NCBI RefSeq assembly: GCF_008365385.1
Contig: NZ_QOVF01000002.1
Location: 558,001 to 622,000 of the forward strand
Length of the DNA stretch: 64,000 nt
DNA from: Halopseudomonas laoshanensis
Lineage (GTDB): Bacteria; Pseudomonadota; Gammaproteobacteria; Pseudomonadales; Pseudomonadaceae
Direction of reading: 5' to 3'
The stretch's first letter is position 1. Every line of letters begins with the position of its first letter. A program made the translations under genes and the position numbers. The notes under the pieces are model-generated. The model ran no database searches. It was not told the origin of the DNA and was given only the letters and a program-made list of their open reading frames with translations. Below are positions 1 to 64,000 of the stretch, one piece after another.

Positions 1-666
1 CTGCGCCACAAGCTCTTCCCAGAGGGGCAAGCCGGTATCGGCAGCCAGAGCGACCACACGGCCACTGGCCAAGCCGGCATACACCCGGCGCAAATTGACA
101 ACAGGGGTGCTATGCCCGCGCACGGTCAGTACCGGCAAGCTGGATTCGTAGATCCAGCGTTGCTCGCCGGAACTGATGTCCAGCGCAGTCAGCTTGTCGT
201 CCTGGGTTTGTACAACCACCACGTCGCCATTGGTTTGCGGCGGCGCCAGTACTTCACTGGACACCTGGGCGCGCCAGAGTTCTTCACCATCGGCTTCGGC
301 GAGCACGATCACTTCGCCATCCAGAGTCCCGAGCATGACCCGGCCACCACCCGCGCCGACTGCGCCCGAGAGCCGTTCGTCCAGCTTGACCTGCCAGTTC
401 ACTTCACCGGTGTCGCGGTCCATCGAGACCACACGGCCTTTGGCGTCTGCGGCATACAGCGTCAACCCGTCGATAACCGGGCTGAGGTGGGTAAAGAGCT
501 TGCCCTGGCCCACGCCAATATTACGCTCCCAGCTGCGTTCCAGCTCCTGCTCGGCGGTAAAGTCTTCCAACTCAGCGGGGGGCAACTCTTTCTTGCCGGA
601 GCTACTGCAGCCAACTGCCAGTGCTGCGGCAAGGCCTATGGCAAGATATCGGAACTTCAGGTTCAC
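1..666 (-). CDS. bamB: Outer membrane assembly lipoprotein BamB (3' part outside window)
   Basis: BamB is the beta-propeller lipoprotein of the BAM complex, which inserts beta-barrel proteins into the outer membrane. The first 222 codons are present; the frame is still open at base 1, so the C-terminal half lies outside. The N-terminus is a lipoprotein signal ending AVGC, with the lipidated Cys at about residue 20, followed by PQQ-like blade repeats such as LTALDISSGEQRW and VVSMDRDTGEVNW. The start is GTG at 666-664; it shares a base with the yfgM stop, so the pair is probably translationally coupled. yfgM-bamB next to hisS is the standard Pseudomonas order. Confidence 0.93.
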   Translation of the reverse strand, partial: MNLKFRYLAIGLAAALAVGCSSSGKKELPPAELEDFTAEQELERSWERNIGVGQGKLFTHLSPVIDGLTLYAADAKGRVVSMDRDTGEVNWQVKLDERLSGAVGAGGGRVMLGTLDGEVIVLAEADGEELWRAQVSSEVLAPPQTNGDVVVVQTQDDKLTALDISSGEQRWIYESSLPVLTVRGHSTPVVNLRRVYAGLASGRVVALAADTGLPLWEELVAQ

Positions 667-1307
667 TAGGCTTCCTCCGCCAGATCATCGAGCTTCAACT
701 GTAATTGCGGACGATCACGTGGATCTTCGATCGCCTCCATGGCTGCTGTATAAGCCGCACGCGCTTCATCAACACGTCCCAGGCCCAACAACAGATCACC
801 GCGAACTTCTTCACGCCCAGCCAGCAAGGCACCGTTCACTTCACCGGAAAAAAGCTCCAAACCTTCTTCAGCTCGCTCCTGGTCGGCCAACACACGGGCC
901 AGGCGCTGACGGGCCACTTCCTGCAGCGTCTCGTCGCCGGCTTCATCGGCCACCTCGCGCAGAACCTCCTCGGCACCGCTCATGTCGCCAGCTTCCACTG
1001 CCATCTTGGCCTGCATCAGCCCGGCAAACTGGGCGTAGCGGGTACCGGCATACTCGCTGCGAATCTGCTCGGCCAGTTCGGCACTGCGGGCTCGCGCCTC
1101 TTCGCCTTCGCCCGCCATAACCGTTTCCAGCATGTTCTGATACAAGGCCGAGGCATTGGCAGCCTTGGTATCTTGATAATTGGTCCAACCCTGCCAGCCG
1201 AATACCCCGGCCAGAGCGATAACCACACCGGTAAGCAGCGGGATACCGTGGCGGTTCCAGAGCTCCTTGATCTTCTCTACCTGTTCTTCTTCTGTCTGGT
1301 AACTCAC
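666..1307 (-). CDS. yfgM: YfgM family ancillary SecYEG translocon subunit
   Basis: A 213-residue single-pass inner membrane protein with a periplasmic TPR-like domain. Residues about 23-41 are a hydrophobic anchor (LLTGVVIALAGVFGWQGW) after a short charged cytoplasmic tail that starts MSYQTEEEQVEKIKELWNRH, typical of the family. Alanine- and glutamate-rich helical repeats fill the rest. In the family, YfgM associates with SecYEG and PpiD and takes part in handing over secreted proteins to periplasmic chaperones. It lies between hisS and bamB, as in other pseudomonads, and its stop overlaps the bamB start. Length is normal. Confidence 0.92.
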   Translation of the reverse strand: MSYQTEEEQVEKIKELWNRHGIPLLTGVVIALAGVFGWQGWTNYQDTKAANASALYQNMLETVMAGEGEEARARSAELAEQIRSEYAGTRYAQFAGLMQAKMAVEAGDMSGAEEVLREVADEAGDETLQEVARQRLARVLADQERAEEGLELFSGEVNGALLAGREEVRGDLLLGLGRVDEARAAYTAAMEAIEDPRDRPQLQLKLDDLAEEA

Positions 1308-1345
1308 CCTTGTCTCCTTACCTGCGCAAAACGGTACTGGACCGC

Positions 1346-2623
1346 TTACAACAATTGTTTTAGACGTGCCGGCACATCTTGCCAGGCTATATTTTCCTGC
1401 TCACCTTCCACGCGCAACGGCTTTATACCCACCCGCTGAGCGGCAATTTCATCTTCGCCGAGGATCAACGCGAACAACGCGCCTGACTTATCGGCTTTCT
1501 TGAACTGGCTCTTGAAGCTACCACCACCGCAGTGCACCACCAGCCGCATGCCGGGTAACGCATCACGCAGTTGTTCCGCCAAGCGGAAGCCGGCCTTGTC
1601 AGCCCCGGCGCCCAGGGTCACGAGATAGACATCAACCTGTCTGGCCAGTTCAGCGGGCACTTTATCCAGCGTCTGGATCAACAACAGCAAGCGCTCGATG
1701 CCCATCGCGAACCCGACTGCCGGGGCCGGCTTGCCGCCCAATTGCTCAACCAGACCGTCATAACGCCCGCCAGCACATACCGTGCCCTGCGACCCCAACT
1801 GATCAGTCACCCATTCGAACACTGTCAGGCCGTAGTAGTCCAGCCCGCGCACCAGCCGCGGATTGATCTCATAGGGTAAGCCGGCCGCATCCAGCAACGC
1901 GCACAGGCCCGCAAAATGCTCGCGGGCCTCATCATTCAGATAGTCGGCCAGCTTTGGCGCGTCGCTCAACAGCGCCTGGGTAGTCTGATTCTTGCTGTCG
2001 AGCACGCGCAGCGGGTTGGTTTCCAACCGGCGCTGGCTATCCTCGTCCAACTGGTCATAGCGCTCGCGCAGATAGCTGACCAGCGCCTCCCGATAGCGAG
2101 CACGGTCGGCACTACTACCCAGGCTGTTGAGCTGAAGACTGACAACATCTTGCAGGCCCAGCAGTTTCCACAGCCGCCAACTGAGTAAAATCAACTCGGC
2201 GTCTATATCCGGCCCACTCAGATTGAAGGTTTCAACGCCGATCTGGTTGAACTGGCGATAACGCCCTTTCTGCGGCCGCTCGTGACGGAACATCGGGCCG
2301 TTGTACCAGACCTTGTGGCTCACGCCACCGCCCAGCAGACCGTGCTCGAGCATCGCTCGCACACAGCCAGCGGTGCCTTCAGGCCGCAGTGTCAGGGAGT
2401 CGCCGTTGCGGTCGTCAAAGGTGTACATCTCTTTTTCGACGATATCCGTCACTTCACCGATGGTGCGTTTGAACAGCTCAGTCGACTCGACAATCGGCAA
2501 GCGGATTTGCTGATAACCGTAGCTGCCCAGTAACTGCGCTACGCTGCGCTCGAAATACTGCCAAAGGGCGGTGTCGGCGGGCAGTATGTCATTCATGCCG
2601 CGCACGGCTTGCAAGTTCTTCAA
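1346..2623 (-). CDS. hisS: Histidine--tRNA ligase
   Basis: Class II aminoacyl-tRNA synthetase that charges tRNA-His with histidine in the cytosol. The 425-residue protein shows motif 2 ([18 protein letters not shown], near residue 115), the histidine-binding signature [13 protein letters not shown] near 260, motif 3 ([12 protein letters not shown] near 305), and a C-terminal anticodon-binding domain. The start [15 protein letters not shown] is the usual HisS N-terminus. It sits between ispG and yfgM in the conserved order; the 38-base gap to yfgM has no clear terminator, so they may share a transcript. Confidence 0.97.
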
Positions 2624-2638
2624 AGCGTCTTTCCTTTA

Positions 2639-3751
2639 TCAACCACGGGCGATGGTATTGGCTTCCAGCGCCTGCTTGGCAGCAATCTTGTCACGAATCA
2701 TTTTTTCCAGCGTATCGACCAAGTGGGCATTGTCCACTTTCTGGTCCGGGACGCCACCGACATAGAGCAAATTATTTGGCGAACCGCCGGTCAGGCCGAT
2801 ATCGGCCTCTTTGGCTTCGCCGGGGCCGTTGACCACACAGCCGATGACCGCTACATCCAGGGGCACGACCACATCTTCCAGGCGCGCCTCGAGTTCGTTC
2901 ATGGTCTTGATCACGTCGAAGTTCTGCCGTGAGCAACTGGGGCAAGCAATGAAATTGATGCCCCGCGAACGCAAGTGCAGCGACTTGAGCAGATCGAAAC
3001 CCACCTTGATCTCTTCCACCGGGTCTGCCGCCAGTGAAATGCGAATGGTGTCGCCAATGCCTTCAGCCAGCAACATGCCCAGACCAACTGCGGACTTGAC
3101 CGTACCCGAACGCAGCGCACCGGCTTCGGTAATACCCAGATGCAGCGGCTGCTCGATCTGCGCCGCCAGCAGCCGGTAAGCCCCTACGGCCATGAACACG
3201 TCGGAGGCTTTGACGCTGACCTTGAAGTCCTGGAAGTCCAGTTTATCCAGATAATCCACATGCCGTAGCGCCGAATCTACCAGCGCCTGGGGGGTGGGCT
3301 CTCCGTATTTTTTCTGCAGATCTTTTTCCAGCGACCCGGCGTTCACACCAATACGGATCGGGATGCCATTATGCCGCGCGGCATCCACTACCGCGCGCAC
3401 ACGGTCTTCACGGCCAATATTGCCGGGGTTGATGCGCAGGCAATCAACCCCCAGATCAGCCACCCGCAGGGCAATCTTGTAGTCAAAATGGATGTCCGCC
3501 ACCAGCGGCAGGGTCACGAGCTTGCGGATCTCGCCGAAAGCCTCGGCAGCCTCCATGCTGGGTACCGACACCCGTACGATGTCCGCGCCTACCGCCTGCA
3601 GCTGGTTGATCTGTCCGACAGTGGCAGCCACGTCGCAGGTTTCGGTATTGGTCATGCTCTGCACGGAGATCGGCGCATCGCCGCCTACCAGCACCGAGCC
3701 GACGCGAATCTGCCGGGAAATACGCCGCTTGATGGGAGATTCCTGATGCAT
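2639..3751 (-). CDS. ispG: 4-hydroxy-3-methylbut-2-enyl diphosphate synthase (IspG/GcpE)
   Basis: Iron-sulfur enzyme of the MEP isoprenoid pathway, converting methylerythritol cyclodiphosphate to HMBPP. The 370-residue protein is full length for the bacterial form. The [4Fe-4S] ligands appear as [11 protein letters not shown] and [15 protein letters not shown] near the C-terminus; the N-terminal TIM barrel includes the stretch [20 protein letters not shown]. The gene is 15 bases upstream of hisS and 13 downstream of rodZ, so all three are probably cotranscribed. It depends on an Fe-S cluster although the local isc scaffold genes are missing (see findings). Confidence 0.97.
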
Positions 3752-3764
3752 GCTGATTTACCCC

Positions 3765-4739
3765 TTACTGGCCCAGACGCAGCCGGACCACGCCCGACTG
3801 GCTGTAGGACTGCATATTCACCGGTTCACCCCGGAAAACAATTTGCGCGACCGTTTCCACGGCGCCGATGACCACATCTACCGGACCATCATGATCGATA
3901 TTCAACGCCTGCCCCGCCTGCATCAGGCTGCTGTGCAACACCTGACCACCCACCGCCGTTACCTGCAACCAGCAGTTACCGGTAAAGCGCATCTGCAAAG
4001 CGCCTGTGGCTGTTTCAGTATCAGCCGCGGATGCCGCGACTGGCTCGCTGGCCTCCGTAACAGCCGGCTCGGAAGCCGGCGCCACGGGCTGTTCGCCCTC
4101 GGTGCCCTGAGGCACCTGCTCGGCCGGCGTTTCAGCGCCACTCAGTTCATCTTCCAACGGCGCATCTAGTGGTGCTTGGTCATTATTCGCAGTCGCTTCA
4201 GCCTGCAATTGCATGTCTTCTTCCATGCTGACCGGCAGAGCCAGCGCATCAACTTCTACCTCGTCAATCAACGGCTCGGCGCCGGTCACTTCTTCTGCTG
4301 GAGTCTGCACCGGCCGGCTGTCATACCACCACACCAGCACCGAGGCGAGAATGATCAACGCGATAATCACCGATGACCAGGTGACCAGCATGTGCCCGGT
4401 TTTGCCCGGCGGGGTCAGCTTGTCGATACCACTGACGCTCCGCTCACGCACCACTACACCCACGTAGCTGTCGTACTCAAGCACCAGACGATTGGGGTCC
4501 AGGCCCAGCATGCTCGCATAGCTGCGCACGTAGCCGCGGGCAAAGGTATCGCCCGGCAACTGATCAAACCGACCTGCCTCCAGATGCAGCAGGATCTTTT
4601 CCGGCAAACGCAGAGTGGCCGCCGCCGCCGCAGTGCTCAGACCTTGTTTCTCACGCTGGTCACGCAGTGTGGCGCCGGGATTCTGTTTGCTCTGCTCGGG
4701 GAGCAGTTCCACCAAGGTGTCACGCTCTTCTATAGTCAT
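3765..4739 (-). CDS. rodZ: RodZ-like cytoskeletal/cell-shape protein (HTH, TM, DUF4115)
   Basis: A 324-residue bitopic inner membrane protein. Residues about 20-85 form a Cro/CI-type helix-turn-helix (LREKQGLSTAAAAATLRLPEK is cut here to its core LSTAAAAATLRLPEK), followed by a basic stretch, a transmembrane helix (SSVIIALIILASVLVWWY, about 121-138), a long acidic Ala/Glu/Pro-rich periplasmic linker and a C-terminal beta-rich DUF4115 domain. In the family the HTH binds MreB and the protein maintains rod shape. The stop is 13 bases before ispG and the start directly follows pilF. Confidence 0.92.
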   Translation of the reverse strand: MTIEERDTLVELLPEQSKQNPGATLRDQREKQGLSTAAAAATLRLPEKILLHLEAGRFDQLPGDTFARGYVRSYASMLGLDPNRLVLEYDSYVGVVVRERSVSGIDKLTPPGKTGHMLVTWSSVIIALIILASVLVWWYDSRPVQTPAEEVTGAEPLIDEVEVDALALPVSMEEDMQLQAEATANNDQAPLDAPLEDELSGAETPAEQVPQGTEGEQPVAPASEPAVTEASEPVAASAADTETATGALQMRFTGNCWLQVTAVGGQVLHSSLMQAGQALNIDHDGPVDVVIGAVETVAQIVFRGEPVNMQSYSQSGVVRLRLGQ

Positions 4740-4741
4740 AA

Positions 4742-5500
4742 CTATTCTGAAGCCTCGAGAGCCTGCGCTTGCGCACTGGCCGGGTAAAGTCGACGTAATT
4801 GCAGGGCATAACTGGCTGCACGATTGTGATCTTCAAAGCGCCGAGCCAAGCGCACGCCCAGCCACAGGCTTTCGGCATCCTGCCCGGAATATTCGGTAAA
4901 GTTCCGATAATACTCCCAGGCCGGCACATAGTTCTGCGCGGTAAATTCGATCTTGGCCATTTCCAGCAAGGCCAGCGGCTGACGACTGTTCAGCCGGAGC
5001 GCGCGCTCAAAGCTGCTCTTGGCCTCCTCTACCTGCCCCATACGAGCATAGGTAAGGCCCAAGTTTTCAAACACCCGTGAGCGTTCGCCGTAGAAGTTAT
5101 CCTGCGCCGCTTTCTGGAATGCCTCCAGCGCTTCCGGGTAGCGTTCCTGATTGAGCAAAAACACACCATAGTTGTTCAGAATCCGCGGGTTGTTCGGATC
5201 GCTGGCTTGCGCAGCTCGAAAGTGCTTGTCGGCCGATTCATATTCGCCTTCGCGCTGAAATACCATTGCCAGGGCAATGTTGGCCGACGCAGAACCCGGA
5301 TCAATCTTTAATGCTTCGCTTAACGGCGCCTTGGCGCTCTCGGTTTCACCTTGCTGCAGGTAACCCAAACCCAACTGGATATAAGCGTCTCTGGCGGCGT
5401 CCGGATCCTTAGCGCGCTGCGGCTGGTCCGATGTAGTAACACAGCCACTCAGCACCAGGCCGAGCAAAAGTGTCACTGCCAGATTGGTTCTTCTCATCAC
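4742..5500 (-). CDS. pilF: Type IV pilus biogenesis lipoprotein PilF/PilW
   Basis: Outer membrane lipoprotein with TPR repeats that pilots the PilQ secretin into the outer membrane for type IV pilus assembly. The 252-residue protein has a signal ending LVLSGC (Cys about residue 20) and roughly six TPRs, for example AYIQLGLGYLQQGETESAK and YGVFLLNQERYPEALEAFQ. It lies between rlmN and rodZ, the Pseudomonas arrangement, with 2 bases to rodZ and 21 to rlmN. The window contains no other pilus gene, so pilus function itself cannot be judged here. Confidence 0.93.
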   Translation of the reverse strand: MMRRTNLAVTLLLGLVLSGCVTTSDQPQRAKDPDAARDAYIQLGLGYLQQGETESAKAPLSEALKIDPGSASANIALAMVFQREGEYESADKHFRAAQASDPNNPRILNNYGVFLLNQERYPEALEAFQKAAQDNFYGERSRVFENLGLTYARMGQVEEAKSSFERALRLNSRQPLALLEMAKIEFTAQNYVPAWEYYRNFTEYSGQDAESLWLGVRLARRFEDHNRAASYALQLRRLYPASAQAQALEASE

Positions 5501-5521
5501 AATCGATCCCCGTTTGGATAC

Positions 5522-6673
5522 TTATCGTTCTGAAACAGATGGCTGCACTGTGACAGGTTCGTCAGCGCTCAGCTCTCGTAGGGCGATATAACGCTCGCTG
5601 CGGCGAGTGCGGTCCATGACCTGGCCGACCAACTGGCCGCAAGCGGCATCGATGTCTTCCCCGCGAGTGGTGCGCACGGTCACCTGATAGCCCGCCTTGT
5701 GCAGCATGTCCTGGAAGCGGCGGATACTGTTGTTACTGGGCCGCTCGTAGCCCGAATGCGGAAAGGGGTTAAACGGAATCAGGTTGATCTTGCACGGCGT
5801 ATTGCGCAGTAGCTCGATCATCTCGTTGGCCTGCTCAGGCTGATCATTGACGTCCTTGAGCATGGTGTACTCGATCGTCAACACCCGCTTGTCACCCAAA
5901 CGCGCGATATAGCGATTGCAGGCAGGCAGCAGGACTTCCAGCGGGTACTTCTTGTTGATCGGCACCAACTGATTGCGCAGCTCGTTATTCGGCGCATGCA
6001 GCGACAGGGCCAAAGCCACGTCGGTGATTTCGCCGAGCTTTTCGATCATCGGCACCACGCCAGAGGTCGACAGCGTGACCTTGCGCTTGGAGATCCCATA
6101 GCCCAGGTCGTCCATCATCAACAGCATGGAATCCACGACGTTATCGAAATTCAACAGCGGCTCACCCATACCCATCATTACCACGTTGGTAATGGCACGG
6201 TCGGACTTGGCTGGGATAGTGCCAAAAGACTTGTTGGCGACCCAGACCTGGCCAATGATTTCGGCTACGGTCAGATCGCTATTGAAACCTTGTTTGCCGG
6301 TAGAGCAGAAACTGCAATCCAGCGCGCAGCCAGCCTGAGAGGATACGCACAGCGTACCGCGGCCATTCTGCGGAATATAAACCGTTTCTACACAACTGCC
6401 AGAGGCAACACGTATCACCCACTTGCGGGTGCCATCCTTGGAAATATCTTCACTGACCACTTCCGGCGGCCGAATCTCGGCACAGGCGTCGAGCTTTTCG
6501 CGCAACACCTTGCCGACATTGGTCATATCTTCAAAGCGGTCGACACCAAAGTGATGGATCCATTTCATGACCTGTCCGGCACGGAAGCGCTTTTCTCCAA
6601 GGCTTTCGAAGAAGGCTTCCATTTTCGGCTGTGTCAGTCCCAGCAGATTGATCTTGCCGGTTGCATTGGTCAT
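5522..6673 (-). CDS. rlmN: Dual-specificity 23S rRNA/tRNA adenine-C2 methyltransferase RlmN
   Basis: Radical SAM enzyme that methylates C2 of A2503 in 23S rRNA and A37 in some tRNAs. The 383-residue protein carries the cluster motif [12 protein letters not shown], the SAM-binding GMGEPLLN segment, and the C-terminal catalytic Cys in [10 protein letters not shown] chose the ATG at 6673-6671 ([13 protein letters not shown]), which fits the family N-terminus; an in-frame GTG three codons upstream (6682) is possible. It sits between ndk and pilF, and the 36-base gap to ndk suggests cotranscription. Confidence 0.96.
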
Positions 6674-6709
6674 GGCGGTCACATCACTTGGTTGGTGGCG
6701 AGAAACAGA

Positions 6710-7138
6710 TCAGGCGCGGGGGCACAGCTCGGTTTCAGCAAAGAAGTAGGCCACTTCGCGGGCAGCGGAAGTGGTGGAGTCTGAACCGTGTACTGCGTTG
6801 GCGTCGATGGATTCAGCGAAATCGGCGCGGATAGTACCGGCTTCAGCTTCCTTGGGGTTGGTAGCGCCCATCAGCTCACGGTTTTTCAATACAGCGCCTT
6901 CGCCTTCCAGCACCTGCACAACAACCGGACCGGAAGTCATGAAGCTGACCAGATCCTTGAAGAAAGGACGTGCGCTGTGCTCGGCGTAGAAGCCTTCAGC
7001 GTCGGACTGGGACAGCTGAACCATTTTCGCAGCGATGACGCTCAGACCAGCTTTCTCGAAACGGCCGATAATTTGGCCGACAACGTTCTTGGCAACGGCG
7101 TCAGGCTTGATGATGGACAGAGTACGTTCTACAGCCAT
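6710..7138 (-). CDS. ndk: Nucleoside diphosphate kinase
   Basis: Transfers the gamma phosphate from ATP to other (d)NDPs through a phosphohistidine. The 142-residue protein begins [18 protein letters not shown] and contains the active-site NAVHGSDS with the catalytic His; length is normal. A Shine-Dalgarno CTGGAGAG lies just upstream of the ATG. A -10-like TATAAT (7208-7203) sits about 65 bases upstream, so it may have its own promoter as well as being read from the desulfurase. In other pseudomonads the gene before it is the end of the isc operon; here it is the cysteine desulfurase. Confidence 0.97.
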
Positions 7139-7195
7139 AAAAAACTCTCCAGAAAAATCAGGGGGTGGATTCAGGGTTTAAAAAGGAATTGTTAA

Positions 7196-7214
7196 CCTGC
7201 GGATTATACGCAGG
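7196..7214 (-). promoter_or_regulatory. Possible ndk promoter -10 within an inverted repeat
   Basis: On the minus strand a perfect TATAAT (7208-7203) is embedded in an inverted repeat CCTGCG...CGCAGG with a 7-base centre. No matching -35 at 16-18 bases is visible. It could be a weak or regulated promoter for ndk, or merely a small hairpin in the leader. Low confidence. Confidence 0.35.
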
Positions 7215-7274
7215 TTAGTTGCAAATACATAACAGGCTACGGAAAAGCCTGGTCCAGGGCATCCGCGCCCGGGT

Positions 7275-8429
7275 TCAGGCCGCCTGACGCAGACGGGTAA
7301 CCACCTGGCACAGCATGGTCGCTGCCTGATCAATGTCGTCCTGGGTGCTGAAGCGACCCAACGACAACCTCAGCGAACTGTGCGCCAACGGATCCGGGAC
7401 GCCCATCGCGCGCAATACGAAGGAAGGCTCTACCGAAGCAGAATTGCAGGCGGAACCGGAAGACAACGCCAGATCCTTGAGCGCCAACAGTAGCAGCTCG
7501 CCATCCACCCCGGCGAACGCCAGATTAAGATTGTGCGGGACACGTTGCTCGGCGCTACCGTTGAGACTGACATCCGGCAGCTCCGCCAGCCCCGCCAGAA
7601 GCCGATCACGCAACTGCGCAATGCGCTGATTGTCTGCCTCCATCAATTGCGCGGCCAGCGCAAAGGATTCACCCATACCGACAATCTGGTGCGTCGCCAG
7701 CGTACCCGAACGCATGCCGCGCTCATGCCCACCGCCGTGAATCAGCGCTTCTAGCTTGAGCTGCGGGTCGCGACGCACAAAGAGTGCCCCGATACCCTTG
7801 GGGCCGTAGGTCTTGTGCGCACAGAACGACATCAGATCCACCGGCAGGTTGCGCAGGTCGATCGGCAACTTGCCGGTCGATTGCGCTGCGTCTACATGCA
7901 TCAGAGCGCCGCCGGCATGTGCCACCGCGCCCAGCGCAGCAATATCGTTGATGGTGCCAACTTCATTGTTGACGTGCATCAGCGACACCAGCACGGTGTC
8001 TTCACGCAGCGCAGCGCGCAGTTGCTCAGGCGTGATCAGACCGTCAGCACCGGGTTTCAGATAGGTCACCTCGAAGCCTTCGCGCTCCAGCTGATGGCAG
8101 CTATCGAGTACCGCTTTGTGTTCAATTTGCGAGGTAATGATGTGCCGGCCACGGGCAGCCCGCGCATGGGCAACACCCTTGATCGCCAGGTTGTCCGACT
8201 CGGTCGCGCCGGAGGTCCAGATGATCTCGCGCGGATCGGCGCCGACCAGATCAGCTACCTGGCGGCGGGCATTCTCAACCGCTTCCTCTGCCCGCCAACC
8301 GTATACGTGGGAACGTGACGCCGGGTTGGCAAAATTACCGTCCAGCGTCAGACAGGCGACCATCTTCTCCGCGACCTTGGGGTCGACCGGTGTAGTGGCG
8401 GCGTAATCCAGATATATCGGCTGCATCAT
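7275..8429 (-). CDS. Cysteine desulfurase, IscS-like but lacking the C-terminal tail
   Basis: PLP-dependent enzyme that takes sulfur from cysteine as an enzyme persulfide. It has the IscS N-terminus [20 protein letters not shown], the PLP Lys in [14 protein letters not shown], and the catalytic Cys in [21 protein letters not shown] start it at the ATG ATG pair at 8429 because the IscS family starts here and GAGG lies 8-11 bases upstream; codons further upstream overlap cysE. It ends at ...VVTRLRQAA, 384 residues, about 20 short of typical IscS (404): the tail that contacts the IscU scaffold is missing. The gene is 10 bases after cysE, and no iscR, iscU, iscA, hscBA or fdx is present. It probably serves tRNA or cofactor thiolation, or another scaffold elsewhere (inference). 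Confidence 0.9.
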
Positions 8430-8439
8430 GGCAAATACC

Positions 8440-9267
8440 TCAGCGTCCGGCGCCCTGATCGGCGTCCGTGGATTCGGCCGGGGTTTTGGTGGCCGCCACA
8501 TCGGTCTTGAGCAATTCGAAATCGTCCGCATCCAGCGCTGGCAAATCCTTGGCGCAATAATCGCTGCCCAATTCACTCAACGCGCTGCACATACCCTCAA
8601 GCCGGCCATCCACCGCATGCAGATGATCGAGCATCTGGCCAATCGCGCGGGCGACCGGGTCCGGCATATCCCGGGTCACACCGTATGCATCAAAGCCAAG
8701 CTTCTCGGCCATCGCCTGACGCTTGGCACATTGATCATCCGCAGAGCGATCGGCCTCCTTGAGAATAATGCGCCCCGGGATACCCACCGCAGTAGCACCA
8801 GGCGGCACCGCCTTGGTGACCACCGCGTTGGAGCCAATCTTGGCCCCGGCGCCTACGATAAAAGGCCCAAGCACCTTGGCCCCAGCACCCACCACGACGC
8901 CATCTTCCAGAGTCGGATGGCGCTTACCCTTATCCCAACTGGTGCCACCCAGGGTCACGCCCTGATACAACGTCACATCATCGCCTATCTCAGCCGTTTC
9001 GCCGATGACCACGCCCATGCCGTGATCGATAAAGAATCGCCGCCCCAGACGTGCTCCCGGGTGAATTTCGATACCCGTAGCCCAGCGCGCGAAATTCGAC
9101 ACCATACGCGCTACCAGCCGGGCATTGCGCTGCCATAACCAGTGTGCCAGACGATGCAGCCAGATCGCGTGCAGCCCCGGATAGCAGAACAGCACTTCCA
9201 GCGTCGAGCGCGCAGCCGGGTCCCGGTGAAATACGCTGGCGATATCTTCCTTCATGCGCTTGATCAT
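8440..9267 (-). CDS. cysE: Serine O-acetyltransferase
   Basis: Commits serine to cysteine synthesis by making O-acetylserine. The 275-residue protein has the N-terminal helical region ([20 protein letters not shown]) and a left-handed hexapeptide beta-helix with the catalytic [16 protein letters not shown] and [15 protein letters not shown] motifs. The acidic, alanine-rich C-terminal extension after the helix is of low complexity. It lies 2 bases from trmJ upstream and 10 bases before the cysteine desulfurase, so cysteine synthesis and desulfuration genes form one operon. Confidence 0.95.
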
Positions 9268-9269
9268 GC

Positions 9270-10049
9270 TTAACGTCTCCGCTCACCGGCTGATTTCATA
9301 CCGATGGCTTTCTGGGTTTGGGTCAGGATACCGCGCAGGATATTCATTTCCATACGGTTGATGCCCATGCGCCCGTAAAGGCGACGCAACCGCGGCATCA
9401 GGTGTCTTGGTTGTTGAGGGTCAAGGAAGTCGATTTCAACCAGCACCTGCTGCAAATGTACAAAATACTGTTCCATCTCATCGCCGGTGACAGGCATTTC
9501 GTTCTGGCTATTGGCCGTTTCGACCTTTTGCTTGCTGGTTGGCTGACCCTGGCGTTGCAAGCTCTGCATGCGCAGCTCATAGCTGAGCACCTGCACCGCC
9601 GCGCCAAGGTTCAGTGAACTGAAATCCGGATTGGACGGGATATGCACGTGAAACTGGCAGCGCTGCAACTCCTCGCTGGTCAGGCCGGCGTCTTCGCGAC
9701 CAAATACCAGGGCCACCTGGCAATCAGGCAACTCAGCGAGCTGGTCGAGCACCTTGTCGGCGGCTTCGCGTGGATCGACCACCGGCCAGGGTATGCGCCG
9801 GTCTCGCGCGCTGGTACCCAATACCAGCACGCAGTCAGCCAACGCCTCTTCCAGCGTGGCGACCACTCGAGCATTCTGCAAAATATCATCAGCGCCGGCA
9901 GCCCGGGCACTGGCCTGCTGGTCAGGGAAACGTCGCGGATCAACCAGTACCAACTGGCTGACACCCATATTTTTCATGGCCCGCGCTGCGCCACCGATAT
10001 TACCGGGATGACTGGTATTGACCAGAACCACACGTACATTGTCGAGCAC
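9270..10049 (-). CDS. trmJ: tRNA (cytidine/uridine-2'-O-)-methyltransferase TrmJ
   Basis: SPOUT-class enzyme that 2'-O-methylates position 32 of several tRNAs. The family N-terminus [20 protein letters not shown] identifies it; the knot segment [16 protein letters not shown] and the C-terminal [14 protein letters not shown] are present. I chose the GTG at 10049-10047, giving 259 residues: it matches the family start and GGGAG lies 8 bases upstream, whereas the longer frame to 10130 adds 27 residues unlike the family. It is divergent from suhB, as is usual in Pseudomonas. Confidence 0.94.
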
Positions 10050-10129
10050 AGAAGACTCCCAAAACAGCGCTGCCCTGAGGCGAGGAACCCAACATCTTAC
10101 AAAAGCCAAGAAGCAAAGACCATGATGCA

Positions 10130-10158
10130 TTCATGTTCGCCGGCTTATCTGCTACAAT
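10130..10158 (+). promoter_or_regulatory. Putative sigma-70 promoter of suhB
   Basis: A -10 box TACAAT (10153-10158) follows a weak -35 TTCATG (10130-10135) at 17 bases, placing the start about 30 bases before suhB. It is in the 147-base divergent region between trmJ and suhB. Confidence 0.5.
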
Positions 10159-10196
10159 TTCCGGCTTTTCACAATCCCCCAAGCAGAGACACCCGT

Positions 10197-11012
10197 ATGC
10201 AGCCCATGTTGAACATCGCCCTGCGCGCCGCCCGCGCCGCTGGAGAACTGATCTATCGCTCCGTGGAGCGGCTTGACGTTCTGACCGTCAACGAAAAGGA
10301 AGCCAACGATTATGTCAGCGAAGTGGATCGTGCTGCAGAGCAAACCATCATTGCGCAGCTGCGCAAGGCCTTCCCTGATCACGGCATCCACGCCGAGGAA
10401 TCAGGCTTTCAACCTGGCCAGGGCGAAGGTGCAGACATTGTCTGGATTATCGACCCGCTGGATGGCACCACCAACTTTCTGCGCGGCGTGCCGCACTACG
10501 CCGTCAGCATTGCCTGCCGCATTAAAGGCAAAATCGAGCACGCCGTGGTGCTCGACCCGGTCCGTCAGGAAGAATTTACCGCCAGCCGTGGTCGCGGCGC
10601 CGCACTGAACGGCAAGCGCCTGCGCGTCAGCTCGCGCAAAACGCTGGATGGCGCGCTGCTGGGTACCGGGTTTCCGTTCCGGGCTGACCAGGTGGAGTCG
10701 CTGGACAACTACATGGGCATGTTCAAGAGCCTGGTCGGCCAGACTGCGGGCATCCGCCGTTGTGGTGCAGCCAGTCTGGATCTGGCCTACGTGGCGGCTG
10801 GCCGTTACGACGCATTCTGGGAATTCGGCCTGGCCGAATGGGATATGGCCGCAGGTAGCCTGTTGATTCAGGAAGCAGGCGGGCTGGTCAGCGACTTCAC
10901 CGGCGGCCACCACTTCCTCGACAAGGGCCATCTGGTCGCTGGCAACCCCAAGTGCTTCAAAGCCGTACTGACCGCGATCCAGCCGCACCTGACACCGGTC
11001 ATGAAGCGCTAA
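10197..11012 (+). CDS. suhB: Inositol-1-monophosphatase / Nus factor SuhB
   Basis: Mg-dependent phosphatase that also acts in rRNA transcription antitermination complexes in the E. coli family. The 271-residue protein has the metal site WIIDPLDGTTNFLRG (near residue 80), the upstream HAEESG motif and the C-terminal EWDMAAGSLLIQEAGG. The ATG at 10197 (MQPMLNIALRAARAAGELI) is the family start; codons further upstream run through the promoter. A heptamer array and a terminator follow the stop. Confidence 0.96.
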   Translation: MQPMLNIALRAARAAGELIYRSVERLDVLTVNEKEANDYVSEVDRAAEQTIIAQLRKAFPDHGIHAEESGFQPGQGEGADIVWIIDPLDGTTNFLRGVPHYAVSIACRIKGKIEHAVVLDPVRQEEFTASRGRGAALNGKRLRVSSRKTLDGALLGTGFPFRADQVESLDNYMGMFKSLVGQTAGIRRCGAASLDLAYVAAGRYDAFWEFGLAEWDMAAGSLLIQEAGGLVSDFTGGHHFLDKGHLVAGNPKCFKAVLTAIQPHLTPVMKR

Positions 11013-11022
11013 CGCGCTTCAG

Positions 11023-11092
11023 AGCTACAAGCTACAAGCTACAAGCTACAAGCTACAAACTACAAGCTACAAGCTACAAGCTACAAGCTACA
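11023..11092 (+). repeat. Tandem heptamer array, 10 x AGCTACA
   Basis: Ten contiguous 7-base units run from 10 bases after the suhB stop to just before its terminator. Nine are AGCTACA; the sixth is AACTACA. The period does not match a CRISPR repeat, and the array lies outside any supported gene. Confidence 0.97.
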
Positions 11093-11106
11093 AGCAGTTA
11101 TGATCA

Positions 11107-11137
11107 GGCCCGCATGCTTGCCAATGCGGGCCTTTTT
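11107..11137 (+). terminator. Rho-independent terminator after suhB
   Basis: A 9-bp perfect stem (GGCCCGCAT / ATGCGGGCC) with an 8-base loop is followed by TTTTT on the plus strand. Confidence 0.92.
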
Positions 11138-11146
11138 ATTGCTCAC

Positions 11147-11177
11147 AAAAAAGCCCGCACTGGAGTCAGTACGGGCT
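11147..11177 (-). terminator. Rho-independent terminator after secF
   Basis: On the minus strand a stem AGCCCG-ACT (one mismatch, 6-base loop) is followed by TTTTTT. It lies 58 bases beyond the secF stop. Confidence 0.85.
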
Positions 11178-11199
11178 ATTGGTTTTGAACGCTCTTGCC

Positions 11200-11220
11200 G
11201 CTTGAGGCTTGAAGCTTGAA
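11200..11220 (+). repeat. Short heptamer array, 3 x GCTTGAR
   Basis: Three tandem units (GCTTGAG, GCTTGAA, GCTTGAA) lie between the terminators and the secF stop. Unit length equals that of the nearby AGCTACA array. Another copy of the core AGCTTGAAGCT is at 42294-42304 beside the FKBP terminator. Confidence 0.85.
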
Positions 11221-11234
11221 GCGGTAGCTAACCC

Positions 11235-12149
11235 CTAGGGCCGATCGTCCACCGCCTCTTCGATCTGCGGCGGAATCAGATCTTCGCGGGTCAGGTTCAT
11301 GGTCATCAACAGACCGTTGGAGACGTAGATCGAAGAATAAGTACCCACCCCGACACCAACAATCAGCGCCAGCGCGAAGCCCTGAATGTTCTCGCCGCCG
11401 AAGAAATACAGCGCCAACAGTACCAGCAGTGTAGAGGCGGAGGTGGCCAGAGTCCGTGCCAGTGTCTGCGTGGTAGATACGTTGATGATCTCTTCCAGGT
11501 CAGCCTTGCGCATCATCCGCAGATTCTCTCGCACCCGGTCGAATACCACGATGGTGTCGTTCAACGAATAACCGATCACCGCTAACAACGCGGCCAGCAC
11601 CGTGAGATCGAAGGACAGCCCCAGGATAGAGAAAAAGCCCAGTGTGAAGATCACGTCATGCACCAGCGCAACAATGGCGCCGACCGCAAACTTCATCTGA
11701 AAGCGCAGGGAAACGTAGAGCAGAATACCGGCCATAGCCAGCAACATGCCCAGCCCCCCCTTGTCGCGCAGCTCTTCGCCTACCTGTGGGCCGATAAACT
11801 CGACCCTTTTGATGCTGACGTCGCTACCGTCTTCGTTCTGTATCAGCCGTGCAATCTGACTACCCAGATCCGGATCATCACTGGCCAGACGAATCAGCAC
11901 ATCAGTCGAAGCACCAAAGTTCTGCACGATGGCGTCATCCCAGCCCTCTTCACGAAGGGTGGCGCGAATAGCTTCCAGATCGGCCGGGCTGGTGTAGTTC
12001 AATTCGACCAGCGCCCCGCCAGTGAAATCCAGACCCAGATTCAGCTGCTTGATGGCAAGACTGGCGATTGAGCCAATCATCAGTACAACAGCGACGGCAA
12101 AGAAGAACTTGCGCAGCGCCATGAAGTTAATAGTTTTATCGGTAATCAT
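11235..12149 (-). CDS. secF: Protein translocase subunit SecF
   Basis: Inner membrane partner of SecD that uses the proton gradient to aid late stages of Sec export. The 304-residue protein has six predicted helices, the LGLDFTGGALVEL motif in the first periplasmic domain and the conserved GYSLNDTIVVFDRVREN. The start at 12149 (MITDKTINFMALR) has GAGGAG 7 bases upstream and matches the family; the longer frame overlaps secD. It is 10 bases downstream of secD. Confidence 0.96.
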   Translation of the reverse strand: MITDKTINFMALRKFFFAVAVVLMIGSIASLAIKQLNLGLDFTGGALVELNYTSPADLEAIRATLREEGWDDAIVQNFGASTDVLIRLASDDPDLGSQIARLIQNEDGSDVSIKRVEFIGPQVGEELRDKGGLGMLLAMAGILLYVSLRFQMKFAVGAIVALVHDVIFTLGFFSILGLSFDLTVLAALLAVIGYSLNDTIVVFDRVRENLRMMRKADLEEIINVSTTQTLARTLATSASTLLVLLALYFFGGENIQGFALALIVGVGVGTYSSIYVSNGLLMTMNLTREDLIPPQIEEAVDDRP

Positions 12150-12159
12150 GATGCGCTCC

Positions 12160-14028
12160 TCACAGCCACAGCTTCTTGATGTCACGTCCGCCGGTGGTCA
12201 GGTTGACCATTGCGCGGGTGACCATGATCGCGCTGAACATGGATGTGATGATGCCCAGTGAAAGGGTCACGGCAAAACCTTTGATTGGGCCGGTGCCCAT
12301 GGCAAACAGGATCACACCCACCAGCAGCGTGGTCAGGTTGCCGTCCACAATGGCCGAAAACGCCTTGTCATAGCCTTCGTGTATCGCCCGTTGTGCGGAG
12401 GCGCCAGAGGCCATTTCCTCCTTGATCCGGGAGAAGATCAGCACGTTGGCATCCACCGCCATACCCAGGGTCAAGACGATACCGGCAATACCCGGCAGGG
12501 TCAGGGTTGCGCCGAGCAGAGACATCAGCGCCAGCAGCAATACCAGGTTGAAACTCAGGGCGATGCCGGCATAGACGCCGAAACCCTTGTACAGCACGAC
12601 CATGAACACCAGCACCAGGAGGAAACCTACCTGAGTAGCGGTGATGCCCTTGGCGATGTTCTCTGCGCCCAGGCTTGGCCCAATGGTCCGCTCTTCAACG
12701 AAATACATTGGCGCGGCCAAACCACCGGCACGCAGCAGCAAGGCCAATTCTGAAGCTTCACCCGGCGAATCCAGGCCGGTAATCCGGAACTGGTTACCCA
12801 GCGTGCTTTGAATGGTCGCCAGGCTGATGATGGCTTTCTCTTCGACGAAGGCCGGAACTTCCACCCTCTGCATTTCGCCATCAACTTCCTGCATAACCTC
12901 GCGGGCAATCTGACGCTGCTCGATAAAGATCACTGCCATGCCACGTCCGATGTTATCGCGGGTGGCCCGAGTCATAAGGTCACCACCGTGCCCGTCCAGA
13001 CCGATATTGACCTGAGGGCGACCGTTTTCATCGAAATTCGACTGGGCGTCAGTCACCTGATCGCCAGTGAGGATAATGCTGCGCTCGACATCCGCAGGTG
13101 GGCGCGCGCCGCCTCGGAACTCGAATGATTCCACTGTCGCGCGGGGCGCATTCGGCTCGGCCGCCAGGCGGAACTCAAGGTTCGCCGTCTTGCCCAGGAT
13201 CCGCTTGGCCTCGGCGGTGTCTTGCACGCCCGGCAGCTCAACTACAATCCGGTTGGCGCCTTGACGCTGTACCAGCGGCTCGGCCACACCCAACTCGTTT
13301 ACCCGGTTACGCACTGTCGTCAGGTTCTGGCTGATGGCGTATTCGCGAATCTCTGCGAGCTCGGCATCGGTCAGGGTCAAACGCAGCACTTCCAGTTCAT
13401 CACGCGTGGTGGTGCTCATCTGGAACTGATTATATTCAGCGGAAATCAAGCGTTGAGCGTCATCCAGCTGTTCCGCATCGGTAAAACCGAACTGCAGTAC
13501 ATTGCGCTGATTCGGCATGCTGCGATAGCGCACCCGCTCGCCGCGCAGTAAGTTGCGCAGTTCGCTTTCATACACATTGACCCGCGCCTCGACGGCTTTG
13601 TCCATGTCCACTTCCAGCAGGAAGTGCACACCACCGGAAAGATCCAGACCCAGCTTCATTGGACCGGCACCGATATTCATCAACCACTCAGGAGTGGTCG
13701 GCGCCAGGTTCTGCGCGACGACAAACTCCTGACCCAGTGCGTCCCGAACCACGTCCTGAGCGCCGAGCTGATCCGAACGATTAATCAGCCGAACCAGACC
13801 GGAGCGACCCTGGTCGCCAAGATCCGTGCCTTTGGTGGCAATGTCTGCCTCAGCTAGCGCCGCTTCGATACGGTCCAGATCCTGCTGACCGATGGTTTGA
13901 GTAGAGCTGGCGCCGGAGATCTGGATGGCCGGATCATCCGGATACAAATTAGGCATCGCATAGATCAGGCCCAGCACCAGCACGGCCACAATCAGCAGGT
14001 ATTTCCAGAGGGGATAGCGGTTGAGCAT
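12160..14028 (-). CDS. secD: Protein translocase subunit SecD
   Basis: RND-like subunit of the SecDF-YajC accessory complex. At 622 residues it has an N-terminal helix (LWKYLLIVAVLVLGLIYA), the LGLDLSGGVHFLLEVDM motif, a large periplasmic domain and C-terminal helices with GMAVDANVLIFSRIKEE. I start it at ATG 14028 (MLNRYPLWKY), the family start; a TTG six codons upstream (14046) is possible. No good ribosome site precedes the ATG and a strong hairpin ends 20 bases upstream, so translation may be regulated. Confidence 0.95.
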   Translation of the reverse strand: MLNRYPLWKYLLIVAVLVLGLIYAMPNLYPDDPAIQISGASSTQTIGQQDLDRIEAALAEADIATKGTDLGDQGRSGLVRLINRSDQLGAQDVVRDALGQEFVVAQNLAPTTPEWLMNIGAGPMKLGLDLSGGVHFLLEVDMDKAVEARVNVYESELRNLLRGERVRYRSMPNQRNVLQFGFTDAEQLDDAQRLISAEYNQFQMSTTTRDELEVLRLTLTDAELAEIREYAISQNLTTVRNRVNELGVAEPLVQRQGANRIVVELPGVQDTAEAKRILGKTANLEFRLAAEPNAPRATVESFEFRGGARPPADVERSIILTGDQVTDAQSNFDENGRPQVNIGLDGHGGDLMTRATRDNIGRGMAVIFIEQRQIAREVMQEVDGEMQRVEVPAFVEEKAIISLATIQSTLGNQFRITGLDSPGEASELALLLRAGGLAAPMYFVEERTIGPSLGAENIAKGITATQVGFLLVLVFMVVLYKGFGVYAGIALSFNLVLLLALMSLLGATLTLPGIAGIVLTLGMAVDANVLIFSRIKEEMASGASAQRAIHEGYDKAFSAIVDGNLTTLLVGVILFAMGTGPIKGFAVTLSLGIITSMFSAIMVTRAMVNLTTGGRDIKKLWL

Positions 14029-14047
14029 ATCAAAGACCGATAACAAC

Positions 14048-14069
14048 CCGGGCGCCTGAAGGCGCCCGG
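14048..14069 (-). promoter_or_regulatory. Perfect 9-bp GC hairpin in the secD leader
   Basis: CCGGGCGCC and GGCGCCCGG flank a 4-base loop, between yajC and secD. No U-run follows on the minus strand, so it is not a standard terminator. It could be a processing site, a partial terminator or a translational control element. Confidence 0.6.
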
Positions 14070-14088
14070 ATAAAGTGAGAAGTAAGGA

Positions 14089-14421
14089 TCAAATGGCTTT
14101 CAAAGTACCCTTGGGCAATGCTGCCACAACGGAACCTTTCTGGAACTTCAGTTCCTGACCGTCGCCCACTTCCAGCACGATGAACTCGTCAGTGACTTTC
14201 TTGACCTTGCCGAGAATCCCGCCACCGGTCACAACTTCATCACCAACTGTCAGGCCGCCGAGCAGGTTTTTGTGCTCTTTGGCGCGTTTGGCCTGGGGAC
14301 GCCAGATCATCAGATAGAAGATAACCAGGAAACCGACCAGGAAAATCCACTCAAAACCACCACCCATGGGTGCAGCACCTTCGGCAGTCTGGGCCATGGC
14401 AGCAGGGATGAAAAAGCTCAT
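14089..14421 (-). CDS. yajC: Preprotein translocase subunit YajC
   Basis: Small inner membrane protein of the SecDF-YajC complex. Its 110 residues include an N-terminal transmembrane helix (FEWIFLVGFLVIFYLMIW) and a basic cytoplasmic domain with the family stretch VGDEVVTGGGILGKVKKV. It is between tgt and secD in the conserved order; the 60-base gap from tgt suggests a shared transcript with queA-tgt. Confidence 0.95.
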   Translation of the reverse strand: MSFFIPAAMAQTAEGAAPMGGGFEWIFLVGFLVIFYLMIWRPQAKRAKEHKNLLGGLTVGDEVVTGGGILGKVKKVTDEFIVLEVGDGQELKFQKGSVVAALPKGTLKAI

Positions 14422-14481
14422 GTAATACTCCTAATGATGAGAAACGGCGAAGACGGGTAAATGGGGCTTTCCGAGCGCACG

Positions 14482-16655
<2,174 letters not shown>

Positions 16656-16748
16656 GCAGGCGGCGGTTCCGGAAGGTAAAAAGGTGGCATATGGTAGCGG
16701 AAATGCGCGGGTCGAGCCAAAGAAAGCGCTCTTATTCACTCAGCAGCA

Positions 16749-16778
16749 TTGACCGAACAGCCTGGGGATTCGTATACT
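16749..16778 (+). promoter_or_regulatory. Sigma-70 promoter of tRNA-Leu
   Basis: TTGACC (-35, 16749-16754) and TATACT (-10, 16773-16778) are separated by 18 bases, about 25 bases upstream of the tRNA. A GC-rich run follows the -10 box, as in stable RNA promoters. Confidence 0.8.
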
Positions 16779-16803
16779 CCGCGCCGTCTGTTGGAAAGCA
16801 CAG

Positions 16804-16890
16804 GCCTCGATGGCGGAATTGGTAGACGCGGCGGATTCAAAATCCGTTTCTGGTGACAGAGTGGGAGTTCGATTCTCCCTCGAGGCACCA
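16804..16890 (+). tRNA. tRNA-Leu (anticodon CAA)
   Basis: Class II tRNA with acceptor stem GCCTCGA/TCGAGGC and encoded ACCA end. The anticodon loop TTCAAAA gives CAA, which reads UUG. The D-loop GGTAGACGCGG, a long variable arm and the T-arm GTTCGATTC are present. Total length, 87 bases, is normal for leucine. Confidence 0.97.
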
Positions 16891-16933
16891 TCTGATCTTT
16901 TCAGGTGGTATCAGCAAGACCCATAACACCCCG

Positions 16934-16959
16934 AAAAGCCCGCCTTGAGCGGGTTTTTT
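16934..16959 (+). terminator. Terminator after tRNA-Leu
   Basis: CCCGC-CTTGA-GCGGG stem-loop preceded by A residues and followed by TTTTTT. It may also serve the convergent DUF4105 gene weakly. Confidence 0.88.
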
Positions 16960-16989
16960 ATTGCCCGCGCTAAAACCGGGGTACTCGCA

Positions 16990-18981
16990 TTAAGGCAACA
17001 CCAGCCCGCCAGACTCATGATGCAATTGGCGCAACCGCGCGCCCAATTGAGTGATATTTTGCTGGTTGGCTTCTACCGCGCTGCGGTGCTCAACACTGAT
17101 CATCTCAAGAGCACGCTCATCCAACAAAACCGCCAGCCCGTGCAACCCCTGCTGACGCTCGTCAGTGATCTGCTTCAACTCCTGCCTTTCCTGGTGCTGC
17201 GGCAGACCATAGCCGGTGTTTAACAATTCTGCGGGACGACTGAGAAAGCCACTTTCTCGCAGCAACTCGCTCATAAGCTCCCCGGTCTCGTTTAAAGCGG
17301 CATCGTCCATGCGCCGGCCGGACACATAGCGGTCCTTCAACTCGTGCTTGATCAACAATATCTGGCGCCTCAGCGCCGCTTGCTCCAGCAGCAGGAGGGC
17401 CGCAGCAGTGCGATAGTTCGCACGATTAAACCAGGACTGCCGCTCCTGCGGGGCTAACCCAAGCCAATCCTCAACCTGTTGCTGCGGCAGATCCAAGCGT
17501 TCGCGCGCCAAGCTGAACATCAATTGATAACGTTCACGGTAGGAATCAAAGTAATAGCCCTGACGCAGGGCTTCAGCCTGATCCTGCACGACTGAGCCGT
17601 CCAACAGACCTGCATGTTGGAGCAGCGCCCGCAGCCCGGTAGGGGTGACTGTTTCCATGCGGCGAATATCAAGCCGATCGGTGCCGCTACGTAACAACTT
17701 CAGCGTCTCAACGGCGCAGTTGTTGCTGACGAAGTAATAGGTGCCGTCGTAACCCCAGTGCATCTCGGCGGCACGCTGAACCAGGCTGATCTGCTGCTCA
17801 CGGGTCAAGCGCAGGGGCAGAGATTGCAACGACCGCAACTCCACCTTGGTGTATTCATCCACTACCTGACTCAATGGCAGCATGAACAACCGCGACGGAT
17901 AAGCCCCTGTCAGACCATCCCAACTGGATAACTGAACGTCATCAACGAAAGCACGGAAAGACAGGACCAGATGATGTTCCAGATCCATCAGGCATTCAGG
18001 CCCCAGCTCTCGCCCGGGCGCGCACATGACCACCCGCAGCATGCTGTGCCCCCAGCGGCTGACCAAGGCGCCATCCGGTTCGGCCAGCAGGTAATGCACC
18101 TGGTAGATGCGCTCTGGATCGAGCTGCCCCAAAGCCGGCCGATTGAGATCCATGCCGCCATTGACATAAGACAAGCCTGGAGCACAGTCCGCTGAATCGC
18201 CGGGCGCCCAGCCAAAGTGTTCGGTGAAAAAATCATGCAACGCCGGCCGCCGGCAGCGATATTCGGGATCAAGCAGAAAATATTCAAGATTGACCGCAAC
18301 AAACTCGCGCGGATTGCTCAGCTCATAGGCATCCGGCGTGCGCAGGTACTGATCGTTCTGCCGCTCCACTTTTCCTCGACCACCGATACGCGCAGGCCAG
18401 CCGGCTAGCTCAAGCAGCCTGGGGTCGTCACTGAGGGTAAATTGCCGCTGAGAGTTGCCCTGACAGGCTACGGGTAACCCAACCGGGCCAAGACTGCTGT
18501 GCTGCTGGCCGCAAAAGCGCGCTTGCCTACGCTCTTCTTCATCCCAGAACTGCCCGCGATCATAAAAGTGCGCGAGCTCGTGTATCAGTGTCGCCTGCAG
18601 TTCTCGCTCCAGCGTGTCGTGCTGACGGCCCGCTGGCAGCGCCTGATCATCCGCCTGCACGAGTGCATCGAGCCAACGCTGATTGAGCAATATTTGACCG
18701 TCAAAACCCGCTCGACCCATGACGCTCTCTGGCAGACCAGACGACCAGCGCACATTAATCTTGCGGTCCAGCTGTGCCACCAACTGAGGTGGTAATGCCT
18801 TCAGCGCGGCGTCAAGCAGCTGCCGGGCCGCCTGGAGCTGCTCAGCGCTCAATTCAGCCTTATCCAAGTGCACAGTCAGCGCCGAATGGGCGACAGGGGC
18901 CCATAGCAACATCGCCAGGCTAGTCGCAATGACCCACAAGGCAACTCCCCGCCAGAGGGCGGGGCGTGTATCACAGAACAA
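16990..18981 (-). CDS. Secreted DUF4105 domain protein with HExxH motif
   Basis: About 663 residues. The N-terminus is a probable signal sequence (WVIATSLAMLLWAPVAHSA). Around residue 134 is TLIHELAHFYDR, a zinc-metalloprotease type HExxH. The middle carries the DUF4105 region (YLLAEPDGALVSRWGHSMLR ... FVSNNCAVETLKLL), with His and Cys residues suggesting a second catalytic or thiol site. The C-terminus is helical and Gln/Leu-rich. The TTG start at 18981 is uncertain. The next gene upstream is a DUF2388 protein, a pairing I recall from other pseudomonads. Substrate unknown; envelope location is inferred from the signal. Confidence 0.82.
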   Translation of the reverse strand: MFCDTRPALWRGVALWVIATSLAMLLWAPVAHSALTVHLDKAELSAEQLQAARQLLDAALKALPPQLVAQLDRKINVRWSSGLPESVMGRAGFDGQILLNQRWLDALVQADDQALPAGRQHDTLERELQATLIHELAHFYDRGQFWDEEERRQARFCGQQHSSLGPVGLPVACQGNSQRQFTLSDDPRLLELAGWPARIGGRGKVERQNDQYLRTPDAYELSNPREFVAVNLEYFLLDPEYRCRRPALHDFFTEHFGWAPGDSADCAPGLSYVNGGMDLNRPALGQLDPERIYQVHYLLAEPDGALVSRWGHSMLRVVMCAPGRELGPECLMDLEHHLVLSFRAFVDDVQLSSWDGLTGAYPSRLFMLPLSQVVDEYTKVELRSLQSLPLRLTREQQISLVQRAAEMHWGYDGTYYFVSNNCAVETLKLLRSGTDRLDIRRMETVTPTGLRALLQHAGLLDGSVVQDQAEALRQGYYFDSYRERYQLMFSLARERLDLPQQQVEDWLGLAPQERQSWFNRANYRTAAALLLLEQAALRRQILLIKHELKDRYVSGRRMDDAALNETGELMSELLRESGFLSRPAELLNTGYGLPQHQERQELKQITDERQQGLHGLAVLLDERALEMISVEHRSAVEANQQNITQLGARLRQLHHESGGLVLP

Positions 18982-19023
18982 TGGAGCTGGCGCCCTGATC
19001 AGACTGGGCGTCTAGGGCTGTAA

Positions 19024-19344
19024 TCACAATGCAAGAATGGCCTCGGCCAGTTGCATATCGCTGGCTTGCAGCTCTGGCATCTGGTGGCGAATATGGCCCA
19101 GCGCCGCTTCCAGATTGACGCCGCGCAGATCACCGTTGCTACCAACGAAGCTGGCTGCATCTTCACGAGCCTGCAATACGACCTTGTCTGAACCGAAAGT
19201 GGAGGCAGTGCTGTCACCTAAGGCGTTAGCCGTATTGGCCAGGATGGAGCCTATCGCGTTGGTCGTGCCAACAAAGCTGGAGGCGGAGGCCACCGCAGAA
19301 AAACCGATCAAACCAGCAGCAAGAACTACAGAACGAATTTTCAT
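19024..19344 (-). CDS. Small secreted DUF2388 family protein
   Basis: 106 residues with a cleavable signal (SVVLAAGLIGFSAVASA). The mature part has the DUF2388 features: TSS/STASTFGSDKVV, then AREDAASFVGSNGDLRGV near the centre and a C-terminal ALGHIRHQMPELQASDMQLA. Function is not known. It lies 42 bases upstream of the DUF4105 gene on the same strand. The ATG has GGAG 7 bases upstream. Confidence 0.85.
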   Translation of the reverse strand: MKIRSVVLAAGLIGFSAVASASSFVGTTNAIGSILANTANALGDSTASTFGSDKVVLQAREDAASFVGSNGDLRGVNLEAALGHIRHQMPELQASDMQLAEAILAL

Positions 19345-19704
19345 GAAAACTCCTTAATAAAGATCAAGCCCGCTTATTACGGACCAACTCACCGATTGTT
19401 TATCGGTTTACTCGCCACCAGTCTAGCCTGCATACCATGCCACCGGCGATCAATTTGACGTTGCCCAAATATCTGGTCCGGCAAGCAGGCTTCGATAACA
19501 ACCCACAGCCTGCCCCCGGTTATTGAATCTGACTTTGCTTGCACCTTAAAGTTCTGAGTTACAAGGCAGATTTATGCGCGGTAAATGACCCACTCAATCT
19601 GCCCGGAAGATTATGACAAAATGTAATAACGGCCGACTGGCCATCGCGAACCTGAACCAGTTAAACTTGGCGACCTTTTGCCGCCACCAGAAGTAGTATC
19701 ACGG
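19345..19704. promoter_or_regulatory. Divergent intergenic region upstream of the APE operon
   Basis: A 360-base gap serving the DUF2388 gene (minus) and the polyene operon (plus). It holds two inverted repeats: ACCGAT-5-ATCGGT at 19391-19407 and GGCAGATT-23-AATCTGCC at 19565-19603. No strong consensus promoter stands out. I see no gene here. Confidence 0.5.
19565..19603 (+). promoter_or_regulatory. Inverted repeat upstream of the APE operon
   Basis: Perfect 8-base arms GGCAGATT and AATCTGCC are separated by 23 bases and end about 100 bases before the first operon gene. It may be an operator with two half sites, or a leader hairpin. Confidence 0.4.
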
Positions 19705-20376
19705 ATGAGCCAATTTCTTCATCTTGAGGACTGGGTAGGCTGGAGCGCCTCCGAACAGTACCTGCCAGCAGACCCAGCGCACAACCTGGAAGCGCGAAGC
19801 GGGACTCCTCTGTTGCCTGCCATGCTCAGACGCCGCCTGGACAAAGCCGGCAGAGCAGTCTGTGAGATCCTGGCACTACTCGACGATGCTGGCGATTGTC
19901 CGATTATTTACGCATCTCGCCACGGTGATGTTACAGGTTCGCTGGAGATGCTGACCTCCCTGGCTGAAGGGGAAGCGCTCTCACCCGCACGCTTTTCCAT
20001 GTCGGTGCACAATGCGGTGATGGGCGTCTATTCCATAGCGCGTAAACATCACAGTCCGATACAAGCGCTGGGCGCTACGGGAGACGAGTTTGAAGCCTTG
20101 ATGTGCGAAGCTCTCGGATACCTTGCAACCGGCCATAGCAGAGTGATTGTGGTATTTTCCGAAGGCGAGATGCCCTCCGAGTATGCTGACTTTGCCGAGT
20201 CTGGCGAATGCCCTGGCGTCGTAGGCCTGCGGTTAACAGCAAGCCGCGGCCAGCGCCTGATTTGCAGCCCCGGCACCCAGCCATCCCGACCCACGCCACT
20301 CGACATCATCGCTTGGCTAGGTACACCTGACGCATTGCTGACAGCCCGGCAATGCTGGCGTTTGGAGACAAAGTGA
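19705..20376 (+). CDS. Beta-ketoacyl synthase chain-length factor (APE type)
   Basis: A 223-residue half-size ketosynthase-like protein of the type found in aryl-polyene clusters (ApeC role). It has the N-terminal thiolase-fold part, with FSMSVHNAVMGVYSIARK where an active KS would have its TACSS-type Cys; no catalytic Cys is present. In the family it dimerises with a true KS and sets polyene length. I start it at ATG 19705 (MSQFLHLEDWVGW); the frame is open nine codons upstream. First gene of the operon; its stop overlaps the next start by 4 bases. Confidence 0.85.
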   Translation: MSQFLHLEDWVGWSASEQYLPADPAHNLEARSGTPLLPAMLRRRLDKAGRAVCEILALLDDAGDCPIIYASRHGDVTGSLEMLTSLAEGEALSPARFSMSVHNAVMGVYSIARKHHSPIQALGATGDEFEALMCEALGYLATGHSRVIVVFSEGEMPSEYADFAESGECPGVVGLRLTASRGQRLICSPGTQPSRPTPLDIIAWLGTPDALLTARQCWRLETK

Positions 20377-21197
20377 CGTTAGATCAGTGGCGACGCGGAG
20401 CAGGCACTGCCCTTTCCTTCACCACCTTCGGGCTGGGGGGCGTGATAATTGGTGTGGTCATCGCGCCGCTACTGTTTGTGCTGGTACCTGCTACCGAATT
20501 GCGACGTCGCTGGATGCGACGCTTGATCCAGCTGGCCTTCCGCGCCTTTATCGGCTTGATGCGCAGTGTGGGCGTGCTCAGATATGAGATGGAAAACATC
20601 GATTTGCTGCAGCGACCAGGACTGCTGATCCTGGCCAATCATCCGTCCCTCATCGATGTGATTTTCCTTGTAGCCTATACCCGACACGCAGATTGCATCG
20701 TCAATGGTGCCCTGGCGCACAACCCCTTTACCCGCGGCCCGATCAAGGCAGCCGGCTATATCACCAATAAAGACCCCGAGACGGTGCTAGCGGCGGCGAA
20801 GGCGAGCATGGCTCGGGGCAACTCGCTGATCCTGTTTCCCGAAGGCACCCGTACCGCGCCCGGGGGCCAGGTACACTGCCGCCGCGGCGGCGCCAATATC
20901 GCTCTGCGCACAGGCACGTCAATTACGCCGGTGCTGATTCTCTGTGAGCCGGTTACCCTGACCAAGGGCGAACCCTGGTATCACATCCCGGAAAAACAGA
21001 TCCATATAAAGCTGAAGGTGATGGAAGATCTTCGCGTTGAGCAGGATGAACAAAAGCCGCCCAGACAGCAGGCCGTAGAACTGACCCGCTGGCTTAACGA
21101 TTATTTCAACAAAGAACTGGAGCAGTTCCGCCATGAGCGAGACACAAGACCTGTCGCTGGAAATAAAGCACATGATTATCGACACTCTGGAGCTTGA
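20373..21197 (+). CDS. 1-acylglycerol-3-phosphate O-acyltransferase family protein
   Basis: PlsC-fold membrane acyltransferase, 274 residues. Two hydrophobic segments (GGVIIGVVIAPLLFVLVP and around residue 60) precede NHPSLIDVIFL (HX4D) and LFPEGTRTAPGG. The GTG start overlaps the previous stop as GTGA, with GGAG 6 bases upstream. In APE clusters this enzyme is thought to build or acylate the lipid anchor; the substrate here is inferred. Its last 65 bases overlap the start of the following ACP gene, an unusually long overlap. Confidence 0.88.
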   Translation: MTLDQWRRGAGTALSFTTFGLGGVIIGVVIAPLLFVLVPATELRRRWMRRLIQLAFRAFIGLMRSVGVLRYEMENIDLLQRPGLLILANHPSLIDVIFLVAYTRHADCIVNGALAHNPFTRGPIKAAGYITNKDPETVLAAAKASMARGNSLILFPEGTRTAPGGQVHCRRGGANIALRTGTSITPVLILCEPVTLTKGEPWYHIPEKQIHIKLKVMEDLRVEQDEQKPPRQQAVELTRWLNDYFNKELEQFRHERDTRPVAGNKAHDYRHSGA

Positions 21198-21402
21198 GGA
21201 CGTCACCCCGGACGATATTGATCCGCAAGCCCCACTGTTCGGTGAAGGGCTTGGCCTTGATTCGATAGATGCACTGGAGTTAGGCCTGGCCCTGCAAAAG
21301 CGCTATGGCATCAAACTGGATGCGGAAGCCGAAGATACCCGCAGCCACTTTGCCAGCCTGAATGCACTCACTGCACTCGTGGAGGCCCGCCGTGTCAACT
21401 GA
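21133..21402 (+). CDS. Acyl carrier protein 1 of the APE operon
   Basis: 89 residues, with the phosphopantetheine attachment motif GLGLDSIDALELGLAL. The ATG (MSETQDLSLEIKHMI) has GGAG about 10 bases upstream and lies inside the previous acyltransferase gene. A later start at residue 14 would cut helix 1. The protein is acidic, as usual. It probably carries either the starter or the growing polyene; APE systems have two ACPs with different roles. The neighbouring ligase, KS and DH genes supply its partners. Confidence 0.92.
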   Translation: MSETQDLSLEIKHMIIDTLELEDVTPDDIDPQAPLFGEGLGLDSIDALELGLALQKRYGIKLDAEAEDTRSHFASLNALTALVEARRVN

Positions 21403-21655
21403 AGCAAGCTATTCCAACCAATCCATATTCGATTTCCTGCGCGGCACCCTGGTCGAGCTGTTTGAGATCGACCCCAGCGCCATCCGTCCCGACGCACGCC
21501 TGTACGAAGACCTGGATATCGACAGCATCGACGCCGTGGATATGGTCGTCGAGCTCAAGCGGTTTACCGGTCGGCGCATCAATCCGGACGATTTCAAAGC
21601 CGTGCGCACGGTAGATGACGTGGTCAATGCCGTCGCCCGACTGATGCAGCAGTAG
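21392..21655 (+). CDS. Acyl carrier protein 2 of the APE operon
   Basis: 87 residues, with the attachment motif DLDIDSIDAVDMVVEL, clearly different from ACP1. I start it at the GTG at 21392, which overlaps the ACP1 stop by 11 bases and has GGAGG 7 bases upstream; a longer frame exists but starts within ACP1. Tandem divergent ACPs are a signature of APE pathways. The C-terminal helix ends VVNAVARLMQQ. Confidence 0.9.
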   Translation: MSTEASYSNQSIFDFLRGTLVELFEIDPSAIRPDARLYEDLDIDSIDAVDMVVELKRFTGRRINPDDFKAVRTVDDVVNAVARLMQQ

Positions 21656-21657
21656 TC

Positions 21658-22194
21658 ATGCACGCAGGTTTGAAAAAAGCGCTGGGCGGGCTGGCCATTC
21701 TGGCGTGGCCGCTGGCGATCTACCTGCTGCACGACTCAGTCGGCAGCTGGCCGCTGCTGATCGTCGGCGCCCTGCTGTTGGTCTGGCGGGTACCCCAGGC
21801 GCGCTATCTTGCACTGGTCGCGGCAGCGGCGCTGATAGTCCTGGGCCTGTTCAGCCGCGCCGAGTTTGGCATGCGCGCTTATCCGGTCGCGGTCAATACC
21901 CTGATGTTTTGCCTGTTCTTCGCCAGCTTGCTGAAGGGGCAACCCATGATCGAGCAACTGGCTCGATTGCGGGAGCCGGATCTGTCTGCCGAGGGCGTGC
22001 GCTACACCCGGAAGGTGACCTGGGCCTGGTGCGGCTTCTTCGTCATCAATGGCGGCATTGCCACTTGGACGGTCCTGTATGCGGACCTGGCTACCTGGGC
22101 GCTGTATAACGGCCTGATCAGCTATGTGCTGATGGGCCTGATGTTTGCCGGAGAGTGGCTGATTCGGCGGCGCGTACGCAGGATAGCAGTATGA
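21658..22194 (+). CDS. Predicted inner membrane protein (COG4648-like)
   Basis: 178 residues with about five hydrophobic segments (LAILAWPLAIYLLH, LLIVGALLLVW, LALVAAAALIVLGLF, AVNTLMFCLFFASLL, WCGFFVINGGIATWTVLYA). A charged stretch REPDLSAEGVRYTRKVTW is conserved in this family next to APE and related clusters. No enzymatic motif is seen. It starts 2 bases after the ACP2 stop, and its own stop overlaps the ligase start (ATGA). The role is unknown; it is probably needed for export or lipid handling. Confidence 0.8.
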   Translation: MHAGLKKALGGLAILAWPLAIYLLHDSVGSWPLLIVGALLLVWRVPQARYLALVAAAALIVLGLFSRAEFGMRAYPVAVNTLMFCLFFASLLKGQPMIEQLARLREPDLSAEGVRYTRKVTWAWCGFFVINGGIATWTVLYADLATWALYNGLISYVLMGLMFAGEWLIRRRVRRIAV

Positions 22195-23873
22195 GCTTCC
22201 TGCCACTCAGCGCCTTGCCCTGGCGCCGAGCAAAAACCACAACGACCCTGCCGGATCACTGGGTGCACAGTGATGCTCTGGCGGCAGCAACAGATCGCTG
22301 GCGGAACTGGCTGGCAGACCAGCCAGGGGGCGCTTGGCTTTTATGCGAGCGTGACCCGCTGACCTTCAGCAGTGCTTTGCTCGCGCTCTGGGAAACCGGC
22401 CGGGTAGCGGTGTTATCAGCCGATGATCGGCCGGAAACACTGGCGCGAATACACAGCAGCATAGATGGACGTATTCCGCATTCCCCCGGGCCGGCTATCG
22501 CGCAACATCTGCCGCAAGTGCCCAGTCACCTGGACAATCAGCGCAGGGCATTGGTGCTGTTTACTTCAGGCAGCAGCGGTGAGCCGCTGGCGCTGGCAAA
22601 AACATTCCAGCAACTGGATGAAGAGCTCCGCGTGCACGCCCAGCTGTGGCCGCTGGACGAATCAGCCGGGGTGATCTCCCAGGTCAGTCACCAGCATATT
22701 TATGGATTGCTCACCGGGGTGTTGCATCCACTGTGCAGCGGGCGGCCATTTTGCAGCAAGGACTGCCATTTCCCCGAGGTATTGGCCCAACGGCTGGCCG
22801 AAGCCGGCGCAGCGCAATTGCAGGTGACCCTGGTCAGCTCGCCACCCCAGCTATCGCGTCTGCCCGCTCACACGCCATGGCCAGAGCCAGGCAGGCTGTC
22901 GCGCATACTGTCATCCGGCGCACCGCTGGCGCAGGAGCACGCCGCGCATGCCGAACAGCTGCTGAAAGCGCCGGTGATCGAAATTTATGGCAGCACCGAA
23001 ACCGGCGGCATTGCCTGGCGGCGTCAACAGTCCGAGCTGCAATGGACGCCTCTGCCCGGCGTCAACGTTCGCGTCGATGACGGCTGTCTGGCACTCACCT
23101 CACCCTTTCTTGAGTCACCGCACACCTGGTGGCGACACCCGGACAGGGTCTCGCTGACTGACAAGGGCTTTATGCTGATGGGCCGGGAAGATCGGCTGGT
23201 GAAAGTGGCTGGCAAACGCCTGTCCCTGGACCAAATGGAAAGCGTGCTGCAATCCGTGAACGGCATTCAAGCAGCGCGCTGCGTCGAACTCGGCCGCCCT
23301 GACGGTCGACTTGGCGCGGTTATCAAGGTCTCGGCAAAGGCGCCGCAGGACCATGAAGCTCGACGCCAGCTGATTCAACAGGTGCGCACAGCTCTGGCGG
23401 CGCACTTCGAAACCGTGACCCTGCCCCGCTACTGGCGGTTTGTGGAAGAGCTACCCAGCAATGCACAGGGTAAACTGGACCGCGGGCTGATCCAGCGATT
23501 GTTCAACGACATAGATGATCACAAGAGCCCGCGCTGGCTGGCGGAAACCATGATCAGCCAGGATGTGCGGATGCTCACGCTTGAGGTACCCGAGAAGCTG
23601 ATCTACCTCGACGGGCATTTTGATCGATTCCCCCTGGTGCCCGGCGTGGTCCTGGTCCAATGGGCAATGCTGTTGGCCCAGCAGGCATTTGGCGAGCGTG
23701 CAGGCTTTCACGGCATTGACCAATTGAAATTTCAGCGGCCACTGCGCTCCGGTATGCGCTTCCACCTGGAGCTAACCAGGCGTGAAAACGGCATTGGCTT
23801 TGTGTACAAGTCCGCGGAAGGGCAGCATGCCGGCGGTCGTATCCGACTCGCCGCGCTGGATGTGCAGCCTTGA
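22191..23873 (+). CDS. AMP-forming acyl/aryl ligase fused to a hotdog dehydratase-like domain
   Basis: 560 residues, two domains. Residues about 20-440 are an adenylate-forming ligase: TSGSSGEP (125-132), YGSTE (266-270), GREDRLVKVAGKRL and the catalytic Lys in QGKLDRG (428). Residues about 455-560 form a hotdog fold with GHF (475-477) and VPGVVLVQ, like the FabZ/ApeI dehydratases. The ligase probably activates the aryl starter and loads an ACP (ApeH role), while the second domain could pair with the separate dehydratase at 33458. The start overlaps the previous stop as ATGA. The aryl substrate is inferred from the nearby ammonia-lyase. Confidence 0.87.
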   Translation: MSFLPLSALPWRRAKTTTTLPDHWVHSDALAAATDRWRNWLADQPGGAWLLCERDPLTFSSALLALWETGRVAVLSADDRPETLARIHSSIDGRIPHSPGPAIAQHLPQVPSHLDNQRRALVLFTSGSSGEPLALAKTFQQLDEELRVHAQLWPLDESAGVISQVSHQHIYGLLTGVLHPLCSGRPFCSKDCHFPEVLAQRLAEAGAAQLQVTLVSSPPQLSRLPAHTPWPEPGRLSRILSSGAPLAQEHAAHAEQLLKAPVIEIYGSTETGGIAWRRQQSELQWTPLPGVNVRVDDGCLALTSPFLESPHTWWRHPDRVSLTDKGFMLMGREDRLVKVAGKRLSLDQMESVLQSVNGIQAARCVELGRPDGRLGAVIKVSAKAPQDHEARRQLIQQVRTALAAHFETVTLPRYWRFVEELPSNAQGKLDRGLIQRLFNDIDDHKSPRWLAETMISQDVRMLTLEVPEKLIYLDGHFDRFPLVPGVVLVQWAMLLAQQAFGERAGFHGIDQLKFQRPLRSGMRFHLELTRRENGIGFVYKSAEGQHAGGRIRLAALDVQP

Positions 23874-24616
23874 ACGCATTGAAGATATGCGTCCTTATTC
23901 CGGTCTATAACCACCCGGACAGCATCACGGCGGTCGTCGAGCAAATGCGTTCTCTGCAGCTACCCATCCTGCTGATCGACGATGGCAGCGACAGTCGTTG
24001 TGCCGCGGTGCTCGACCAGTTGGCCAGCCAGCAGTGCCATCTGCTGCGTCTGCCCTGTAACCAAGGCAAGGGCGCGGCAGTACGCGCCGGGTTGGCGGAA
24101 GCTGGCCGACTGGGGTTTACTCATGCGTTGCAGATCGACGCTGATGGTCAGCACGCCCCGGATGATCTGCCAGCGTTCATTCAGCAACTCGCCAGTACGC
24201 CCCGAGCGCTGGTGATCGGCTACCCGCGTTATGACCAGAGCGTGTCGCCGATTCGCTTTTATGGTCGCTACGCCACTCACATCTGGGTCTGGATCAACAC
24301 GCTCTCGCTGGATATCCGCGATTCCATGTGTGGCGCGCGACTCTATCCCGTGGCTGCCGTCAATCAGTTGCTGGCCAAAACCCCCTGTGGCAACCGCATG
24401 GCCTTTGACACCGAAATACTGGTGCGCTGGCACTGGGCCGGCGGGGCGGTTGCCAACCTTCCCGTGCGCGTACATTACCCGCTGGACGGGGTCAGCCACT
24501 TTCAGCTCTGGCGCGATAACGCACTGATCAGCGCCATGCATGCGCGGTTGTTTTTCGGCATGCTGGTGCGCTTGCCGTGGTTACTGCACCAGCGTTTCAA
24601 GCGCAGCGCAGCATGA
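23870..24616 (+). CDS. Family 2 glycosyltransferase
   Basis: 248 residues, GT-A fold: VLIPVYNHPDSI at the N-terminus, LIDDGSDS, and the metal-binding QIDADGQHAPDDLP. It resembles dolichyl-phosphate mannose synthase type enzymes but lacks C-terminal membrane helices apart from a short hydrophobic end. The TTG at 23870 overlaps the previous stop (TTGA); no better start is visible in frame. In APE clusters such an enzyme probably adds sugar to the lipid part. The downstream gene starts in its stop codon (ATGA). Confidence 0.85.
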   Translation: MNALKICVLIPVYNHPDSITAVVEQMRSLQLPILLIDDGSDSRCAAVLDQLASQQCHLLRLPCNQGKGAAVRAGLAEAGRLGFTHALQIDADGQHAPDDLPAFIQQLASTPRALVIGYPRYDQSVSPIRFYGRYATHIWVWINTLSLDIRDSMCGARLYPVAAVNQLLAKTPCGNRMAFDTEILVRWHWAGGAVANLPVRVHYPLDGVSHFQLWRDNALISAMHARLFFGMLVRLPWLLHQRFKRSAA

Positions 24617-25554
24617 GTACACACTGGGCGAAAATCGGCGAGAGCGGCACCATTGTTGGCATGCAGATCATGGTCTTTGTGCAGCGGCGGCTAGGCCGGT
24701 GGCCCTTCCAGATCGTGCTCTGGCCGGTCATTCTGTGGTATTTCCTCACACAGAGGACCGCTCGACAGGCTTCGCAACGCTACCTGGTGCGCCTTGATCC
24801 GCAACTGGCCCACCAACCTGCGGCACGCTGGTGGCGCAGCTACCGGCATTTTCTCAGCTTTGGTAGTGCGCTGATGGACAAGGTCGAGGCCTGGAGCGGC
24901 GCAATTGCCAAGCAGCGTCTGCGTGGTGACGGCTTTGACCGCTTTAGCTCCAGCATTGCGCAGGGGCGTGGCGGCATCGTTCTGGTAGCCCATCACGGCA
25001 ACCTGGATATCGCCAACTCGCTGGCCCGCTACCATCCCGCTCTGGATATGACGGTGCTGATGCACACGCGCAATGCCGGCAAATTCAACCTGATGCTGGA
25101 AAAGGTCACCGGTCAGGCGCGGCCCGACATACTTGAGGTGACGGAAATCACCCCCGCTACCGCGCAGGAGATGGCCGAACGCATCAGCCGCGGTGGATTC
25201 ATCGTGATTGCCGCCGATCGTATCCCGGTGTCCGGCGAACGGATGCGCGCGCTATCTTTTCTCGGCGATCAGGCACTCTTCCCCGAAGGCCCCTTTCTGC
25301 TCGCCGCATTGCTCAAGTGCCCGGTGTACCTGCTGAGTTGTGTGCGCGACGGCAATCACTTCCAGATCGACTTCACGCCTTTCGATGATACCTGCGCCTT
25401 GCCGCGCAAAGAGCGCGAAGCCTGGATTGGCCGCGCGATGCAGCGCTACGCCGACACGCTGGCGGTCACCGTCCGCCGCCATCCGCTGCAATGGTTTAAC
25501 TTCTACCCCTTCTGGCTGAAAGATAGTGGACACCCCAATGACGATATTGCCTGA
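24613..25554 (+). CDS. LpxL/HtrB-like acyltransferase
   Basis: 313 residues of the lysophospholipid acyltransferase superfamily (lipid A acyltransferase-like). It has an N-terminal membrane segment (PFQIVLWPVILWYFL) and the catalytic HHGNLD, with a later RIPVSGERM region. The start ATG at 24613 overlaps the glycosyltransferase stop. It could esterify the polyene acid onto the lipid/sugar carrier (inference from APE context). It is distinct from the PlsC-type enzyme at 20373. It overlaps the next gene by 17 bases. Confidence 0.85.
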   Translation: MSTHWAKIGESGTIVGMQIMVFVQRRLGRWPFQIVLWPVILWYFLTQRTARQASQRYLVRLDPQLAHQPAARWWRSYRHFLSFGSALMDKVEAWSGAIAKQRLRGDGFDRFSSSIAQGRGGIVLVAHHGNLDIANSLARYHPALDMTVLMHTRNAGKFNLMLEKVTGQARPDILEVTEITPATAQEMAERISRGGFIVIAADRIPVSGERMRALSFLGDQALFPEGPFLLAALLKCPVYLLSCVRDGNHFQIDFTPFDDTCALPRKEREAWIGRAMQRYADTLAVTVRRHPLQWFNFYPFWLKDSGHPNDDIA

Positions 25555-27100
25555 TCCCCAGACTACAAGCGCCGTGTTGATTCTCGACGGCTCAGAGGTC
25601 AGCCTGGAGCAAGTGCAAGCGGTTGCCGAAGGCCGCTGCCAGGTGGTGCTGTCATCCGCGCCAGCCTTCCTGGAACGCATCACGCGCGGCAGCGCCTTCC
25701 TCGAAAGACTGCTGGCTGAAGATGGCGTCATCTATGGCGTGACTACCGGCTATGGCGACTCCTGCACCCGGCTTGTACCCAGCGCCAACATGGAAGACCT
25801 GCCGCGCCAGTTGTACACCTTTCACGGCTGCGGGCTCGGTGAAGTACTCTCGCACGAGGCAGCACGCGCCGTGGTGATGGTGCGCCTGGTATCGCTGTGC
25901 CGCGGCTATTCCGGCGTGTGCGTGGAACTGCTCGAGCGCCTGGTGTGGCTGTTGCAGCACGACGTCATGCCAGTAATTCCAGAGGAAGGCTCGGTTGGCG
26001 CCAGCGGCGACCTGACGCCTCTTTCGTATCTGGCCGCAGTACTCTGTGGCGAACGCGAAGTGCTGGTCGGCGGCGAGCGGCGGCCCACTGCCGAGGTGTT
26101 CGCCGAGTTAGGGCAAACGCCTTACCGCCTCAAGCCCAAGGAAGGCCTGGCGCTGATGAACGGCACTGCGGTGATGACGGCGCTGAGCGTGCTGGCTTTC
26201 ACCCGCTGCAGCTACCTGACGCAACTGGCCTCGCGGATTACTGCCATGGCCGTGTATGCACTGGACGGCAACCCCTACCATTTCGACGCGGATCTGTTTG
26301 CTGCCAAGCCACACCCGGGGCAAAACCGTGTGGCTGCGCGCATACGCGCTGATCTGCACGCAGCCAGCACGCCTCGCAATTCCGCTCGGCTGCAGGACCG
26401 CTATTCCACCCGCTGCGCACCCCACGTGATCGGCGTAGTGGAAGACGCGCTGCCCTGGTGGCGCCAGTTTCTGGAAACCGAACTGAATAGCGCGAACGAC
26501 AATCCGCTGATTGATGCCGAGCAAGAGAAAGTCATGCACGGAGGGCATTTCTATGGCGGCCATATCGCCTTCGCGATGGACAGCATGAAGCAGGCCTGTG
26601 CCAATATCGCCGACCTGCTCGATCGCCAACTGGCGCAACTGGTCGACGTGCGCTTCAACCACGGTCTGCCAAGCAATCTCAGCGGTGCAAGCCCCGAGCG
26701 CGCAGCGCTCAACCATGGTTACAAGGCAGTGCAGATCGGCGCCTCGGCCTGGACCGCAGAAGCGCTCAAACTGACCATGCCGGCCAGCGTGTTTTCGCGC
26801 TCCACCGAATGCCACAATCAGGACAAGGTGAGCATGGGCACCATCGCCGCCCGCGATGCGCTTCGCGTGCTCACTTTGGTAGAGCAGGTCGCCGCGGCCT
26901 CGTTGCACGCAGCCTGTCAGGGCGTGGAGCTGCGCAGCCAATTGCAGGACACCGCACCGCCGCCTGCCGATTTACAATCCTTTGTGCACCAGTGCCGCAC
27001 GCATTTTCCTCCGTTAGCCGAGGACCGCGCCCTGGAGCGCGAGTTGCGTCTGCTCTGTGATCTTATTCGCCAACGTTGCTGGAACCTCTATGACGCCTGA
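25538..27100 (+). CDS. Aromatic amino-acid ammonia-lyase (HAL/PAL/TAL family)
   Basis: 520 residues. The MIO-forming triad is in SVGASGDLTPL (Ala155-Ser156-Gly157), the catalytic Tyr in IYGVTTGYG (Tyr66), and later SANDNPLID and CHNQDKVSMGT match the family. It removes ammonia from His, Phe or Tyr; in an APE operon the likely product is a (4-hydroxy)cinnamate starter. Residues at the substrate selectivity switch are Phe95-His96, a mix of PAL-like and HAL-like. I start it at ATG 25538; a GTG at 25526 is possible. The thioesterase gene starts within its last codons. Confidence 0.92.
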   Translation: MTILPDPQTTSAVLILDGSEVSLEQVQAVAEGRCQVVLSSAPAFLERITRGSAFLERLLAEDGVIYGVTTGYGDSCTRLVPSANMEDLPRQLYTFHGCGLGEVLSHEAARAVVMVRLVSLCRGYSGVCVELLERLVWLLQHDVMPVIPEEGSVGASGDLTPLSYLAAVLCGEREVLVGGERRPTAEVFAELGQTPYRLKPKEGLALMNGTAVMTALSVLAFTRCSYLTQLASRITAMAVYALDGNPYHFDADLFAAKPHPGQNRVAARIRADLHAASTPRNSARLQDRYSTRCAPHVIGVVEDALPWWRQFLETELNSANDNPLIDAEQEKVMHGGHFYGGHIAFAMDSMKQACANIADLLDRQLAQLVDVRFNHGLPSNLSGASPERAALNHGYKAVQIGASAWTAEALKLTMPASVFSRSTECHNQDKVSMGTIAARDALRVLTLVEQVAAASLHAACQGVELRSQLQDTAPPPADLQSFVHQCRTHFPPLAEDRALERELRLLCDLIRQRCWNLYDA

Positions 27101-27530
27101 CCAAAGACCCTTACCCGTTTGCGAAATCGACATGACCATCCCTTTCCACGATGTGGATATGATGCAGATCGTTTGGCACGGACATTATGTGCGCTACCTC
27201 GAGATCGCCCGCTGCGCGCTGCTGGATCGGATCAATTACAACTATATGGAAATGCGCGCATCCGGCTTTGCCTGGCCGGTGATCGACTTGCGCCTGCGTT
27301 ACGCCGCACCGCTGGCGTTTACTCAGAAAATCATCATCGAAGCCAGACTGGTCGAGTGGGAGCATCGCCTCAAGATCGATTACACCATTCGCGACGCGGC
27401 CACGCGCAAACGCCTGACCCGTGCCTGGAGCGTGCAGGTCGCCGTCGGCATCGAGGATATGGAAATGCGCCTGGCTTCGCCGCAGATTCTGATCGACCGG
27501 TTGCTGGCCTGGCAGGACACTGCCGCATGA
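27090..27530 (+). CDS. Hotdog thioesterase (4HBT type)
   Basis: 146 residues of the 4-hydroxybenzoyl-CoA thioesterase family, with the signature HDVDMMQIVWHGHYVRYLE near residue 20. In APE pathways the thioesterase (ApeK role) releases or edits acyl-ACPs. ATG 27090 lies inside the end of the lyase gene (11-base overlap); upstream frame codons overlap the lyase further. The stop overlaps the next start (ATGA). Confidence 0.87.
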   Translation: MTPDQRPLPVCEIDMTIPFHDVDMMQIVWHGHYVRYLEIARCALLDRINYNYMEMRASGFAWPVIDLRLRYAAPLAFTQKIIIEARLVEWEHRLKIDYTIRDAATRKRLTRAWSVQVAVGIEDMEMRLASPQILIDRLLAWQDTAA

Positions 27531-28096
27531 CGACTTTTACCCATCGCTGCGCGCACCCCGCGATCCTGTTCGCCTGCAGCATCATGGTCGCCACGATGGC
27601 CCAGGCCGCACCGGATGCCGCGGCTTTGAGTCGGCAACTGGCGCAACACAGCCCTGAGTGCGGCACTTTTCAGCAGAACCGCTGGCTTGCCGACTTCGAG
27701 CTGGATTTGCCCAGCAGCGGAAGCTTTCAGCGTCTGGACCAGGCGCTCATCTGGCGCACGGAAACACCGGTCCGCACCGAGATCCTCCTGAGCCAGGACA
27801 ATGCCGAACTCCCTCCCGGCTATCGGATGCTGCTACCGGTGATGACCGCATTGCTTGAGGGCGACTGGCAGCGTTTGCAGGACCACTTCCAGATAGTCAC
27901 CGATGGTGAACTTTCAAGCTGGGCTGCCAAGCTCACACCCCTGGATAGCCGCGTGGCGGCGACCCTGCCCTCGATTCAGGTAAAAGGTGGCCAGCAACTC
28001 CAACACATCGCCATGGCCTTCGCTGACGGCGATCGCCTGAATATCGAACTGACCCCGGCCACCTGCGAGCCGGACCCAGCGCCGCAGGCACCATGA
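27527..28096 (+). CDS. LolA-like outer membrane lipoprotein carrier protein
   Basis: 189 residues with an N-terminal signal (ILFACSIMVATMAQAAP) and a LolA-type beta fold: ECGTFQQNRWLADFELDLPS and WRTETPVRTEILLSQDN. It shares the size and pattern of the LolA-like proteins in APE clusters, which probably shuttle the hydrophobic product, not ordinary lipoproteins, through the periplasm. Start overlaps the thioesterase stop, and its own stop overlaps the exporter start (both ATGA). Confidence 0.82.
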   Translation: MTTFTHRCAHPAILFACSIMVATMAQAAPDAAALSRQLAQHSPECGTFQQNRWLADFELDLPSSGSFQRLDQALIWRTETPVRTEILLSQDNAELPPGYRMLLPVMTALLEGDWQRLQDHFQIVTDGELSSWAAKLTPLDSRVAATLPSIQVKGGQQLQHIAMAFADGDRLNIELTPATCEPDPAPQAP

Positions 28097-30408
28097 GCAA
28101 AAGCACCCAGAGCGACTTGCAGGCCAGCCCGGCAGAACGCGCAGGTGCCTGGTTGTGGGCCAGTATTCTGCTGGCCTGTGCTCTCTTGCTCGGCATTCAG
28201 ATCACTACCGGTTCAGCCTGGGACACGCGCATCACCAGTCTGTTACCGGATAGCCCCCAGACGATATTGGTCGAGCAGGCCGAGGGCCAACTGACCAGCG
28301 CGTTCGAAAACCGTTTGATCATCCTGGTGGGTGGCGACGCCTCCGCAGACCAGGCCAGCCAGTTGCTGCAACAGCTGCGCACCAACCGAGTTTTGCAGCC
28401 TGCCCCGGCGGAACAACTAGCGCCGCCCAATGCCGGACTGTCAGCGCAACGCTACCATCTGCTGGCCAAATCCCTGGCCGATGCTGATGCGCAAACCTGG
28501 GCTGATCGGGCCATCAGCCGCCTGTATACCCCGGGGCTAGAGAGCGAGCTGCGAAACGATCCATTCGGCTTGCTCGACGCCTGGATCAATCAGCAATTGG
28601 GGCCTTTGCAACTGACCGGTGAATTCCCTGCATTCCGCCAGAACGGCAAGTCGTGGTTGATGGTCTTCGGCCTGCTGACCGGCAGCCCTTATGATCTGCA
28701 GTTGCAGCAACGGCTCGGCGCTAGCCTGGAAGCCTTCCAGACCAGCTATCCCGACACACCGCTGCTACGTGCCGGGCTGGTTTTTCACGCCGCTGCCGGC
28801 GCCTCGCAGGCTCGCCAGGAAATATCCAGCATCGGCCTAGGCTCATTGCTGGGCATCCTCGCGCTACTGTGGCTGGTGTTCCGCCATGTTCGTACATTAC
28901 TCAGCCTGCTGGTGCCCCTGGCATGCGGGCTGTTGTTTGCGTTGCCTTTAACCTGGCTGATTTTTGGCACGCTGAATCTGCTGACGCTGGCTTTCGGCGC
29001 CAGCCTGATTGGCGTCGCCATCGACTACGCATTGCACCTGCAATGCGCGCGCAGCCTGAATCCCGAGCGACCCTTGTCGCGGCTCTGGCCGGCCCTTGCC
29101 CTGGGGCTGCTATCCAGCTTGGCGGCTTACCTGGTGCAGCTAGCGACCCCACTGCCGGGTCTGCGGCAGATGGCGACCTTTGCGCTCCTGGGATTGCTTG
29201 GCTCCTGGATCACCGTGCGGCTCTGGCTACCCCGGCTCTCAGTGCAGCATCACCCCGCGACCCTGCGCCTGGCCAACAACCTGGCTCTGTTGCAGTTGCC
29301 CGCCGGCGCGCGCTATCCGTGGGAGATACTGGCCGCGCTGGCTTTTCTCTCGGCAGCGCTGATACTTACCGGGTTGAAGGGTAGCAATGACCTGCGGCAG
29401 CTCAATACCTCACCCGTCGAGTTGATCAACGAACAGCAAAAGGTTCAGGCCATGGTCGGCGGACCCAGTGGCCGGCGCTACCTGCTGGTCAGTGCGCCGG
29501 ATCAAACCGCTGTGCTGGAAAAACTCGAACAGCTGGACACCGTGCTCGCCGATCTGGCCGCCAACGGCACACTCGACTACTACCGGCATATCGCCCAGGC
29601 GGTCCCGTCCGCCACCACCCAGCAGGACAATCTTCAGCTGATCAAACAACGCTACGTGAGCGCATTGCCACTGTTTGTCAGCCAGGCCGGGCTTGCGCCT
29701 GCCATGGCCGAACAGATGATGCAGGCCAACGAGCAAGCTCACCCCCTGACTATTGAACAGTGGTTGGCGTCGCCGCTGGGCCAGCGTGATCAGGCGTTGT
29801 GGATTGCGTCCACGGCGGAGACCACACCAGCGGCGATCATCGCGCTGGGCGACATGGATTCGGCGGCGCTGGGCCAGATTCAACAGTTGGCGCAACAGGA
29901 TGGCGTAGTGTTTCAGGATACGCTGGAGCGGCTCAGCCAGCAGTTCAGCCATCTGCGCAACACCATCGCGCTCTGGCTGGCCGCTGCGGTCCTCGGCCTG
30001 ACCCTGGTGTTTGCCTGGCGTTATCGCACGGCAGCCTGGCGCGTCCTCTTGCCGCCGGTAGGCGCGGTGCTTCTGACCCTGGGCATTTTTGCTGCCGGGT
30101 CTACCGGTCTCACGCTATTCCACCTGCTGGGTTTACTCCTGGTACTGGGCATTGGCCTGGACGCTGGCATCTTCAGCGTCGAGCACGCAGACAGCCGCGC
30201 AGCCTGGCTGGCGGTAACCTTGTCCTGCAGCTCCAGCCTGCTGGCGTTCGGATTACTGGCACTCAGCAGTACCCCAGCCTTGGCGCAGATGGGCACTACC
30301 TGCCTGATTGGCCTGACCTGCACCTGGCTGTTGGTACCTTTCGCCAGGGCCGGCGGAACGCTGGCGCATTTACCCGATCGTTCATCAGCACATTCATCCA
30401 CCCTTTGA
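28093..30408 (+). CDS. MMPL/RND-like lipid exporter of the APE operon
   Basis: 771 residues with a periplasmic loop after helix 1 (ILLACALLLGIQITTGSAW) and two helix bundles: residues about 255-400 (SIGLGSLLGILALLWLVF, GVAIDYALHL) and about 620-760 (LLGLLLVLGIGLDAGIF). The pattern fits a single-subunit half-duplicated MMPL/RND exporter. It likely moves the polyene lipid across the inner membrane to the LolA-like carrier encoded just upstream. The gap to the FAD enzyme is 16 bases. Confidence 0.88.
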   Translation: MSKSTQSDLQASPAERAGAWLWASILLACALLLGIQITTGSAWDTRITSLLPDSPQTILVEQAEGQLTSAFENRLIILVGGDASADQASQLLQQLRTNRVLQPAPAEQLAPPNAGLSAQRYHLLAKSLADADAQTWADRAISRLYTPGLESELRNDPFGLLDAWINQQLGPLQLTGEFPAFRQNGKSWLMVFGLLTGSPYDLQLQQRLGASLEAFQTSYPDTPLLRAGLVFHAAAGASQARQEISSIGLGSLLGILALLWLVFRHVRTLLSLLVPLACGLLFALPLTWLIFGTLNLLTLAFGASLIGVAIDYALHLQCARSLNPERPLSRLWPALALGLLSSLAAYLVQLATPLPGLRQMATFALLGLLGSWITVRLWLPRLSVQHHPATLRLANNLALLQLPAGARYPWEILAALAFLSAALILTGLKGSNDLRQLNTSPVELINEQQKVQAMVGGPSGRRYLLVSAPDQTAVLEKLEQLDTVLADLAANGTLDYYRHIAQAVPSATTQQDNLQLIKQRYVSALPLFVSQAGLAPAMAEQMMQANEQAHPLTIEQWLASPLGQRDQALWIASTAETTPAAIIALGDMDSAALGQIQQLAQQDGVVFQDTLERLSQQFSHLRNTIALWLAAAVLGLTLVFAWRYRTAAWRVLLPPVGAVLLTLGIFAAGSTGLTLFHLLGLLLVLGIGLDAGIFSVEHADSRAAWLAVTLSCSSSLLAFGLLALSSTPALAQMGTTCLIGLTCTWLLVPFARAGGTLAHLPDRSSAHSSTL

Positions 30409-30424
30409 CAGGAAAGCCACCAGT

Positions 30425-31702
30425 ATGGACAAGCCCGCAGCGCAGATTGAAAACACGGACGTCGCCATCATCGGCGCTGGCCCTGCCGGTGCCGCTGCCG
30501 CGGCATGGCTGGCACGCAAAGGCCTGCGGGTGCATGTGATCGAGCGCACGCAGTTTCCTCGCTTCTCCATCGGCGAAAGCCTGCTGCCGCAATGCATGGT
30601 GCACCTGGAAAATTGCGGCCTGCTTGAAGCCGCAACCGCGGGCGGTTTTCAGGTCAAAAATGGCGCCGCCTTTACCTGGCGGGGCTCGGACACTGCTATC
30701 GATTTCCGTGACAAGTTTAGCCCCGGACCCGGCACTACCTGGCAGGTGGAACGTGCCGACTTCGATCAGCGCCTGATTGAGGGCGCCGTTGCCGCTGGCG
30801 CCAGTGTCGAGTTCGATACGCGGGTCGAAGATTTTCATGCCGACCCGGTGGCGCCCCGCCTTACCCTGGTCGATGCCCAGGGCCACAGCCGCCAGTTACA
30901 GGCACGCTTTGTTCTCGACGCCAGTGGCTATGGCCGGGTGCTGTCGCGGCTGGCCGGGCTGAGCAAAGCATCGACGCTGGAGTCCAGATGCGCTCTGTTC
31001 ACGCACATTGAAGATCGGATTGACTGTTCCGACTATGACCGGGAGAAAATCCTTATCGGGCTGCATCCGCAGCACGCGGGCGTGTGGTACTGGCTGATCC
31101 CGTTCAGCAACGGCCGTGCCTCGGTAGGCGTCGTCGCCAGCCAGGAAGCATTACAAGCCGCAGGAGCAGATGACGAAAGCCGGCTTTGGCACTTTATCGG
31201 TCAGGAGCCGCGCCTTGCCGCACTGCTAGCCCGCGCGACCCCGGTACGGGATACCGGCAGGCTTGAGGGCTATTCTGCCGACGTCACAAGCCTGCATGGT
31301 CCCGGATTCGCGTTGCTCGGCAATGCCGGCGAGTTTCTCGATCCGGTTTTCTCTTCGGGGGTAACCATTGCGCTTGATTCCGCTCTGCGCGCAGCCCCGC
31401 TGGTGGAGCGCCAACTGCACGGCGACAGCGTGGATTGGCAGACTGAATTCGAGCAACCGCTACGTCGGGGGGTCGCCACCTTCCGCGAGTTTGTCGAAGC
31501 CTGGTACGACGGGCGGTTGCCGCGCATCATATTCAGCGCGAACCAGCCGCCCCGTATTCGCCAACTGATCAGCTCGGTACTGGCCGGCTACGCCTGGGAT
31601 CTAGCCAACCCCCTGGTTGCCGCCAGCAAGCGTCGGCTTGACGCACTGGCCGCCTCAGTGACCGAGTCGTCCGTGCCCGCTGCGCAGCAACCGGACACAT
31701 GA
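30425..31702 (+). CDS. FAD-dependent oxidoreductase, flavin halogenase-like
   Basis: 425 residues. The FAD-binding GxGxxG is VAIIGAGPAGAAAA (13-26); SIGESLLPQ follows. GFQVKNGAAFTW contains Lys78 at the place of the halogenase catalytic Lys, and WYWLIP (221-226) fits the WxWxIP motif of flavin halogenases. These two features are seen in the sequence; the halogenase function is inferred. Some APE-type pigments (xanthomonadins) are brominated, so a halogenated product is possible, but the same fold also includes saturases and dehydrogenases. A start at 30425 is preceded by AGGAAAGCC about 10 bases away. Confidence 0.82.
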   Translation: MDKPAAQIENTDVAIIGAGPAGAAAAAWLARKGLRVHVIERTQFPRFSIGESLLPQCMVHLENCGLLEAATAGGFQVKNGAAFTWRGSDTAIDFRDKFSPGPGTTWQVERADFDQRLIEGAVAAGASVEFDTRVEDFHADPVAPRLTLVDAQGHSRQLQARFVLDASGYGRVLSRLAGLSKASTLESRCALFTHIEDRIDCSDYDREKILIGLHPQHAGVWYWLIPFSNGRASVGVVASQEALQAAGADDESRLWHFIGQEPRLAALLARATPVRDTGRLEGYSADVTSLHGPGFALLGNAGEFLDPVFSSGVTIALDSALRAAPLVERQLHGDSVDWQTEFEQPLRRGVATFREFVEAWYDGRLPRIIFSANQPPRIRQLISSVLAGYAWDLANPLVAASKRRLDALAASVTESSVPAAQQPDT

Positions 31703-32286
31703 TCATGGCCGCAGTTCTTCCAAGGTTCGCCCGCCGGGCCTGCGCCCTTGGTGTCCTGGCGCTGATACTGCTGGCCGGTTGCGCCGGCAGAGCCGAGCAG
31801 GCGGCCTTGCCCGACCTGACGAGGCTCGCCCCGGAGCCAAAACGCATGGAACGGCTGATTATTGAATCAGCCAAGCACAATCAGGAATTGCTCGGCGTCA
31901 TTCAGCACGACCATGACTCGCTGCGCATGGCCCTGCTGAGCCCGCAAGGCCAGCGGCTACTGACGCTGGTAATGGACAGCGACGGCGCAAGATTTTTGCC
32001 CGATGCGCTTTTCGAGCCGCCGTTTTCCGCACACTGGCTTGCCAGCAGGCTGGCCTGGACCCTCTGGCCCGTGGCGGAGCTGGAAAACCAGTTCCAACAC
32101 AGCGCCTGGTCCGTGCGGCGAGACGATTCGGGACACAGCGTTTATCATCGGGGTCAAAGGGTGGCCAGTATCAAGCTGTCTGAGCAATGCAAACTTATCG
32201 ACGACATTCAGACAGGTCATCGCCTGTATATCATCCCGATTGAATTAGCCGGTCAAAATAAAGAGCTTTTATGTCCACCCGTTTGA
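31699..32286 (+). CDS. DUF3261 lipoprotein of the APE operon
   Basis: 195 residues with a signal ending LILLAGC (Cys about residue 28), so probably an outer membrane lipoprotein. The rest fits DUF3261: LGVIQHDHDSLRMALLSPQGQRL and PPFSAHWLASRLAWTLWPV. DUF3261 genes occur in APE clusters beside the LolA-like protein and exporter, and are thought to receive the product at the outer membrane. The start is ATG 31699, overlapping the previous stop. Confidence 0.85.
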   Translation: MIMAAVLPRFARRACALGVLALILLAGCAGRAEQAALPDLTRLAPEPKRMERLIIESAKHNQELLGVIQHDHDSLRMALLSPQGQRLLTLVMDSDGARFLPDALFEPPFSAHWLASRLAWTLWPVAELENQFQHSAWSVRRDDSGHSVYHRGQRVASIKLSEQCKLIDDIQTGHRLYIIPIELAGQNKELLCPPV

Positions 32287-33461
32287 CGCCATGCCGCCTA
32301 TCAACCCCCGCGCTGATCTGTTCGCTGGGAAGCGATCTCGCCAGCATCAGCAGCGCGCTATTCAGCGGCACCCGCGGCTTTACCCACGACGATGGCTTTA
32401 CCCCTGGCCGCCCCCTACCCCTGGGGCGGCTGCTGGCAGATCTGCCGGACACGGCCAGCTGGCCGGCAGAGCACCGCTCGCGCAACAACCAGCTACTCGC
32501 TGCAGCCCTTGAACAACTGCAGCCCGAGCTCGAGGCTTTCCGCCTGCGCCAGCCACAGGCGCGTATCGGCGTGATTCTCGGCACCAGCACGTCGGGGATC
32601 GGCGAAACCGAAATAGCCCTGCGCCAACGCCTGCAAGACCAGAGCTGGCCGACTGATTTCCGCTATCAACGCCATGAGATCGGCTCGCCCGCCCGTTTTG
32701 TCGCTGAGTGGCTGCAGCTACCAGATGCACCTGCCTATACCCTTTCAACCGCCTGTACCTCCAGTGCCCGCGCCTTGGCCAGCGCCTATCGAATGCTCGC
32801 GGCCGGGCTCTGCGATGCGGTGATTGCTGGCGGAGCGGACAGCCTGTGCGGTCTGACGGTCAACGGATTTGCTTCACTGCAGGCGCTGAGTGACGAGCCC
32901 TGCCAACCCTTCACCCGTGACCGCGACGGGATCAACCTCGGTGAAGCTGCCGCGCTTTTTCTGGTTACCAAAGAGACCGGTGGCATACAACTGGCCGGCT
33001 ATGGTGAAACCAGTGATGCCTACCATATCTCGGCACCGCATCCCGGCGGGGAAGGCGCCATCGCCGCCATGCAGGCGGCTCTGCACATGGCGCAGGTACC
33101 GGCCGCCGAGATCGATTACCTGAACCTGCACGGCACCGCGACACGCCAGAACGACGCCATGGAAGCTCTGGCGGTAGATCAGGTGTTCGGCGGCGCCTTG
33201 CCTTGCAGTTCCACCAAAGCACTGACCGGCCACACCCTGGGCGCCTGCGGCGCGCTGGAAGCAGGATTCTGCTGGCTGTCGCTGCACGCGGGCAAGCTGC
33301 CACCGCAGGTGCATGACGGCCCCATCGATGCAGAAATACCACTGCTCACCTACGTAGGCGCCGCCGCTGCTGAACCTGCGCGCCGTTATCACCGGGCAAT
33401 GAGCAACTCCTTTGCCTTCGGCGGCAATAACATCGCCCTGCTTCTGGAGCGCTGCGAATGA
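32271..33461 (+). CDS. Beta-ketoacyl-ACP synthase 1 (APE)
   Basis: 396 residues with the full KS triad: Cys162 in STACTSSA, His287 in LNLHGTATR, and His321 in KALTGHTLGACGALE. It probably works with the chain-length factor at 19705 to extend the polyene (ApeO/ApeR-type role). The ATG at 32271 lies 16 bases inside the DUF3261 gene; upstream is an AAAGAG-like site. Its stop overlaps the dehydratase start (ATGA). Confidence 0.9.
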   Translation: MSTRLTPCRLSTPALICSLGSDLASISSALFSGTRGFTHDDGFTPGRPLPLGRLLADLPDTASWPAEHRSRNNQLLAAALEQLQPELEAFRLRQPQARIGVILGTSTSGIGETEIALRQRLQDQSWPTDFRYQRHEIGSPARFVAEWLQLPDAPAYTLSTACTSSARALASAYRMLAAGLCDAVIAGGADSLCGLTVNGFASLQALSDEPCQPFTRDRDGINLGEAAALFLVTKETGGIQLAGYGETSDAYHISAPHPGGEGAIAAMQAALHMAQVPAAEIDYLNLHGTATRQNDAMEALAVDQVFGGALPCSSTKALTGHTLGACGALEAGFCWLSLHAGKLPPQVHDGPIDAEIPLLTYVGAAAAEPARRYHRAMSNSFAFGGNNIALLLERCE

Positions 33462-33949
33462 CCACCACCTACCATGCCAATGTGACGCTGCCCTGCCCTA
33501 TTGCCCCCTATGTGCCGCATCAGCGCGGCATGTGCCTGCTGGATAGTATCTTGCGCGTTGATGCGGAATGTCTGCGCGCCCAGGTAGTGCCGACCAAAGC
33601 GGACGTATTTGCCACAGCCTGGGGCATCCCAGGATGGGTAGGCCTGGAGTGGATGGCCCAGGCCGTTGCCGCCTGGGCCGGCGTGCAGGAGCGGGCAGAA
33701 GATCGCCCTCCCCAGGTTGGTTTCCTGCTCGGCAGCAGGCGCTATGACTGCAGCCGCGAATATTTCCCGTTCGGGAGCCCGGTATTGGTCGATATCAAGC
33801 AGGACTTCAGAGCCGCCAACGGCCTGGCGGCCTTTCATTGCCAGTTGCTGGATGAACATGAAAACCCGTTGGCCAGCGCCGTACTCAGTGTGTTCCAGCC
33901 TGATTCGGAAGAGGCGCTGGCAGCAATGCAAAAAGGAGAACAACCATGA
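33458..33949 (+). CDS. Hotdog 3-hydroxyacyl-ACP dehydratase (ApeP-like)
   Basis: 163 residues: single hotdog domain with IAPYVPHQRGMCLLDSI and GWVGLEWMAQAVAAWAGV, as in the ApeP family of FabA/FabZ-like dehydratases. It would remove water after ketoreduction, giving the trans double bonds of the polyene, perhaps with the hotdog domain of the ligase fusion. Start ATG 33458 overlaps the KS stop, and its stop overlaps the reductase start. The ribosome site AAAGGAGA for the next gene lies in its end. Confidence 0.85.
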   Translation: MTTTYHANVTLPCPIAPYVPHQRGMCLLDSILRVDAECLRAQVVPTKADVFATAWGIPGWVGLEWMAQAVAAWAGVQERAEDRPPQVGFLLGSRRYDCSREYFPFGSPVLVDIKQDFRAANGLAAFHCQLLDEHENPLASAVLSVFQPDSEEALAAMQKGEQP

Positions 33950-34671
33950 GCAATACCATACTGGTAACGGGATCCAGCCGCGGCATCGGTAGAGCCGTTG
34001 CGTTACGCCTGGCACGTGACGGGTTTGATATCGTCCTGCATTGCCGACAGCAAAAGGACGCTGCAGCAGCAGTGGCAGCAGAGATAGAAGCCCTCGGCCG
34101 ACAGGCGCGCATACTCTGCTTTGACGTCGCTGATCGCCAGGCCGCCTGTGCAGCCCTGGAAGCCGACGTGGAAACACACGGCGCCTATTATGGTGTGGTA
34201 TGCAATGCCGGCATCACCGCCGACGGCGCCTTTCCTGCCCTGAGCGACAGCGATTGGGACAGCGTCATTCACACCAATCTCGATGGTTTCTACAACGTAT
34301 TGAAGCCGCTGTGCATGCCAATGATACGGCGGCGCAAGCCAGGGCGTATCGTGGTCATGTCTTCGGTGTCCGGCATCATGGGCAATCGTGGGCAAGTCAA
34401 TTACAGCGCCTCGAAAGCGGGCCTGATTGGCGCGATGAAAGCCCTGGCAGTAGAGCTGGCGAAACGCAAAATCACTGTCAATTGTGTCGCCCCGGGGCTG
34501 ATTGATACCGAGATGGTCGAGCAGCATGTGATCGACGAAGCGCTCAAGGCCATTCCCATGCAGCGCCTGGGTTCCGCTGAAGAGGTCGCCGCCACCGTCG
34601 CCTTTTTATGTTCGGCGGATGCCGGTTACATTACCCGGCAGGTCTTTTCGGTTAACGGAGGCATGTGCTGA
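33946..34671 (+). CDS. 3-oxoacyl-ACP reductase, FabG type (APE)
   Basis: 241-residue short-chain dehydrogenase: GSSRGIGRAVA (cofactor), NAGIT, and the catalytic Ser in VMSSVSGIMGNRGQ with Tyr and Lys in NYSASKAGLI. It reduces the beta-keto group in each polyene cycle (ApeQ role). Length and motifs are those of FabG, but the operon position marks it as pathway-specific. AAGGAG lies 8 bases upstream of the ATG at 33946. Confidence 0.92.
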   Translation: MSNTILVTGSSRGIGRAVALRLARDGFDIVLHCRQQKDAAAAVAAEIEALGRQARILCFDVADRQAACAALEADVETHGAYYGVVCNAGITADGAFPALSDSDWDSVIHTNLDGFYNVLKPLCMPMIRRRKPGRIVVMSSVSGIMGNRGQVNYSASKAGLIGAMKALAVELAKRKITVNCVAPGLIDTEMVEQHVIDEALKAIPMQRLGSAEEVAATVAFLCSADAGYITRQVFSVNGGMC

Positions 34672-35927
34672 TGACTGATACTCGACGCCAGGACGGGCTT
34701 GGACGCCGCGTAGTGGTCACCGGTATGGCTGGCTTTTCCCCGATAGGCAATGATTGGGCGACGATTCAGGGCCGACTGGATCGCGCCGAAACGGGTATAC
34801 GCTATATGCCCGACTGGTCGGAATACGACGGCCTGCACACGCGGCTCGGCGCGCCGGTCAGTGATTTCAGTTTGCCCGCGCAGTACAACCGGCGGGTGTT
34901 GCGCAGCATGGGCCGCGGCGCCCAGATGGCCACCCGTGCTACGGAACTGGCGCTGATCGACGCCGGATTGCTCGACAGCCCGTTGCTCACCAGCGGCGAT
35001 ATGGGCATCGCCTACGGTGCTTCAGCCGGCGAACCCGATGCAGTGGCGGACTTCGGCAATATGCTGCTGAACAAATCCACCGACGGTCTTAATGCCAATT
35101 CCTATATACGCATGATGGCGCATACCGCAGCGGTGAACATCGGCGTGTTTTTCGGCATGCGCGGCCGCATCCATACCACGTCAAGCGCCTGCACCTCGGG
35201 CAGTCAGGGCATAGGCTATGCCTACGAGGCGATCCGTTTTGGTCGACAAACAGCGATGGTGGCCGGCGGCTGCGAGGAGCTTTCTGCCGCTGAAGCCGCG
35301 GTATTTGACACCTTGTTTGCTACCAGCACGCGCAATGACGCACCCCACACCTCGCCTCGGCCATTCGACAAGGATCGAGATGGTCTGGTGGTGGGTGAAG
35401 GTGCAGGTACGCTGATTCTTGAAGAGCTGGAGCATGCGCTGGCGCGCGGCGCGACCATTCACGCGGAAATTCTAGGGTTTGGTACCAACAGCGACGGCCG
35501 GCATGTGACGCAACCCGATGCGGCGATGATGGAGCAGGCTATTCGACTTGCCCTGGCAGATGCCAACCTGAGTGCGGAGCAGATCGGTTATATCAGCGCA
35601 CATGGCACTGCTACCAGTCTGGGGGACGTTGCCGAGAGCCAAGCCACCCACGCCGTGTTTGGCCAACACGCAGCCATCAGTGCACTCAAGAGTTTTACCG
35701 GGCATACCCTGGGTGCCTGCGGTGCGCTGGAAGCCTGGGCCGCGATCGAGATGCAGCGCAGCGGACGTTTTCATGTCTGCGCCAATCTGGAGTCCCCAGA
35801 CCCCGCCTGCGCGCCGCTGGACTATATTATCGGTGAACCGCGGCAGCTCGACTGCCCGTACGTGATGAGCAATAATTTTGCTTTCGGCGGTATCAATACT
35901 TCAATCATTATTGGTCGCTGGGATTGA
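34671..35927 (+). CDS. Beta-ketoacyl-ACP synthase 2 (APE)
   Basis: 418 residues with Cys174 in TTSSACTSGSQG, ISAHGTATSLGD and KSFTGHTLGACGALE, so catalytically complete. It is a KAS II/FabF-like elongating synthase, sequence-distinct from the KS at 32271. ATG 34671 shares a base with the previous stop; GTG two codons earlier (34665) is an alternative with a closer GGAG. It is the last gene of the tightly coupled set; 42 bases follow before the next gene. Confidence 0.9.
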   Translation: MTDTRRQDGLGRRVVVTGMAGFSPIGNDWATIQGRLDRAETGIRYMPDWSEYDGLHTRLGAPVSDFSLPAQYNRRVLRSMGRGAQMATRATELALIDAGLLDSPLLTSGDMGIAYGASAGEPDAVADFGNMLLNKSTDGLNANSYIRMMAHTAAVNIGVFFGMRGRIHTTSSACTSGSQGIGYAYEAIRFGRQTAMVAGGCEELSAAEAAVFDTLFATSTRNDAPHTSPRPFDKDRDGLVVGEGAGTLILEELEHALARGATIHAEILGFGTNSDGRHVTQPDAAMMEQAIRLALADANLSAEQIGYISAHGTATSLGDVAESQATHAVFGQHAAISALKSFTGHTLGACGALEAWAAIEMQRSGRFHVCANLESPDPACAPLDYIIGEPRQLDCPYVMSNNFAFGGINTSIIIGRWD

Positions 35928-35969
35928 ACTCCGCTCCGCCAACCTGAAAACCAACAAAAGGGAATAATC

Positions 35970-36425
35970 ATGCATAAAGGAATGAATACGCTGTCATTGG
36001 CTATCGGCGGTCTGCTGATCGCGTTGCTGGCGCCATCGGCACAGGCGCGGGACACGGTGCATATGCTGTCGGTGGAATCCGCCATGAATACGCCTGATGC
36101 GAAACAGAAGCTTGACCCGTCGATCAAGTTCATCTTCGCCGACGCCCCGCACGGCAAGGTGCTTGAGGAGCACGGCAATTTTGTTACCAACAAGAAAACC
36201 AATGCCTTTGGCAAAAGCGATCAGGCCGCCTGCAACTGGGTGATGCTGTCCGCGCTGCTGTCTTTGCAGGACCGCGTCAGAACGGAAGGCGGCAATGCGG
36301 TTATCAACATTGAAAGCTATTACAAGCAGCAGCCGAACGTGTCGCGCACCGAATTCGAGTGTCACGCCGGAGCGATCATGGCTGGAGTCGCACTACGGGG
36401 CGACGTTGTCACCCTCGCTGAATAA
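35970..36425 (+). CDS. Small exported protein, often misnamed 'excinuclease'
   Basis: 151 residues with a signal sequence (TLSLAIGGLLIALLAPSAQA). The mature part has RDTVHMLSVESAM, TNKKTNAFGKSDQAACNW and GGNAVINIESYYKQQ, which I recall from a family of about 150-residue periplasmic proteins annotated 'excinuclease ATPase subunit'. It has no ABC or UvrA motifs, so that name is wrong. Two Cys (AACNW, FECHAG) may form a disulfide. Function unknown. AAAGGGAAT lies upstream of the ATG. Confidence 0.75.
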   Translation: MHKGMNTLSLAIGGLLIALLAPSAQARDTVHMLSVESAMNTPDAKQKLDPSIKFIFADAPHGKVLEEHGNFVTNKKTNAFGKSDQAACNWVMLSALLSLQDRVRTEGGNAVINIESYYKQQPNVSRTEFECHAGAIMAGVALRGDVVTLAE

Positions 36426-37056
36426 ACTCCAGGAAAGCTCTCCACGGCTGTTACTGGCTGGCGGCGACCTGGTCAACGAGCATGCCGCCAGCCACAACGG
36501 ACCAGCCTACTCCAGCTACGCCCGCGAGCTTCTCAGCGAGCTCGCTACGCAACTGGGCATGCATTGCCCCCCTGCACTCTGGAGCGCTCGCGGCCATGGC
36601 AAGCCCACCCATCCTGGCCTGCATTCGGGATGGTACGCCAATATCACCCACAAAAAGGGTCGGGTAGTAGTCGGCTTGGCCGATCGCTGTTTCGGGATTG
36701 ATTTGGAATACGCGGCAGCGCGCCGCACTGCCCGGCTTGACGCGCTGATCGACCAACTGCCGGAGCCCTGGGTCAGGCAGCGCATACGTGAAGCCGACTC
36801 GAGAGTATCTGCTTTCTATCAGAGCTGGACGTTGTACGAATCGCTGTTCAAACACGCCAGCCACACCCCGCATCCTGCAGAGAACCTGTTTGCCATGCGC
36901 TTACATACCCTCGCCGAGCGCAGGTTGGATTGCGCAGTCTGGCAGGGCGATCAATGGACACTGGCCTTAGTCAGCGAGGGCCGAATGAGCCCCCACCCCA
37001 ACCCTGCAACGCTGTTCCCCGGGTTGCAGCCGACCAGGGTTTTTATTCTGGACTGA
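36406..37056 (+). CDS. 4'-phosphopantetheinyl transferase superfamily protein
   Basis: About 216 residues. The Sfp-type signatures are visible as FGIDLEYA (Mg-binding GIDLE) and WTLYESLFKH, in which the usual KE(A/S) Lys is replaced by Tyr. It would convert the operon's ACPs to holo form. The TTG at 36406 (20-base overlap with the preceding gene) is my best start; an ATG at 36295 would overlap by 131 bases. It is the last gene before a bidirectional terminator. The enzyme is at the end of the APE operon, as often seen for pathway-specific transferases. Confidence 0.78.
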   Translation: MSPSLNKLQESSPRLLLAGGDLVNEHAASHNGPAYSSYARELLSELATQLGMHCPPALWSARGHGKPTHPGLHSGWYANITHKKGRVVVGLADRCFGIDLEYAAARRTARLDALIDQLPEPWVRQRIREADSRVSAFYQSWTLYESLFKHASHTPHPAENLFAMRLHTLAERRLDCAVWQGDQWTLALVSEGRMSPHPNPATLFPGLQPTRVFILD

Positions 37057-37065
37057 GTAGCCGAT

Positions 37066-37094
37066 AAAAAAAGCCTCCATAGCAGGAGGCTTTA
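37066..37094. terminator. Bidirectional terminator between the APE operon and trxB
   Basis: GCCTCC-ATAGCA-GGAGGC with AAA/TTT extensions. A 7-A run on the left gives a U-run for the minus strand (trxB) and TTTATT for the plus strand. Confidence 0.88.
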
Positions 37095-37117
37095 TTCACA
37101 GCTGACCAAACCGCCGC

Positions 37118-38101
<984 letters not shown>

Positions 38102-38332
38102 TTAAACTAACGACCCGCCAGCCAGGTACGGCTGGTAACCTGACGACCAAACAACAAGTCAGGACCATGGTTTTTGATTGCGTGCATGTTAGGGCAGCGA
38201 CGGGCCTTTGAAAATGCCAAAGCTTGTATCAGCCGGATAGTTTACCCCTATAGGGCAGGTATAGTGATAATGCACAGACGATGCTGAGCAAACCCGACTT
38301 AGCAGCGATCCATTTACTCAAGGACAGTAGCA

Positions 38333-39076
38333 ATGCCAGAACTCATCATCCCCATGCGCGGCCCTGATTACCTGCGCGAGGGCTGGAACAGAATACGCCA
38401 GCCAGGGCTCAAGCGTTTTCTGGTGATACCGCTCATTCTCAACCTGGGCGTATTCATCGCCTTGATCAGTTGGGGCGTAACCCAGTTCAATCTGCTGATG
38501 GCTCGCCTGATGGGCACTCTGCCGGAGTGGATGGCCTTTATCGAGTGGTTGCTCTGGCCACTGTTTGCCCTGGTCGTGCTGGTTGTGCTGTTCTTCGGCT
38601 TCAGCGTGGTGGCCAACCTGATTGCCTCACCCTTCTACGGGTTCCTCGCGGAAAAGGTGGCCGAGCAGGAACGTGGGCTGGTCAGTCCGCCCACGGGGTA
38701 CAAGGAAATTCTGCTGGTAGTGCCGCGTAGCCTGGGCCGCGAACTGCGCAAGATCAGCTACTACCTGCCGCGGTTGATCGGCTTGCTGTTGCTGACGCTG
38801 ATTCCAGTGGTCAATCTTGTTTCCTCACCCCTATTGCTGCTGTTCGGCGTATGGATGATGGCGGTGCAGTACGTTGACTACCAGGCGGATAACGATCAAG
38901 TCAGCTTTATCGATATGCTGCGCTGGATGCGCGGCAGGCGCACCCTGGCCTTGAGCTTCGGCCTGCCGGTGTACTTCGGCATGCTGATACCGCTGGTAAA
39001 TCTGCTGGTCATGCCTGCAGCCGTGGCCGGCTCCACCTTGCTGTGGATTCGCGAGCGGCCCCAGCCGCTGCCATAA
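38333..39076 (+). CDS. cysZ: Sulfate transporter CysZ
   Basis: 247-residue inner membrane protein of the CysZ family, which imports sulfate for cysteine synthesis. The N-terminus has RGPDYLREGWNRIRQPGLKR (typical), followed by about four to six hydrophobic segments such as LALVVLVVLFFGFSVVANL and LIGLLLLTLIPVVNL, and ends RERPQ. Start ATG 38333 is typical. It is a neighbour of trxB, and both serve sulfur/redox metabolism, but they are divergent. The 267-base gap before it has no gene. Confidence 0.92.
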   Translation: MPELIIPMRGPDYLREGWNRIRQPGLKRFLVIPLILNLGVFIALISWGVTQFNLLMARLMGTLPEWMAFIEWLLWPLFALVVLVVLFFGFSVVANLIASPFYGFLAEKVAEQERGLVSPPTGYKEILLVVPRSLGRELRKISYYLPRLIGLLLLTLIPVVNLVSSPLLLLFGVWMMAVQYVDYQADNDQVSFIDMLRWMRGRRTLALSFGLPVYFGMLIPLVNLLVMPAAVAGSTLLWIRERPQPLP

Positions 39077-39129
39077 ATCTGTCACGCTATTGTCACACCG
39101 GCATCATTGGCTCACATGACAATATCGGC

Positions 39130-40332
39130 ATGATCGATAACATTGCGGCAAACCAGCGCTTTGCGCTGGTGACTGAAACCTACTCACCACAAATCAATGG
39201 CGTGGCCAACACCCTTGGCCGGCTTGTCGACGGCCTGTTGCTGCGCCATCACGCAGTGCAGCTTGTGCGCCCGGCCCAGACCGGCGAAACCATCGGCCGC
39301 GACTTACGCGGGGCCTTCAGCGAACTGCGCGTGCGCGGGCTACCTATCCCTGGCTATCCCGAGCTGCAATGGGGTTTACCTGCCAGCGTCAAATTGCAGC
39401 GTTTATGGCGGCGCGAAAGACCTGACGCGATCTACCTGGCCACCGAGGGTCCGCTGGGCTGGTCAGCTCTGCGGGTGGCACGACGCATGGGTATCCCCGT
39501 GATCAGCGGCTTTCATACCAACTTTCAGCAATACAGTGATCATTACGGCTTGAGCCTGTTTCACAAACCGATGATGAGCTATTTGCGCTGGTTCCACGGC
39601 CGGACACAGCTCACGCTGACCGCCAGCCCTGCCCAACAACGCGAGCTTATGCGTGCCGGCATGCAGAATCTGGCGCTGCTAGGACGCGGTGTGGACTGCG
39701 AGCGCTTCCATCCTGGCCACCGCAACAGCGCATTGCGAGCCAGCTGGCAAGTCGCTGACACTGACCTGGTGTTGTTGCATGTGGGGCGCCTTGCGGCGGA
39801 AAAGAATCTGGGCTTACTGGTTCAGGCCTGGCAACGGCTGCAGCAAAACCAGGTGCCCGGCTCACCCCGCTTGCGCCTGGTCATCGTCGGTGACGGGCCT
39901 TCGCGAGCAGACCTGCAGCGGCAGTTGCCTGATGCTGTTTTCACCGGCGCCTTGGTCGGCGAGCCGCTCACACAGGCCTATGCCAGTGCCGATCTGTTTG
40001 TGTTCCCCAGCGTGACCGAAACCTTCGGCAATGTCGTCACCGAGGCAATGGCCTCGGGCCTGGCGGTATGCGCTTTCGACCTGGCAGCCGCGCACCAGCA
40101 TATAAGAGACAGGTTCAGTGGCTGCCTGGCGGCGGAGGGCCATGAAAGTCTGTTCCTGGAAAACCTGGACTGGTTGATCAAAGATGCAGAGGGGCGGCGC
40201 AGCATACGTATGCACGCCAGGCATCGCGCCAGCCAGTTGGGTTGGGGCGACGTGGTACAACGTTTCGAGGGGTATTTGCTGAAGGCTGCCACCAGGCAGC
40301 CCGCAGGTTTGCCAGCACTACTGGGGAAGTAG
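39130..40332 (+). CDS. GT4-family glycosyltransferase
   Basis: 400 residues, GT-B fold. N-terminus FALVTETYSPQINGVANTL and a C-terminal VFPSVTETFGNVVTEAMASG (nucleotide-sugar site, EX7E) mark family 4, like mannosyltransferases acting on phosphatidylinositol or diacylglycerol. I start it at ATG 39130; an upstream extension in the same frame overlaps cysZ. It is likely membrane-associated through charged surfaces; acceptor unknown. It lies just after cysZ and is convergent with the oxidoreductase at 40370. Confidence 0.87.
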   Translation: MIDNIAANQRFALVTETYSPQINGVANTLGRLVDGLLLRHHAVQLVRPAQTGETIGRDLRGAFSELRVRGLPIPGYPELQWGLPASVKLQRLWRRERPDAIYLATEGPLGWSALRVARRMGIPVISGFHTNFQQYSDHYGLSLFHKPMMSYLRWFHGRTQLTLTASPAQQRELMRAGMQNLALLGRGVDCERFHPGHRNSALRASWQVADTDLVLLHVGRLAAEKNLGLLVQAWQRLQQNQVPGSPRLRLVIVGDGPSRADLQRQLPDAVFTGALVGEPLTQAYASADLFVFPSVTETFGNVVTEAMASGLAVCAFDLAAAHQHIRDRFSGCLAAEGHESLFLENLDWLIKDAEGRRSIRMHARHRASQLGWGDVVQRFEGYLLKAATRQPAGLPALLGK

Positions 40333-40369
40333 CGCTGGCAGTAGTTCAACTTGAGCCAGAGCCTTCAGC

Positions 40370-41479
40370 TCAAGCAAGAGTTTTCAACGCTTCGCGGCTG
40401 AACGGCAGAATGTCGGCAAAGCGGCCTTCGCGCACTTTGTCGGCCCACTGCGGATCAACGATCAAAGCGCGACCCACGGCAACCAGATCGAATTCGCCCT
40501 GACCCAGGCGCTCAAGCAAACCGTCGATATTGGCGGTTTCGGCGACCTTGTCGGTCTTGACCATGAACTCCAGGAACTCGCCATCCAGACCCACACTACC
40601 GACGGTAATGCAGGGCTTGCCGGTGATGTTGCGTGTCCAGCCCGCCAGATTAAGCGGTGAACCGTCGAATTCCGGCTCCCAGAAACGGCGCTGTGAGCAA
40701 TGGAAAATATCCACGCCGGCATCAGCCAATGGCTTGAGGAAGGCTTCGAGCAGATCGGGCGTGGGTGCCAGACGCGCACTGTAGTCCTGCTGTTTCCACT
40801 GGGAGAAACGGAAGATAACCGGATAATCCGGGCCGACCGCATCACGTACGGCGCTGATGATCTCAACCGCGAAGCGCGCGCGGTTTTCCATGCTGCCGCC
40901 GTACTCGTCGGTACGCTGGTTGGTGCCGTCCCAGAAAAACTGGTCGATCAGGTAGCCGTGCGCGCCGTGCAGCTCGATAGCATCAAAACCGATTTCCTTG
41001 GCATCCTTGGCTGCCTGGGCGAAGGCCTTGACCACGTCCTGGATATCGTCGTGGGTCATGCCATGCACCAGCTCTTTACCGTCCTTGACCTTCTCCATCG
41101 GGCCGTAACCCGGTACATCGCCGTCCGGTGGCGTGCCCAAGCGGCGCACATTACCTACGTGCCACAATTGCGGAGCAATCTTGCCACCCACCGCGTGTAC
41201 GGCATCGACTACTTTCTTCCAGCCGGCCAGGGCTTCTTCGCCATGGAACGCCGGTACATCCGGGTAGCCATTGGCGGCCTTGTGACCTACCGTGGTGCCC
41301 TCGGTGATGATCAGGCCAACACCTGATTCAGCACGGCGACGGTAGTATTCCACTACCTGTTCGCCAGGGACGCCGTTGGGCGAAAAGTTGCGCGTCATCG
41401 GCGCCATGACGATGCGATTGCTCAGGCTCAAAGGGCCGAGTTCAAAGGAGGCGAAAAGCGGGCTGGTATCAGCGGACAT
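40370..41479 (-). CDS. Old Yellow Enzyme family NADH:flavin oxidoreductase
   Basis: 369-residue FMN enzyme, TIM-barrel of the OYE class. Motifs: NRIVMAPMTRNFSPNG, HGAHGYLIDQFFWDG with NQRTDEYGG, and the phosphate-binding VGRALIVDPQW. OYE reduces activated C=C bonds and nitro compounds. It is next to a TetR regulator on the same strand, with matching operator-like sites upstream of both, resembling the nemRA arrangement, so it is probably induced by electrophiles (inference). The ATG at 41479 has AGTACTTGTATG context and GGAGTACTTGT. Confidence 0.92.
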   Translation of the reverse strand: MSADTSPLFASFELGPLSLSNRIVMAPMTRNFSPNGVPGEQVVEYYRRRAESGVGLIITEGTTVGHKAANGYPDVPAFHGEEALAGWKKVVDAVHAVGGKIAPQLWHVGNVRRLGTPPDGDVPGYGPMEKVKDGKELVHGMTHDDIQDVVKAFAQAAKDAKEIGFDAIELHGAHGYLIDQFFWDGTNQRTDEYGGSMENRARFAVEIISAVRDAVGPDYPVIFRFSQWKQQDYSARLAPTPDLLEAFLKPLADAGVDIFHCSQRRFWEPEFDGSPLNLAGWTRNITGKPCITVGSVGLDGEFLEFMVKTDKVAETANIDGLLERLGQGEFDLVAVGRALIVDPQWADKVREGRFADILPFSREALKTLA

Positions 41480-41522
41480 ACAAGTACTCCGTATATAATT
41501 AATCGTCTAATACGACAGATGG

Positions 41523-41534
41523 TTGACCGGTCGT
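41523..41534 (-). promoter_or_regulatory. Putative TetR operator upstream of the OYE gene
   Basis: ACGACCGGTCAA on the minus strand, with palindromic core GACCGGTC, 44-55 bases upstream of the OYE start. It matches the site at 42155-42166 in 11 of 12 positions. Confidence 0.6.
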
Positions 41535-41554
41535 CTTGTTCGGGTTTGGGCAGT

Positions 41555-42142
41555 TCAGGGACGTAATAATCTTTCCAGTTGAGCGATAAAAACCCGCAAA
41601 GGGGCAATCTGCCGGTCTACTTTCATGCGCAGCAACGCACCTTCCCACGCTGCACCAATAAAAGTGCCCAGGGCCTGGGGGTCCTGGTCAGCAGGCAGTT
41701 CACCGGCGTCCCGGGCCTGCGCCAGACAATCAGCCAATACCTGGCTGGAGCGGTTGAGGATGGCGCTGGCGGCATAACCTATCGGCTGGCTGTCACCGGC
41801 TTTCTCATGGCAGAGGCTACCGATGAAGCACTGATGACTCGGCTCGATCTGGTTGGCAAAATAGCCGACCAGGTCGCGATAGAAGCGCAACACCCGCTCG
41901 CGCGGCGAAGCGTCCTCGGCCTGCAAGGCAGCGGCAAAGCGCTCCAGACGCGGGGTGTAATAGTAATGCAGCGCCTGGATGGCAAAATCTTCCTTGCTCT
42001 CGAAGTAATGATAGAAAGAGCCCTTGGGCACACCGGCGCTCTGGGTAATTTCCTGTACCCCAGTACCGTTATAACCCTTGAGCAACATGACTTCAGTTCC
42101 GGCCGCAAGAATGCGTGCACGTTTATCCTGGATAGCGTTCAT
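41555..42142 (-). CDS. TetR family transcriptional regulator
   Basis: 195 residues with an N-terminal HTH: ITQSAGVPKGSFYHYFESKEDFA (about residues 32-54), here the core VPKGSFYHYFESKED. A C-terminal ligand-binding helical domain follows, with Cys in HQCFIGSLCHEK. The ATG at 42142 (MNAIQDKRARIL) fits; eight further codons upstream would cover the operator. It probably represses itself and the OYE gene. The ligand is unknown; Cys-based electrophile sensing as in NemR is possible. Confidence 0.9.
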   Translation of the reverse strand: MNAIQDKRARILAAGTEVMLLKGYNGTGVQEITQSAGVPKGSFYHYFESKEDFAIQALHYYYTPRLERFAAALQAEDASPRERVLRFYRDLVGYFANQIEPSHQCFIGSLCHEKAGDSQPIGYAASAILNRSSQVLADCLAQARDAGELPADQDPQALGTFIGAAWEGALLRMKVDRQIAPLRVFIAQLERLLRP

Positions 42143-42154
42143 GCCAATCACTAT

Positions 42155-42166
42155 ACGACCGGTCAT
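42155..42166 (+). promoter_or_regulatory. Putative TetR operator upstream of tetR
   Basis: ACGACCGGTCAT, 13-24 bases upstream of the regulator's ATG, shares the GACCGGTC palindrome with 41523-41534. It is placed to block its own promoter. Confidence 0.6.
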
Positions 42167-42263
42167 GTTTTATTTATAGCGCCATATGGTTTTATTGATT
42201 TGATTGATGGCGGAAAATAATGCGCGCTAAGCCACGGGCCGTGCATGGGATGAATTCAGTTAT

Positions 42264-42292
42264 AAAAAAACCGGGAATATCCCGGTCTTTTT
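42264..42292. terminator. Bidirectional terminator next to the FKBP gene
   Basis: ACCGGGA-ATA-TCCCGGT with A7 before it and TCTTTTT after it, so it can stop transcripts from either strand. It ends the FKBP gene on the minus strand. Confidence 0.87.
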
Positions 42293-42316
42293 GGAGCTTG
42301 AAGCTAGCGCGGCAAC

Positions 42317-42802
42317 TTAGTGCTCGACGCCGCCTTCACCATGGATATGACCATGGGCAAGCTCATCTTCAGTGGCTTCGCGTACGCCGGCGACCTTAAC
42401 TTCAAACGTCAGGCGCTGGCCTGCGAGCGGGTGGTTACCGTCGACAGTCACTTCGTCACCTTCTACGGCAGTAATAGTGACGATCTGCATGCCGCCGTCA
42501 GGACCGGAAGCGTGAAACTGCATGCCGACTTCCAGCTCGTCGACGCCTTCGAACATGTTGCGACCCAGTACAGCGACCAGTTCAGCACTGAATTCGCCGT
42601 AGGCGTTTTCTGGCTCAACGGAAACTTTCAATTCATCGCCGACCTGCTTGCCATCAAGCGCCTGCTCCAGACCGGGGATAATATTGCCCGCGCCATGCAG
42701 GTAAACCAGCGGGCCACCACCAGCGGAAGAATCCAGTACTTCGCCTGCATCATTGGTCAAGGTGTATTCAATCGATACGGCTTTGTTGGCAGCAATCTGC
42801 AT
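42317..42802 (-). CDS. SlyD-like FKBP peptidyl-prolyl isomerase
   Basis: 161 residues, FKBP fold with YLHGAGNIIPGLEQALDGK and ENAYGEFSAELV, plus an inserted flap and a C-terminal His-rich AHGHIHGEGGVEH that may bind metal. It accelerates proline isomerisation and may aid protein folding. The start ATG 42802 (MQIAANKAVSIEYTL) is the family start; the frame further upstream (38 residues) is not family-like. The terminator follows its stop. Confidence 0.92.
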   Translation of the reverse strand: MQIAANKAVSIEYTLTNDAGEVLDSSAGGGPLVYLHGAGNIIPGLEQALDGKQVGDELKVSVEPENAYGEFSAELVAVLGRNMFEGVDELEVGMQFHASGPDGGMQIVTITAVEGDEVTVDGNHPLAGQRLTFEVKVAGVREATEDELAHGHIHGEGGVEH

Positions 42803-42953
42803 AATCTGATACCTGTCTTTTTGCGTGAAGCGCGCCAGTTTACGCCAATTGACCCCATAACGCACGGGTTGACCGATGCACGGCCACCCGTGAAGATGAC
42901 TGAAACGGTGCCACAATGCGCACTCAAGCTGGCTGGAAGGGAGTTATCAATCA

Positions 42954-44141
42954 ATGTCAGACCGACTGGTCCTGGTGATCAATTGCGGCAGTTCGTCGAT
43001 CAAATTCGCCTTGCGCAGCGAGCTTCACTCCTCAGCGCTGTTGAGTGGTCTGGCCGATCGTCTGGGCAGTAACAAGGCCACGCTGACCTGGCAGAATGCA
43101 GATAACAAGGAAACCTTGGCGCTGGCGGACGGCGAACACGCGACCGCGCTGGCCGCACTGCTGCCGCTGATCGAGCGCCACGCTAGGCAGCCGCTCAGTG
43201 CCGTCGGCCATCGGGTGGTGCATGGCGGTGAGCACTTTACCGGGGCGCAGATCATCGATCAGCAGGTACTCGACGCCATCCGCGCCAACGCCCCGTTGGC
43301 GCCGCTGCATAACCCGGCCAATCTGGCCGGTATCGAAGCCGCCATGCGTGTGTTCCGACAGATCCCGCATATGGCGATCTTCGACACCGCCTTTCATCAG
43401 AGCATGCCCGCGCATGCCTACCGCTACGCTCTGCCCGAGGCGCTGTATACCGAGCATGGCATTCGCCGTTACGGCTTTCATGGCACCAGCCATCAGTATG
43501 TCAGCGCCCAGGCCAGCAAACTTGCCGGCCTGCAGCCGAACAATGGCGCCTGGCTTAGCGCCCACCTGGGCAACGGCTGCTCCAGCTGCGCCGTGCTCGA
43601 CGGGCGCAGCCAGGACACCAGCATGGGGCTTACACCGCTGGAGGGATTGGTCATGGGCACACGCAGCGGCGATGTCGATCCCAACCTGCATGCCCATCTG
43701 GCCAGAACCCTGAACTGGGATCTGCCGCGTATTGAAGCCATGCTTAACCGCGAAAGCGGCCTTTTAGGCCTCTCCGGTTTGACCAATGACATGCGCCAAC
43801 TGGAGCAGGCGCGCAGTGAAGGCCATACAGGCGCGGCGCTGGCGATCGACGTATTCTGTTATCGTCTGGCACGCTCATTGATGGGACTGGCCGCCGCACT
43901 GCCGCGTCTTGATGGCCTGATCTTTACCGGCGGCATTGGCGAGAACTCCGCCCTGGTGCGCGGCAAAACGCTGGAACATATGACCGTGCTCGGGCTCAAA
44001 CTCGACACAGAGCGCAATACATCGGCGCCGCGGGGTCAGGCATGCATGATCAATCATTCCGACTCACCGGCTATCATGGTGATACCCACCGACGAAGAGC
44101 GCCAGATCGCGGACGAGAGCCTGGCCTTGATCCCACACTGA
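42954..44141 (+). CDS. ackA: Acetate kinase
   Basis: 395-residue acetate/propionate kinase: [16 protein letters not shown] at the N-terminus, the phosphate-binding [11 protein letters not shown], and [13 protein letters not shown]. It interconverts acetyl phosphate and acetate with ATP. Start ATG 42954 follows GGGAGTTATC. The pta gene follows 25 bases later, so the two form the usual ackA-pta operon. Confidence 0.96.
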
Positions 44142-44166
44142 CACGCCCCACCAGACAGGACGTTAC

Positions 44167-46299
44167 ATGCATACCTTCTTTATTGCTCCTACCGGCTTCG
44201 GCGTCGGCCTGACCTCAATCAGCCTGGGCCTGATTCGCGCGCTGCAGCGCACCGGCCTGCGCGTACATTTTCTCAAACCCATCGCCCAGCCACACCCGGG
44301 TGACACCGGCCCAGAACGGTCCAGCGAACTGATCAGCCGCACGCTCGGCCTGACTCCGCCGACACCGCTGACCTTGCCTGAAGTCGAACATCGCCTGGCC
44401 AATGGTCAGCTCGACGAAGTGCTCGAAGATATCATCAGCCTGTTCCAGCAAACCGCGGCAGACGCCGATGTGGTGATTGTCGAAGGCATGGTGCCGACCC
44501 GGCAGGCCAGTTACGCCGCCCGCATCAATCAGCACCTGGCGCGCAGCCTGGACGCCGATGTGATCCTGGTCACCGCGCCGGATGACCAGGACATGGCCAG
44601 CTTGGCCGATCGTATCGAGATCCACGCCCAGGGCTTCGGTGGGCCACGCCACCCCAAGGTGCTTGGCGTAATCGTCAACAAGGTGCGCAATCTGGAAATG
44701 CGCGAAGATCCGCCATCGGACCGCGATGCGCTCAAGCGCACACTGAAAGAGTACGCGCTGGCACTGAAGCAGGAATCAAGCGTCCTCAATACCGAAGAGT
44801 TTCGTCTGATCGGCTGCGTACCCTGGCAGGACGAATTGAACGCGCCCCGTACCTCCGACGTCGCCGCCTTACTCGACGCGACGATATTGCATCCCGGCGA
44901 CATGCAGCACCGCCGCGTGATGGACATTGCTCTCTGTGCGCGTACGGTGCCGAATATTGTTGAACGCCTCAAGCCCGGCACGTTGATCGTCACGCCGGGC
45001 GATCGCGATGACGTGATCATCGCCGCCAGCCTTGCCGCGCTGGCCGGCACGCCACTGGCCGGGCTGTTACTGACCAGCGATTTCACTCCAGATGCCCGAG
45101 TTATGCAGCTGTGCCAGCCAGCACTGGATGGCGGCCTGCCGCTGCTCGCCGTGGCCACCAACACCTTCAACTCCGCCACCCGCCTGGATCGCATGAATCG
45201 TGAAATCCCGGTGGATGATCAGGAGCGCGCCGAGCTGGTAACCGAGTACGCAGCATCACACATAGACCATGCCTGGCTGGCCAAACGCTGTGACACCCCG
45301 CGCGAGCTGCGCATGTCACCCCCGGCCTTTCGCTACCAACTGATGCGCCGCGCCCAGCAAGCGGCAAAACGCATCGTGCTGCCGGAAGGCGACGAACCAC
45401 GCACCGTACAGGCCGCTGCCATCTGCCAACGCCGCGGCATTGCCCAGTGCATCCTGCTGGCCAAACGCGAGTCAGTAGAAGCAGTAGCGCGCGCCCAGCA
45501 CATCACCCTGCCCGAGGGTCTGCAGATCATTGATCCGGAAAGTGTGCGCGAGCGGTACGTGCTGCCGATGGTCGAGAGGCGCAAGGGCAAGGGTCTGAAT
45601 GCACCCATGGCCTTGCAGCAACTGGAAGATAACGTGGTACTGGGCACCATGATGCTTGCTCTGGATGAAGTTGATGGCCTGGTGTCCGGCGCCATCCACA
45701 CCACAGCCAATACCATTCGCCCTGCTTTTCAGCTGATCAAGACAGCACCCGGCTACAACCTGGTGTCTTCAATCTTTTTCATGCTGCTCCCCGAACAGGT
45801 ACTGGTCTACGGCGACTGCGCGGTGAATCCTGACCCGAACGCCGAAGAACTGGCCGAGATCGCCATTCAAAGTGCTCGCTCGGCAGAAGCCTTCGGCATT
45901 CCGGCGCGGGTGGCGATGATCAGTTACTCGACCGGCGAATCGGGAACCGGCCTGGATGTCGAGAAAGTACGCGAAGCCACGCAGATAGCCAAAAAACGCG
46001 AGCCGGCATTGTTGATCGACGGTCCGCTTCAGTATGATGCTGCCGCCATCGCCAGCGTCGGCGCACAAAAAGCGCCAGACAGCCCGGTGGCCGGCAAGGC
46101 CACTGTGTTCGTGTTCCCCGACCTGAATACTGGCAACACGACCTACAAGGCCGTGCAGCGTAGCGCCAACGTGGTCAGTGTCGGCCCGATGTTGCAGGGC
46201 CTGCGCAAGCCGGTAAATGACCTGTCTCGCGGCGCGCTGGTGGATGACATTGTCTACACCATCGCTCTGACCGCCATTCAGGCCGAGATGAATGAATAG
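44167..46299 (+). CDS. pta: Phosphate acetyltransferase
   Basis: 710 residues with three parts: an N-terminal P-loop-like domain (FFIAPTGFGVGLTSISLG), a central DRTGG region (LIVTPGDRDDVIIAASLAAL) and a C-terminal catalytic PTA domain (IVLPEGDEPRTVQAAAICQ, GLVSGAIHTTANTIRPAFQ, LNTGNTTYKAVQRSA). It links acetyl-CoA to acetyl phosphate. Length is that of the long proteobacterial form. Cotranscribed with ackA. Confidence 0.96.
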   Translation: MHTFFIAPTGFGVGLTSISLGLIRALQRTGLRVHFLKPIAQPHPGDTGPERSSELISRTLGLTPPTPLTLPEVEHRLANGQLDEVLEDIISLFQQTAADADVVIVEGMVPTRQASYAARINQHLARSLDADVILVTAPDDQDMASLADRIEIHAQGFGGPRHPKVLGVIVNKVRNLEMREDPPSDRDALKRTLKEYALALKQESSVLNTEEFRLIGCVPWQDELNAPRTSDVAALLDATILHPGDMQHRRVMDIALCARTVPNIVERLKPGTLIVTPGDRDDVIIAASLAALAGTPLAGLLLTSDFTPDARVMQLCQPALDGGLPLLAVATNTFNSATRLDRMNREIPVDDQERAELVTEYAASHIDHAWLAKRCDTPRELRMSPPAFRYQLMRRAQQAAKRIVLPEGDEPRTVQAAAICQRRGIAQCILLAKRESVEAVARAQHITLPEGLQIIDPESVRERYVLPMVERRKGKGLNAPMALQQLEDNVVLGTMMLALDEVDGLVSGAIHTTANTIRPAFQLIKTAPGYNLVSSIFFMLLPEQVLVYGDCAVNPDPNAEELAEIAIQSARSAEAFGIPARVAMISYSTGESGTGLDVEKVREATQIAKKREPALLIDGPLQYDAAAIASVGAQKAPDSPVAGKATVFVFPDLNTGNTTYKAVQRSANVVSVGPMLQGLRKPVNDLSRGALVDDIVYTIALTAIQAEMNE

Positions 46300-46344
46300 A
46301 TTCGAGCCAGCACTACAGACTGGCCTTTTGAGTGAGCCCTTAGA

Positions 46345-47250
46345 ATGCTGAGTTTTCTGCCTCATAGCCTACGCGGCGCCCTCGCGGCGCTGCTGCTGAT
46401 CCTCAATACACTCCTGTGTTTCAGCGTGTTGTTTCCACTATCGCTGATCAAACTGCTGCCGATCAAAAGCCTGCAGGTATTCTGCACCCGGCAGATCATC
46501 CGCATCGCCGAATTCTGGATGGCCTGCAACAGCGGCTGGATGGCTTTGACCGGCAACATCGAATGGGATATTCAGGGCCGCGAACGGCTGGATTACGACG
46601 GCTGGTATCTGGTCACCAGCAACCATCAGACCTGGGTCGATATTCTGGTATTGCAGCACAACTTCAATCGGCGCATGCCGATGCTCAAGTTCTTTCTCAA
46701 GCAGGAACTGATCTGGGTGCCGATCATTGGCATCTGCTGGTGGGCGCTGGATTTCCCGTTCATGAAACGCTACACCAAGGCCTATTTGGCACGGCATCCG
46801 GAAAAGGCCGGGCAGGATGTGGAAACCACGCGCAAGGCCTGTGAAAAATTCAAGACTACCCCGGTAGCGGTATTCAATTTTCTCGAAGGCACCCGACTGA
46901 CGCCAGCCAAGCATGCCGAGCAACAGTCACCCTACCGGCATCTGCTCAAACCCAAATCCGGTGGCATCGCCTTTGTACTCGATGCGATGGGGGAGCAGCT
47001 ACGTTCACTGGTGGATATCACCATCCATTACCCCGACGGCAGCCCGACTTTCTGGGACTTGCTCAGCGGACGTATCAGGAAGGTAGTGGTGCGCTGTCAG
47101 ATCAAGCCGATCCCAACTGAGATGCTGGGTGGCGACTATCGCCACGACGAAGTCTTCCGCGCCGACTTTCAGCGTTGGGTAAACCGTCTTTGGGAAGAGA
47201 AGGATCTGTTGCTGGACAAATTGCACCACGACTATCCGCCGGGATGCTAA
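46345..47250 (+). CDS. YihG-type 1-acyl-sn-glycerol-3-phosphate acyltransferase
   Basis: 301 residues: an N-terminal membrane region (LAALLLILNTLLCFSVLF), then TSNHQTWVDILVLQ (HX4D) and VFNFLEGTRLTPAK (the EGTR motif). It probably makes phosphatidic acid in membrane lipid synthesis. It starts 45 bases after pta. It is a general lipid gene and unlike the operon-bound PlsC enzyme at 20373. Confidence 0.9.
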   Translation: MLSFLPHSLRGALAALLLILNTLLCFSVLFPLSLIKLLPIKSLQVFCTRQIIRIAEFWMACNSGWMALTGNIEWDIQGRERLDYDGWYLVTSNHQTWVDILVLQHNFNRRMPMLKFFLKQELIWVPIIGICWWALDFPFMKRYTKAYLARHPEKAGQDVETTRKACEKFKTTPVAVFNFLEGTRLTPAKHAEQQSPYRHLLKPKSGGIAFVLDAMGEQLRSLVDITIHYPDGSPTFWDLLSGRIRKVVVRCQIKPIPTEMLGGDYRHDEVFRADFQRWVNRLWEEKDLLLDKLHHDYPPGC

Positions 47251-47271
47251 AGCAATCACTGAATCAGTACT

Positions 47272-47303
47272 GGCTCTACCGCAAGGAACTCCGCGGTAGA
47301 GCC
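47272..47303. terminator. Long hairpin between convergent acyltransferase and OmpA genes
   Basis: An 11-bp perfect stem (GGCTCTACCGC / GCGGTAGAGCC) with a 10-base loop lies in the convergent gap. There is no clear U-run, so function as a terminator is probable but not certain. Confidence 0.6.
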
Positions 47304-47313
47304 TATTACCTGG

Positions 47314-47982
47314 TTACAGCGGACGCAGGTTGATTTCCACGCGGCGGTTCTGAGCCCGGCCGGCCTGGGTATCATTGCTGGCGATAGGCTGATCCGGACC
47401 AGCACCACGGCTGCTGATGCGAGCGCCTGAGACACCCTGATTGGTCAGGTAAGAAGCAACGCTACCAGCGCGCTCCTGAGACAGACGACGGTTCAGATCC
47501 GCACCGCCAGTGCTGTCGGTATGCCCAACGATGTCGATACCGTTCTTGTCGAACTCCTTGAACACCTTGACCAGCGAGTTCAGCGTTGGGTAGAAGCTGC
47601 TTGATACGTCGGATGAGTTACTGGCGAAAGTGATATTGCCCGGCATAACCAATTGCAGGTTGTCGCCGTTGCGCACCACTTGCACACCTGTACCACTCAA
47701 CTCCTGGCGCAGACGAGCTTCCTGCTGATCAACGTAATAACCATAACCCGCTCCGGCAGCGCCGCCGACGGTCGCACCAATCAGTGCGCCTTTGGTACGG
47801 TCACTCTTGCTCGAAGTCGCTGCGCCCACCACGGCGCCAGCAGCAGCACCGCCCAGACCATAGATGGCTGACTTACCTGTTTCGCGCTCACCGGTGTAGG
47901 GGTTGGTAGTACACCCGACCAGCAAGACAGAGCAGAAGCCGGCAACAATCAAACCATGGGTTTTCGTGGCGTTGAATTTCAT
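47314..47982 (-). CDS. OmpA-family lipoprotein (YiaD-like)
   Basis: 222 residues: a lipoprotein signal ending VLLVGC (Cys about 24), a glycine-zipper segment (GLGGAAAGAVVGAATSSK, ALIGATVGGAAGAGYGYYV) and a C-terminal OmpA domain with HTDSTGGADLNRRLSQERA and RAQNRRVEINL. It anchors the outer membrane to peptidoglycan. The ATG at 47982 is preceded by AGGATTC. It is monocistronic. Confidence 0.9.
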   Translation of the reverse strand: MKFNATKTHGLIVAGFCSVLLVGCTTNPYTGERETGKSAIYGLGGAAAGAVVGAATSSKSDRTKGALIGATVGGAAGAGYGYYVDQQEARLRQELSGTGVQVVRNGDNLQLVMPGNITFASNSSDVSSSFYPTLNSLVKVFKEFDKNGIDIVGHTDSTGGADLNRRLSQERAGSVASYLTNQGVSGARISSRGAGPDQPIASNDTQAGRAQNRRVEINLRPL

Positions 47983-48085
47983 GAATGAATCCTTTGTTTT
48001 TTGAGTACTCGTGTCCAGAGGTTAGCATGCCAATCAACTGGCCCGCTGATATACAGACCACAAAGCCGGCATTTATTTCCTGAAC

Positions 48086-48727
48086 TCACGCGCGGATGAA
48101 CGGGTTACTGCGCATTTCATCGCCCAGCCGCGTATCGGCGCCGTGCCCGGTCACCACTACGGCCTCCTCGTCCAGACGGTAAAGCCGCTCGCGGATAGAC
48201 TTCTCGATCTGCCGATAATCCCCACCCCACAAATCGGTGCGGCCGATACCGCCGCGAAACAGCGTGTCACCGGCAATCAGCAGCTTGTCCTGCGGAAACC
48301 AGAAGCTCATCGACCCCGGCGTATGGCCTGGCGTATGCAAGGCCACCCCACAACCGCAGGCCAGCTCCTCATCATCGCTCAACCAGTGATCCGGCGCCGG
48401 AACCGGCACATAGGGCACGCCAAACAACTTGCACTGCATTTCCAGGTTATCCCAGAGGAACTGGTCTTCCTTGTGCAAATGCAGTGTGGCGCCGGTGGCC
48501 TTTTTCATCTCGCCGGAAGCCAGGAAGTGATCGAGGTGGGCATGCGTATGAATGATGCTCACTACCTTCAAACCCAGCGCGTCCAGCCGATCAAGAATCA
48601 ACTGGTGATCGCCGCCTGGATCAATCACCAAGGCTTTCTTGCTCACGGGGTCGCCGATGATGGTGCAGTTGCACTGCAACGGGCCCACGGGGAAGGTTTC
48701 GCGGATCAGCGCGGCAGCGTTTGTCAT
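48086..48727 (-). CDS. MBL-fold hydrolase, glyoxalase II-like
   Basis: 213 residues with the metal motif HTHAHLDH, further ligands in LHTPGHTPGSMSF and AGDTLFRGGIGRTD, and VTGHGADT near the end, the pattern of hydroxyacylglutathione hydrolase-like enzymes. Its exact substrate is not fixed by the motifs; the C-terminal glutathione domain of true GloB is missing. ATG 48727 is typical. It is 31 bases downstream of the symporter. Confidence 0.88.
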   Translation of the reverse strand: MTNAAALIRETFPVGPLQCNCTIIGDPVSKKALVIDPGGDHQLILDRLDALGLKVVSIIHTHAHLDHFLASGEMKKATGATLHLHKEDQFLWDNLEMQCKLFGVPYVPVPAPDHWLSDDEELACGCGVALHTPGHTPGSMSFWFPQDKLLIAGDTLFRGGIGRTDLWGGDYRQIEKSIRERLYRLDEEAVVVTGHGADTRLGDEMRSNPFIRA

Positions 48728-48758
48728 AGTCCTTCAGTTCCTGTTTTCAGCGCCTTCA

Positions 48759-49997
48759 TCAACTCTCCTCGCCCCGGTGCACCAGCTTGTCTACCACCAG
48801 GCTACCAACGATATCGCCTTCGACGTTGATCGCAGTGCGCACGGTGTCGAGTAGGCGATCAATTGGCAGCAGTATGGCAATGGCTTCGGCGGGCAGGCCA
48901 ACCGCTTGCAACACCATGACCATGGTCACCATGCCGGCACTGGGGATGCCGGGAGCGCCGGTGGAAGCGATCATCGCGGTAAAGAACACCACCATCTGCT
49001 GCGCGAAGCTCAACTCGATGCCAACCAGATTGGCGACGAACAGTGCCGCTGCCGCTTCGTAGAGCGCGGTGCCATCCATATTCATGGTCGCTCCGAGCGG
49101 CAGGACAAAGCCGGCGATGCTGCGCCGCACCTGCAGATTCTGTTCAGCGCAGCGCAATGAAATTGGCAGTGTGGCGGCGCTGGAGCTGGTGGCGAAGGCG
49201 GTAATCAGCGCCTCGCGCGAGCCACGCCAGAACCACAGCGGCGACTTGCCGGTAACCAGGAACAGGATGCCCGGAAGGATGACGATGCCGTGGAACAGCG
49301 TGGTGGCGAACACCAGCACGATAAAGCCGAGCATGGTCACCAACAACGAGGCGTCCTGCTCCGCTACCAGCCGGATCAGTAGTGCCAGAATCCCCAGCGG
49401 CGCCAGGCGCATGATCCAGCCGATCACCTGCAGCAGCAACTCGAGAAACTCCTGCATCAGGCGCAATATGCCCTGATAGCGCTCTCCGCCCGCTACCAGC
49501 GCAATGCCGATAAACAGCGCGAACACCACAATCGCAAGGATGCTGCCGTTGGCGAAGGCGGCAAAGGGATTCTGAAACAGGTTGGCAAAAAAGTGCAGGA
49601 AGAACTCGGGCATGGTCAGTTGCCGGGCCTCGAACGCGTCCATCGCATCGGCAAACAGGGTGATGGGCAGATCGGCGCCGGGCTTGAAGATATTCGCCGC
49701 CAGCAGCGCGACCAGCATCGCCAGTGACAGGGTAATGACGAAATACACCAGCGTGGTGATCCACACCCGATTGACCTGATGATGGGCCTGCAGGTTGGCG
49801 ACGCCGACGACAATGGAGGTAAAGATTAGCGGCACCAGAATCATCTTCAACATGCCGATGAAGATGCTGCCAATCAGCGTGCTGGCGTAGAGCACACCCG
49901 AACGCACACCTTGCTCGGCAGGCAAAAAGCCCAGCCCCCAGCCAATCAGAACACCCAAACAGGCGGCAATCAGTATCTGACGATTCAGGCTGGGCAT
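48759..49997 (-). CDS. Dicarboxylate/amino acid:cation symporter (DAACS family)
   Basis: 412 residues, about eight helices with two hairpin loops. The hallmark motifs are ATSSSAATLPISLRC (HP1 serine-rich) and NMDGTALYEAAAALFVAN, with GAPGIPSAGMVTMVMVL. It takes up C4-dicarboxylates or glutamate using Na+ or H+. Start ATG 49997 (MPSLNRQILIAACLGVLIG). It shares strand with the MBL hydrolase downstream. Confidence 0.93.
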   Translation of the reverse strand: MPSLNRQILIAACLGVLIGWGLGFLPAEQGVRSGVLYASTLIGSIFIGMLKMILVPLIFTSIVVGVANLQAHHQVNRVWITTLVYFVITLSLAMLVALLAANIFKPGADLPITLFADAMDAFEARQLTMPEFFLHFFANLFQNPFAAFANGSILAIVVFALFIGIALVAGGERYQGILRLMQEFLELLLQVIGWIMRLAPLGILALLIRLVAEQDASLLVTMLGFIVLVFATTLFHGIVILPGILFLVTGKSPLWFWRGSREALITAFATSSSAATLPISLRCAEQNLQVRRSIAGFVLPLGATMNMDGTALYEAAAALFVANLVGIELSFAQQMVVFFTAMIASTGAPGIPSAGMVTMVMVLQAVGLPAEAIAILLPIDRLLDTVRTAINVEGDIVGSLVVDKLVHRGEES

Positions 49998-50073
49998 GGG
50001 CTCGCTCTCCGCGGGTCTGGCGAATTATTCATTTCAAAGGAATTTCAAGAATACATCAATTGGCCTGCATGGC

Positions 50074-51624
50074 TTAATGCGTTGCGCTCAGCACCGGCAA
50101 GTGACGCAGAAAGCGCGCCGTTAATACAGCGGTCAAGAACATGATCAATGCCCCAATGATGGCATTGGTGTGCAGGGCGGCGCTAAAGGCCTGTTGCACA
50201 GCCAGCAGCAGATCCGCCGCCGACTCGGCCGGCAATCGGGCAATCACGCCCAACGCACCACCGATGGTATCAATGGCGATCTCAGCCTGATCCACCGGTA
50301 CGCTGGCAGGAATGCTGTCGGTCATCTGTCGACGGTATACCGCAGCGCCGATGCTGCCGATCACCGCAATGCCCATGGCCATACCCAGCTCCGTGGCAGT
50401 TTCCGAGGTTGCCGAAGCCGCTCCGGCTTTCTCGGCTGGCGCCGAACCTATTACCAGATCAGTACCCAGGATCATCATCGGCATGATGCCCACGCCCATG
50501 ATGATGGTGCCGGCCACCAACCACCAGACGGTGGCCATGTCATTGACCAGCATCATGCACACGAAGCCAAGCACCGCGAGCAGCAAACCGCCGCTGACCA
50601 GATGCGACGGCTTGATCCGCCGCGCCATGCGCGGCACCAGTAGCGACAACAGCACCTGGATAACCGCCGAGGGCACCATCAGCACGCCTGCCCATAAGGG
50701 AGACAACCCAAGTACACCCTGCAGGTATTGAAAGACCATCAGCCAGGTCCCTGACAACGCCAGGATGGTCAGCATCATGGCGACCACCGAGGTGCTGAAA
50801 GCACGATTGGCGAACAGCCGCAGATCGAACATCGGCTCCGTCAGAGCGCGCTGACGACGGATGAATACCCAGCCGATCAACACCCCGGCGAGCACCGCGA
50901 CGCACACCACCAGGCTGATGCCATCGCGTGCCAGCTCCTTGATGCCATACACCAGAGACAGGAAGGTCGAGATACAGAGCAGCGCACTGGTGATATCCAG
51001 CCGCCCGGCTTTTCTATCTTTGCATTCGGGCAGCAGCAATGGCCCGGCGACCAGCAACAGCAGCATGACCGGTACGCCCAACAGAAACACCGAACCCCAC
51101 CAGAAGAACTCCAGCAAGGCGCCACCCACCAGTGGTCCCAGCGCGCTGCCGACCAGAAAGCCGGTCATCCACACGGTAATCGCGAAGGTGCGCTCTGACG
51201 GCACCTCGAACAGCTCGCGGATCAGCGACAGCGTCGAGGGCATCAGCGTGGCGCCGGAGATACCCAGTAAAGCGCGGGTCAGAATCAGCATATTGGCCGA
51301 GGTGGAAAAGGCTGCTAGTACGGAAGCCACGCCAAACGCCGCGGCGCCCATCAGCAGCAGTTTACGCCGGCCGATGCGGTCGCCCAGTGTGCCCATAGTG
51401 ATCAGAAAACCGGCAATCATGAAGCCGTAGGTATCCAGAATCCACAGCAGTTGCGAGCTGGTGGGCTGCAAATCGGCGCTCAGATGCGGCGCCGCCAGAT
51501 GCAGCACGGTCATGTCCAGCGCCAGTAACAGTGTGGGTAGAACCAGCACGGCCAGGCCCCACCACTCGCGGCGACCGGCGGAACGGGGAGCAACGACTTC
51601 GGAGGTGAGATGGGTGGCCAACAT
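50074..51624 (-). CDS. MFS transporter, DHA2 (EmrB/QacA) type
   Basis: 516 residues with about 14 transmembrane helices; motif A-like GDRIGRRKLLL, motif C-like GFLVGSALGPLVGGALL. Such proteins export toxic hydrophobic compounds. I start it at ATG 51624; a TTG 7 codons upstream is also possible. It follows the LuxR-type gene on the same strand by 80 bases, but regulation by that protein is not shown. Substrate unknown. Confidence 0.9.
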   Translation of the reverse strand: MLATHLTSEVVAPRSAGRREWWGLAVLVLPTLLLALDMTVLHLAAPHLSADLQPTSSQLLWILDTYGFMIAGFLITMGTLGDRIGRRKLLLMGAAAFGVASVLAAFSTSANMLILTRALLGISGATLMPSTLSLIRELFEVPSERTFAITVWMTGFLVGSALGPLVGGALLEFFWWGSVFLLGVPVMLLLLVAGPLLLPECKDRKAGRLDITSALLCISTFLSLVYGIKELARDGISLVVCVAVLAGVLIGWVFIRRQRALTEPMFDLRLFANRAFSTSVVAMMLTILALSGTWLMVFQYLQGVLGLSPLWAGVLMVPSAVIQVLLSLLVPRMARRIKPSHLVSGGLLLAVLGFVCMMLVNDMATVWWLVAGTIIMGVGIMPMMILGTDLVIGSAPAEKAGAASATSETATELGMAMGIAVIGSIGAAVYRRQMTDSIPASVPVDQAEIAIDTIGGALGVIARLPAESAADLLLAVQQAFSAALHTNAIIGALIMFLTAVLTARFLRHLPVLSATH

Positions 51625-51704
51625 GACTTGTCTAGACGCCTTCAATCAGAATCAGGCGCTGCTTTATAACGCTTGCAGCCAGGTTGCGCAATCATGGCGC
51701 GGCG

Positions 51705-54440
51705 CTACTCGAGCAGACCCAGCACCTTGGCTTGTGCCACGGCTTGAGTGCGCCGCTCCACACCCAACTTGTTATTGATACGCCGCGCGTGGCTTTTCAC
51801 TGTGTGCAGCGAAATGAACAGCGCCTCGCTGATCTGCTGATTGGAATAGCCTTGAGCGATACAGCGCAGCACGTCCAGCTCGCGGGTGCTGAGTGAGTCC
51901 TGCAGCGTGGCGGCGATAGTCTGCCCGTCCGGCCGGTCGATGGTCGGCAGCGTACCCAGCAGCCGGTCACGCAGACGCGATGCCGGTGCGCGCGCTAACG
52001 AATCCACCAGGCCAGGTGGTGCCTGATGCAGCAGGGGCAGAAAGGGTCCGCTGATATTGTCTTCGACCGCCAGCGCGAGTGCGGCTAACAGGATCTTTTC
52101 CGCTTCCATCGGCCGCTGCAGGCGATACAGCATGCGCACCAGCAGCGCCATCACCGACAGCGCCTGCAGATGCTGCCCGCCGTGCTGCAATTGGCTTAAC
52201 AGTGCGCGCAATACGCTTTCGGCCGCCACCTGCTCGCCGCGTGACCAGAGCAGCCGCGCATACACACGTTCAATCAACACCGGCAGGGCATGAAAAAACA
52301 TCGGCGGCGCGGCGGGATTTTCCAGGCAATAAGTCTGACGCAGACGCGGCAGCCAATGTTCGGCCAGGTCGTGACGGCCGGAGGTAATCCACAGATCGCT
52401 TTTCAGCGCGGTACCCCAACCCAGGTAATACACCGGCGGAATATCCCACTGGTGCATCAGCCGTTCGGCCTCGGTCAGGGTTTCGAACGCGAGTCCATCT
52501 CCGCCGCGCATCTGCGCTTGCATGCCGGCCAGAAGACAGTAACCCGGCAGCACGTGCACATCACGACAATCCCGTGCTTCCTCAATGCCCTGGCGCAGCA
52601 GTTCCATGGCCTCGTCGTTGTCACCCAAGAGGCCAAGCAGATAACCGTGATACACGGTTAACCGCGCGCGCACCGGCAAACCCTGCGGATGGACCATGCC
52701 GGCCAGCAACCGGCGTTGACCGGCAACCGCTTGCAACGCCCTGGCGACCTGGCCACGCGCCTGCATCAGGCGTGCGCGCATCAGCACCGCCTGCGCTTCG
52801 AGCAACGGATCAGTCACCCGTTGCGCCAACTCAAGCGCCGAGCGTGCCCAATGCCGCGCGGCATCTATGTGCTGCGCGCACAGCTCGCTATCGGCCAAGG
52901 TCAGCATCGCCATCACCCGGCTGCCCGCTTCGCGATCATCCAGGCAGGCCAGGGCCTGATGAGCACAGAGCATGGCCTCTTCCAAATGCCCGGCAGAGCG
53001 TGCCAGAAACGCCTTGAGGGCCAATGCCTGGCCCAGCAGGCAGCGCTGCTGATAGGCATCCGGCTGCGGCAAAAAATGTTGCAACCGTTGCAGCATCGCT
53101 TGCGCCTCCTCCAACTGGCAGGCCAGCGCCAGAGTCCAGGCGTGCACCATCACCAACCGCGCGGAGCTGCCCTGCAAGACCCCGGGTAACTCCGCCTTCC
53201 AGCGCAGCAGCGTGCCGACATGTTGCTCGGCCAATAACCGATCCAGCGACAAGTGTTGTACCAGGCTGGCCGCTTCATCCGGACGCTCAGCGGCAAGCGC
53301 CTGCTCTACCGCATCGGCAATCCGCCCCTGTTGGCGGAACCAGTCGCAGGCGCGCAGATGCATCTGCAATCGCTCGCGCGGATGTTCGCTCGCGCCGCGC
53401 TCGCGCAGCACATCGGAGAACAGATGATGAAAGCGGTACCACTTGCCTTCGCGATCCAGCGGCACCAGAAACACCTGATGCTGGGTCAGGTAGTGGATGA
53501 TCTGCTGGCTGTCCTGCGCCTGCCGCACGTGGTCGCACAGTTCGATGGTGAAACGATCAAACCAGGCTATTTGCTGCAGGAACTGCTGCACTGCCGGCGG
53601 CTGATGCAGAATGACCTCTTCCAGCAGATATTCGCCGATCAACTGTTCGGGCTGAGTATCCGTTGCATCACGCAAATGGTGTCGACCGCCGCGCGCATGG
53701 TCCGCCTGTTGCGCGGTCATCGCCAATAACCGCAGCCCGGCAATCCAGCCTTCGTTGCGTTGCAGAATGTGCCGCAACCATTGTGGTTCGGCGCCAGCCA
53801 GGCCAGCACTGTCGAGAAAGGCGGCCGCCGCCTCGCGACTCAGACGCAAGTGCTTTTCGCCGATTTCCAGCAGTTGGTTGCCCAGCCGCAAACGGGCCAG
53901 ATGCCAATCCGGCCGCCGTCGGCCAGTGATCAACAACTGAAAGCCCTGGGGCAGTTGCTCAAGCAGCAGCGCACACAGCCGGTCGGTCTGTGGCCCGCAG
54001 ATCAGGTGGTAATCATCCAGCACCAGCAGCACTGGCGTATCGGCGTTATGCACACGGCGCAGATCCTGCAGAAGCGAGGTGACCAATTGTTCGCTACCCA
54101 GCGGCTGATGACTCTGCTGCTGGCCGAGAAGCTCAAGCTCCTTGCCGCCCAACGAGGGGTAGAGCGTGCGCAACCCCTGAATCAAACTACGCAGTAGCTG
54201 CCCCTGCTCGCCATCCTGGGGATCCAGAGACAGCCAGATAGAGCGCCAGGGCGCAGATAGCTGTTCGGAATACTCAATGGCTAAAGTCGTTTTGCCAAAA
54301 CCGGCGGGGGCGCAGACGAGAATCAGCCGACGTTGGGCGGCTTGCTGTAGAAGGGCTACCAGTGCAGGACGTGACAAATGGTCCGGTGGAAGCGGCGGAC
54401 GAAATATCTTGCCGGGGATGGGTGCGATCGAGGTAGCCAT
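51705..54440 (-). CDS. Large MalT-type LuxR family ATP-binding activator
   Basis: 911 residues (STAND class): Walker A APAGFGKTT (about 44-52), an arginine-rich ATPase region, a long TPR-like middle, and a C-terminal LuxR HTH LSTRELDVLRCIAQGYSNQQ followed by LHTVKSHARRINNKLGVE (about 845-905). MalT-type proteins bind an inducer and ATP, oligomerise and activate promoters. ATG 54440 (MATSIAPIPGK) is the likely start. The nearby DUF1329 and acyl-CoA ligase genes share an upstream element and are good candidate targets (inference). Confidence 0.92.
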   Translation of the reverse strand: MATSIAPIPGKIFRPPLPPDHLSRPALVALLQQAAQRRLILVCAPAGFGKTTLAIEYSEQLSAPWRSIWLSLDPQDGEQGQLLRSLIQGLRTLYPSLGGKELELLGQQQSHQPLGSEQLVTSLLQDLRRVHNADTPVLLVLDDYHLICGPQTDRLCALLLEQLPQGFQLLITGRRRPDWHLARLRLGNQLLEIGEKHLRLSREAAAAFLDSAGLAGAEPQWLRHILQRNEGWIAGLRLLAMTAQQADHARGGRHHLRDATDTQPEQLIGEYLLEEVILHQPPAVQQFLQQIAWFDRFTIELCDHVRQAQDSQQIIHYLTQHQVFLVPLDREGKWYRFHHLFSDVLRERGASEHPRERLQMHLRACDWFRQQGRIADAVEQALAAERPDEAASLVQHLSLDRLLAEQHVGTLLRWKAELPGVLQGSSARLVMVHAWTLALACQLEEAQAMLQRLQHFLPQPDAYQQRCLLGQALALKAFLARSAGHLEEAMLCAHQALACLDDREAGSRVMAMLTLADSELCAQHIDAARHWARSALELAQRVTDPLLEAQAVLMRARLMQARGQVARALQAVAGQRRLLAGMVHPQGLPVRARLTVYHGYLLGLLGDNDEAMELLRQGIEEARDCRDVHVLPGYCLLAGMQAQMRGGDGLAFETLTEAERLMHQWDIPPVYYLGWGTALKSDLWITSGRHDLAEHWLPRLRQTYCLENPAAPPMFFHALPVLIERVYARLLWSRGEQVAAESVLRALLSQLQHGGQHLQALSVMALLVRMLYRLQRPMEAEKILLAALALAVEDNISGPFLPLLHQAPPGLVDSLARAPASRLRDRLLGTLPTIDRPDGQTIAATLQDSLSTRELDVLRCIAQGYSNQQISEALFISLHTVKSHARRINNKLGVERRTQAVAQAKVLGLLE

Positions 54441-54491
54441 GCCGCCAAGTGTATCGGCATGGTCCTCAGGCTGTCTTGTCGATTTGTAACA

Positions 54492-54522
54492 GACCCCAAC
54501 CAGCATCAAGCTGGCTGGGGTC
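54492..54522 (-). terminator. Hairpin after the DUF1329 gene
   Basis: GACCCCA-n-CCAGC and its complement flank a 5-base loop, 25 bases beyond the DUF1329 stop. No U-run, so it may slow or protect the transcript end. Confidence 0.5.
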
Positions 54523-54546
54523 AATCGGCATTAGCCGTATGCAGTC

Positions 54547-55908
54547 TTAGCGAACGCCGGACTGACGCAGAGCTGCGGGAGTGAAGTCGGTGGAGCTGGC
54601 TTTGTGCTCGTAGTTGTAGTCGCCAGACTCCTCGTTGTTCATACCCATGGCCAGGTAACGGCCGGCAACCAGGTCATACAGGGTCTCGGCGGCGAAGCCA
54701 GGAACCTGCGCCTTGTAGCGATGCAGAGCGTGAGCCTCGGCTACACGCCAGAGCTCGCCACGGCCATCGTAATGATCGATGTGGCCAGCCTGCCAGGAAT
54801 CCTCGTCAATGAAGAAGTGACGCTTGGCGTAAATGTGACGCTCGCCTTCCTTGACGGTGGCAACCACTTCCCAGGTGCGATGCAGTTCATAGCGCGCCAG
54901 CTCGGGGTTGAGGTGGCCGGGCTGGATCAGGTCATCGTACTTCACGTCGGGCGAACCCATGCGATAGCTGTTGTAGGCAATGTACTGCTCTTTCTTGCCA
55001 ACCAGTTCCCAGTCGTAACGATCAGGTGCGCCGTTGTACATGTCCAGGTTATCGGAAGTACGCATGCCGTCAGCTGCGGTGCCCGGGCCGTCATAGGACA
55101 CTTGCGGAGCGCGACGTACGCGGCGTTGGCCGGCGTTGTAAATCCACGCCATACGCGGGGTGGCAACCTGGTCAACTGTTTCGTGCACCAGCAGTACGTT
55201 CCCAGCCAGACGGCCTGGATCAGTTACCTGCTGCTTGAAGTAGTAGAGGATATTACCCATGGTGTCGGCGTTGTAATCGGTCAGCCCCTGGGGCAGCACG
55301 TATTCTTCAACGAAACGGACGATGGTGTAGTTACCATTGGTTTGCGGCGTCGCCTGAGTGACGATGCGCTGCAAAGAGTCACCACGGTAGCGGGTGATGT
55401 GGTTCCAGATCACTTCCAGGCCGTTGGACGGGATCGGAAAGGCAATGGCCTTATCGTAACCGGTCACACCGTTACCACCCTGAACCAGCTTGGAGTTGGT
55501 GGCGTTGCGCTTGGCGGCTTCGTAGATGGCGTCCGGTAGCGCAACACTGCGGCGGCTTTCGTAGACCGGCATCTTGAAGGTTTCAGGATAGCGCTTGAAC
55601 ATGGCGATCTGACCGGGGGCCAGATTGTCCTGATACTCTTCGTAGTTGGCCGCGGTGATCTCGAACAACGGCTTGTCGTCGGCGTAAGGATTTGCGCTGA
55701 AGCCCTTGGCATCAATGGCCGCGGCGTCAGTGGCCAAACCGCCGGTCCACTCGGGAATGGTGCCGGACGCATTGCCGGCTTTCTCGGCGCCAATGGGCGT
55801 GAGGCTATTGCCCAGCTCGGCGGCCTGCTCTGCAGTGGCGGCCACGCTGGAGGCGCTGAAGGCCATGGCAGAAGCTACCAGGGCGCTATAGACCAAATTC
55901 AGTTTCAT
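54547..55908 (-). CDS. DUF1329 domain secreted protein
   Basis: 453 residues with a signal peptide (LVYSALVASAMAFSASSVAA). The mature part fits DUF1329: GNSLTPIGAEKAGNASGTIP, EWTGGL, PIPSNGLEVIWNHI TRYRG (read with one break) and VPGFAAETLYDL. DUF1329 proteins are exported and often neighbour lipid or fatty-acid degradation genes; function unknown, but sometimes thought to be outer membrane lipid-related. Start ATG 55908 follows GAAAGATT. Its promoter holds the element shared with the acyl-CoA ligase. Confidence 0.88.
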   Translation of the reverse strand: MKLNLVYSALVASAMAFSASSVAATAEQAAELGNSLTPIGAEKAGNASGTIPEWTGGLATDAAAIDAKGFSANPYADDKPLFEITAANYEEYQDNLAPGQIAMFKRYPETFKMPVYESRRSVALPDAIYEAAKRNATNSKLVQGGNGVTGYDKAIAFPIPSNGLEVIWNHITRYRGDSLQRIVTQATPQTNGNYTIVRFVEEYVLPQGLTDYNADTMGNILYYFKQQVTDPGRLAGNVLLVHETVDQVATPRMAWIYNAGQRRVRRAPQVSYDGPGTAADGMRTSDNLDMYNGAPDRYDWELVGKKEQYIAYNSYRMGSPDVKYDDLIQPGHLNPELARYELHRTWEVVATVKEGERHIYAKRHFFIDEDSWQAGHIDHYDGRGELWRVAEAHALHRYKAQVPGFAAETLYDLVAGRYLAMGMNNEESGDYNYEHKASSTDFTPAALRQSGVR

Positions 55909-56022
55909 AATCTTTCTCTACTGGCTGAGGCCGGCAATAAATGCCGACACAGTGATCGGTCGTTCGGGCCGAGAAAACCTGCATATGACAATACAGTTAA
56001 GCACACGTCCACGAACAGCCGC

Positions 56023-56068
56023 GCACTATAGCCAAGCGCCACCCGGGGGTGATCCGTCCAAAGTATGA
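56023..56068 (-). promoter_or_regulatory. Promoter element of the DUF1329 gene, copy 1 of a shared motif
   Basis: On the minus strand TCATACTTTGGA (56068-56057) lies 19 bases before GCTTGGCTATAGTGC (56037-56023), whose TATAGT is a plausible -10. There is no -35 consensus, so the first block sits where an activator would bind (about -44). Confidence 0.7.
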
Positions 56069-56123
56069 TTTTGTCTCACGCAGGAATGGGGAAAAACACC
56101 AACAAGGAGGCCCGAAAAGTCAG

Positions 56124-56148
56124 AGGGATGGCATGAATTGCCATCCCT
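56124..56148. terminator. Hairpin downstream of the acyl-CoA ligase
   Basis: AGGGATGGC and GCCATCCCT form a 9-bp perfect stem with a 7-base loop in the gap between the ligase stop and the DUF1329 promoter. On the minus strand CTGACTTTT follows, so it is a fair terminator for the ligase. Confidence 0.65.
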
Positions 56149-56210
56149 CGACTGAGCCCGCCAGCGGCTTGACGCTAAGTGTTACCGCGCCAAATTGCCG
56201 CTGAAGCGCA

Positions 56211-57893
56211 TTAAAGCGTTGAAAGGAAAGGTGCTTCTGCCTCCTGCCATTGTGCGATGTCGCCGCGGATGACCTTCTTGTTCAGCTTGCCAACGCTGGT
56301 TTTGGGTATTTCGGTAACACAGGCGATCTGCGTGGGGATGGCCCACTTGTTGATGCGCCCTTCGTCGGCATATTGCTTGAGATGGTCACGCAGAATACGC
56401 GCATCCATGTCCTTGCCGGCATGCGGCACGATCAGCGCGAAGGGACGCTCGCCCCACTGCGGGTCAGGCACACCGACCACGGCGACTTCCTTCACGGCGG
56501 CGCACTTGCTGATCAGATCCTCCAGCTCCAGCGACGAAATCCACTCACCGCCGGTCTTGATCACGTCCTTGATCCGGTCGCGGATATCGATAAAGCCCAT
56601 CTCATCGATGGAAGCCACATCACCGGTATGCATCCAGCCGTGGGCCCAGAGCTCGTCGCTCTTTTCAGGCTCCTTGTAGTAACCCTGGGTCAGCCAGGGT
56701 GAGCGCAGCACCAGTTCACCCTGGGTCTTGCCGTCATGCTCTAGGAAGTTGCCTTCGGGATCCATCAAGCGCGCTTCCGCGAGTGGCACCGGCACACCGG
56801 CCTTGATGCTGTAAGCGGCCTGCTCGTCTTCACTGCCCTGCTCCACTTCCAGGTTGATGTAACCACTGGAGATCAACGGACAGGTCTCGGACATGCCATA
56901 AGCGGCAGACAGTTTCATGCCCTTGGCCTTGGCTGCATCGTAGAGGCTGCGGTTCAACGCGCTACCGCCGATGATGATTTTCATGCCGCCGAAGTCGTAA
57001 TCCTGCGCGCCCTCAGCATTGAGCACCATTTGCAGAATGGTGGGTACGCAGTGGGAGAAGGTGACCTTCTCCTGCTTGATCAGTTTGCACAGCATTTCCG
57101 GCTCATAACGACCCGGGTAGACCTGCTTGGTGCCCAGCAGTGTCGCGGTATAAGGAATGCCCCAGGCATGCACGTGGAACATCGGCGTGATCGGCATATA
57201 CACATCGCGGTTGCCGAACAGGCGCATGCTGTCCAGACCGCCCATCAGCGCCGCCTGGGTCATGGTGTGCAGCACCAGTTGGCGATGGGTGAAGTACACG
57301 CCCTTGGGGTTGCCAGTGGTACCAGTGGTGTAGAAGGTGGTGGCTACCGAGTTCTCGTCAAAATCGGCGAACTCATAGGTCGGCTCGGCGGCGGCGAGCA
57401 GCTCTTCGTACTCACCTACCAGACCCGGCAGATCGGCGGTCTTCTCGTCGCCATCGGTCAGCAAAATGGTATTGGTGACGGTGGTGAGATCGTTCTCGAT
57501 GGCCTTGTAGATCGGCACAAACTCGGCATTGACCAGCACGAAGATATCTTCGGCGTGGTTCATGGTGTAGAGGATCTGATCGGGCGACAGGCGAATGTTG
57601 ATGGTGTGCAGTACCGCGCCGAGCATCGGGATGGCGAACATGCATTCGAGATAGCGATGGCTGTCCCAGTCCATCACCGCCACGGTGTCACCGGCTTTCA
57701 CGCCGGCGGCGCTCAGGGCATTGGCCAGGCGGCAGATACGCTGATTGAAGGTAGCGTAGTCGTAGCGGCTGATGTCGCGGTAGACGATTTCCTGGCTGCG
57801 CTCATAGCGCTGGCCTGAGAGCAGGATGTTCTTGATCAGCAGCGGTGTCGAATGAGCACCGGGCGTCGGTTTGATCACGCGGGTATTGAGCAT
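56211..57893 (-). CDS. Acyl-CoA ligase (AMP-forming, AlkK/FadD type)
   Basis: 560 residues: TTFYTTGTTGNPKGVYFTHR (AMP-binding P-loop), MSETCPLISSG, and the C-terminal lysine region PKTSVGKLNKKV. It resembles medium/long-chain acyl-CoA synthetases of the AlkK group. It activates free fatty acids for beta-oxidation. It is divergent from the thiolase, and its promoter carries the element shared with the DUF1329 gene. Start ATG 57893 (MLNTRVIKPTPGAHSTP). Confidence 0.92.
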   Translation of the reverse strand: MLNTRVIKPTPGAHSTPLLIKNILLSGQRYERSQEIVYRDISRYDYATFNQRICRLANALSAAGVKAGDTVAVMDWDSHRYLECMFAIPMLGAVLHTINIRLSPDQILYTMNHAEDIFVLVNAEFVPIYKAIENDLTTVTNTILLTDGDEKTADLPGLVGEYEELLAAAEPTYEFADFDENSVATTFYTTGTTGNPKGVYFTHRQLVLHTMTQAALMGGLDSMRLFGNRDVYMPITPMFHVHAWGIPYTATLLGTKQVYPGRYEPEMLCKLIKQEKVTFSHCVPTILQMVLNAEGAQDYDFGGMKIIIGGSALNRSLYDAAKAKGMKLSAAYGMSETCPLISSGYINLEVEQGSEDEQAAYSIKAGVPVPLAEARLMDPEGNFLEHDGKTQGELVLRSPWLTQGYYKEPEKSDELWAHGWMHTGDVASIDEMGFIDIRDRIKDVIKTGGEWISSLELEDLISKCAAVKEVAVVGVPDPQWGERPFALIVPHAGKDMDARILRDHLKQYADEGRINKWAIPTQIACVTEIPKTSVGKLNKKVIRGDIAQWQEAEAPFLSTL

Positions 57894-57958
57894 AATGTAT
57901 GACCTGTTTGTTGGGCTTGTATGGTCTGGTCGCAGGCATCAAGGCCTATCGTTGCGCT

Positions 57959-58006
57959 GCACTATAGCCAAGCAGGGGTCGGGCGACCTATCACTCCAAA
58001 GTATGA
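57959..58006 (-). promoter_or_regulatory. Promoter element of the acyl-CoA ligase, copy 2 of a shared motif
   Basis: Same two blocks as at 56023-56068: TCATACTTTGGA (58006-57995) then GCTTGGCTATAGTGC (57973-57959), now 21 bases apart. Again no -35 consensus. Confidence 0.7.
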
Positions 58007-58043
58007 ACCGGATCACACTCGGGATGCAGCGCTTTTTTAAGCG

Positions 58044-58049
58044 TATAAT
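58044..58049 (+). promoter_or_regulatory. Possible -10 box of the thiolase gene
   Basis: A perfect TATAAT lies 58 bases before the thiolase ATG. No matching -35 box is visible, so activator help is possible; the shared motif at 57995-58006 is about 38 bases upstream. Confidence 0.5.
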
Positions 58050-58107
58050 TGCGCAAAATGTCGCTATATGACCATCAAACCAACATCAGTCATTTTCAGG
58101 AGCAAAC

Positions 58108-59289
58108 ATGTCCGACAACAGCATTGTAATCGTTAGCGGAGCACGCACGCCCATGGGCGGATTTCAGGGCAGCCTGTCCAGCGTACCCGCTGTGGATCTG
58201 GGCGCGCTGGCGATTGCCGAAGCGGTCAAGCGTGCCGGCATCGCCGCCGAAGATGTGCAGGAAGTGATCATGGGCTGCGTACTACCCGCCGGCCTGAAGC
58301 AGGGCCCAGCCCGCCAGGCCAGCCTGAACGCCGGCCTGCCCGCCGCGACCGGTTGCACCACGATCAACAAGCTGTGCGGCTCCGGCATGAAAGCCGTGAT
58401 GCTGGCTCACGACCTGCTCAAGGCCGGCACCAACCAGGTGATGGTCGCCGGCGGCATGGAGAGCATGTCCAACGCGCCTTACCTGATGGAAAAAGCCCGT
58501 AGCGGCCTGCGCATGGGCCATGGCGAGATCAAGGACCACATGTTCCTTGACGGCCTGGAAGACGCCCGCACCGGCCGGCTGATGGGCTCCTTCGCCCAGG
58601 AAACCGCAGACAAGTACGGCATCAACCGTGAGGACATGGACGCCTACGCCATCGAGTCGCTAACCCGGGCAAAGAAAGCCATTGAAAGTGGCGCGCTGGA
58701 TAGCGAGATCGTCCCGGTCACCGTGACCACCCGCAAGGGCGAAACTCTGGTCAAGGACGACGAACAGCCGCACAACGCCAACCTGGAAAAGATCCCCGGC
58801 CTGAAGCCGGCGTTCAGAAAAGACGGCAGCATCACCGCCGCTAACGCCAGTTCAATCTCCGACGGCGCCAGCGCGCTGGTACTGATGACCGCCGCTGAAG
58901 CCGAAAAGCGCGGCCTCAAGCCGCTGGCCCGTATCGTCGGCCACGCGACCCAGAGCCAGGATCCGAGCGAGTTCACCATCGCGCCCATCGGCGCCATGAC
59001 CAACCTGTTCAACAAGACCGGCTGGAACAAGGACGACGTCGATCTGTTTGAAATCAACGAAGCCTTTGCCATGGTCACCATGCTGGCCATGCGCGAACAC
59101 GGCCTGGACCACGCCAAGGTCAACATCTACGGCGGCGCCTGCGCCCAGGGCCACCCGGTCGGCTCCACCGGCTCACGGATTATCGTTACGCTGATCAACG
59201 CCCTGCAGAAAACCGGCGGCAAGCGCGGTGTGGCGTCATTGTGCATTGGTGGCGGCGAAGCGACAGCCGTAGCTATCGAACTGATCTAA
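58108..59289 (+). CDS. Acetyl-CoA C-acetyltransferase (thiolase)
   Basis: 393 residues, degradative/biosynthetic thiolase I-II type: acylatable Cys in NKLCGSGMKAVMLAHD, active-site NEAFAM, GGACAQGHPVGSTGSR with the C-terminal catalytic His/Cys, and LCIGGGEATAVAIE. It cleaves or forms acetoacetyl-CoA. Divergent from the acyl-CoA ligase with a 214-base shared promoter region; both likely belong to lipid metabolism. AGGAG lies 7 bases upstream of the ATG. Confidence 0.94.
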   Translation: MSDNSIVIVSGARTPMGGFQGSLSSVPAVDLGALAIAEAVKRAGIAAEDVQEVIMGCVLPAGLKQGPARQASLNAGLPAATGCTTINKLCGSGMKAVMLAHDLLKAGTNQVMVAGGMESMSNAPYLMEKARSGLRMGHGEIKDHMFLDGLEDARTGRLMGSFAQETADKYGINREDMDAYAIESLTRAKKAIESGALDSEIVPVTVTTRKGETLVKDDEQPHNANLEKIPGLKPAFRKDGSITAANASSISDGASALVLMTAAEAEKRGLKPLARIVGHATQSQDPSEFTIAPIGAMTNLFNKTGWNKDDVDLFEINEAFAMVTMLAMREHGLDHAKVNIYGGACAQGHPVGSTGSRIIVTLINALQKTGGKRGVASLCIGGGEATAVAIELI

Positions 59290-59295
59290 GCGCAT

Positions 59296-59328
59296 AAAAA
59301 AGGCAGGCTATCGCTAACCTGCCTTTTT
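59296..59328. terminator. Bidirectional terminator after the thiolase and yhhQ
   Basis: AAGGCAGG / CCTGCCTT stem with a 10-base loop, flanked by A6 and T5, so it can work on both strands. The two genes are convergent here. Confidence 0.9.
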
Positions 59329-59347
59329 GTATTCCCTCAACAGCGCC

Positions 59348-60007
59348 TTAGACCGAACCGCTACTAAGCGGGCGCGGTTGAAAAAACCTCACCAGCCAGC
59401 TCAACAGCATGCCGTACAGCGGCACAAACAGCACCAGACTGATCACCAGTTTTATCAGGTAATCGACCGTCGCGATTTCCACCCAGTTGGCCGCCATAAA
59501 CGGATCATCACTGCGCCAGAATGCCACCGAGAAAAACAGGTAGGTATCCAGCAGATTACCCAGCACTGTCGAGGCCGCAGGCGCTATCCACCACTGGCGC
59601 ATCTGCCGCAAGCGATCAAACACCTGCACATCCAGCAACTGCCCGAGCGCATAAGCCAGAAAGCTCGCCACCGCGATGCGAAACACAAACAGGTTGAATT
59701 CACCCAGGACCGCCAGACCACCGAAGCGCGCCTCGTGGAAGAGTACTGAGACCACGTAGGACGCCACCAACGCCGGCAGCATCACCCGCGCAATCACCCG
59801 CCGCGCCGCGCCCTTGCCCATCAGCCGCACGGTAAGATCGGTAGCCAGAAAAATGAACGGGAAACTGAACGCACCCCAGGTCGTGTGCCAGCCAAACAAG
59901 GTGATCGGCAGCTGCACCAGATAGTTGCTGACGATAATGATAAGAATGTGAAACGCGATCAGGCCGGCTACAACAGAGCGGCTGACCGAAGAAGATATCA
60001 ACGGCAT
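59348..60007 (-). CDS. yhhQ: YhhQ-type queuosine precursor transporter (VUT family)
   Basis: 219 residues, six or seven transmembrane helices; FPFIFLATDLTVRLMGKGAAR is the conserved family segment, shown in part as FLATDLTVRLMGKGAAR. YhhQ imports preQ0/preQ1 for queuosine. The queA and tgt genes of the same pathway are at 14-17 kb. Start ATG 60007 has AAAAAGGACATCAC upstream. No riboswitch motif is evident. Confidence 0.9.
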   Translation of the reverse strand: MPLISSSVSRSVVAGLIAFHILIIIVSNYLVQLPITLFGWHTTWGAFSFPFIFLATDLTVRLMGKGAARRVIARVMLPALVASYVVSVLFHEARFGGLAVLGEFNLFVFRIAVASFLAYALGQLLDVQVFDRLRQMRQWWIAPAASTVLGNLLDTYLFFSVAFWRSDDPFMAANWVEIATVDYLIKLVISLVLFVPLYGMLLSWLVRFFQPRPLSSGSV

Positions 60008-60175
60008 GTGATGTCCTTTTTAGGGTGAAATGGGGTTAGGGAACCCATTGCCGCAACCGACATGGCTGCGCGCGGCCGGCATTCTAGCGTTTTGTGGCGA
60101 AGAAAGGTACCTGGGCAGACAGGCGGATATCGGCAAGAGCACGGATAACCGCCTGGATTCGGAAATGGCTACCGC

Positions 60176-61141
60176 TCAGAGCCCCAAAGCACCTCGGCGC
60201 AGCCAGCCATGCACAAACGCGAGTTTTTGCCGCGCGTGGTCGGATAGCACGAAGGGGTAGATATCGGACAGGCCCATAGCGCGATTGACGTGATTGACAC
60301 CCACGGTGAGCGTTGCGGCAATATGAATCAGCCGCTCGGCGTCTGGCTCAGAGTATGGATCCCAGCCGGCGTCGGGTATCTGCGGGGATGAGAGACCTGT
60401 GGCCACGAAGCTGTCCGCGATATCAGTCAGATGCAGCAGATGGGCGGCCGTCTCCGCCCAGTCCTCATGCGGGTGTGAGGAGGCGTAACTGGTCAGGTAA
60501 TGCTCTTTCCAGTTCTCCGGCGGGCCGTTGGCATAGTGATGCTGCAGTGCCCCGGGGTAATCAATCATCACATCACCAAACATGGCCTCAAAGGCTTCAA
60601 GAAAGTCCTCGCGCAAACTTAGCCGCCACCAGAGCATATGGGCGACCTCGTGGCGCATATGGCCAATCATGGTGCGATAGGGCTCTTCCAGCGCTTCACG
60701 CCGGGTGGTCACCAACACGGGATCGACTTCGGCCACACTGATGGTCACGACGCCGCCGGCGTGCCCCATAGGCACGGGCGTTGCGCCCTCGGCGAGCAAA
60801 TGAAATACCGGCCGCGCGCCCGGATCCTCTGGCCGAAACCAGTGCCAGCGCCCGAGGTTATCCAGGGCCCAGCGTTTGGCAGCCTCGGTTTTCGCCCAGT
60901 TGGGAATAGCGTTGGCAATGGAGGTGTCCGGCGCCAAACCGGTCATGCTGCACGACCGGCAAAACTCACCTTCAGCCGGCGCTATCCAGTTACAGCCGAT
61001 CACGTCCCGGTTTGCACAGAAGGGTGGCGTCGGTATGAATGCCCGCGCCTGAGGGTCGTAGGCAACGGGTATCCCCTGCGCTGTTGCAAGATTGTCGAAC
61101 CAGAGGGAGCCGGCACCCACCGGATTGGAGAAAACACGCAT
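60176..61141 (-). CDS. Zinc-dependent peptidase-like protein (PF15887 type), degenerate N-terminal zinc knuckle
   Basis: 321 residues. The protease core keeps GHMRHEVAHMLWWRL (HExxH-type) and HPHEDWAETAAHLLHL with the third metal ligand. The N-terminus in this family usually has two CxxC pairs (IFxCxxCG...CxxCG); here the aligned stretch VFSNPVGAGSLWFDN and onward has no Cys, while a second Cys cluster (CANRD..CNW, EGEFCRSCSM) remains. I start it at ATG 61141; an ATG seven codons upstream (61162) is possible. Function of the family is unknown; not clearly linked to its neighbours. Confidence 0.82.
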   Translation of the reverse strand: MRVFSNPVGAGSLWFDNLATAQGIPVAYDPQARAFIPTPPFCANRDVIGCNWIAPAEGEFCRSCSMTGLAPDTSIANAIPNWAKTEAAKRWALDNLGRWHWFRPEDPGARPVFHLLAEGATPVPMGHAGGVVTISVAEVDPVLVTTRREALEEPYRTMIGHMRHEVAHMLWWRLSLREDFLEAFEAMFGDVMIDYPGALQHHYANGPPENWKEHYLTSYASSHPHEDWAETAAHLLHLTDIADSFVATGLSSPQIPDAGWDPYSEPDAERLIHIAATLTVGVNHVNRAMGLSDIYPFVLSDHARQKLAFVHGWLRRGALGL

Positions 61142-61267
61142 TAAGCAATACCCAGAAAACATGAGGGACCAGCATGGACCCCCACTCCGGCAGCTACAAG
61201 CTAATGGGCAAATTCAAATTGATATCGCAGCTGTAAAGCCAGGAATATCCAGTTGAATCTAGCCCTT

Positions 61268-62938
61268 TCACGCCAAAGCGGTATAAATTTTATGCCGACT
61301 TCTGCCTGCTGCTTTGGCTTGATACATCGCCTCATCCGCGTTCTTCAGGAGCGTGCTGGTGGAATTCCCATGCTGCGGATACAGCGCTATGCCTATGCTT
61401 GCCCCTACTTTATGCAAGACGTCATCAATGGTGACCGGTGACCCGATCTGCTCAATCAATGACTCGGCCACCGCGCTCACCGCACTCATGTCGTCGGCAT
61501 TGCGCAGTAGGATGACAAATTCATCACCGCCGTAACGTGCCACTGTGTCACTGTCCCGGCAGCGCGCGACCAATCGGCGAGCAATTTCCTTGAGCAACCG
61601 GTCACCGGCATGGTGGCCAAAGTCATCGTTGATCGGCTTAAAGCCATCGAGATCCAGAAAAAGCAATGCGAAACCCTTTTGGTCGCGTTTCGCTGCCTCC
61701 GCCGCCTGGTCAATGCGATCCATTAACAGACTACGATTGGGCAAGCCGGTGAGAGCGTCGTGATGGGCCTGATGACGCACTTCCATCTCACGGCGGACCT
61801 GCTCAGTTACGTCCGAGTAGACCGCCACGTAGTGCCCAATCTGCTTACGCCCATTGTCGATGGCCGAAATAGTCACCTGTTGTGCCAGCAATCGGCCGTC
61901 CTTATGGCAATTCCAGATTGTGCCGCGCCAATGCCCATCAGCGTGCAGACACCTCCAAAGCTCTTTGAAGAAGGCAGGATCGTGATTGTCCGAGGCCAAA
62001 AATCCGGGGTTACGACCTACCAGCTCTTCTTCGGAATAGCCTAATAATGTTTCGAAGGCAGGATTGCAACGCTCCGTTAGCACCTTTGCATCGGTAATCA
62101 GCATGGGCTCCGCAGTTGTCTGAAAGACCGCCGCGGCTACTCGCTGATCTTCTTCAGCAAGCTTGCGATCGGTGATGTCCGTGTAAACGGTGACGACACC
62201 GCCATCGGGCATCGGACTGGAGCGAACCTCCAGAGTAATACCGGTATGCAGGCGGTACTCCCCCACCTGAGGACCGTTGTCGCGCACCTTCCGGATAGAC
62301 TGCACCATACGCGCTTCTTCACAGCCGTCGCCGAGATGAGCGTGGAGCTGCTCAAAGGAATCCAGAGGCGCACCTACCTGCGCAAAATCACGCGGAACAT
62401 CGAGTAGGCTGAGCCACAGTTCATTCCAGGTGACCAGATGCAGGTCGTTGTTAAAAACGGTCAGCCCCTGACTAATGCTGCTCAGCGTCAGTGAAAGCAA
62501 CTTCGTTTTTTCTTCAAGCGCCAATTGCGCCGCGTAAGTCAGGGCCTGCAGGCGCTCCGTTTCCAGTATCCGTTCAATGGTTCGGGGCAGCAGATCGATA
62601 TAATTGCCATCAACGGTTTTTACCACGTAGTCAGCCGCACCGGCCTTCAAGGCGGCAATAGCGGTATCCATATCCCCGGCGCCGGAAATCATGATCGCAG
62701 GCGGCGCTCCATTCAGGGATTTCATCCTTTCAAGCACTGTCAGGCCATCAAGCCCTGGCATTTCATAATCTATTGCCACGACATCAAAGGATGCTTGCGC
62801 CATGCGTTCCAGGCCGGCGATGCCATCGGCAGCCCATTCAAGCTCATACCCATGTCGCTTCAGGCGTCTCTCCAACAATCGCGCCAAGCCCGCGTCATCT
62901 TCTATGCATAGAATGCGAGTCTTCGAATTATTCATCAT
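61268..62938 (-). CDS. REC-PAS-PAS-GGDEF response regulator (diguanylate cyclase)
   Basis: 556 residues. A receiver domain (phospho-acceptor Asp57 in DVVAIDYEMPG), two PAS-like regions (about 130-240 and 250-370) and a GGDEF domain with the full ARYGGDEF (about 470-474) and the inhibitory RDSD site just before it. It should make cyclic-di-GMP. No EAL domain. ATG 62938 has GGGG 4-7 bases upstream; an adjacent ATG is possible. It is 44 bases after the response regulator. Confidence 0.92.
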   Translation of the reverse strand: MMNNSKTRILCIEDDAGLARLLERRLKRHGYELEWAADGIAGLERMAQASFDVVAIDYEMPGLDGLTVLERMKSLNGAPPAIMISGAGDMDTAIAALKAGAADYVVKTVDGNYIDLLPRTIERILETERLQALTYAAQLALEEKTKLLSLTLSSISQGLTVFNNDLHLVTWNELWLSLLDVPRDFAQVGAPLDSFEQLHAHLGDGCEEARMVQSIRKVRDNGPQVGEYRLHTGITLEVRSSPMPDGGVVTVYTDITDRKLAEEDQRVAAAVFQTTAEPMLITDAKVLTERCNPAFETLLGYSEEELVGRNPGFLASDNHDPAFFKELWRCLHADGHWRGTIWNCHKDGRLLAQQVTISAIDNGRKQIGHYVAVYSDVTEQVRREMEVRHQAHHDALTGLPNRSLLMDRIDQAAEAAKRDQKGFALLFLDLDGFKPINDDFGHHAGDRLLKEIARRLVARCRDSDTVARYGGDEFVILLRNADDMSAVSAVAESLIEQIGSPVTIDDVLHKVGASIGIALYPQHGNSTSTLLKNADEAMYQAKAAGRSRHKIYTALA

Positions 62939-62982
62939 CTGCCCCAAATAGATCGGAACTGGTGAGTTGCTGTTGCTGTTTC

Positions 62983-63393
62983 TCAGGGCACAGCCATGAC
63001 ATTCAGCAAAAGACCGAGTTCTCTGATCGCTTCCGAGAATTTGAGATACTCCACCGGCTTGGTGATGTAAACGTTGCACCCAGCGTCATAACAGCGCTCG
63101 ATCTCGCGCGTATCATCCGTGGTGGTCAGAACAATAACCGGGATGCGCCGATAGCGATCATCCTCTTTCATACGCTTGAGCACTTCATAGCCATCCAGCT
63201 CAGGCATATTCAGATCCAGTAACACCAGGTGCTGTTTCTTTTTGCTCTCCTCCGAATAAAGGTAATCCAGAAAGATCCGACCGTTGGCAAAGCGGCTAAT
63301 GGGATTGTTGATATTGCCGCGGCGCAGATTTTTCTGGATCAGATGCGCATGGCCGTCATCGTCCTCGACGATCGCAATGGTCACAGGCTCCAT
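62983..63393 (-). CDS. Rcp1-like single-domain response regulator
   Basis: 136 residues, CheY-like fold of the Rcp1 type: IAIVEDDDGHAHLIQKNLRR, phospho-acceptor Asp60 in LVLLDLNMPELDGYEV, and TKPVEYLKFSEAIREL. It has no output domain and probably relays a phosphate from the upstream histidine kinase. It lies between the kinase and the GGDEF protein, so the three form a short phosphorelay operon. Confidence 0.93.
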   Translation of the reverse strand: MEPVTIAIVEDDDGHAHLIQKNLRRGNINNPISRFANGRIFLDYLYSEESKKKQHLVLLDLNMPELDGYEVLKRMKEDDRYRRIPVIVLTTTDDTREIERCYDAGCNVYITKPVEYLKFSEAIRELGLLLNVMAVP

Positions 63394-63419
63394 ATAGTGC
63401 TCCTGTTGATATGTATGAT

Positions 63420-64000
63420 TTAGGCTAGCTCACGAGGCTGGGCACTGGGCTTTTGCGCCAGACTGAAACTGAAGGTACTGCCCTTCCCCAGCACCGACTC
63501 ACACCAGATACGGCCGCCATGGCGACGCACCAAGGTTTTTACATAGGCAAGGCCCATACCCTCGCCCGGGATGTTGGCACGACCGACCCGTCGGAAGAGC
63601 TCGAACACCTTGTGGATATTGGCTTCATCAATTCCCGGTCCGTTGTCACGGATGTGAAATGTGATCTCCTGCAGAGCTTCCGTGCTCCAGATCTCGAGTT
63701 GACCTGGTGTGTCCGCCTGGTACTTAACGGCGTTATCCAGCAAATTGCCAAAGATCTGTTCCAGCGCGAAGGCGTCCGCTTCCACCGAGGGAAGATCTCT
63801 GACTTTCACCACGAACTGCTTGTCTTCCAACTGATGTTTTAACGAGGAAAGCACCTGTTTCACAACCAAAGCGCTATCAACTTGCTCCCAGGTAAGTTCC
63901 TTGCGACCCAAGCGAGAGAGCTTCAACACCGCCTGAATCTGGCCATCCATCCTTTCCACCGAAGAGCCGATAAACTGCAGCGCTTCGGGAATATCTTCAT
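63420..64000 (-). CDS. Sensor histidine kinase (5' part outside window)
   Basis: The C-terminal about 190 residues of a histidine kinase; the frame is open at the right edge. Visible are the end of the HisKA region (EALQFIGSSVERMDGQIQAV), the N box (FGNLLDNAVKYQ), G1 (DNGPGID) and G2 (GEGMGLAYVKTLVRRHGG). The Rcp1-like regulator follows after 26 bases. The sensor domain, possibly PAS or phytochrome-like as with other Rcp1 partners, cannot be seen. Confidence 0.92.
   Translation of the reverse strand, partial: EDIPEALQFIGSSVERMDGQIQAVLKLSRLGRKELTWEQVDSALVVKQVLSSLKHQLEDKQFVVKVRDLPSVEADAFALEQIFGNLLDNAVKYQADTPGQLEIWSTEALQEITFHIRDNGPGIDEANIHKVFELFRRVGRANIPGEGMGLAYVKTLVRRHGGRIWCESVLGKGSTFSFSLAQKPSAQPRELA

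Follow-up and report, generated by a model that had tools for sequence, protein, structure and literature searches.

An element with a dyad and a TATAGT hexamer as the probable operator-promoter of a MalT-type regulator beside fatty-acid genes of Halopseudomonas laoshanensis

The gene cluster and two copies of the element

The window, that is, the whole 64,000-nucleotide stretch analysed here, contains a fatty acyl-CoA ligase gene (AMP-binding), a DUF1329 gene and a gene for a MalT-type regulator on one strand, and a thiolase gene divergent from the ligase gene (Table 1). Upstream of DUF1329, TCATACTTTGGA (56057-56068, minus strand) is followed after 19 nt by GCTTGGCTATAGTGC. Upstream of the ligase gene, TCATACTTTGGA (57995-58006, minus strand) is followed after 21 nt by GCTTGGCTATAGTGC, and the two copies share a 15-letter identity. 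The original prediction had noted both blocks ahead of these two genes, 19 and 21 bases apart, and its positions are exact in the window. It overlooked the letters directly after the first block, TGAT or GGAT, which are the right half of the site. The first block makes up the left half of a dyad together with its core; the dyad is TCA-N10-TGA on the ligase side and imperfect (TCA-N10-GGA) on the DUF1329 side. Comparison with relatives extends the conserved part beyond this block, to TCATACTTTGGAGTGAT on the ligase side and TCATACTTTGGACGGAT on the DUF1329 side. With +1 set seven bases past the last -10 base, so that all starts are predicted ones, the centre of the ligase-side dyad lies at -44.5 from the ligase start and at -57.5 from the thiolase start. 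A promoter scan of 54380-58200 detected no -35/-10 pair (0 against a mean of 1.8 in shuffles).

Table 1. Features of the cluster, in window coordinates
Feature	Position	Strand	Remarks
MalT-type regulator gene, 911 aa	51705..54440	-	proposed activator
13-bp GC-rich hairpin between DUF1329 and regulator	54492..54522	-	no T run
DUF1329 gene	54547..55908	-	proposed target
-10 hexamer TATAGT, putative DUF1329 promoter	56025..56030	-	predicted start 56018
Candidate operator copy 2, DUF1329 side	56052..56068	-	TCATACTTTGGACGGAT; centre -42.5 from predicted start
Intrinsic-terminator-like hairpin 3' of ligase	56123..56149	-	divides ligase and DUF1329 units
Fatty acyl-CoA ligase gene (AMP-binding)	56211..57893	-	proposed target
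-10 hexamer TATAGT, putative ligase promoter	57961..57966	-	predicted start 57954
Candidate operator copy 1, ligase side	57990..58006	-	TCATACTTTGGAGTGAT; dyad TCA-N10-TGA, centre ~57998.5
-10 hexamer TATAAT, putative thiolase promoter	58044..58049	+	predicted start ~58056
Divergent thiolase gene	58108..59289	+	possible third target

For the search of the whole 4.1-Mb genome, the gap in the proposed pattern was widened from N28-36 to N14-36. TACTTTGGA-N14-36-TATAGT had exactly two matches, both of them the window sites, and its backwards control had none. With the gap as originally proposed, the ligase copy was found and the DUF1329 copy was missed, because the gap is 28 nt at the former and 26 nt at the latter. 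When up to two mismatches were allowed, TCATACTTTGGANNGAT gave the two exact sites and two 2-mismatch sites in this genome, compared with three matches for the control. As the extra sites (L205 and L206) were at control level and fall within open stretches 501 and 308 codons long, a wider regulon in this genome was rejected. The genome has 10 DUF1329 matches.

The hairpin 3' of the ligase gene was one of six such sites in a terminator scan (shuffles: mean 2.9, sd 1.8), and its stem is the longest among them; the segment 56115-56160 folds at -25.5 kcal/mol (z -5.4). As this hairpin parts the ligase gene from DUF1329, each unit would need its own promoter, which would explain the two copies of the element. 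Between DUF1329 and the regulator gene, the segment 54470-54546 folds at -36 kcal/mol (z -5.0), and the hairpin in it is possibly a partial terminator or a processing site. It is very stable and could reduce expression of the regulator relative to DUF1329.

The gene calls for DUF1329, ligase and thiolase hold, and so does that for the 911-residue MalT-type protein, to which the original prediction had pointed as a neighbour. This protein has an N-terminal P-loop ATPase (AAA_22 above the cut-off, AAA_16 just below), a MalT TPR region (PF17874, 3.8e-23) and a C-terminal GerE (LuxR) helix-turn-helix (HTH; PF00196, 7.1e-19). Among 19 homologues, the Walker columns APAG-GK and LxLDxYH are invariant and the HTH is strongly conserved, and the regulator is 90% identical in a same-genus relative (G011). 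The best-scoring solved chain was MalT (8bob), and the MalT equivalog model was not passed (329.6 bits against a cut-off of 537).

Dyad shape and spacing among relatives

To describe the element in relatives, we used a set of named loci, the best 80 of at least 591, in 74 of which the ligase gene is present. These 74 include six Halopseudomonas-type loci, which have short arms, and several named loci come from the same assemblies as genomes of the samples used below, so the sets overlap. The counts for named loci, as well as those for Halopseudomonas, are descriptive, since the later patterns were built after these sequences had been viewed. A first pattern, TCA..CTTT, was dropped, as it recognised the ligase site at no more than 17 of the 74 loci; it missed most of these sites because their core is shifted by one letter (TCATTCCTTTGG), and scoring of the dyad arms found them. 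The ligase-side element was then present in 73 of 74 loci (L232 was missed), with a distance from TCA to the -10 of 38 nt in 64 loci, 39 nt in three and 40 nt in six. The second, downstream element was present in 74/74 loci, always at 38 nt. The same finder gave 0/74 when the letters of either stretch were reversed, and 0/74 inside the ligase gene.

The ligase arms of Pseudomonas are longer, AAATCA-N10-TGATTT, and perfect in 62 of the 74 loci; those of Halopseudomonas and of the second site are shorter. Ligase coding stretches of equal length, scored in the same way, gave a best arm match of no more than 9 of 12. The second site scored 9 or 10 of 12, hardly above that background maximum; the arms alone therefore fail to single it out, and its case consists of core, spacing and -10 together. 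Measured from the predicted starts, the dyad centre is at -42.5 for the ligase gene of most Pseudomonas and for DUF1329 of most Halopseudomonas, and at -44.5 for the ligase gene of most Halopseudomonas. LuxR-type class II promoters have their site centred at -42.5. The layout here, judged from predicted starts, is of that class: a centre near -42.5 and a weak or absent -35. The conserved spacing and the dyad shape across relatives thus bear out the earlier placement of the first block near -44 and of the -10 within the second block.

The same data bear on the possibility that the blocks chiefly form a strong basal promoter (an extended -10, CTTGGCTATAGT, with upstream DNA) that was duplicated and has no specific activator. 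The -10 block is well conserved and the window copies share their 15 identical letters, as such a promoter would predict. However, conservation extends to the part at -42.5, with dyad arms at a fixed spacing, and in Pseudomonas it is the ligase -10 that is weaker (TAGAGT, TAAAGT, TACAGT or TAGATT in 67/73), with perfect arms at 62 of the 74 loci. Further, regulator-free Halopseudomonas hold the genes but lack the block. We consider this the least probable of the readings weighed here.

In Pseudomonas, the order is second site, DUF1302, DUF1329 and regulator, with the second site mostly 130-170 nt past the ligase stop. The identity of DUF1302 comes from two loci, L213 (Pfam, 3.2e-180) and L314 (annotation). 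The usual second site, AAATCACACTTTAGAGGGATCA...GCTATAGT, is similar to the window site on the DUF1329 side. Among the Halopseudomonas loci L144-L181, ligase and DUF1329 share a stretch in 27 genomes; the gap between the two genes there is ~240-530 bp, too short for DUF1302. The arrangement with two promoters is probably old, and, judging from gap length, the loss of DUF1302 in Halopseudomonas appears to have left its promoter in front of DUF1329. The P. aeruginosa record CP109682.1 (L314) has the whole cluster and both elements. This record is labelled as a plasmid, and the cluster adjoins copA1, phoH and moa genes, surroundings that we take to be chromosomal.

Co-occurrence with the regulator and the divergent thiolase

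In a set of 37 Halopseudomonas genomes, with orthologues defined by at least 55% identity, the regulator was present in 15. The other 22 retain ligase and thiolase, which are divergent on the fetched stretches. The ligase-side element was found in 15/15 regulator-bearing versus 0/22 regulator-free genomes (G020 was read from its thiolase contig); Fisher's test gives 1e-10 for this difference, although the genomes are related and so not independent. Among genomes with DUF1329 on the fetched stretch, the DUF1329-side element was found in 13 of 14 with the regulator versus none of 13 without it, the one exception being G019, in which the regulator is present and this element absent. In a ligase-plus-thiolase tree, the regulator-free genomes form three groups, each with support 100, joined at support 20 and 32, and therefore stand for only one to three independent losses. 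The letters of the original prediction, searched as TACTTTGGA-N20-36-TATAGT, matched in 15 of 96 genomes, namely 13 Halopseudomonas, all regulator-bearing, and two distant genomes (G079 and G095); G018 had one further match elsewhere.

As a separate observation upstream of DUF1329 (loci L159, L160, L161, L180 and L158), a TCACCC...GGGTGA dyad lies just before TATAGT in G029 and G024, which have no regulator; it is degraded in G015 and G027, and only its left half is present in the regulator-bearing G019. This dyad is a possible replacement operator.

Outside Halopseudomonas, the ligase-side element was present in 12/12 genomes of other genera with an orthologue (at least 39% identity) among the first 96 genomes. 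It was absent from three regulator-free genomes whose ligase is 60-61% identical (G092, G044 and G059); G078 and G069, with more distant ligases, were left out. A strict pattern gave exactly two matches genome-wide, flanking the ligase gene, in 9/9 regulator-bearing non-Halopseudomonas genomes (G042, G043, G046, G049, G051, G055, G058, G096 and G097). Two genomes outside these nine gave no match (G053) and one match (G060), and in G060 element and regulator occur together in another family. Among eight regulator-bearing Halopseudomonas, five had one match and three had none, because the strict pattern requires ATCA and many of their copies read TTCA. Eight regulator-free genomes gave one match (G008), and the backwards control gave one in 27.

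We then drew 119 genomes evenly from the family, 36 of which had already been searched, so that this sample is partly fresh. With matches accepted at E up to 1e-130, the regulator was present in 57 of them. The strict element occurred in 46 of these 57 versus 2 of the 62 regulator-free genomes (G112 and G149), the latter being pooled irrespective of the presence of a ligase, and the backwards control matched in two genomes (G047 and G175). Of the 11 regulator-bearing genomes missed by the strict pattern, five hold a looser element (G001, G012, G019, G053 and G136). In the other six (G098, G106, G127, G134, G148 and G174), the reading covered the surroundings of the regulator gene, and no orthologous ligase was found there. 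The element is also kept where the regulator gene is unlinked from the ligase gene: ~83 kb away in P. wayambapalatensis (G096), on another contig in P. fluvialis (G097), ~41 kb away in G104 and ~416 kb away in G053.

It is also conceivable that another regulator, a paralogous MalT-type or a LuxR-family protein, binds the dyad and that the neighbour is merely linked to it. Many of the genomes contain several homologues, and two paralogous regulators (G042b and G049b) have a nearly identical recognition helix. However, in five paralogous DUF1329-regulator clusters (regulator identity 31-35%), the core plus -10 was found in 0/5. A looser core matched once in four of the five; these matches were discounted, as they lack a -10 and fall within open stretches 608-1101 codons long. 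Since a near-identical helix goes with clusters that lack the element, helix identity alone leaves targeting unexplained. The regulator-free G036 has a 35% paralogue and lacks the element, and across genomes the element tracks the adjacent regulator in presence and in loss, even when unlinked. Binding by another protein is therefore unlikely in our judgement. Co-occurrence, co-loss, retention when unlinked and absence at the five paralogue clusters all favour the MalT-type neighbour as the activator, as had been predicted.

The ligase-side dyad sits between the divergent ligase and thiolase genes, and the original prediction had guessed that it may control the thiolase too. As the thiolase -10 we took the best TATAAT-like hexamer past the dyad (T1, A2 and T6 fixed), chosen regardless of spacing. 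In 35/35 regulator-bearing loci with a divergent thiolase (32 loci from which identical upstream stretches had been removed, then three more; some are close relatives, such as G000 and G026, and thus not independent), the dyad centre fell at a narrow set of distances from the predicted thiolase start: -57.5 in 17, -58.5 in 14, -56.5 in one and -36.5 in three. The three -36.5 cases (G016, G021 and G023/L211) form one clade (support 100), and the distance there is shorter by exactly 21 bp, or two turns. By eye, the intervening DNA has no block common to Halopseudomonas and Pseudomonas, and the ligase leader varies in length (58-72 nt in Halopseudomonas). The constant spacing between dyad and thiolase -10 therefore lends support to the guess, and an additional action of the ligase-side site on the thiolase, from -57.5, is probable. 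Against this link, 18 of the 22 regulator-free Halopseudomonas retain a TATA-like hexamer ahead of the thiolase, and of the 74 named loci with a ligase, 58 have no thiolase on the stretch. We only tentatively propose that one dyad may serve two divergent promoters, the ligase promoter in class II fashion (-42.5/-44.5) and the thiolase promoter in a class I-like fashion (-57.5/-58.5).

Two other words were seen in this region. A TGAC-N16-GTCA dyad lies in the thiolase leader (58069-58092, plus strand) and is possibly the site of another regulator; by eye, similar TGAC/GTCA pairs were seen again in relatives, including regulator-free ones, and Pseudomonas thiolase promoters contain GTGAC...GTCAC. 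An ATCATAC-like word (GATCACAC in the window; 58011-58018, plus strand) precedes the thiolase -10 and, by eye, was seen again in many Halopseudomonas, both regulator-bearing and regulator-free.

Related systems and a proposed mechanism

The MalT target box is GGAKGA, and on reading, neither window element contains it. The regulator resembles E. coli MalT in its domain order (ATPase, TPR and GerE HTH) and differs in that its putative site is a dyad and its score is under the MalT equivalog cut-off. Most sites here share the dyad centre of -42.5, relative to predicted starts, with LuxR-type class II promoters, whereas the regulator is a large ATP-binding protein and not an acyl-homoserine-lactone receptor. 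By gene content, we take PP_0763-PP_0766 to be the corresponding cluster in P. putida KT2440 and PA3925-PA3921 that in P. aeruginosa; both have the same gene kinds as the window.

Among the closest known systems is AlkS, described in the accessible part of its source as a LuxR/MalT-family activator of alkane genes (AlkS-PalkB of Pseudomonas putida GPo1), with a 20-bp inverted repeat upstream of its target promoter and C6-C10 inducers (PMC8784404). The present regulator shares the family, and an inverted-repeat site upstream of the target promoter was likewise found. The proposed targets differ, being ligase, DUF1302/DUF1329 and perhaps thiolase, with no alkane hydroxylase among the neighbours. 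This comparison is by description.

Several reports, each available to us in part, bear on the function of the cluster. In P. putida, PP_0763 mutants are severely impaired on C5-C6 acids and moderately so on C7-C10 acids (PMC9744835), and PP_0765/PP_0766 (DUF1302/DUF1329) are essential on Tween20 and are proposed to be parts of a transport system (PMC10866462). In a protein-abundance table of P. aeruginosa MPAO1, a fatty acid-CoA ligase (-5.06), a DUF1302 protein (-2.80) and a DUF1329 protein (-2.62) have neighbouring locus numbers (PMC7603352). Counting against the proposed regulon, PP_0763 expression in P. putida was unchanged between strains and conditions in the portion of PMC10006253 available. 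In the literature excerpts at hand, PA3921 appears merely as a listed transcriptional regulator, and our literature search found no report of this regulator's binding site or of control of the cluster.

What is observed here is the sites together with their spacing, conservation and link to the regulator. On this sequence evidence, we consider it likely that the adjacent MalT-type activator governs a small dedicated regulon and that the shared element serves as the operator-promoter of this regulon; binding and activation, rather than repression, are what we infer. Working in the manner of AlkS, protein and element would most likely form a dedicated activator-operator pair for the use of medium-chain fatty acids. 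A signal derived from lipids would switch the MalT-type protein on; the likeliest candidates are a medium-chain fatty acid, the corresponding CoA ester and a lipid from which the acid is released. Once activated, it would bind the TCA-N10-TGA dyad centred at -42.5 to -44.5, substitute for the missing -35 and recruit sigma-70 polymerase to the TATAGT -10. The promoters so driven would be those of the ligase unit and the DUF1329 unit, and in Pseudomonas the second site would drive DUF1302-DUF1329.

The regulator could also bind the dyad as a repressor, as the present data do not directly separate the sign of regulation. This is very improbable, however, given a site centred at -42.5 on a promoter with no recognisable -35. 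The similar protein AlkS acts as an activator according to the accessible part of its source (PMC8784404), and regulator and site are lost together, as expected when an activator-dependent promoter is replaced.

Activation by the adjacent protein would give an uncharacterised MalT-type regulator a testable operator and regulon. The cluster of medium-chain acyl-CoA ligase, DUF1302 and DUF1329 is important to P. putida for using fatty acids and surfactants, as far as the available parts of the reports above describe it. If the two-mode reading of the ligase-side dyad is true, thiolase, ligase and DUF1302/DUF1329 would form one switch under a single unstudied regulator. Within Halopseudomonas, the co-loss of the regulator and its candidate sites would represent a case of regulon rewiring.
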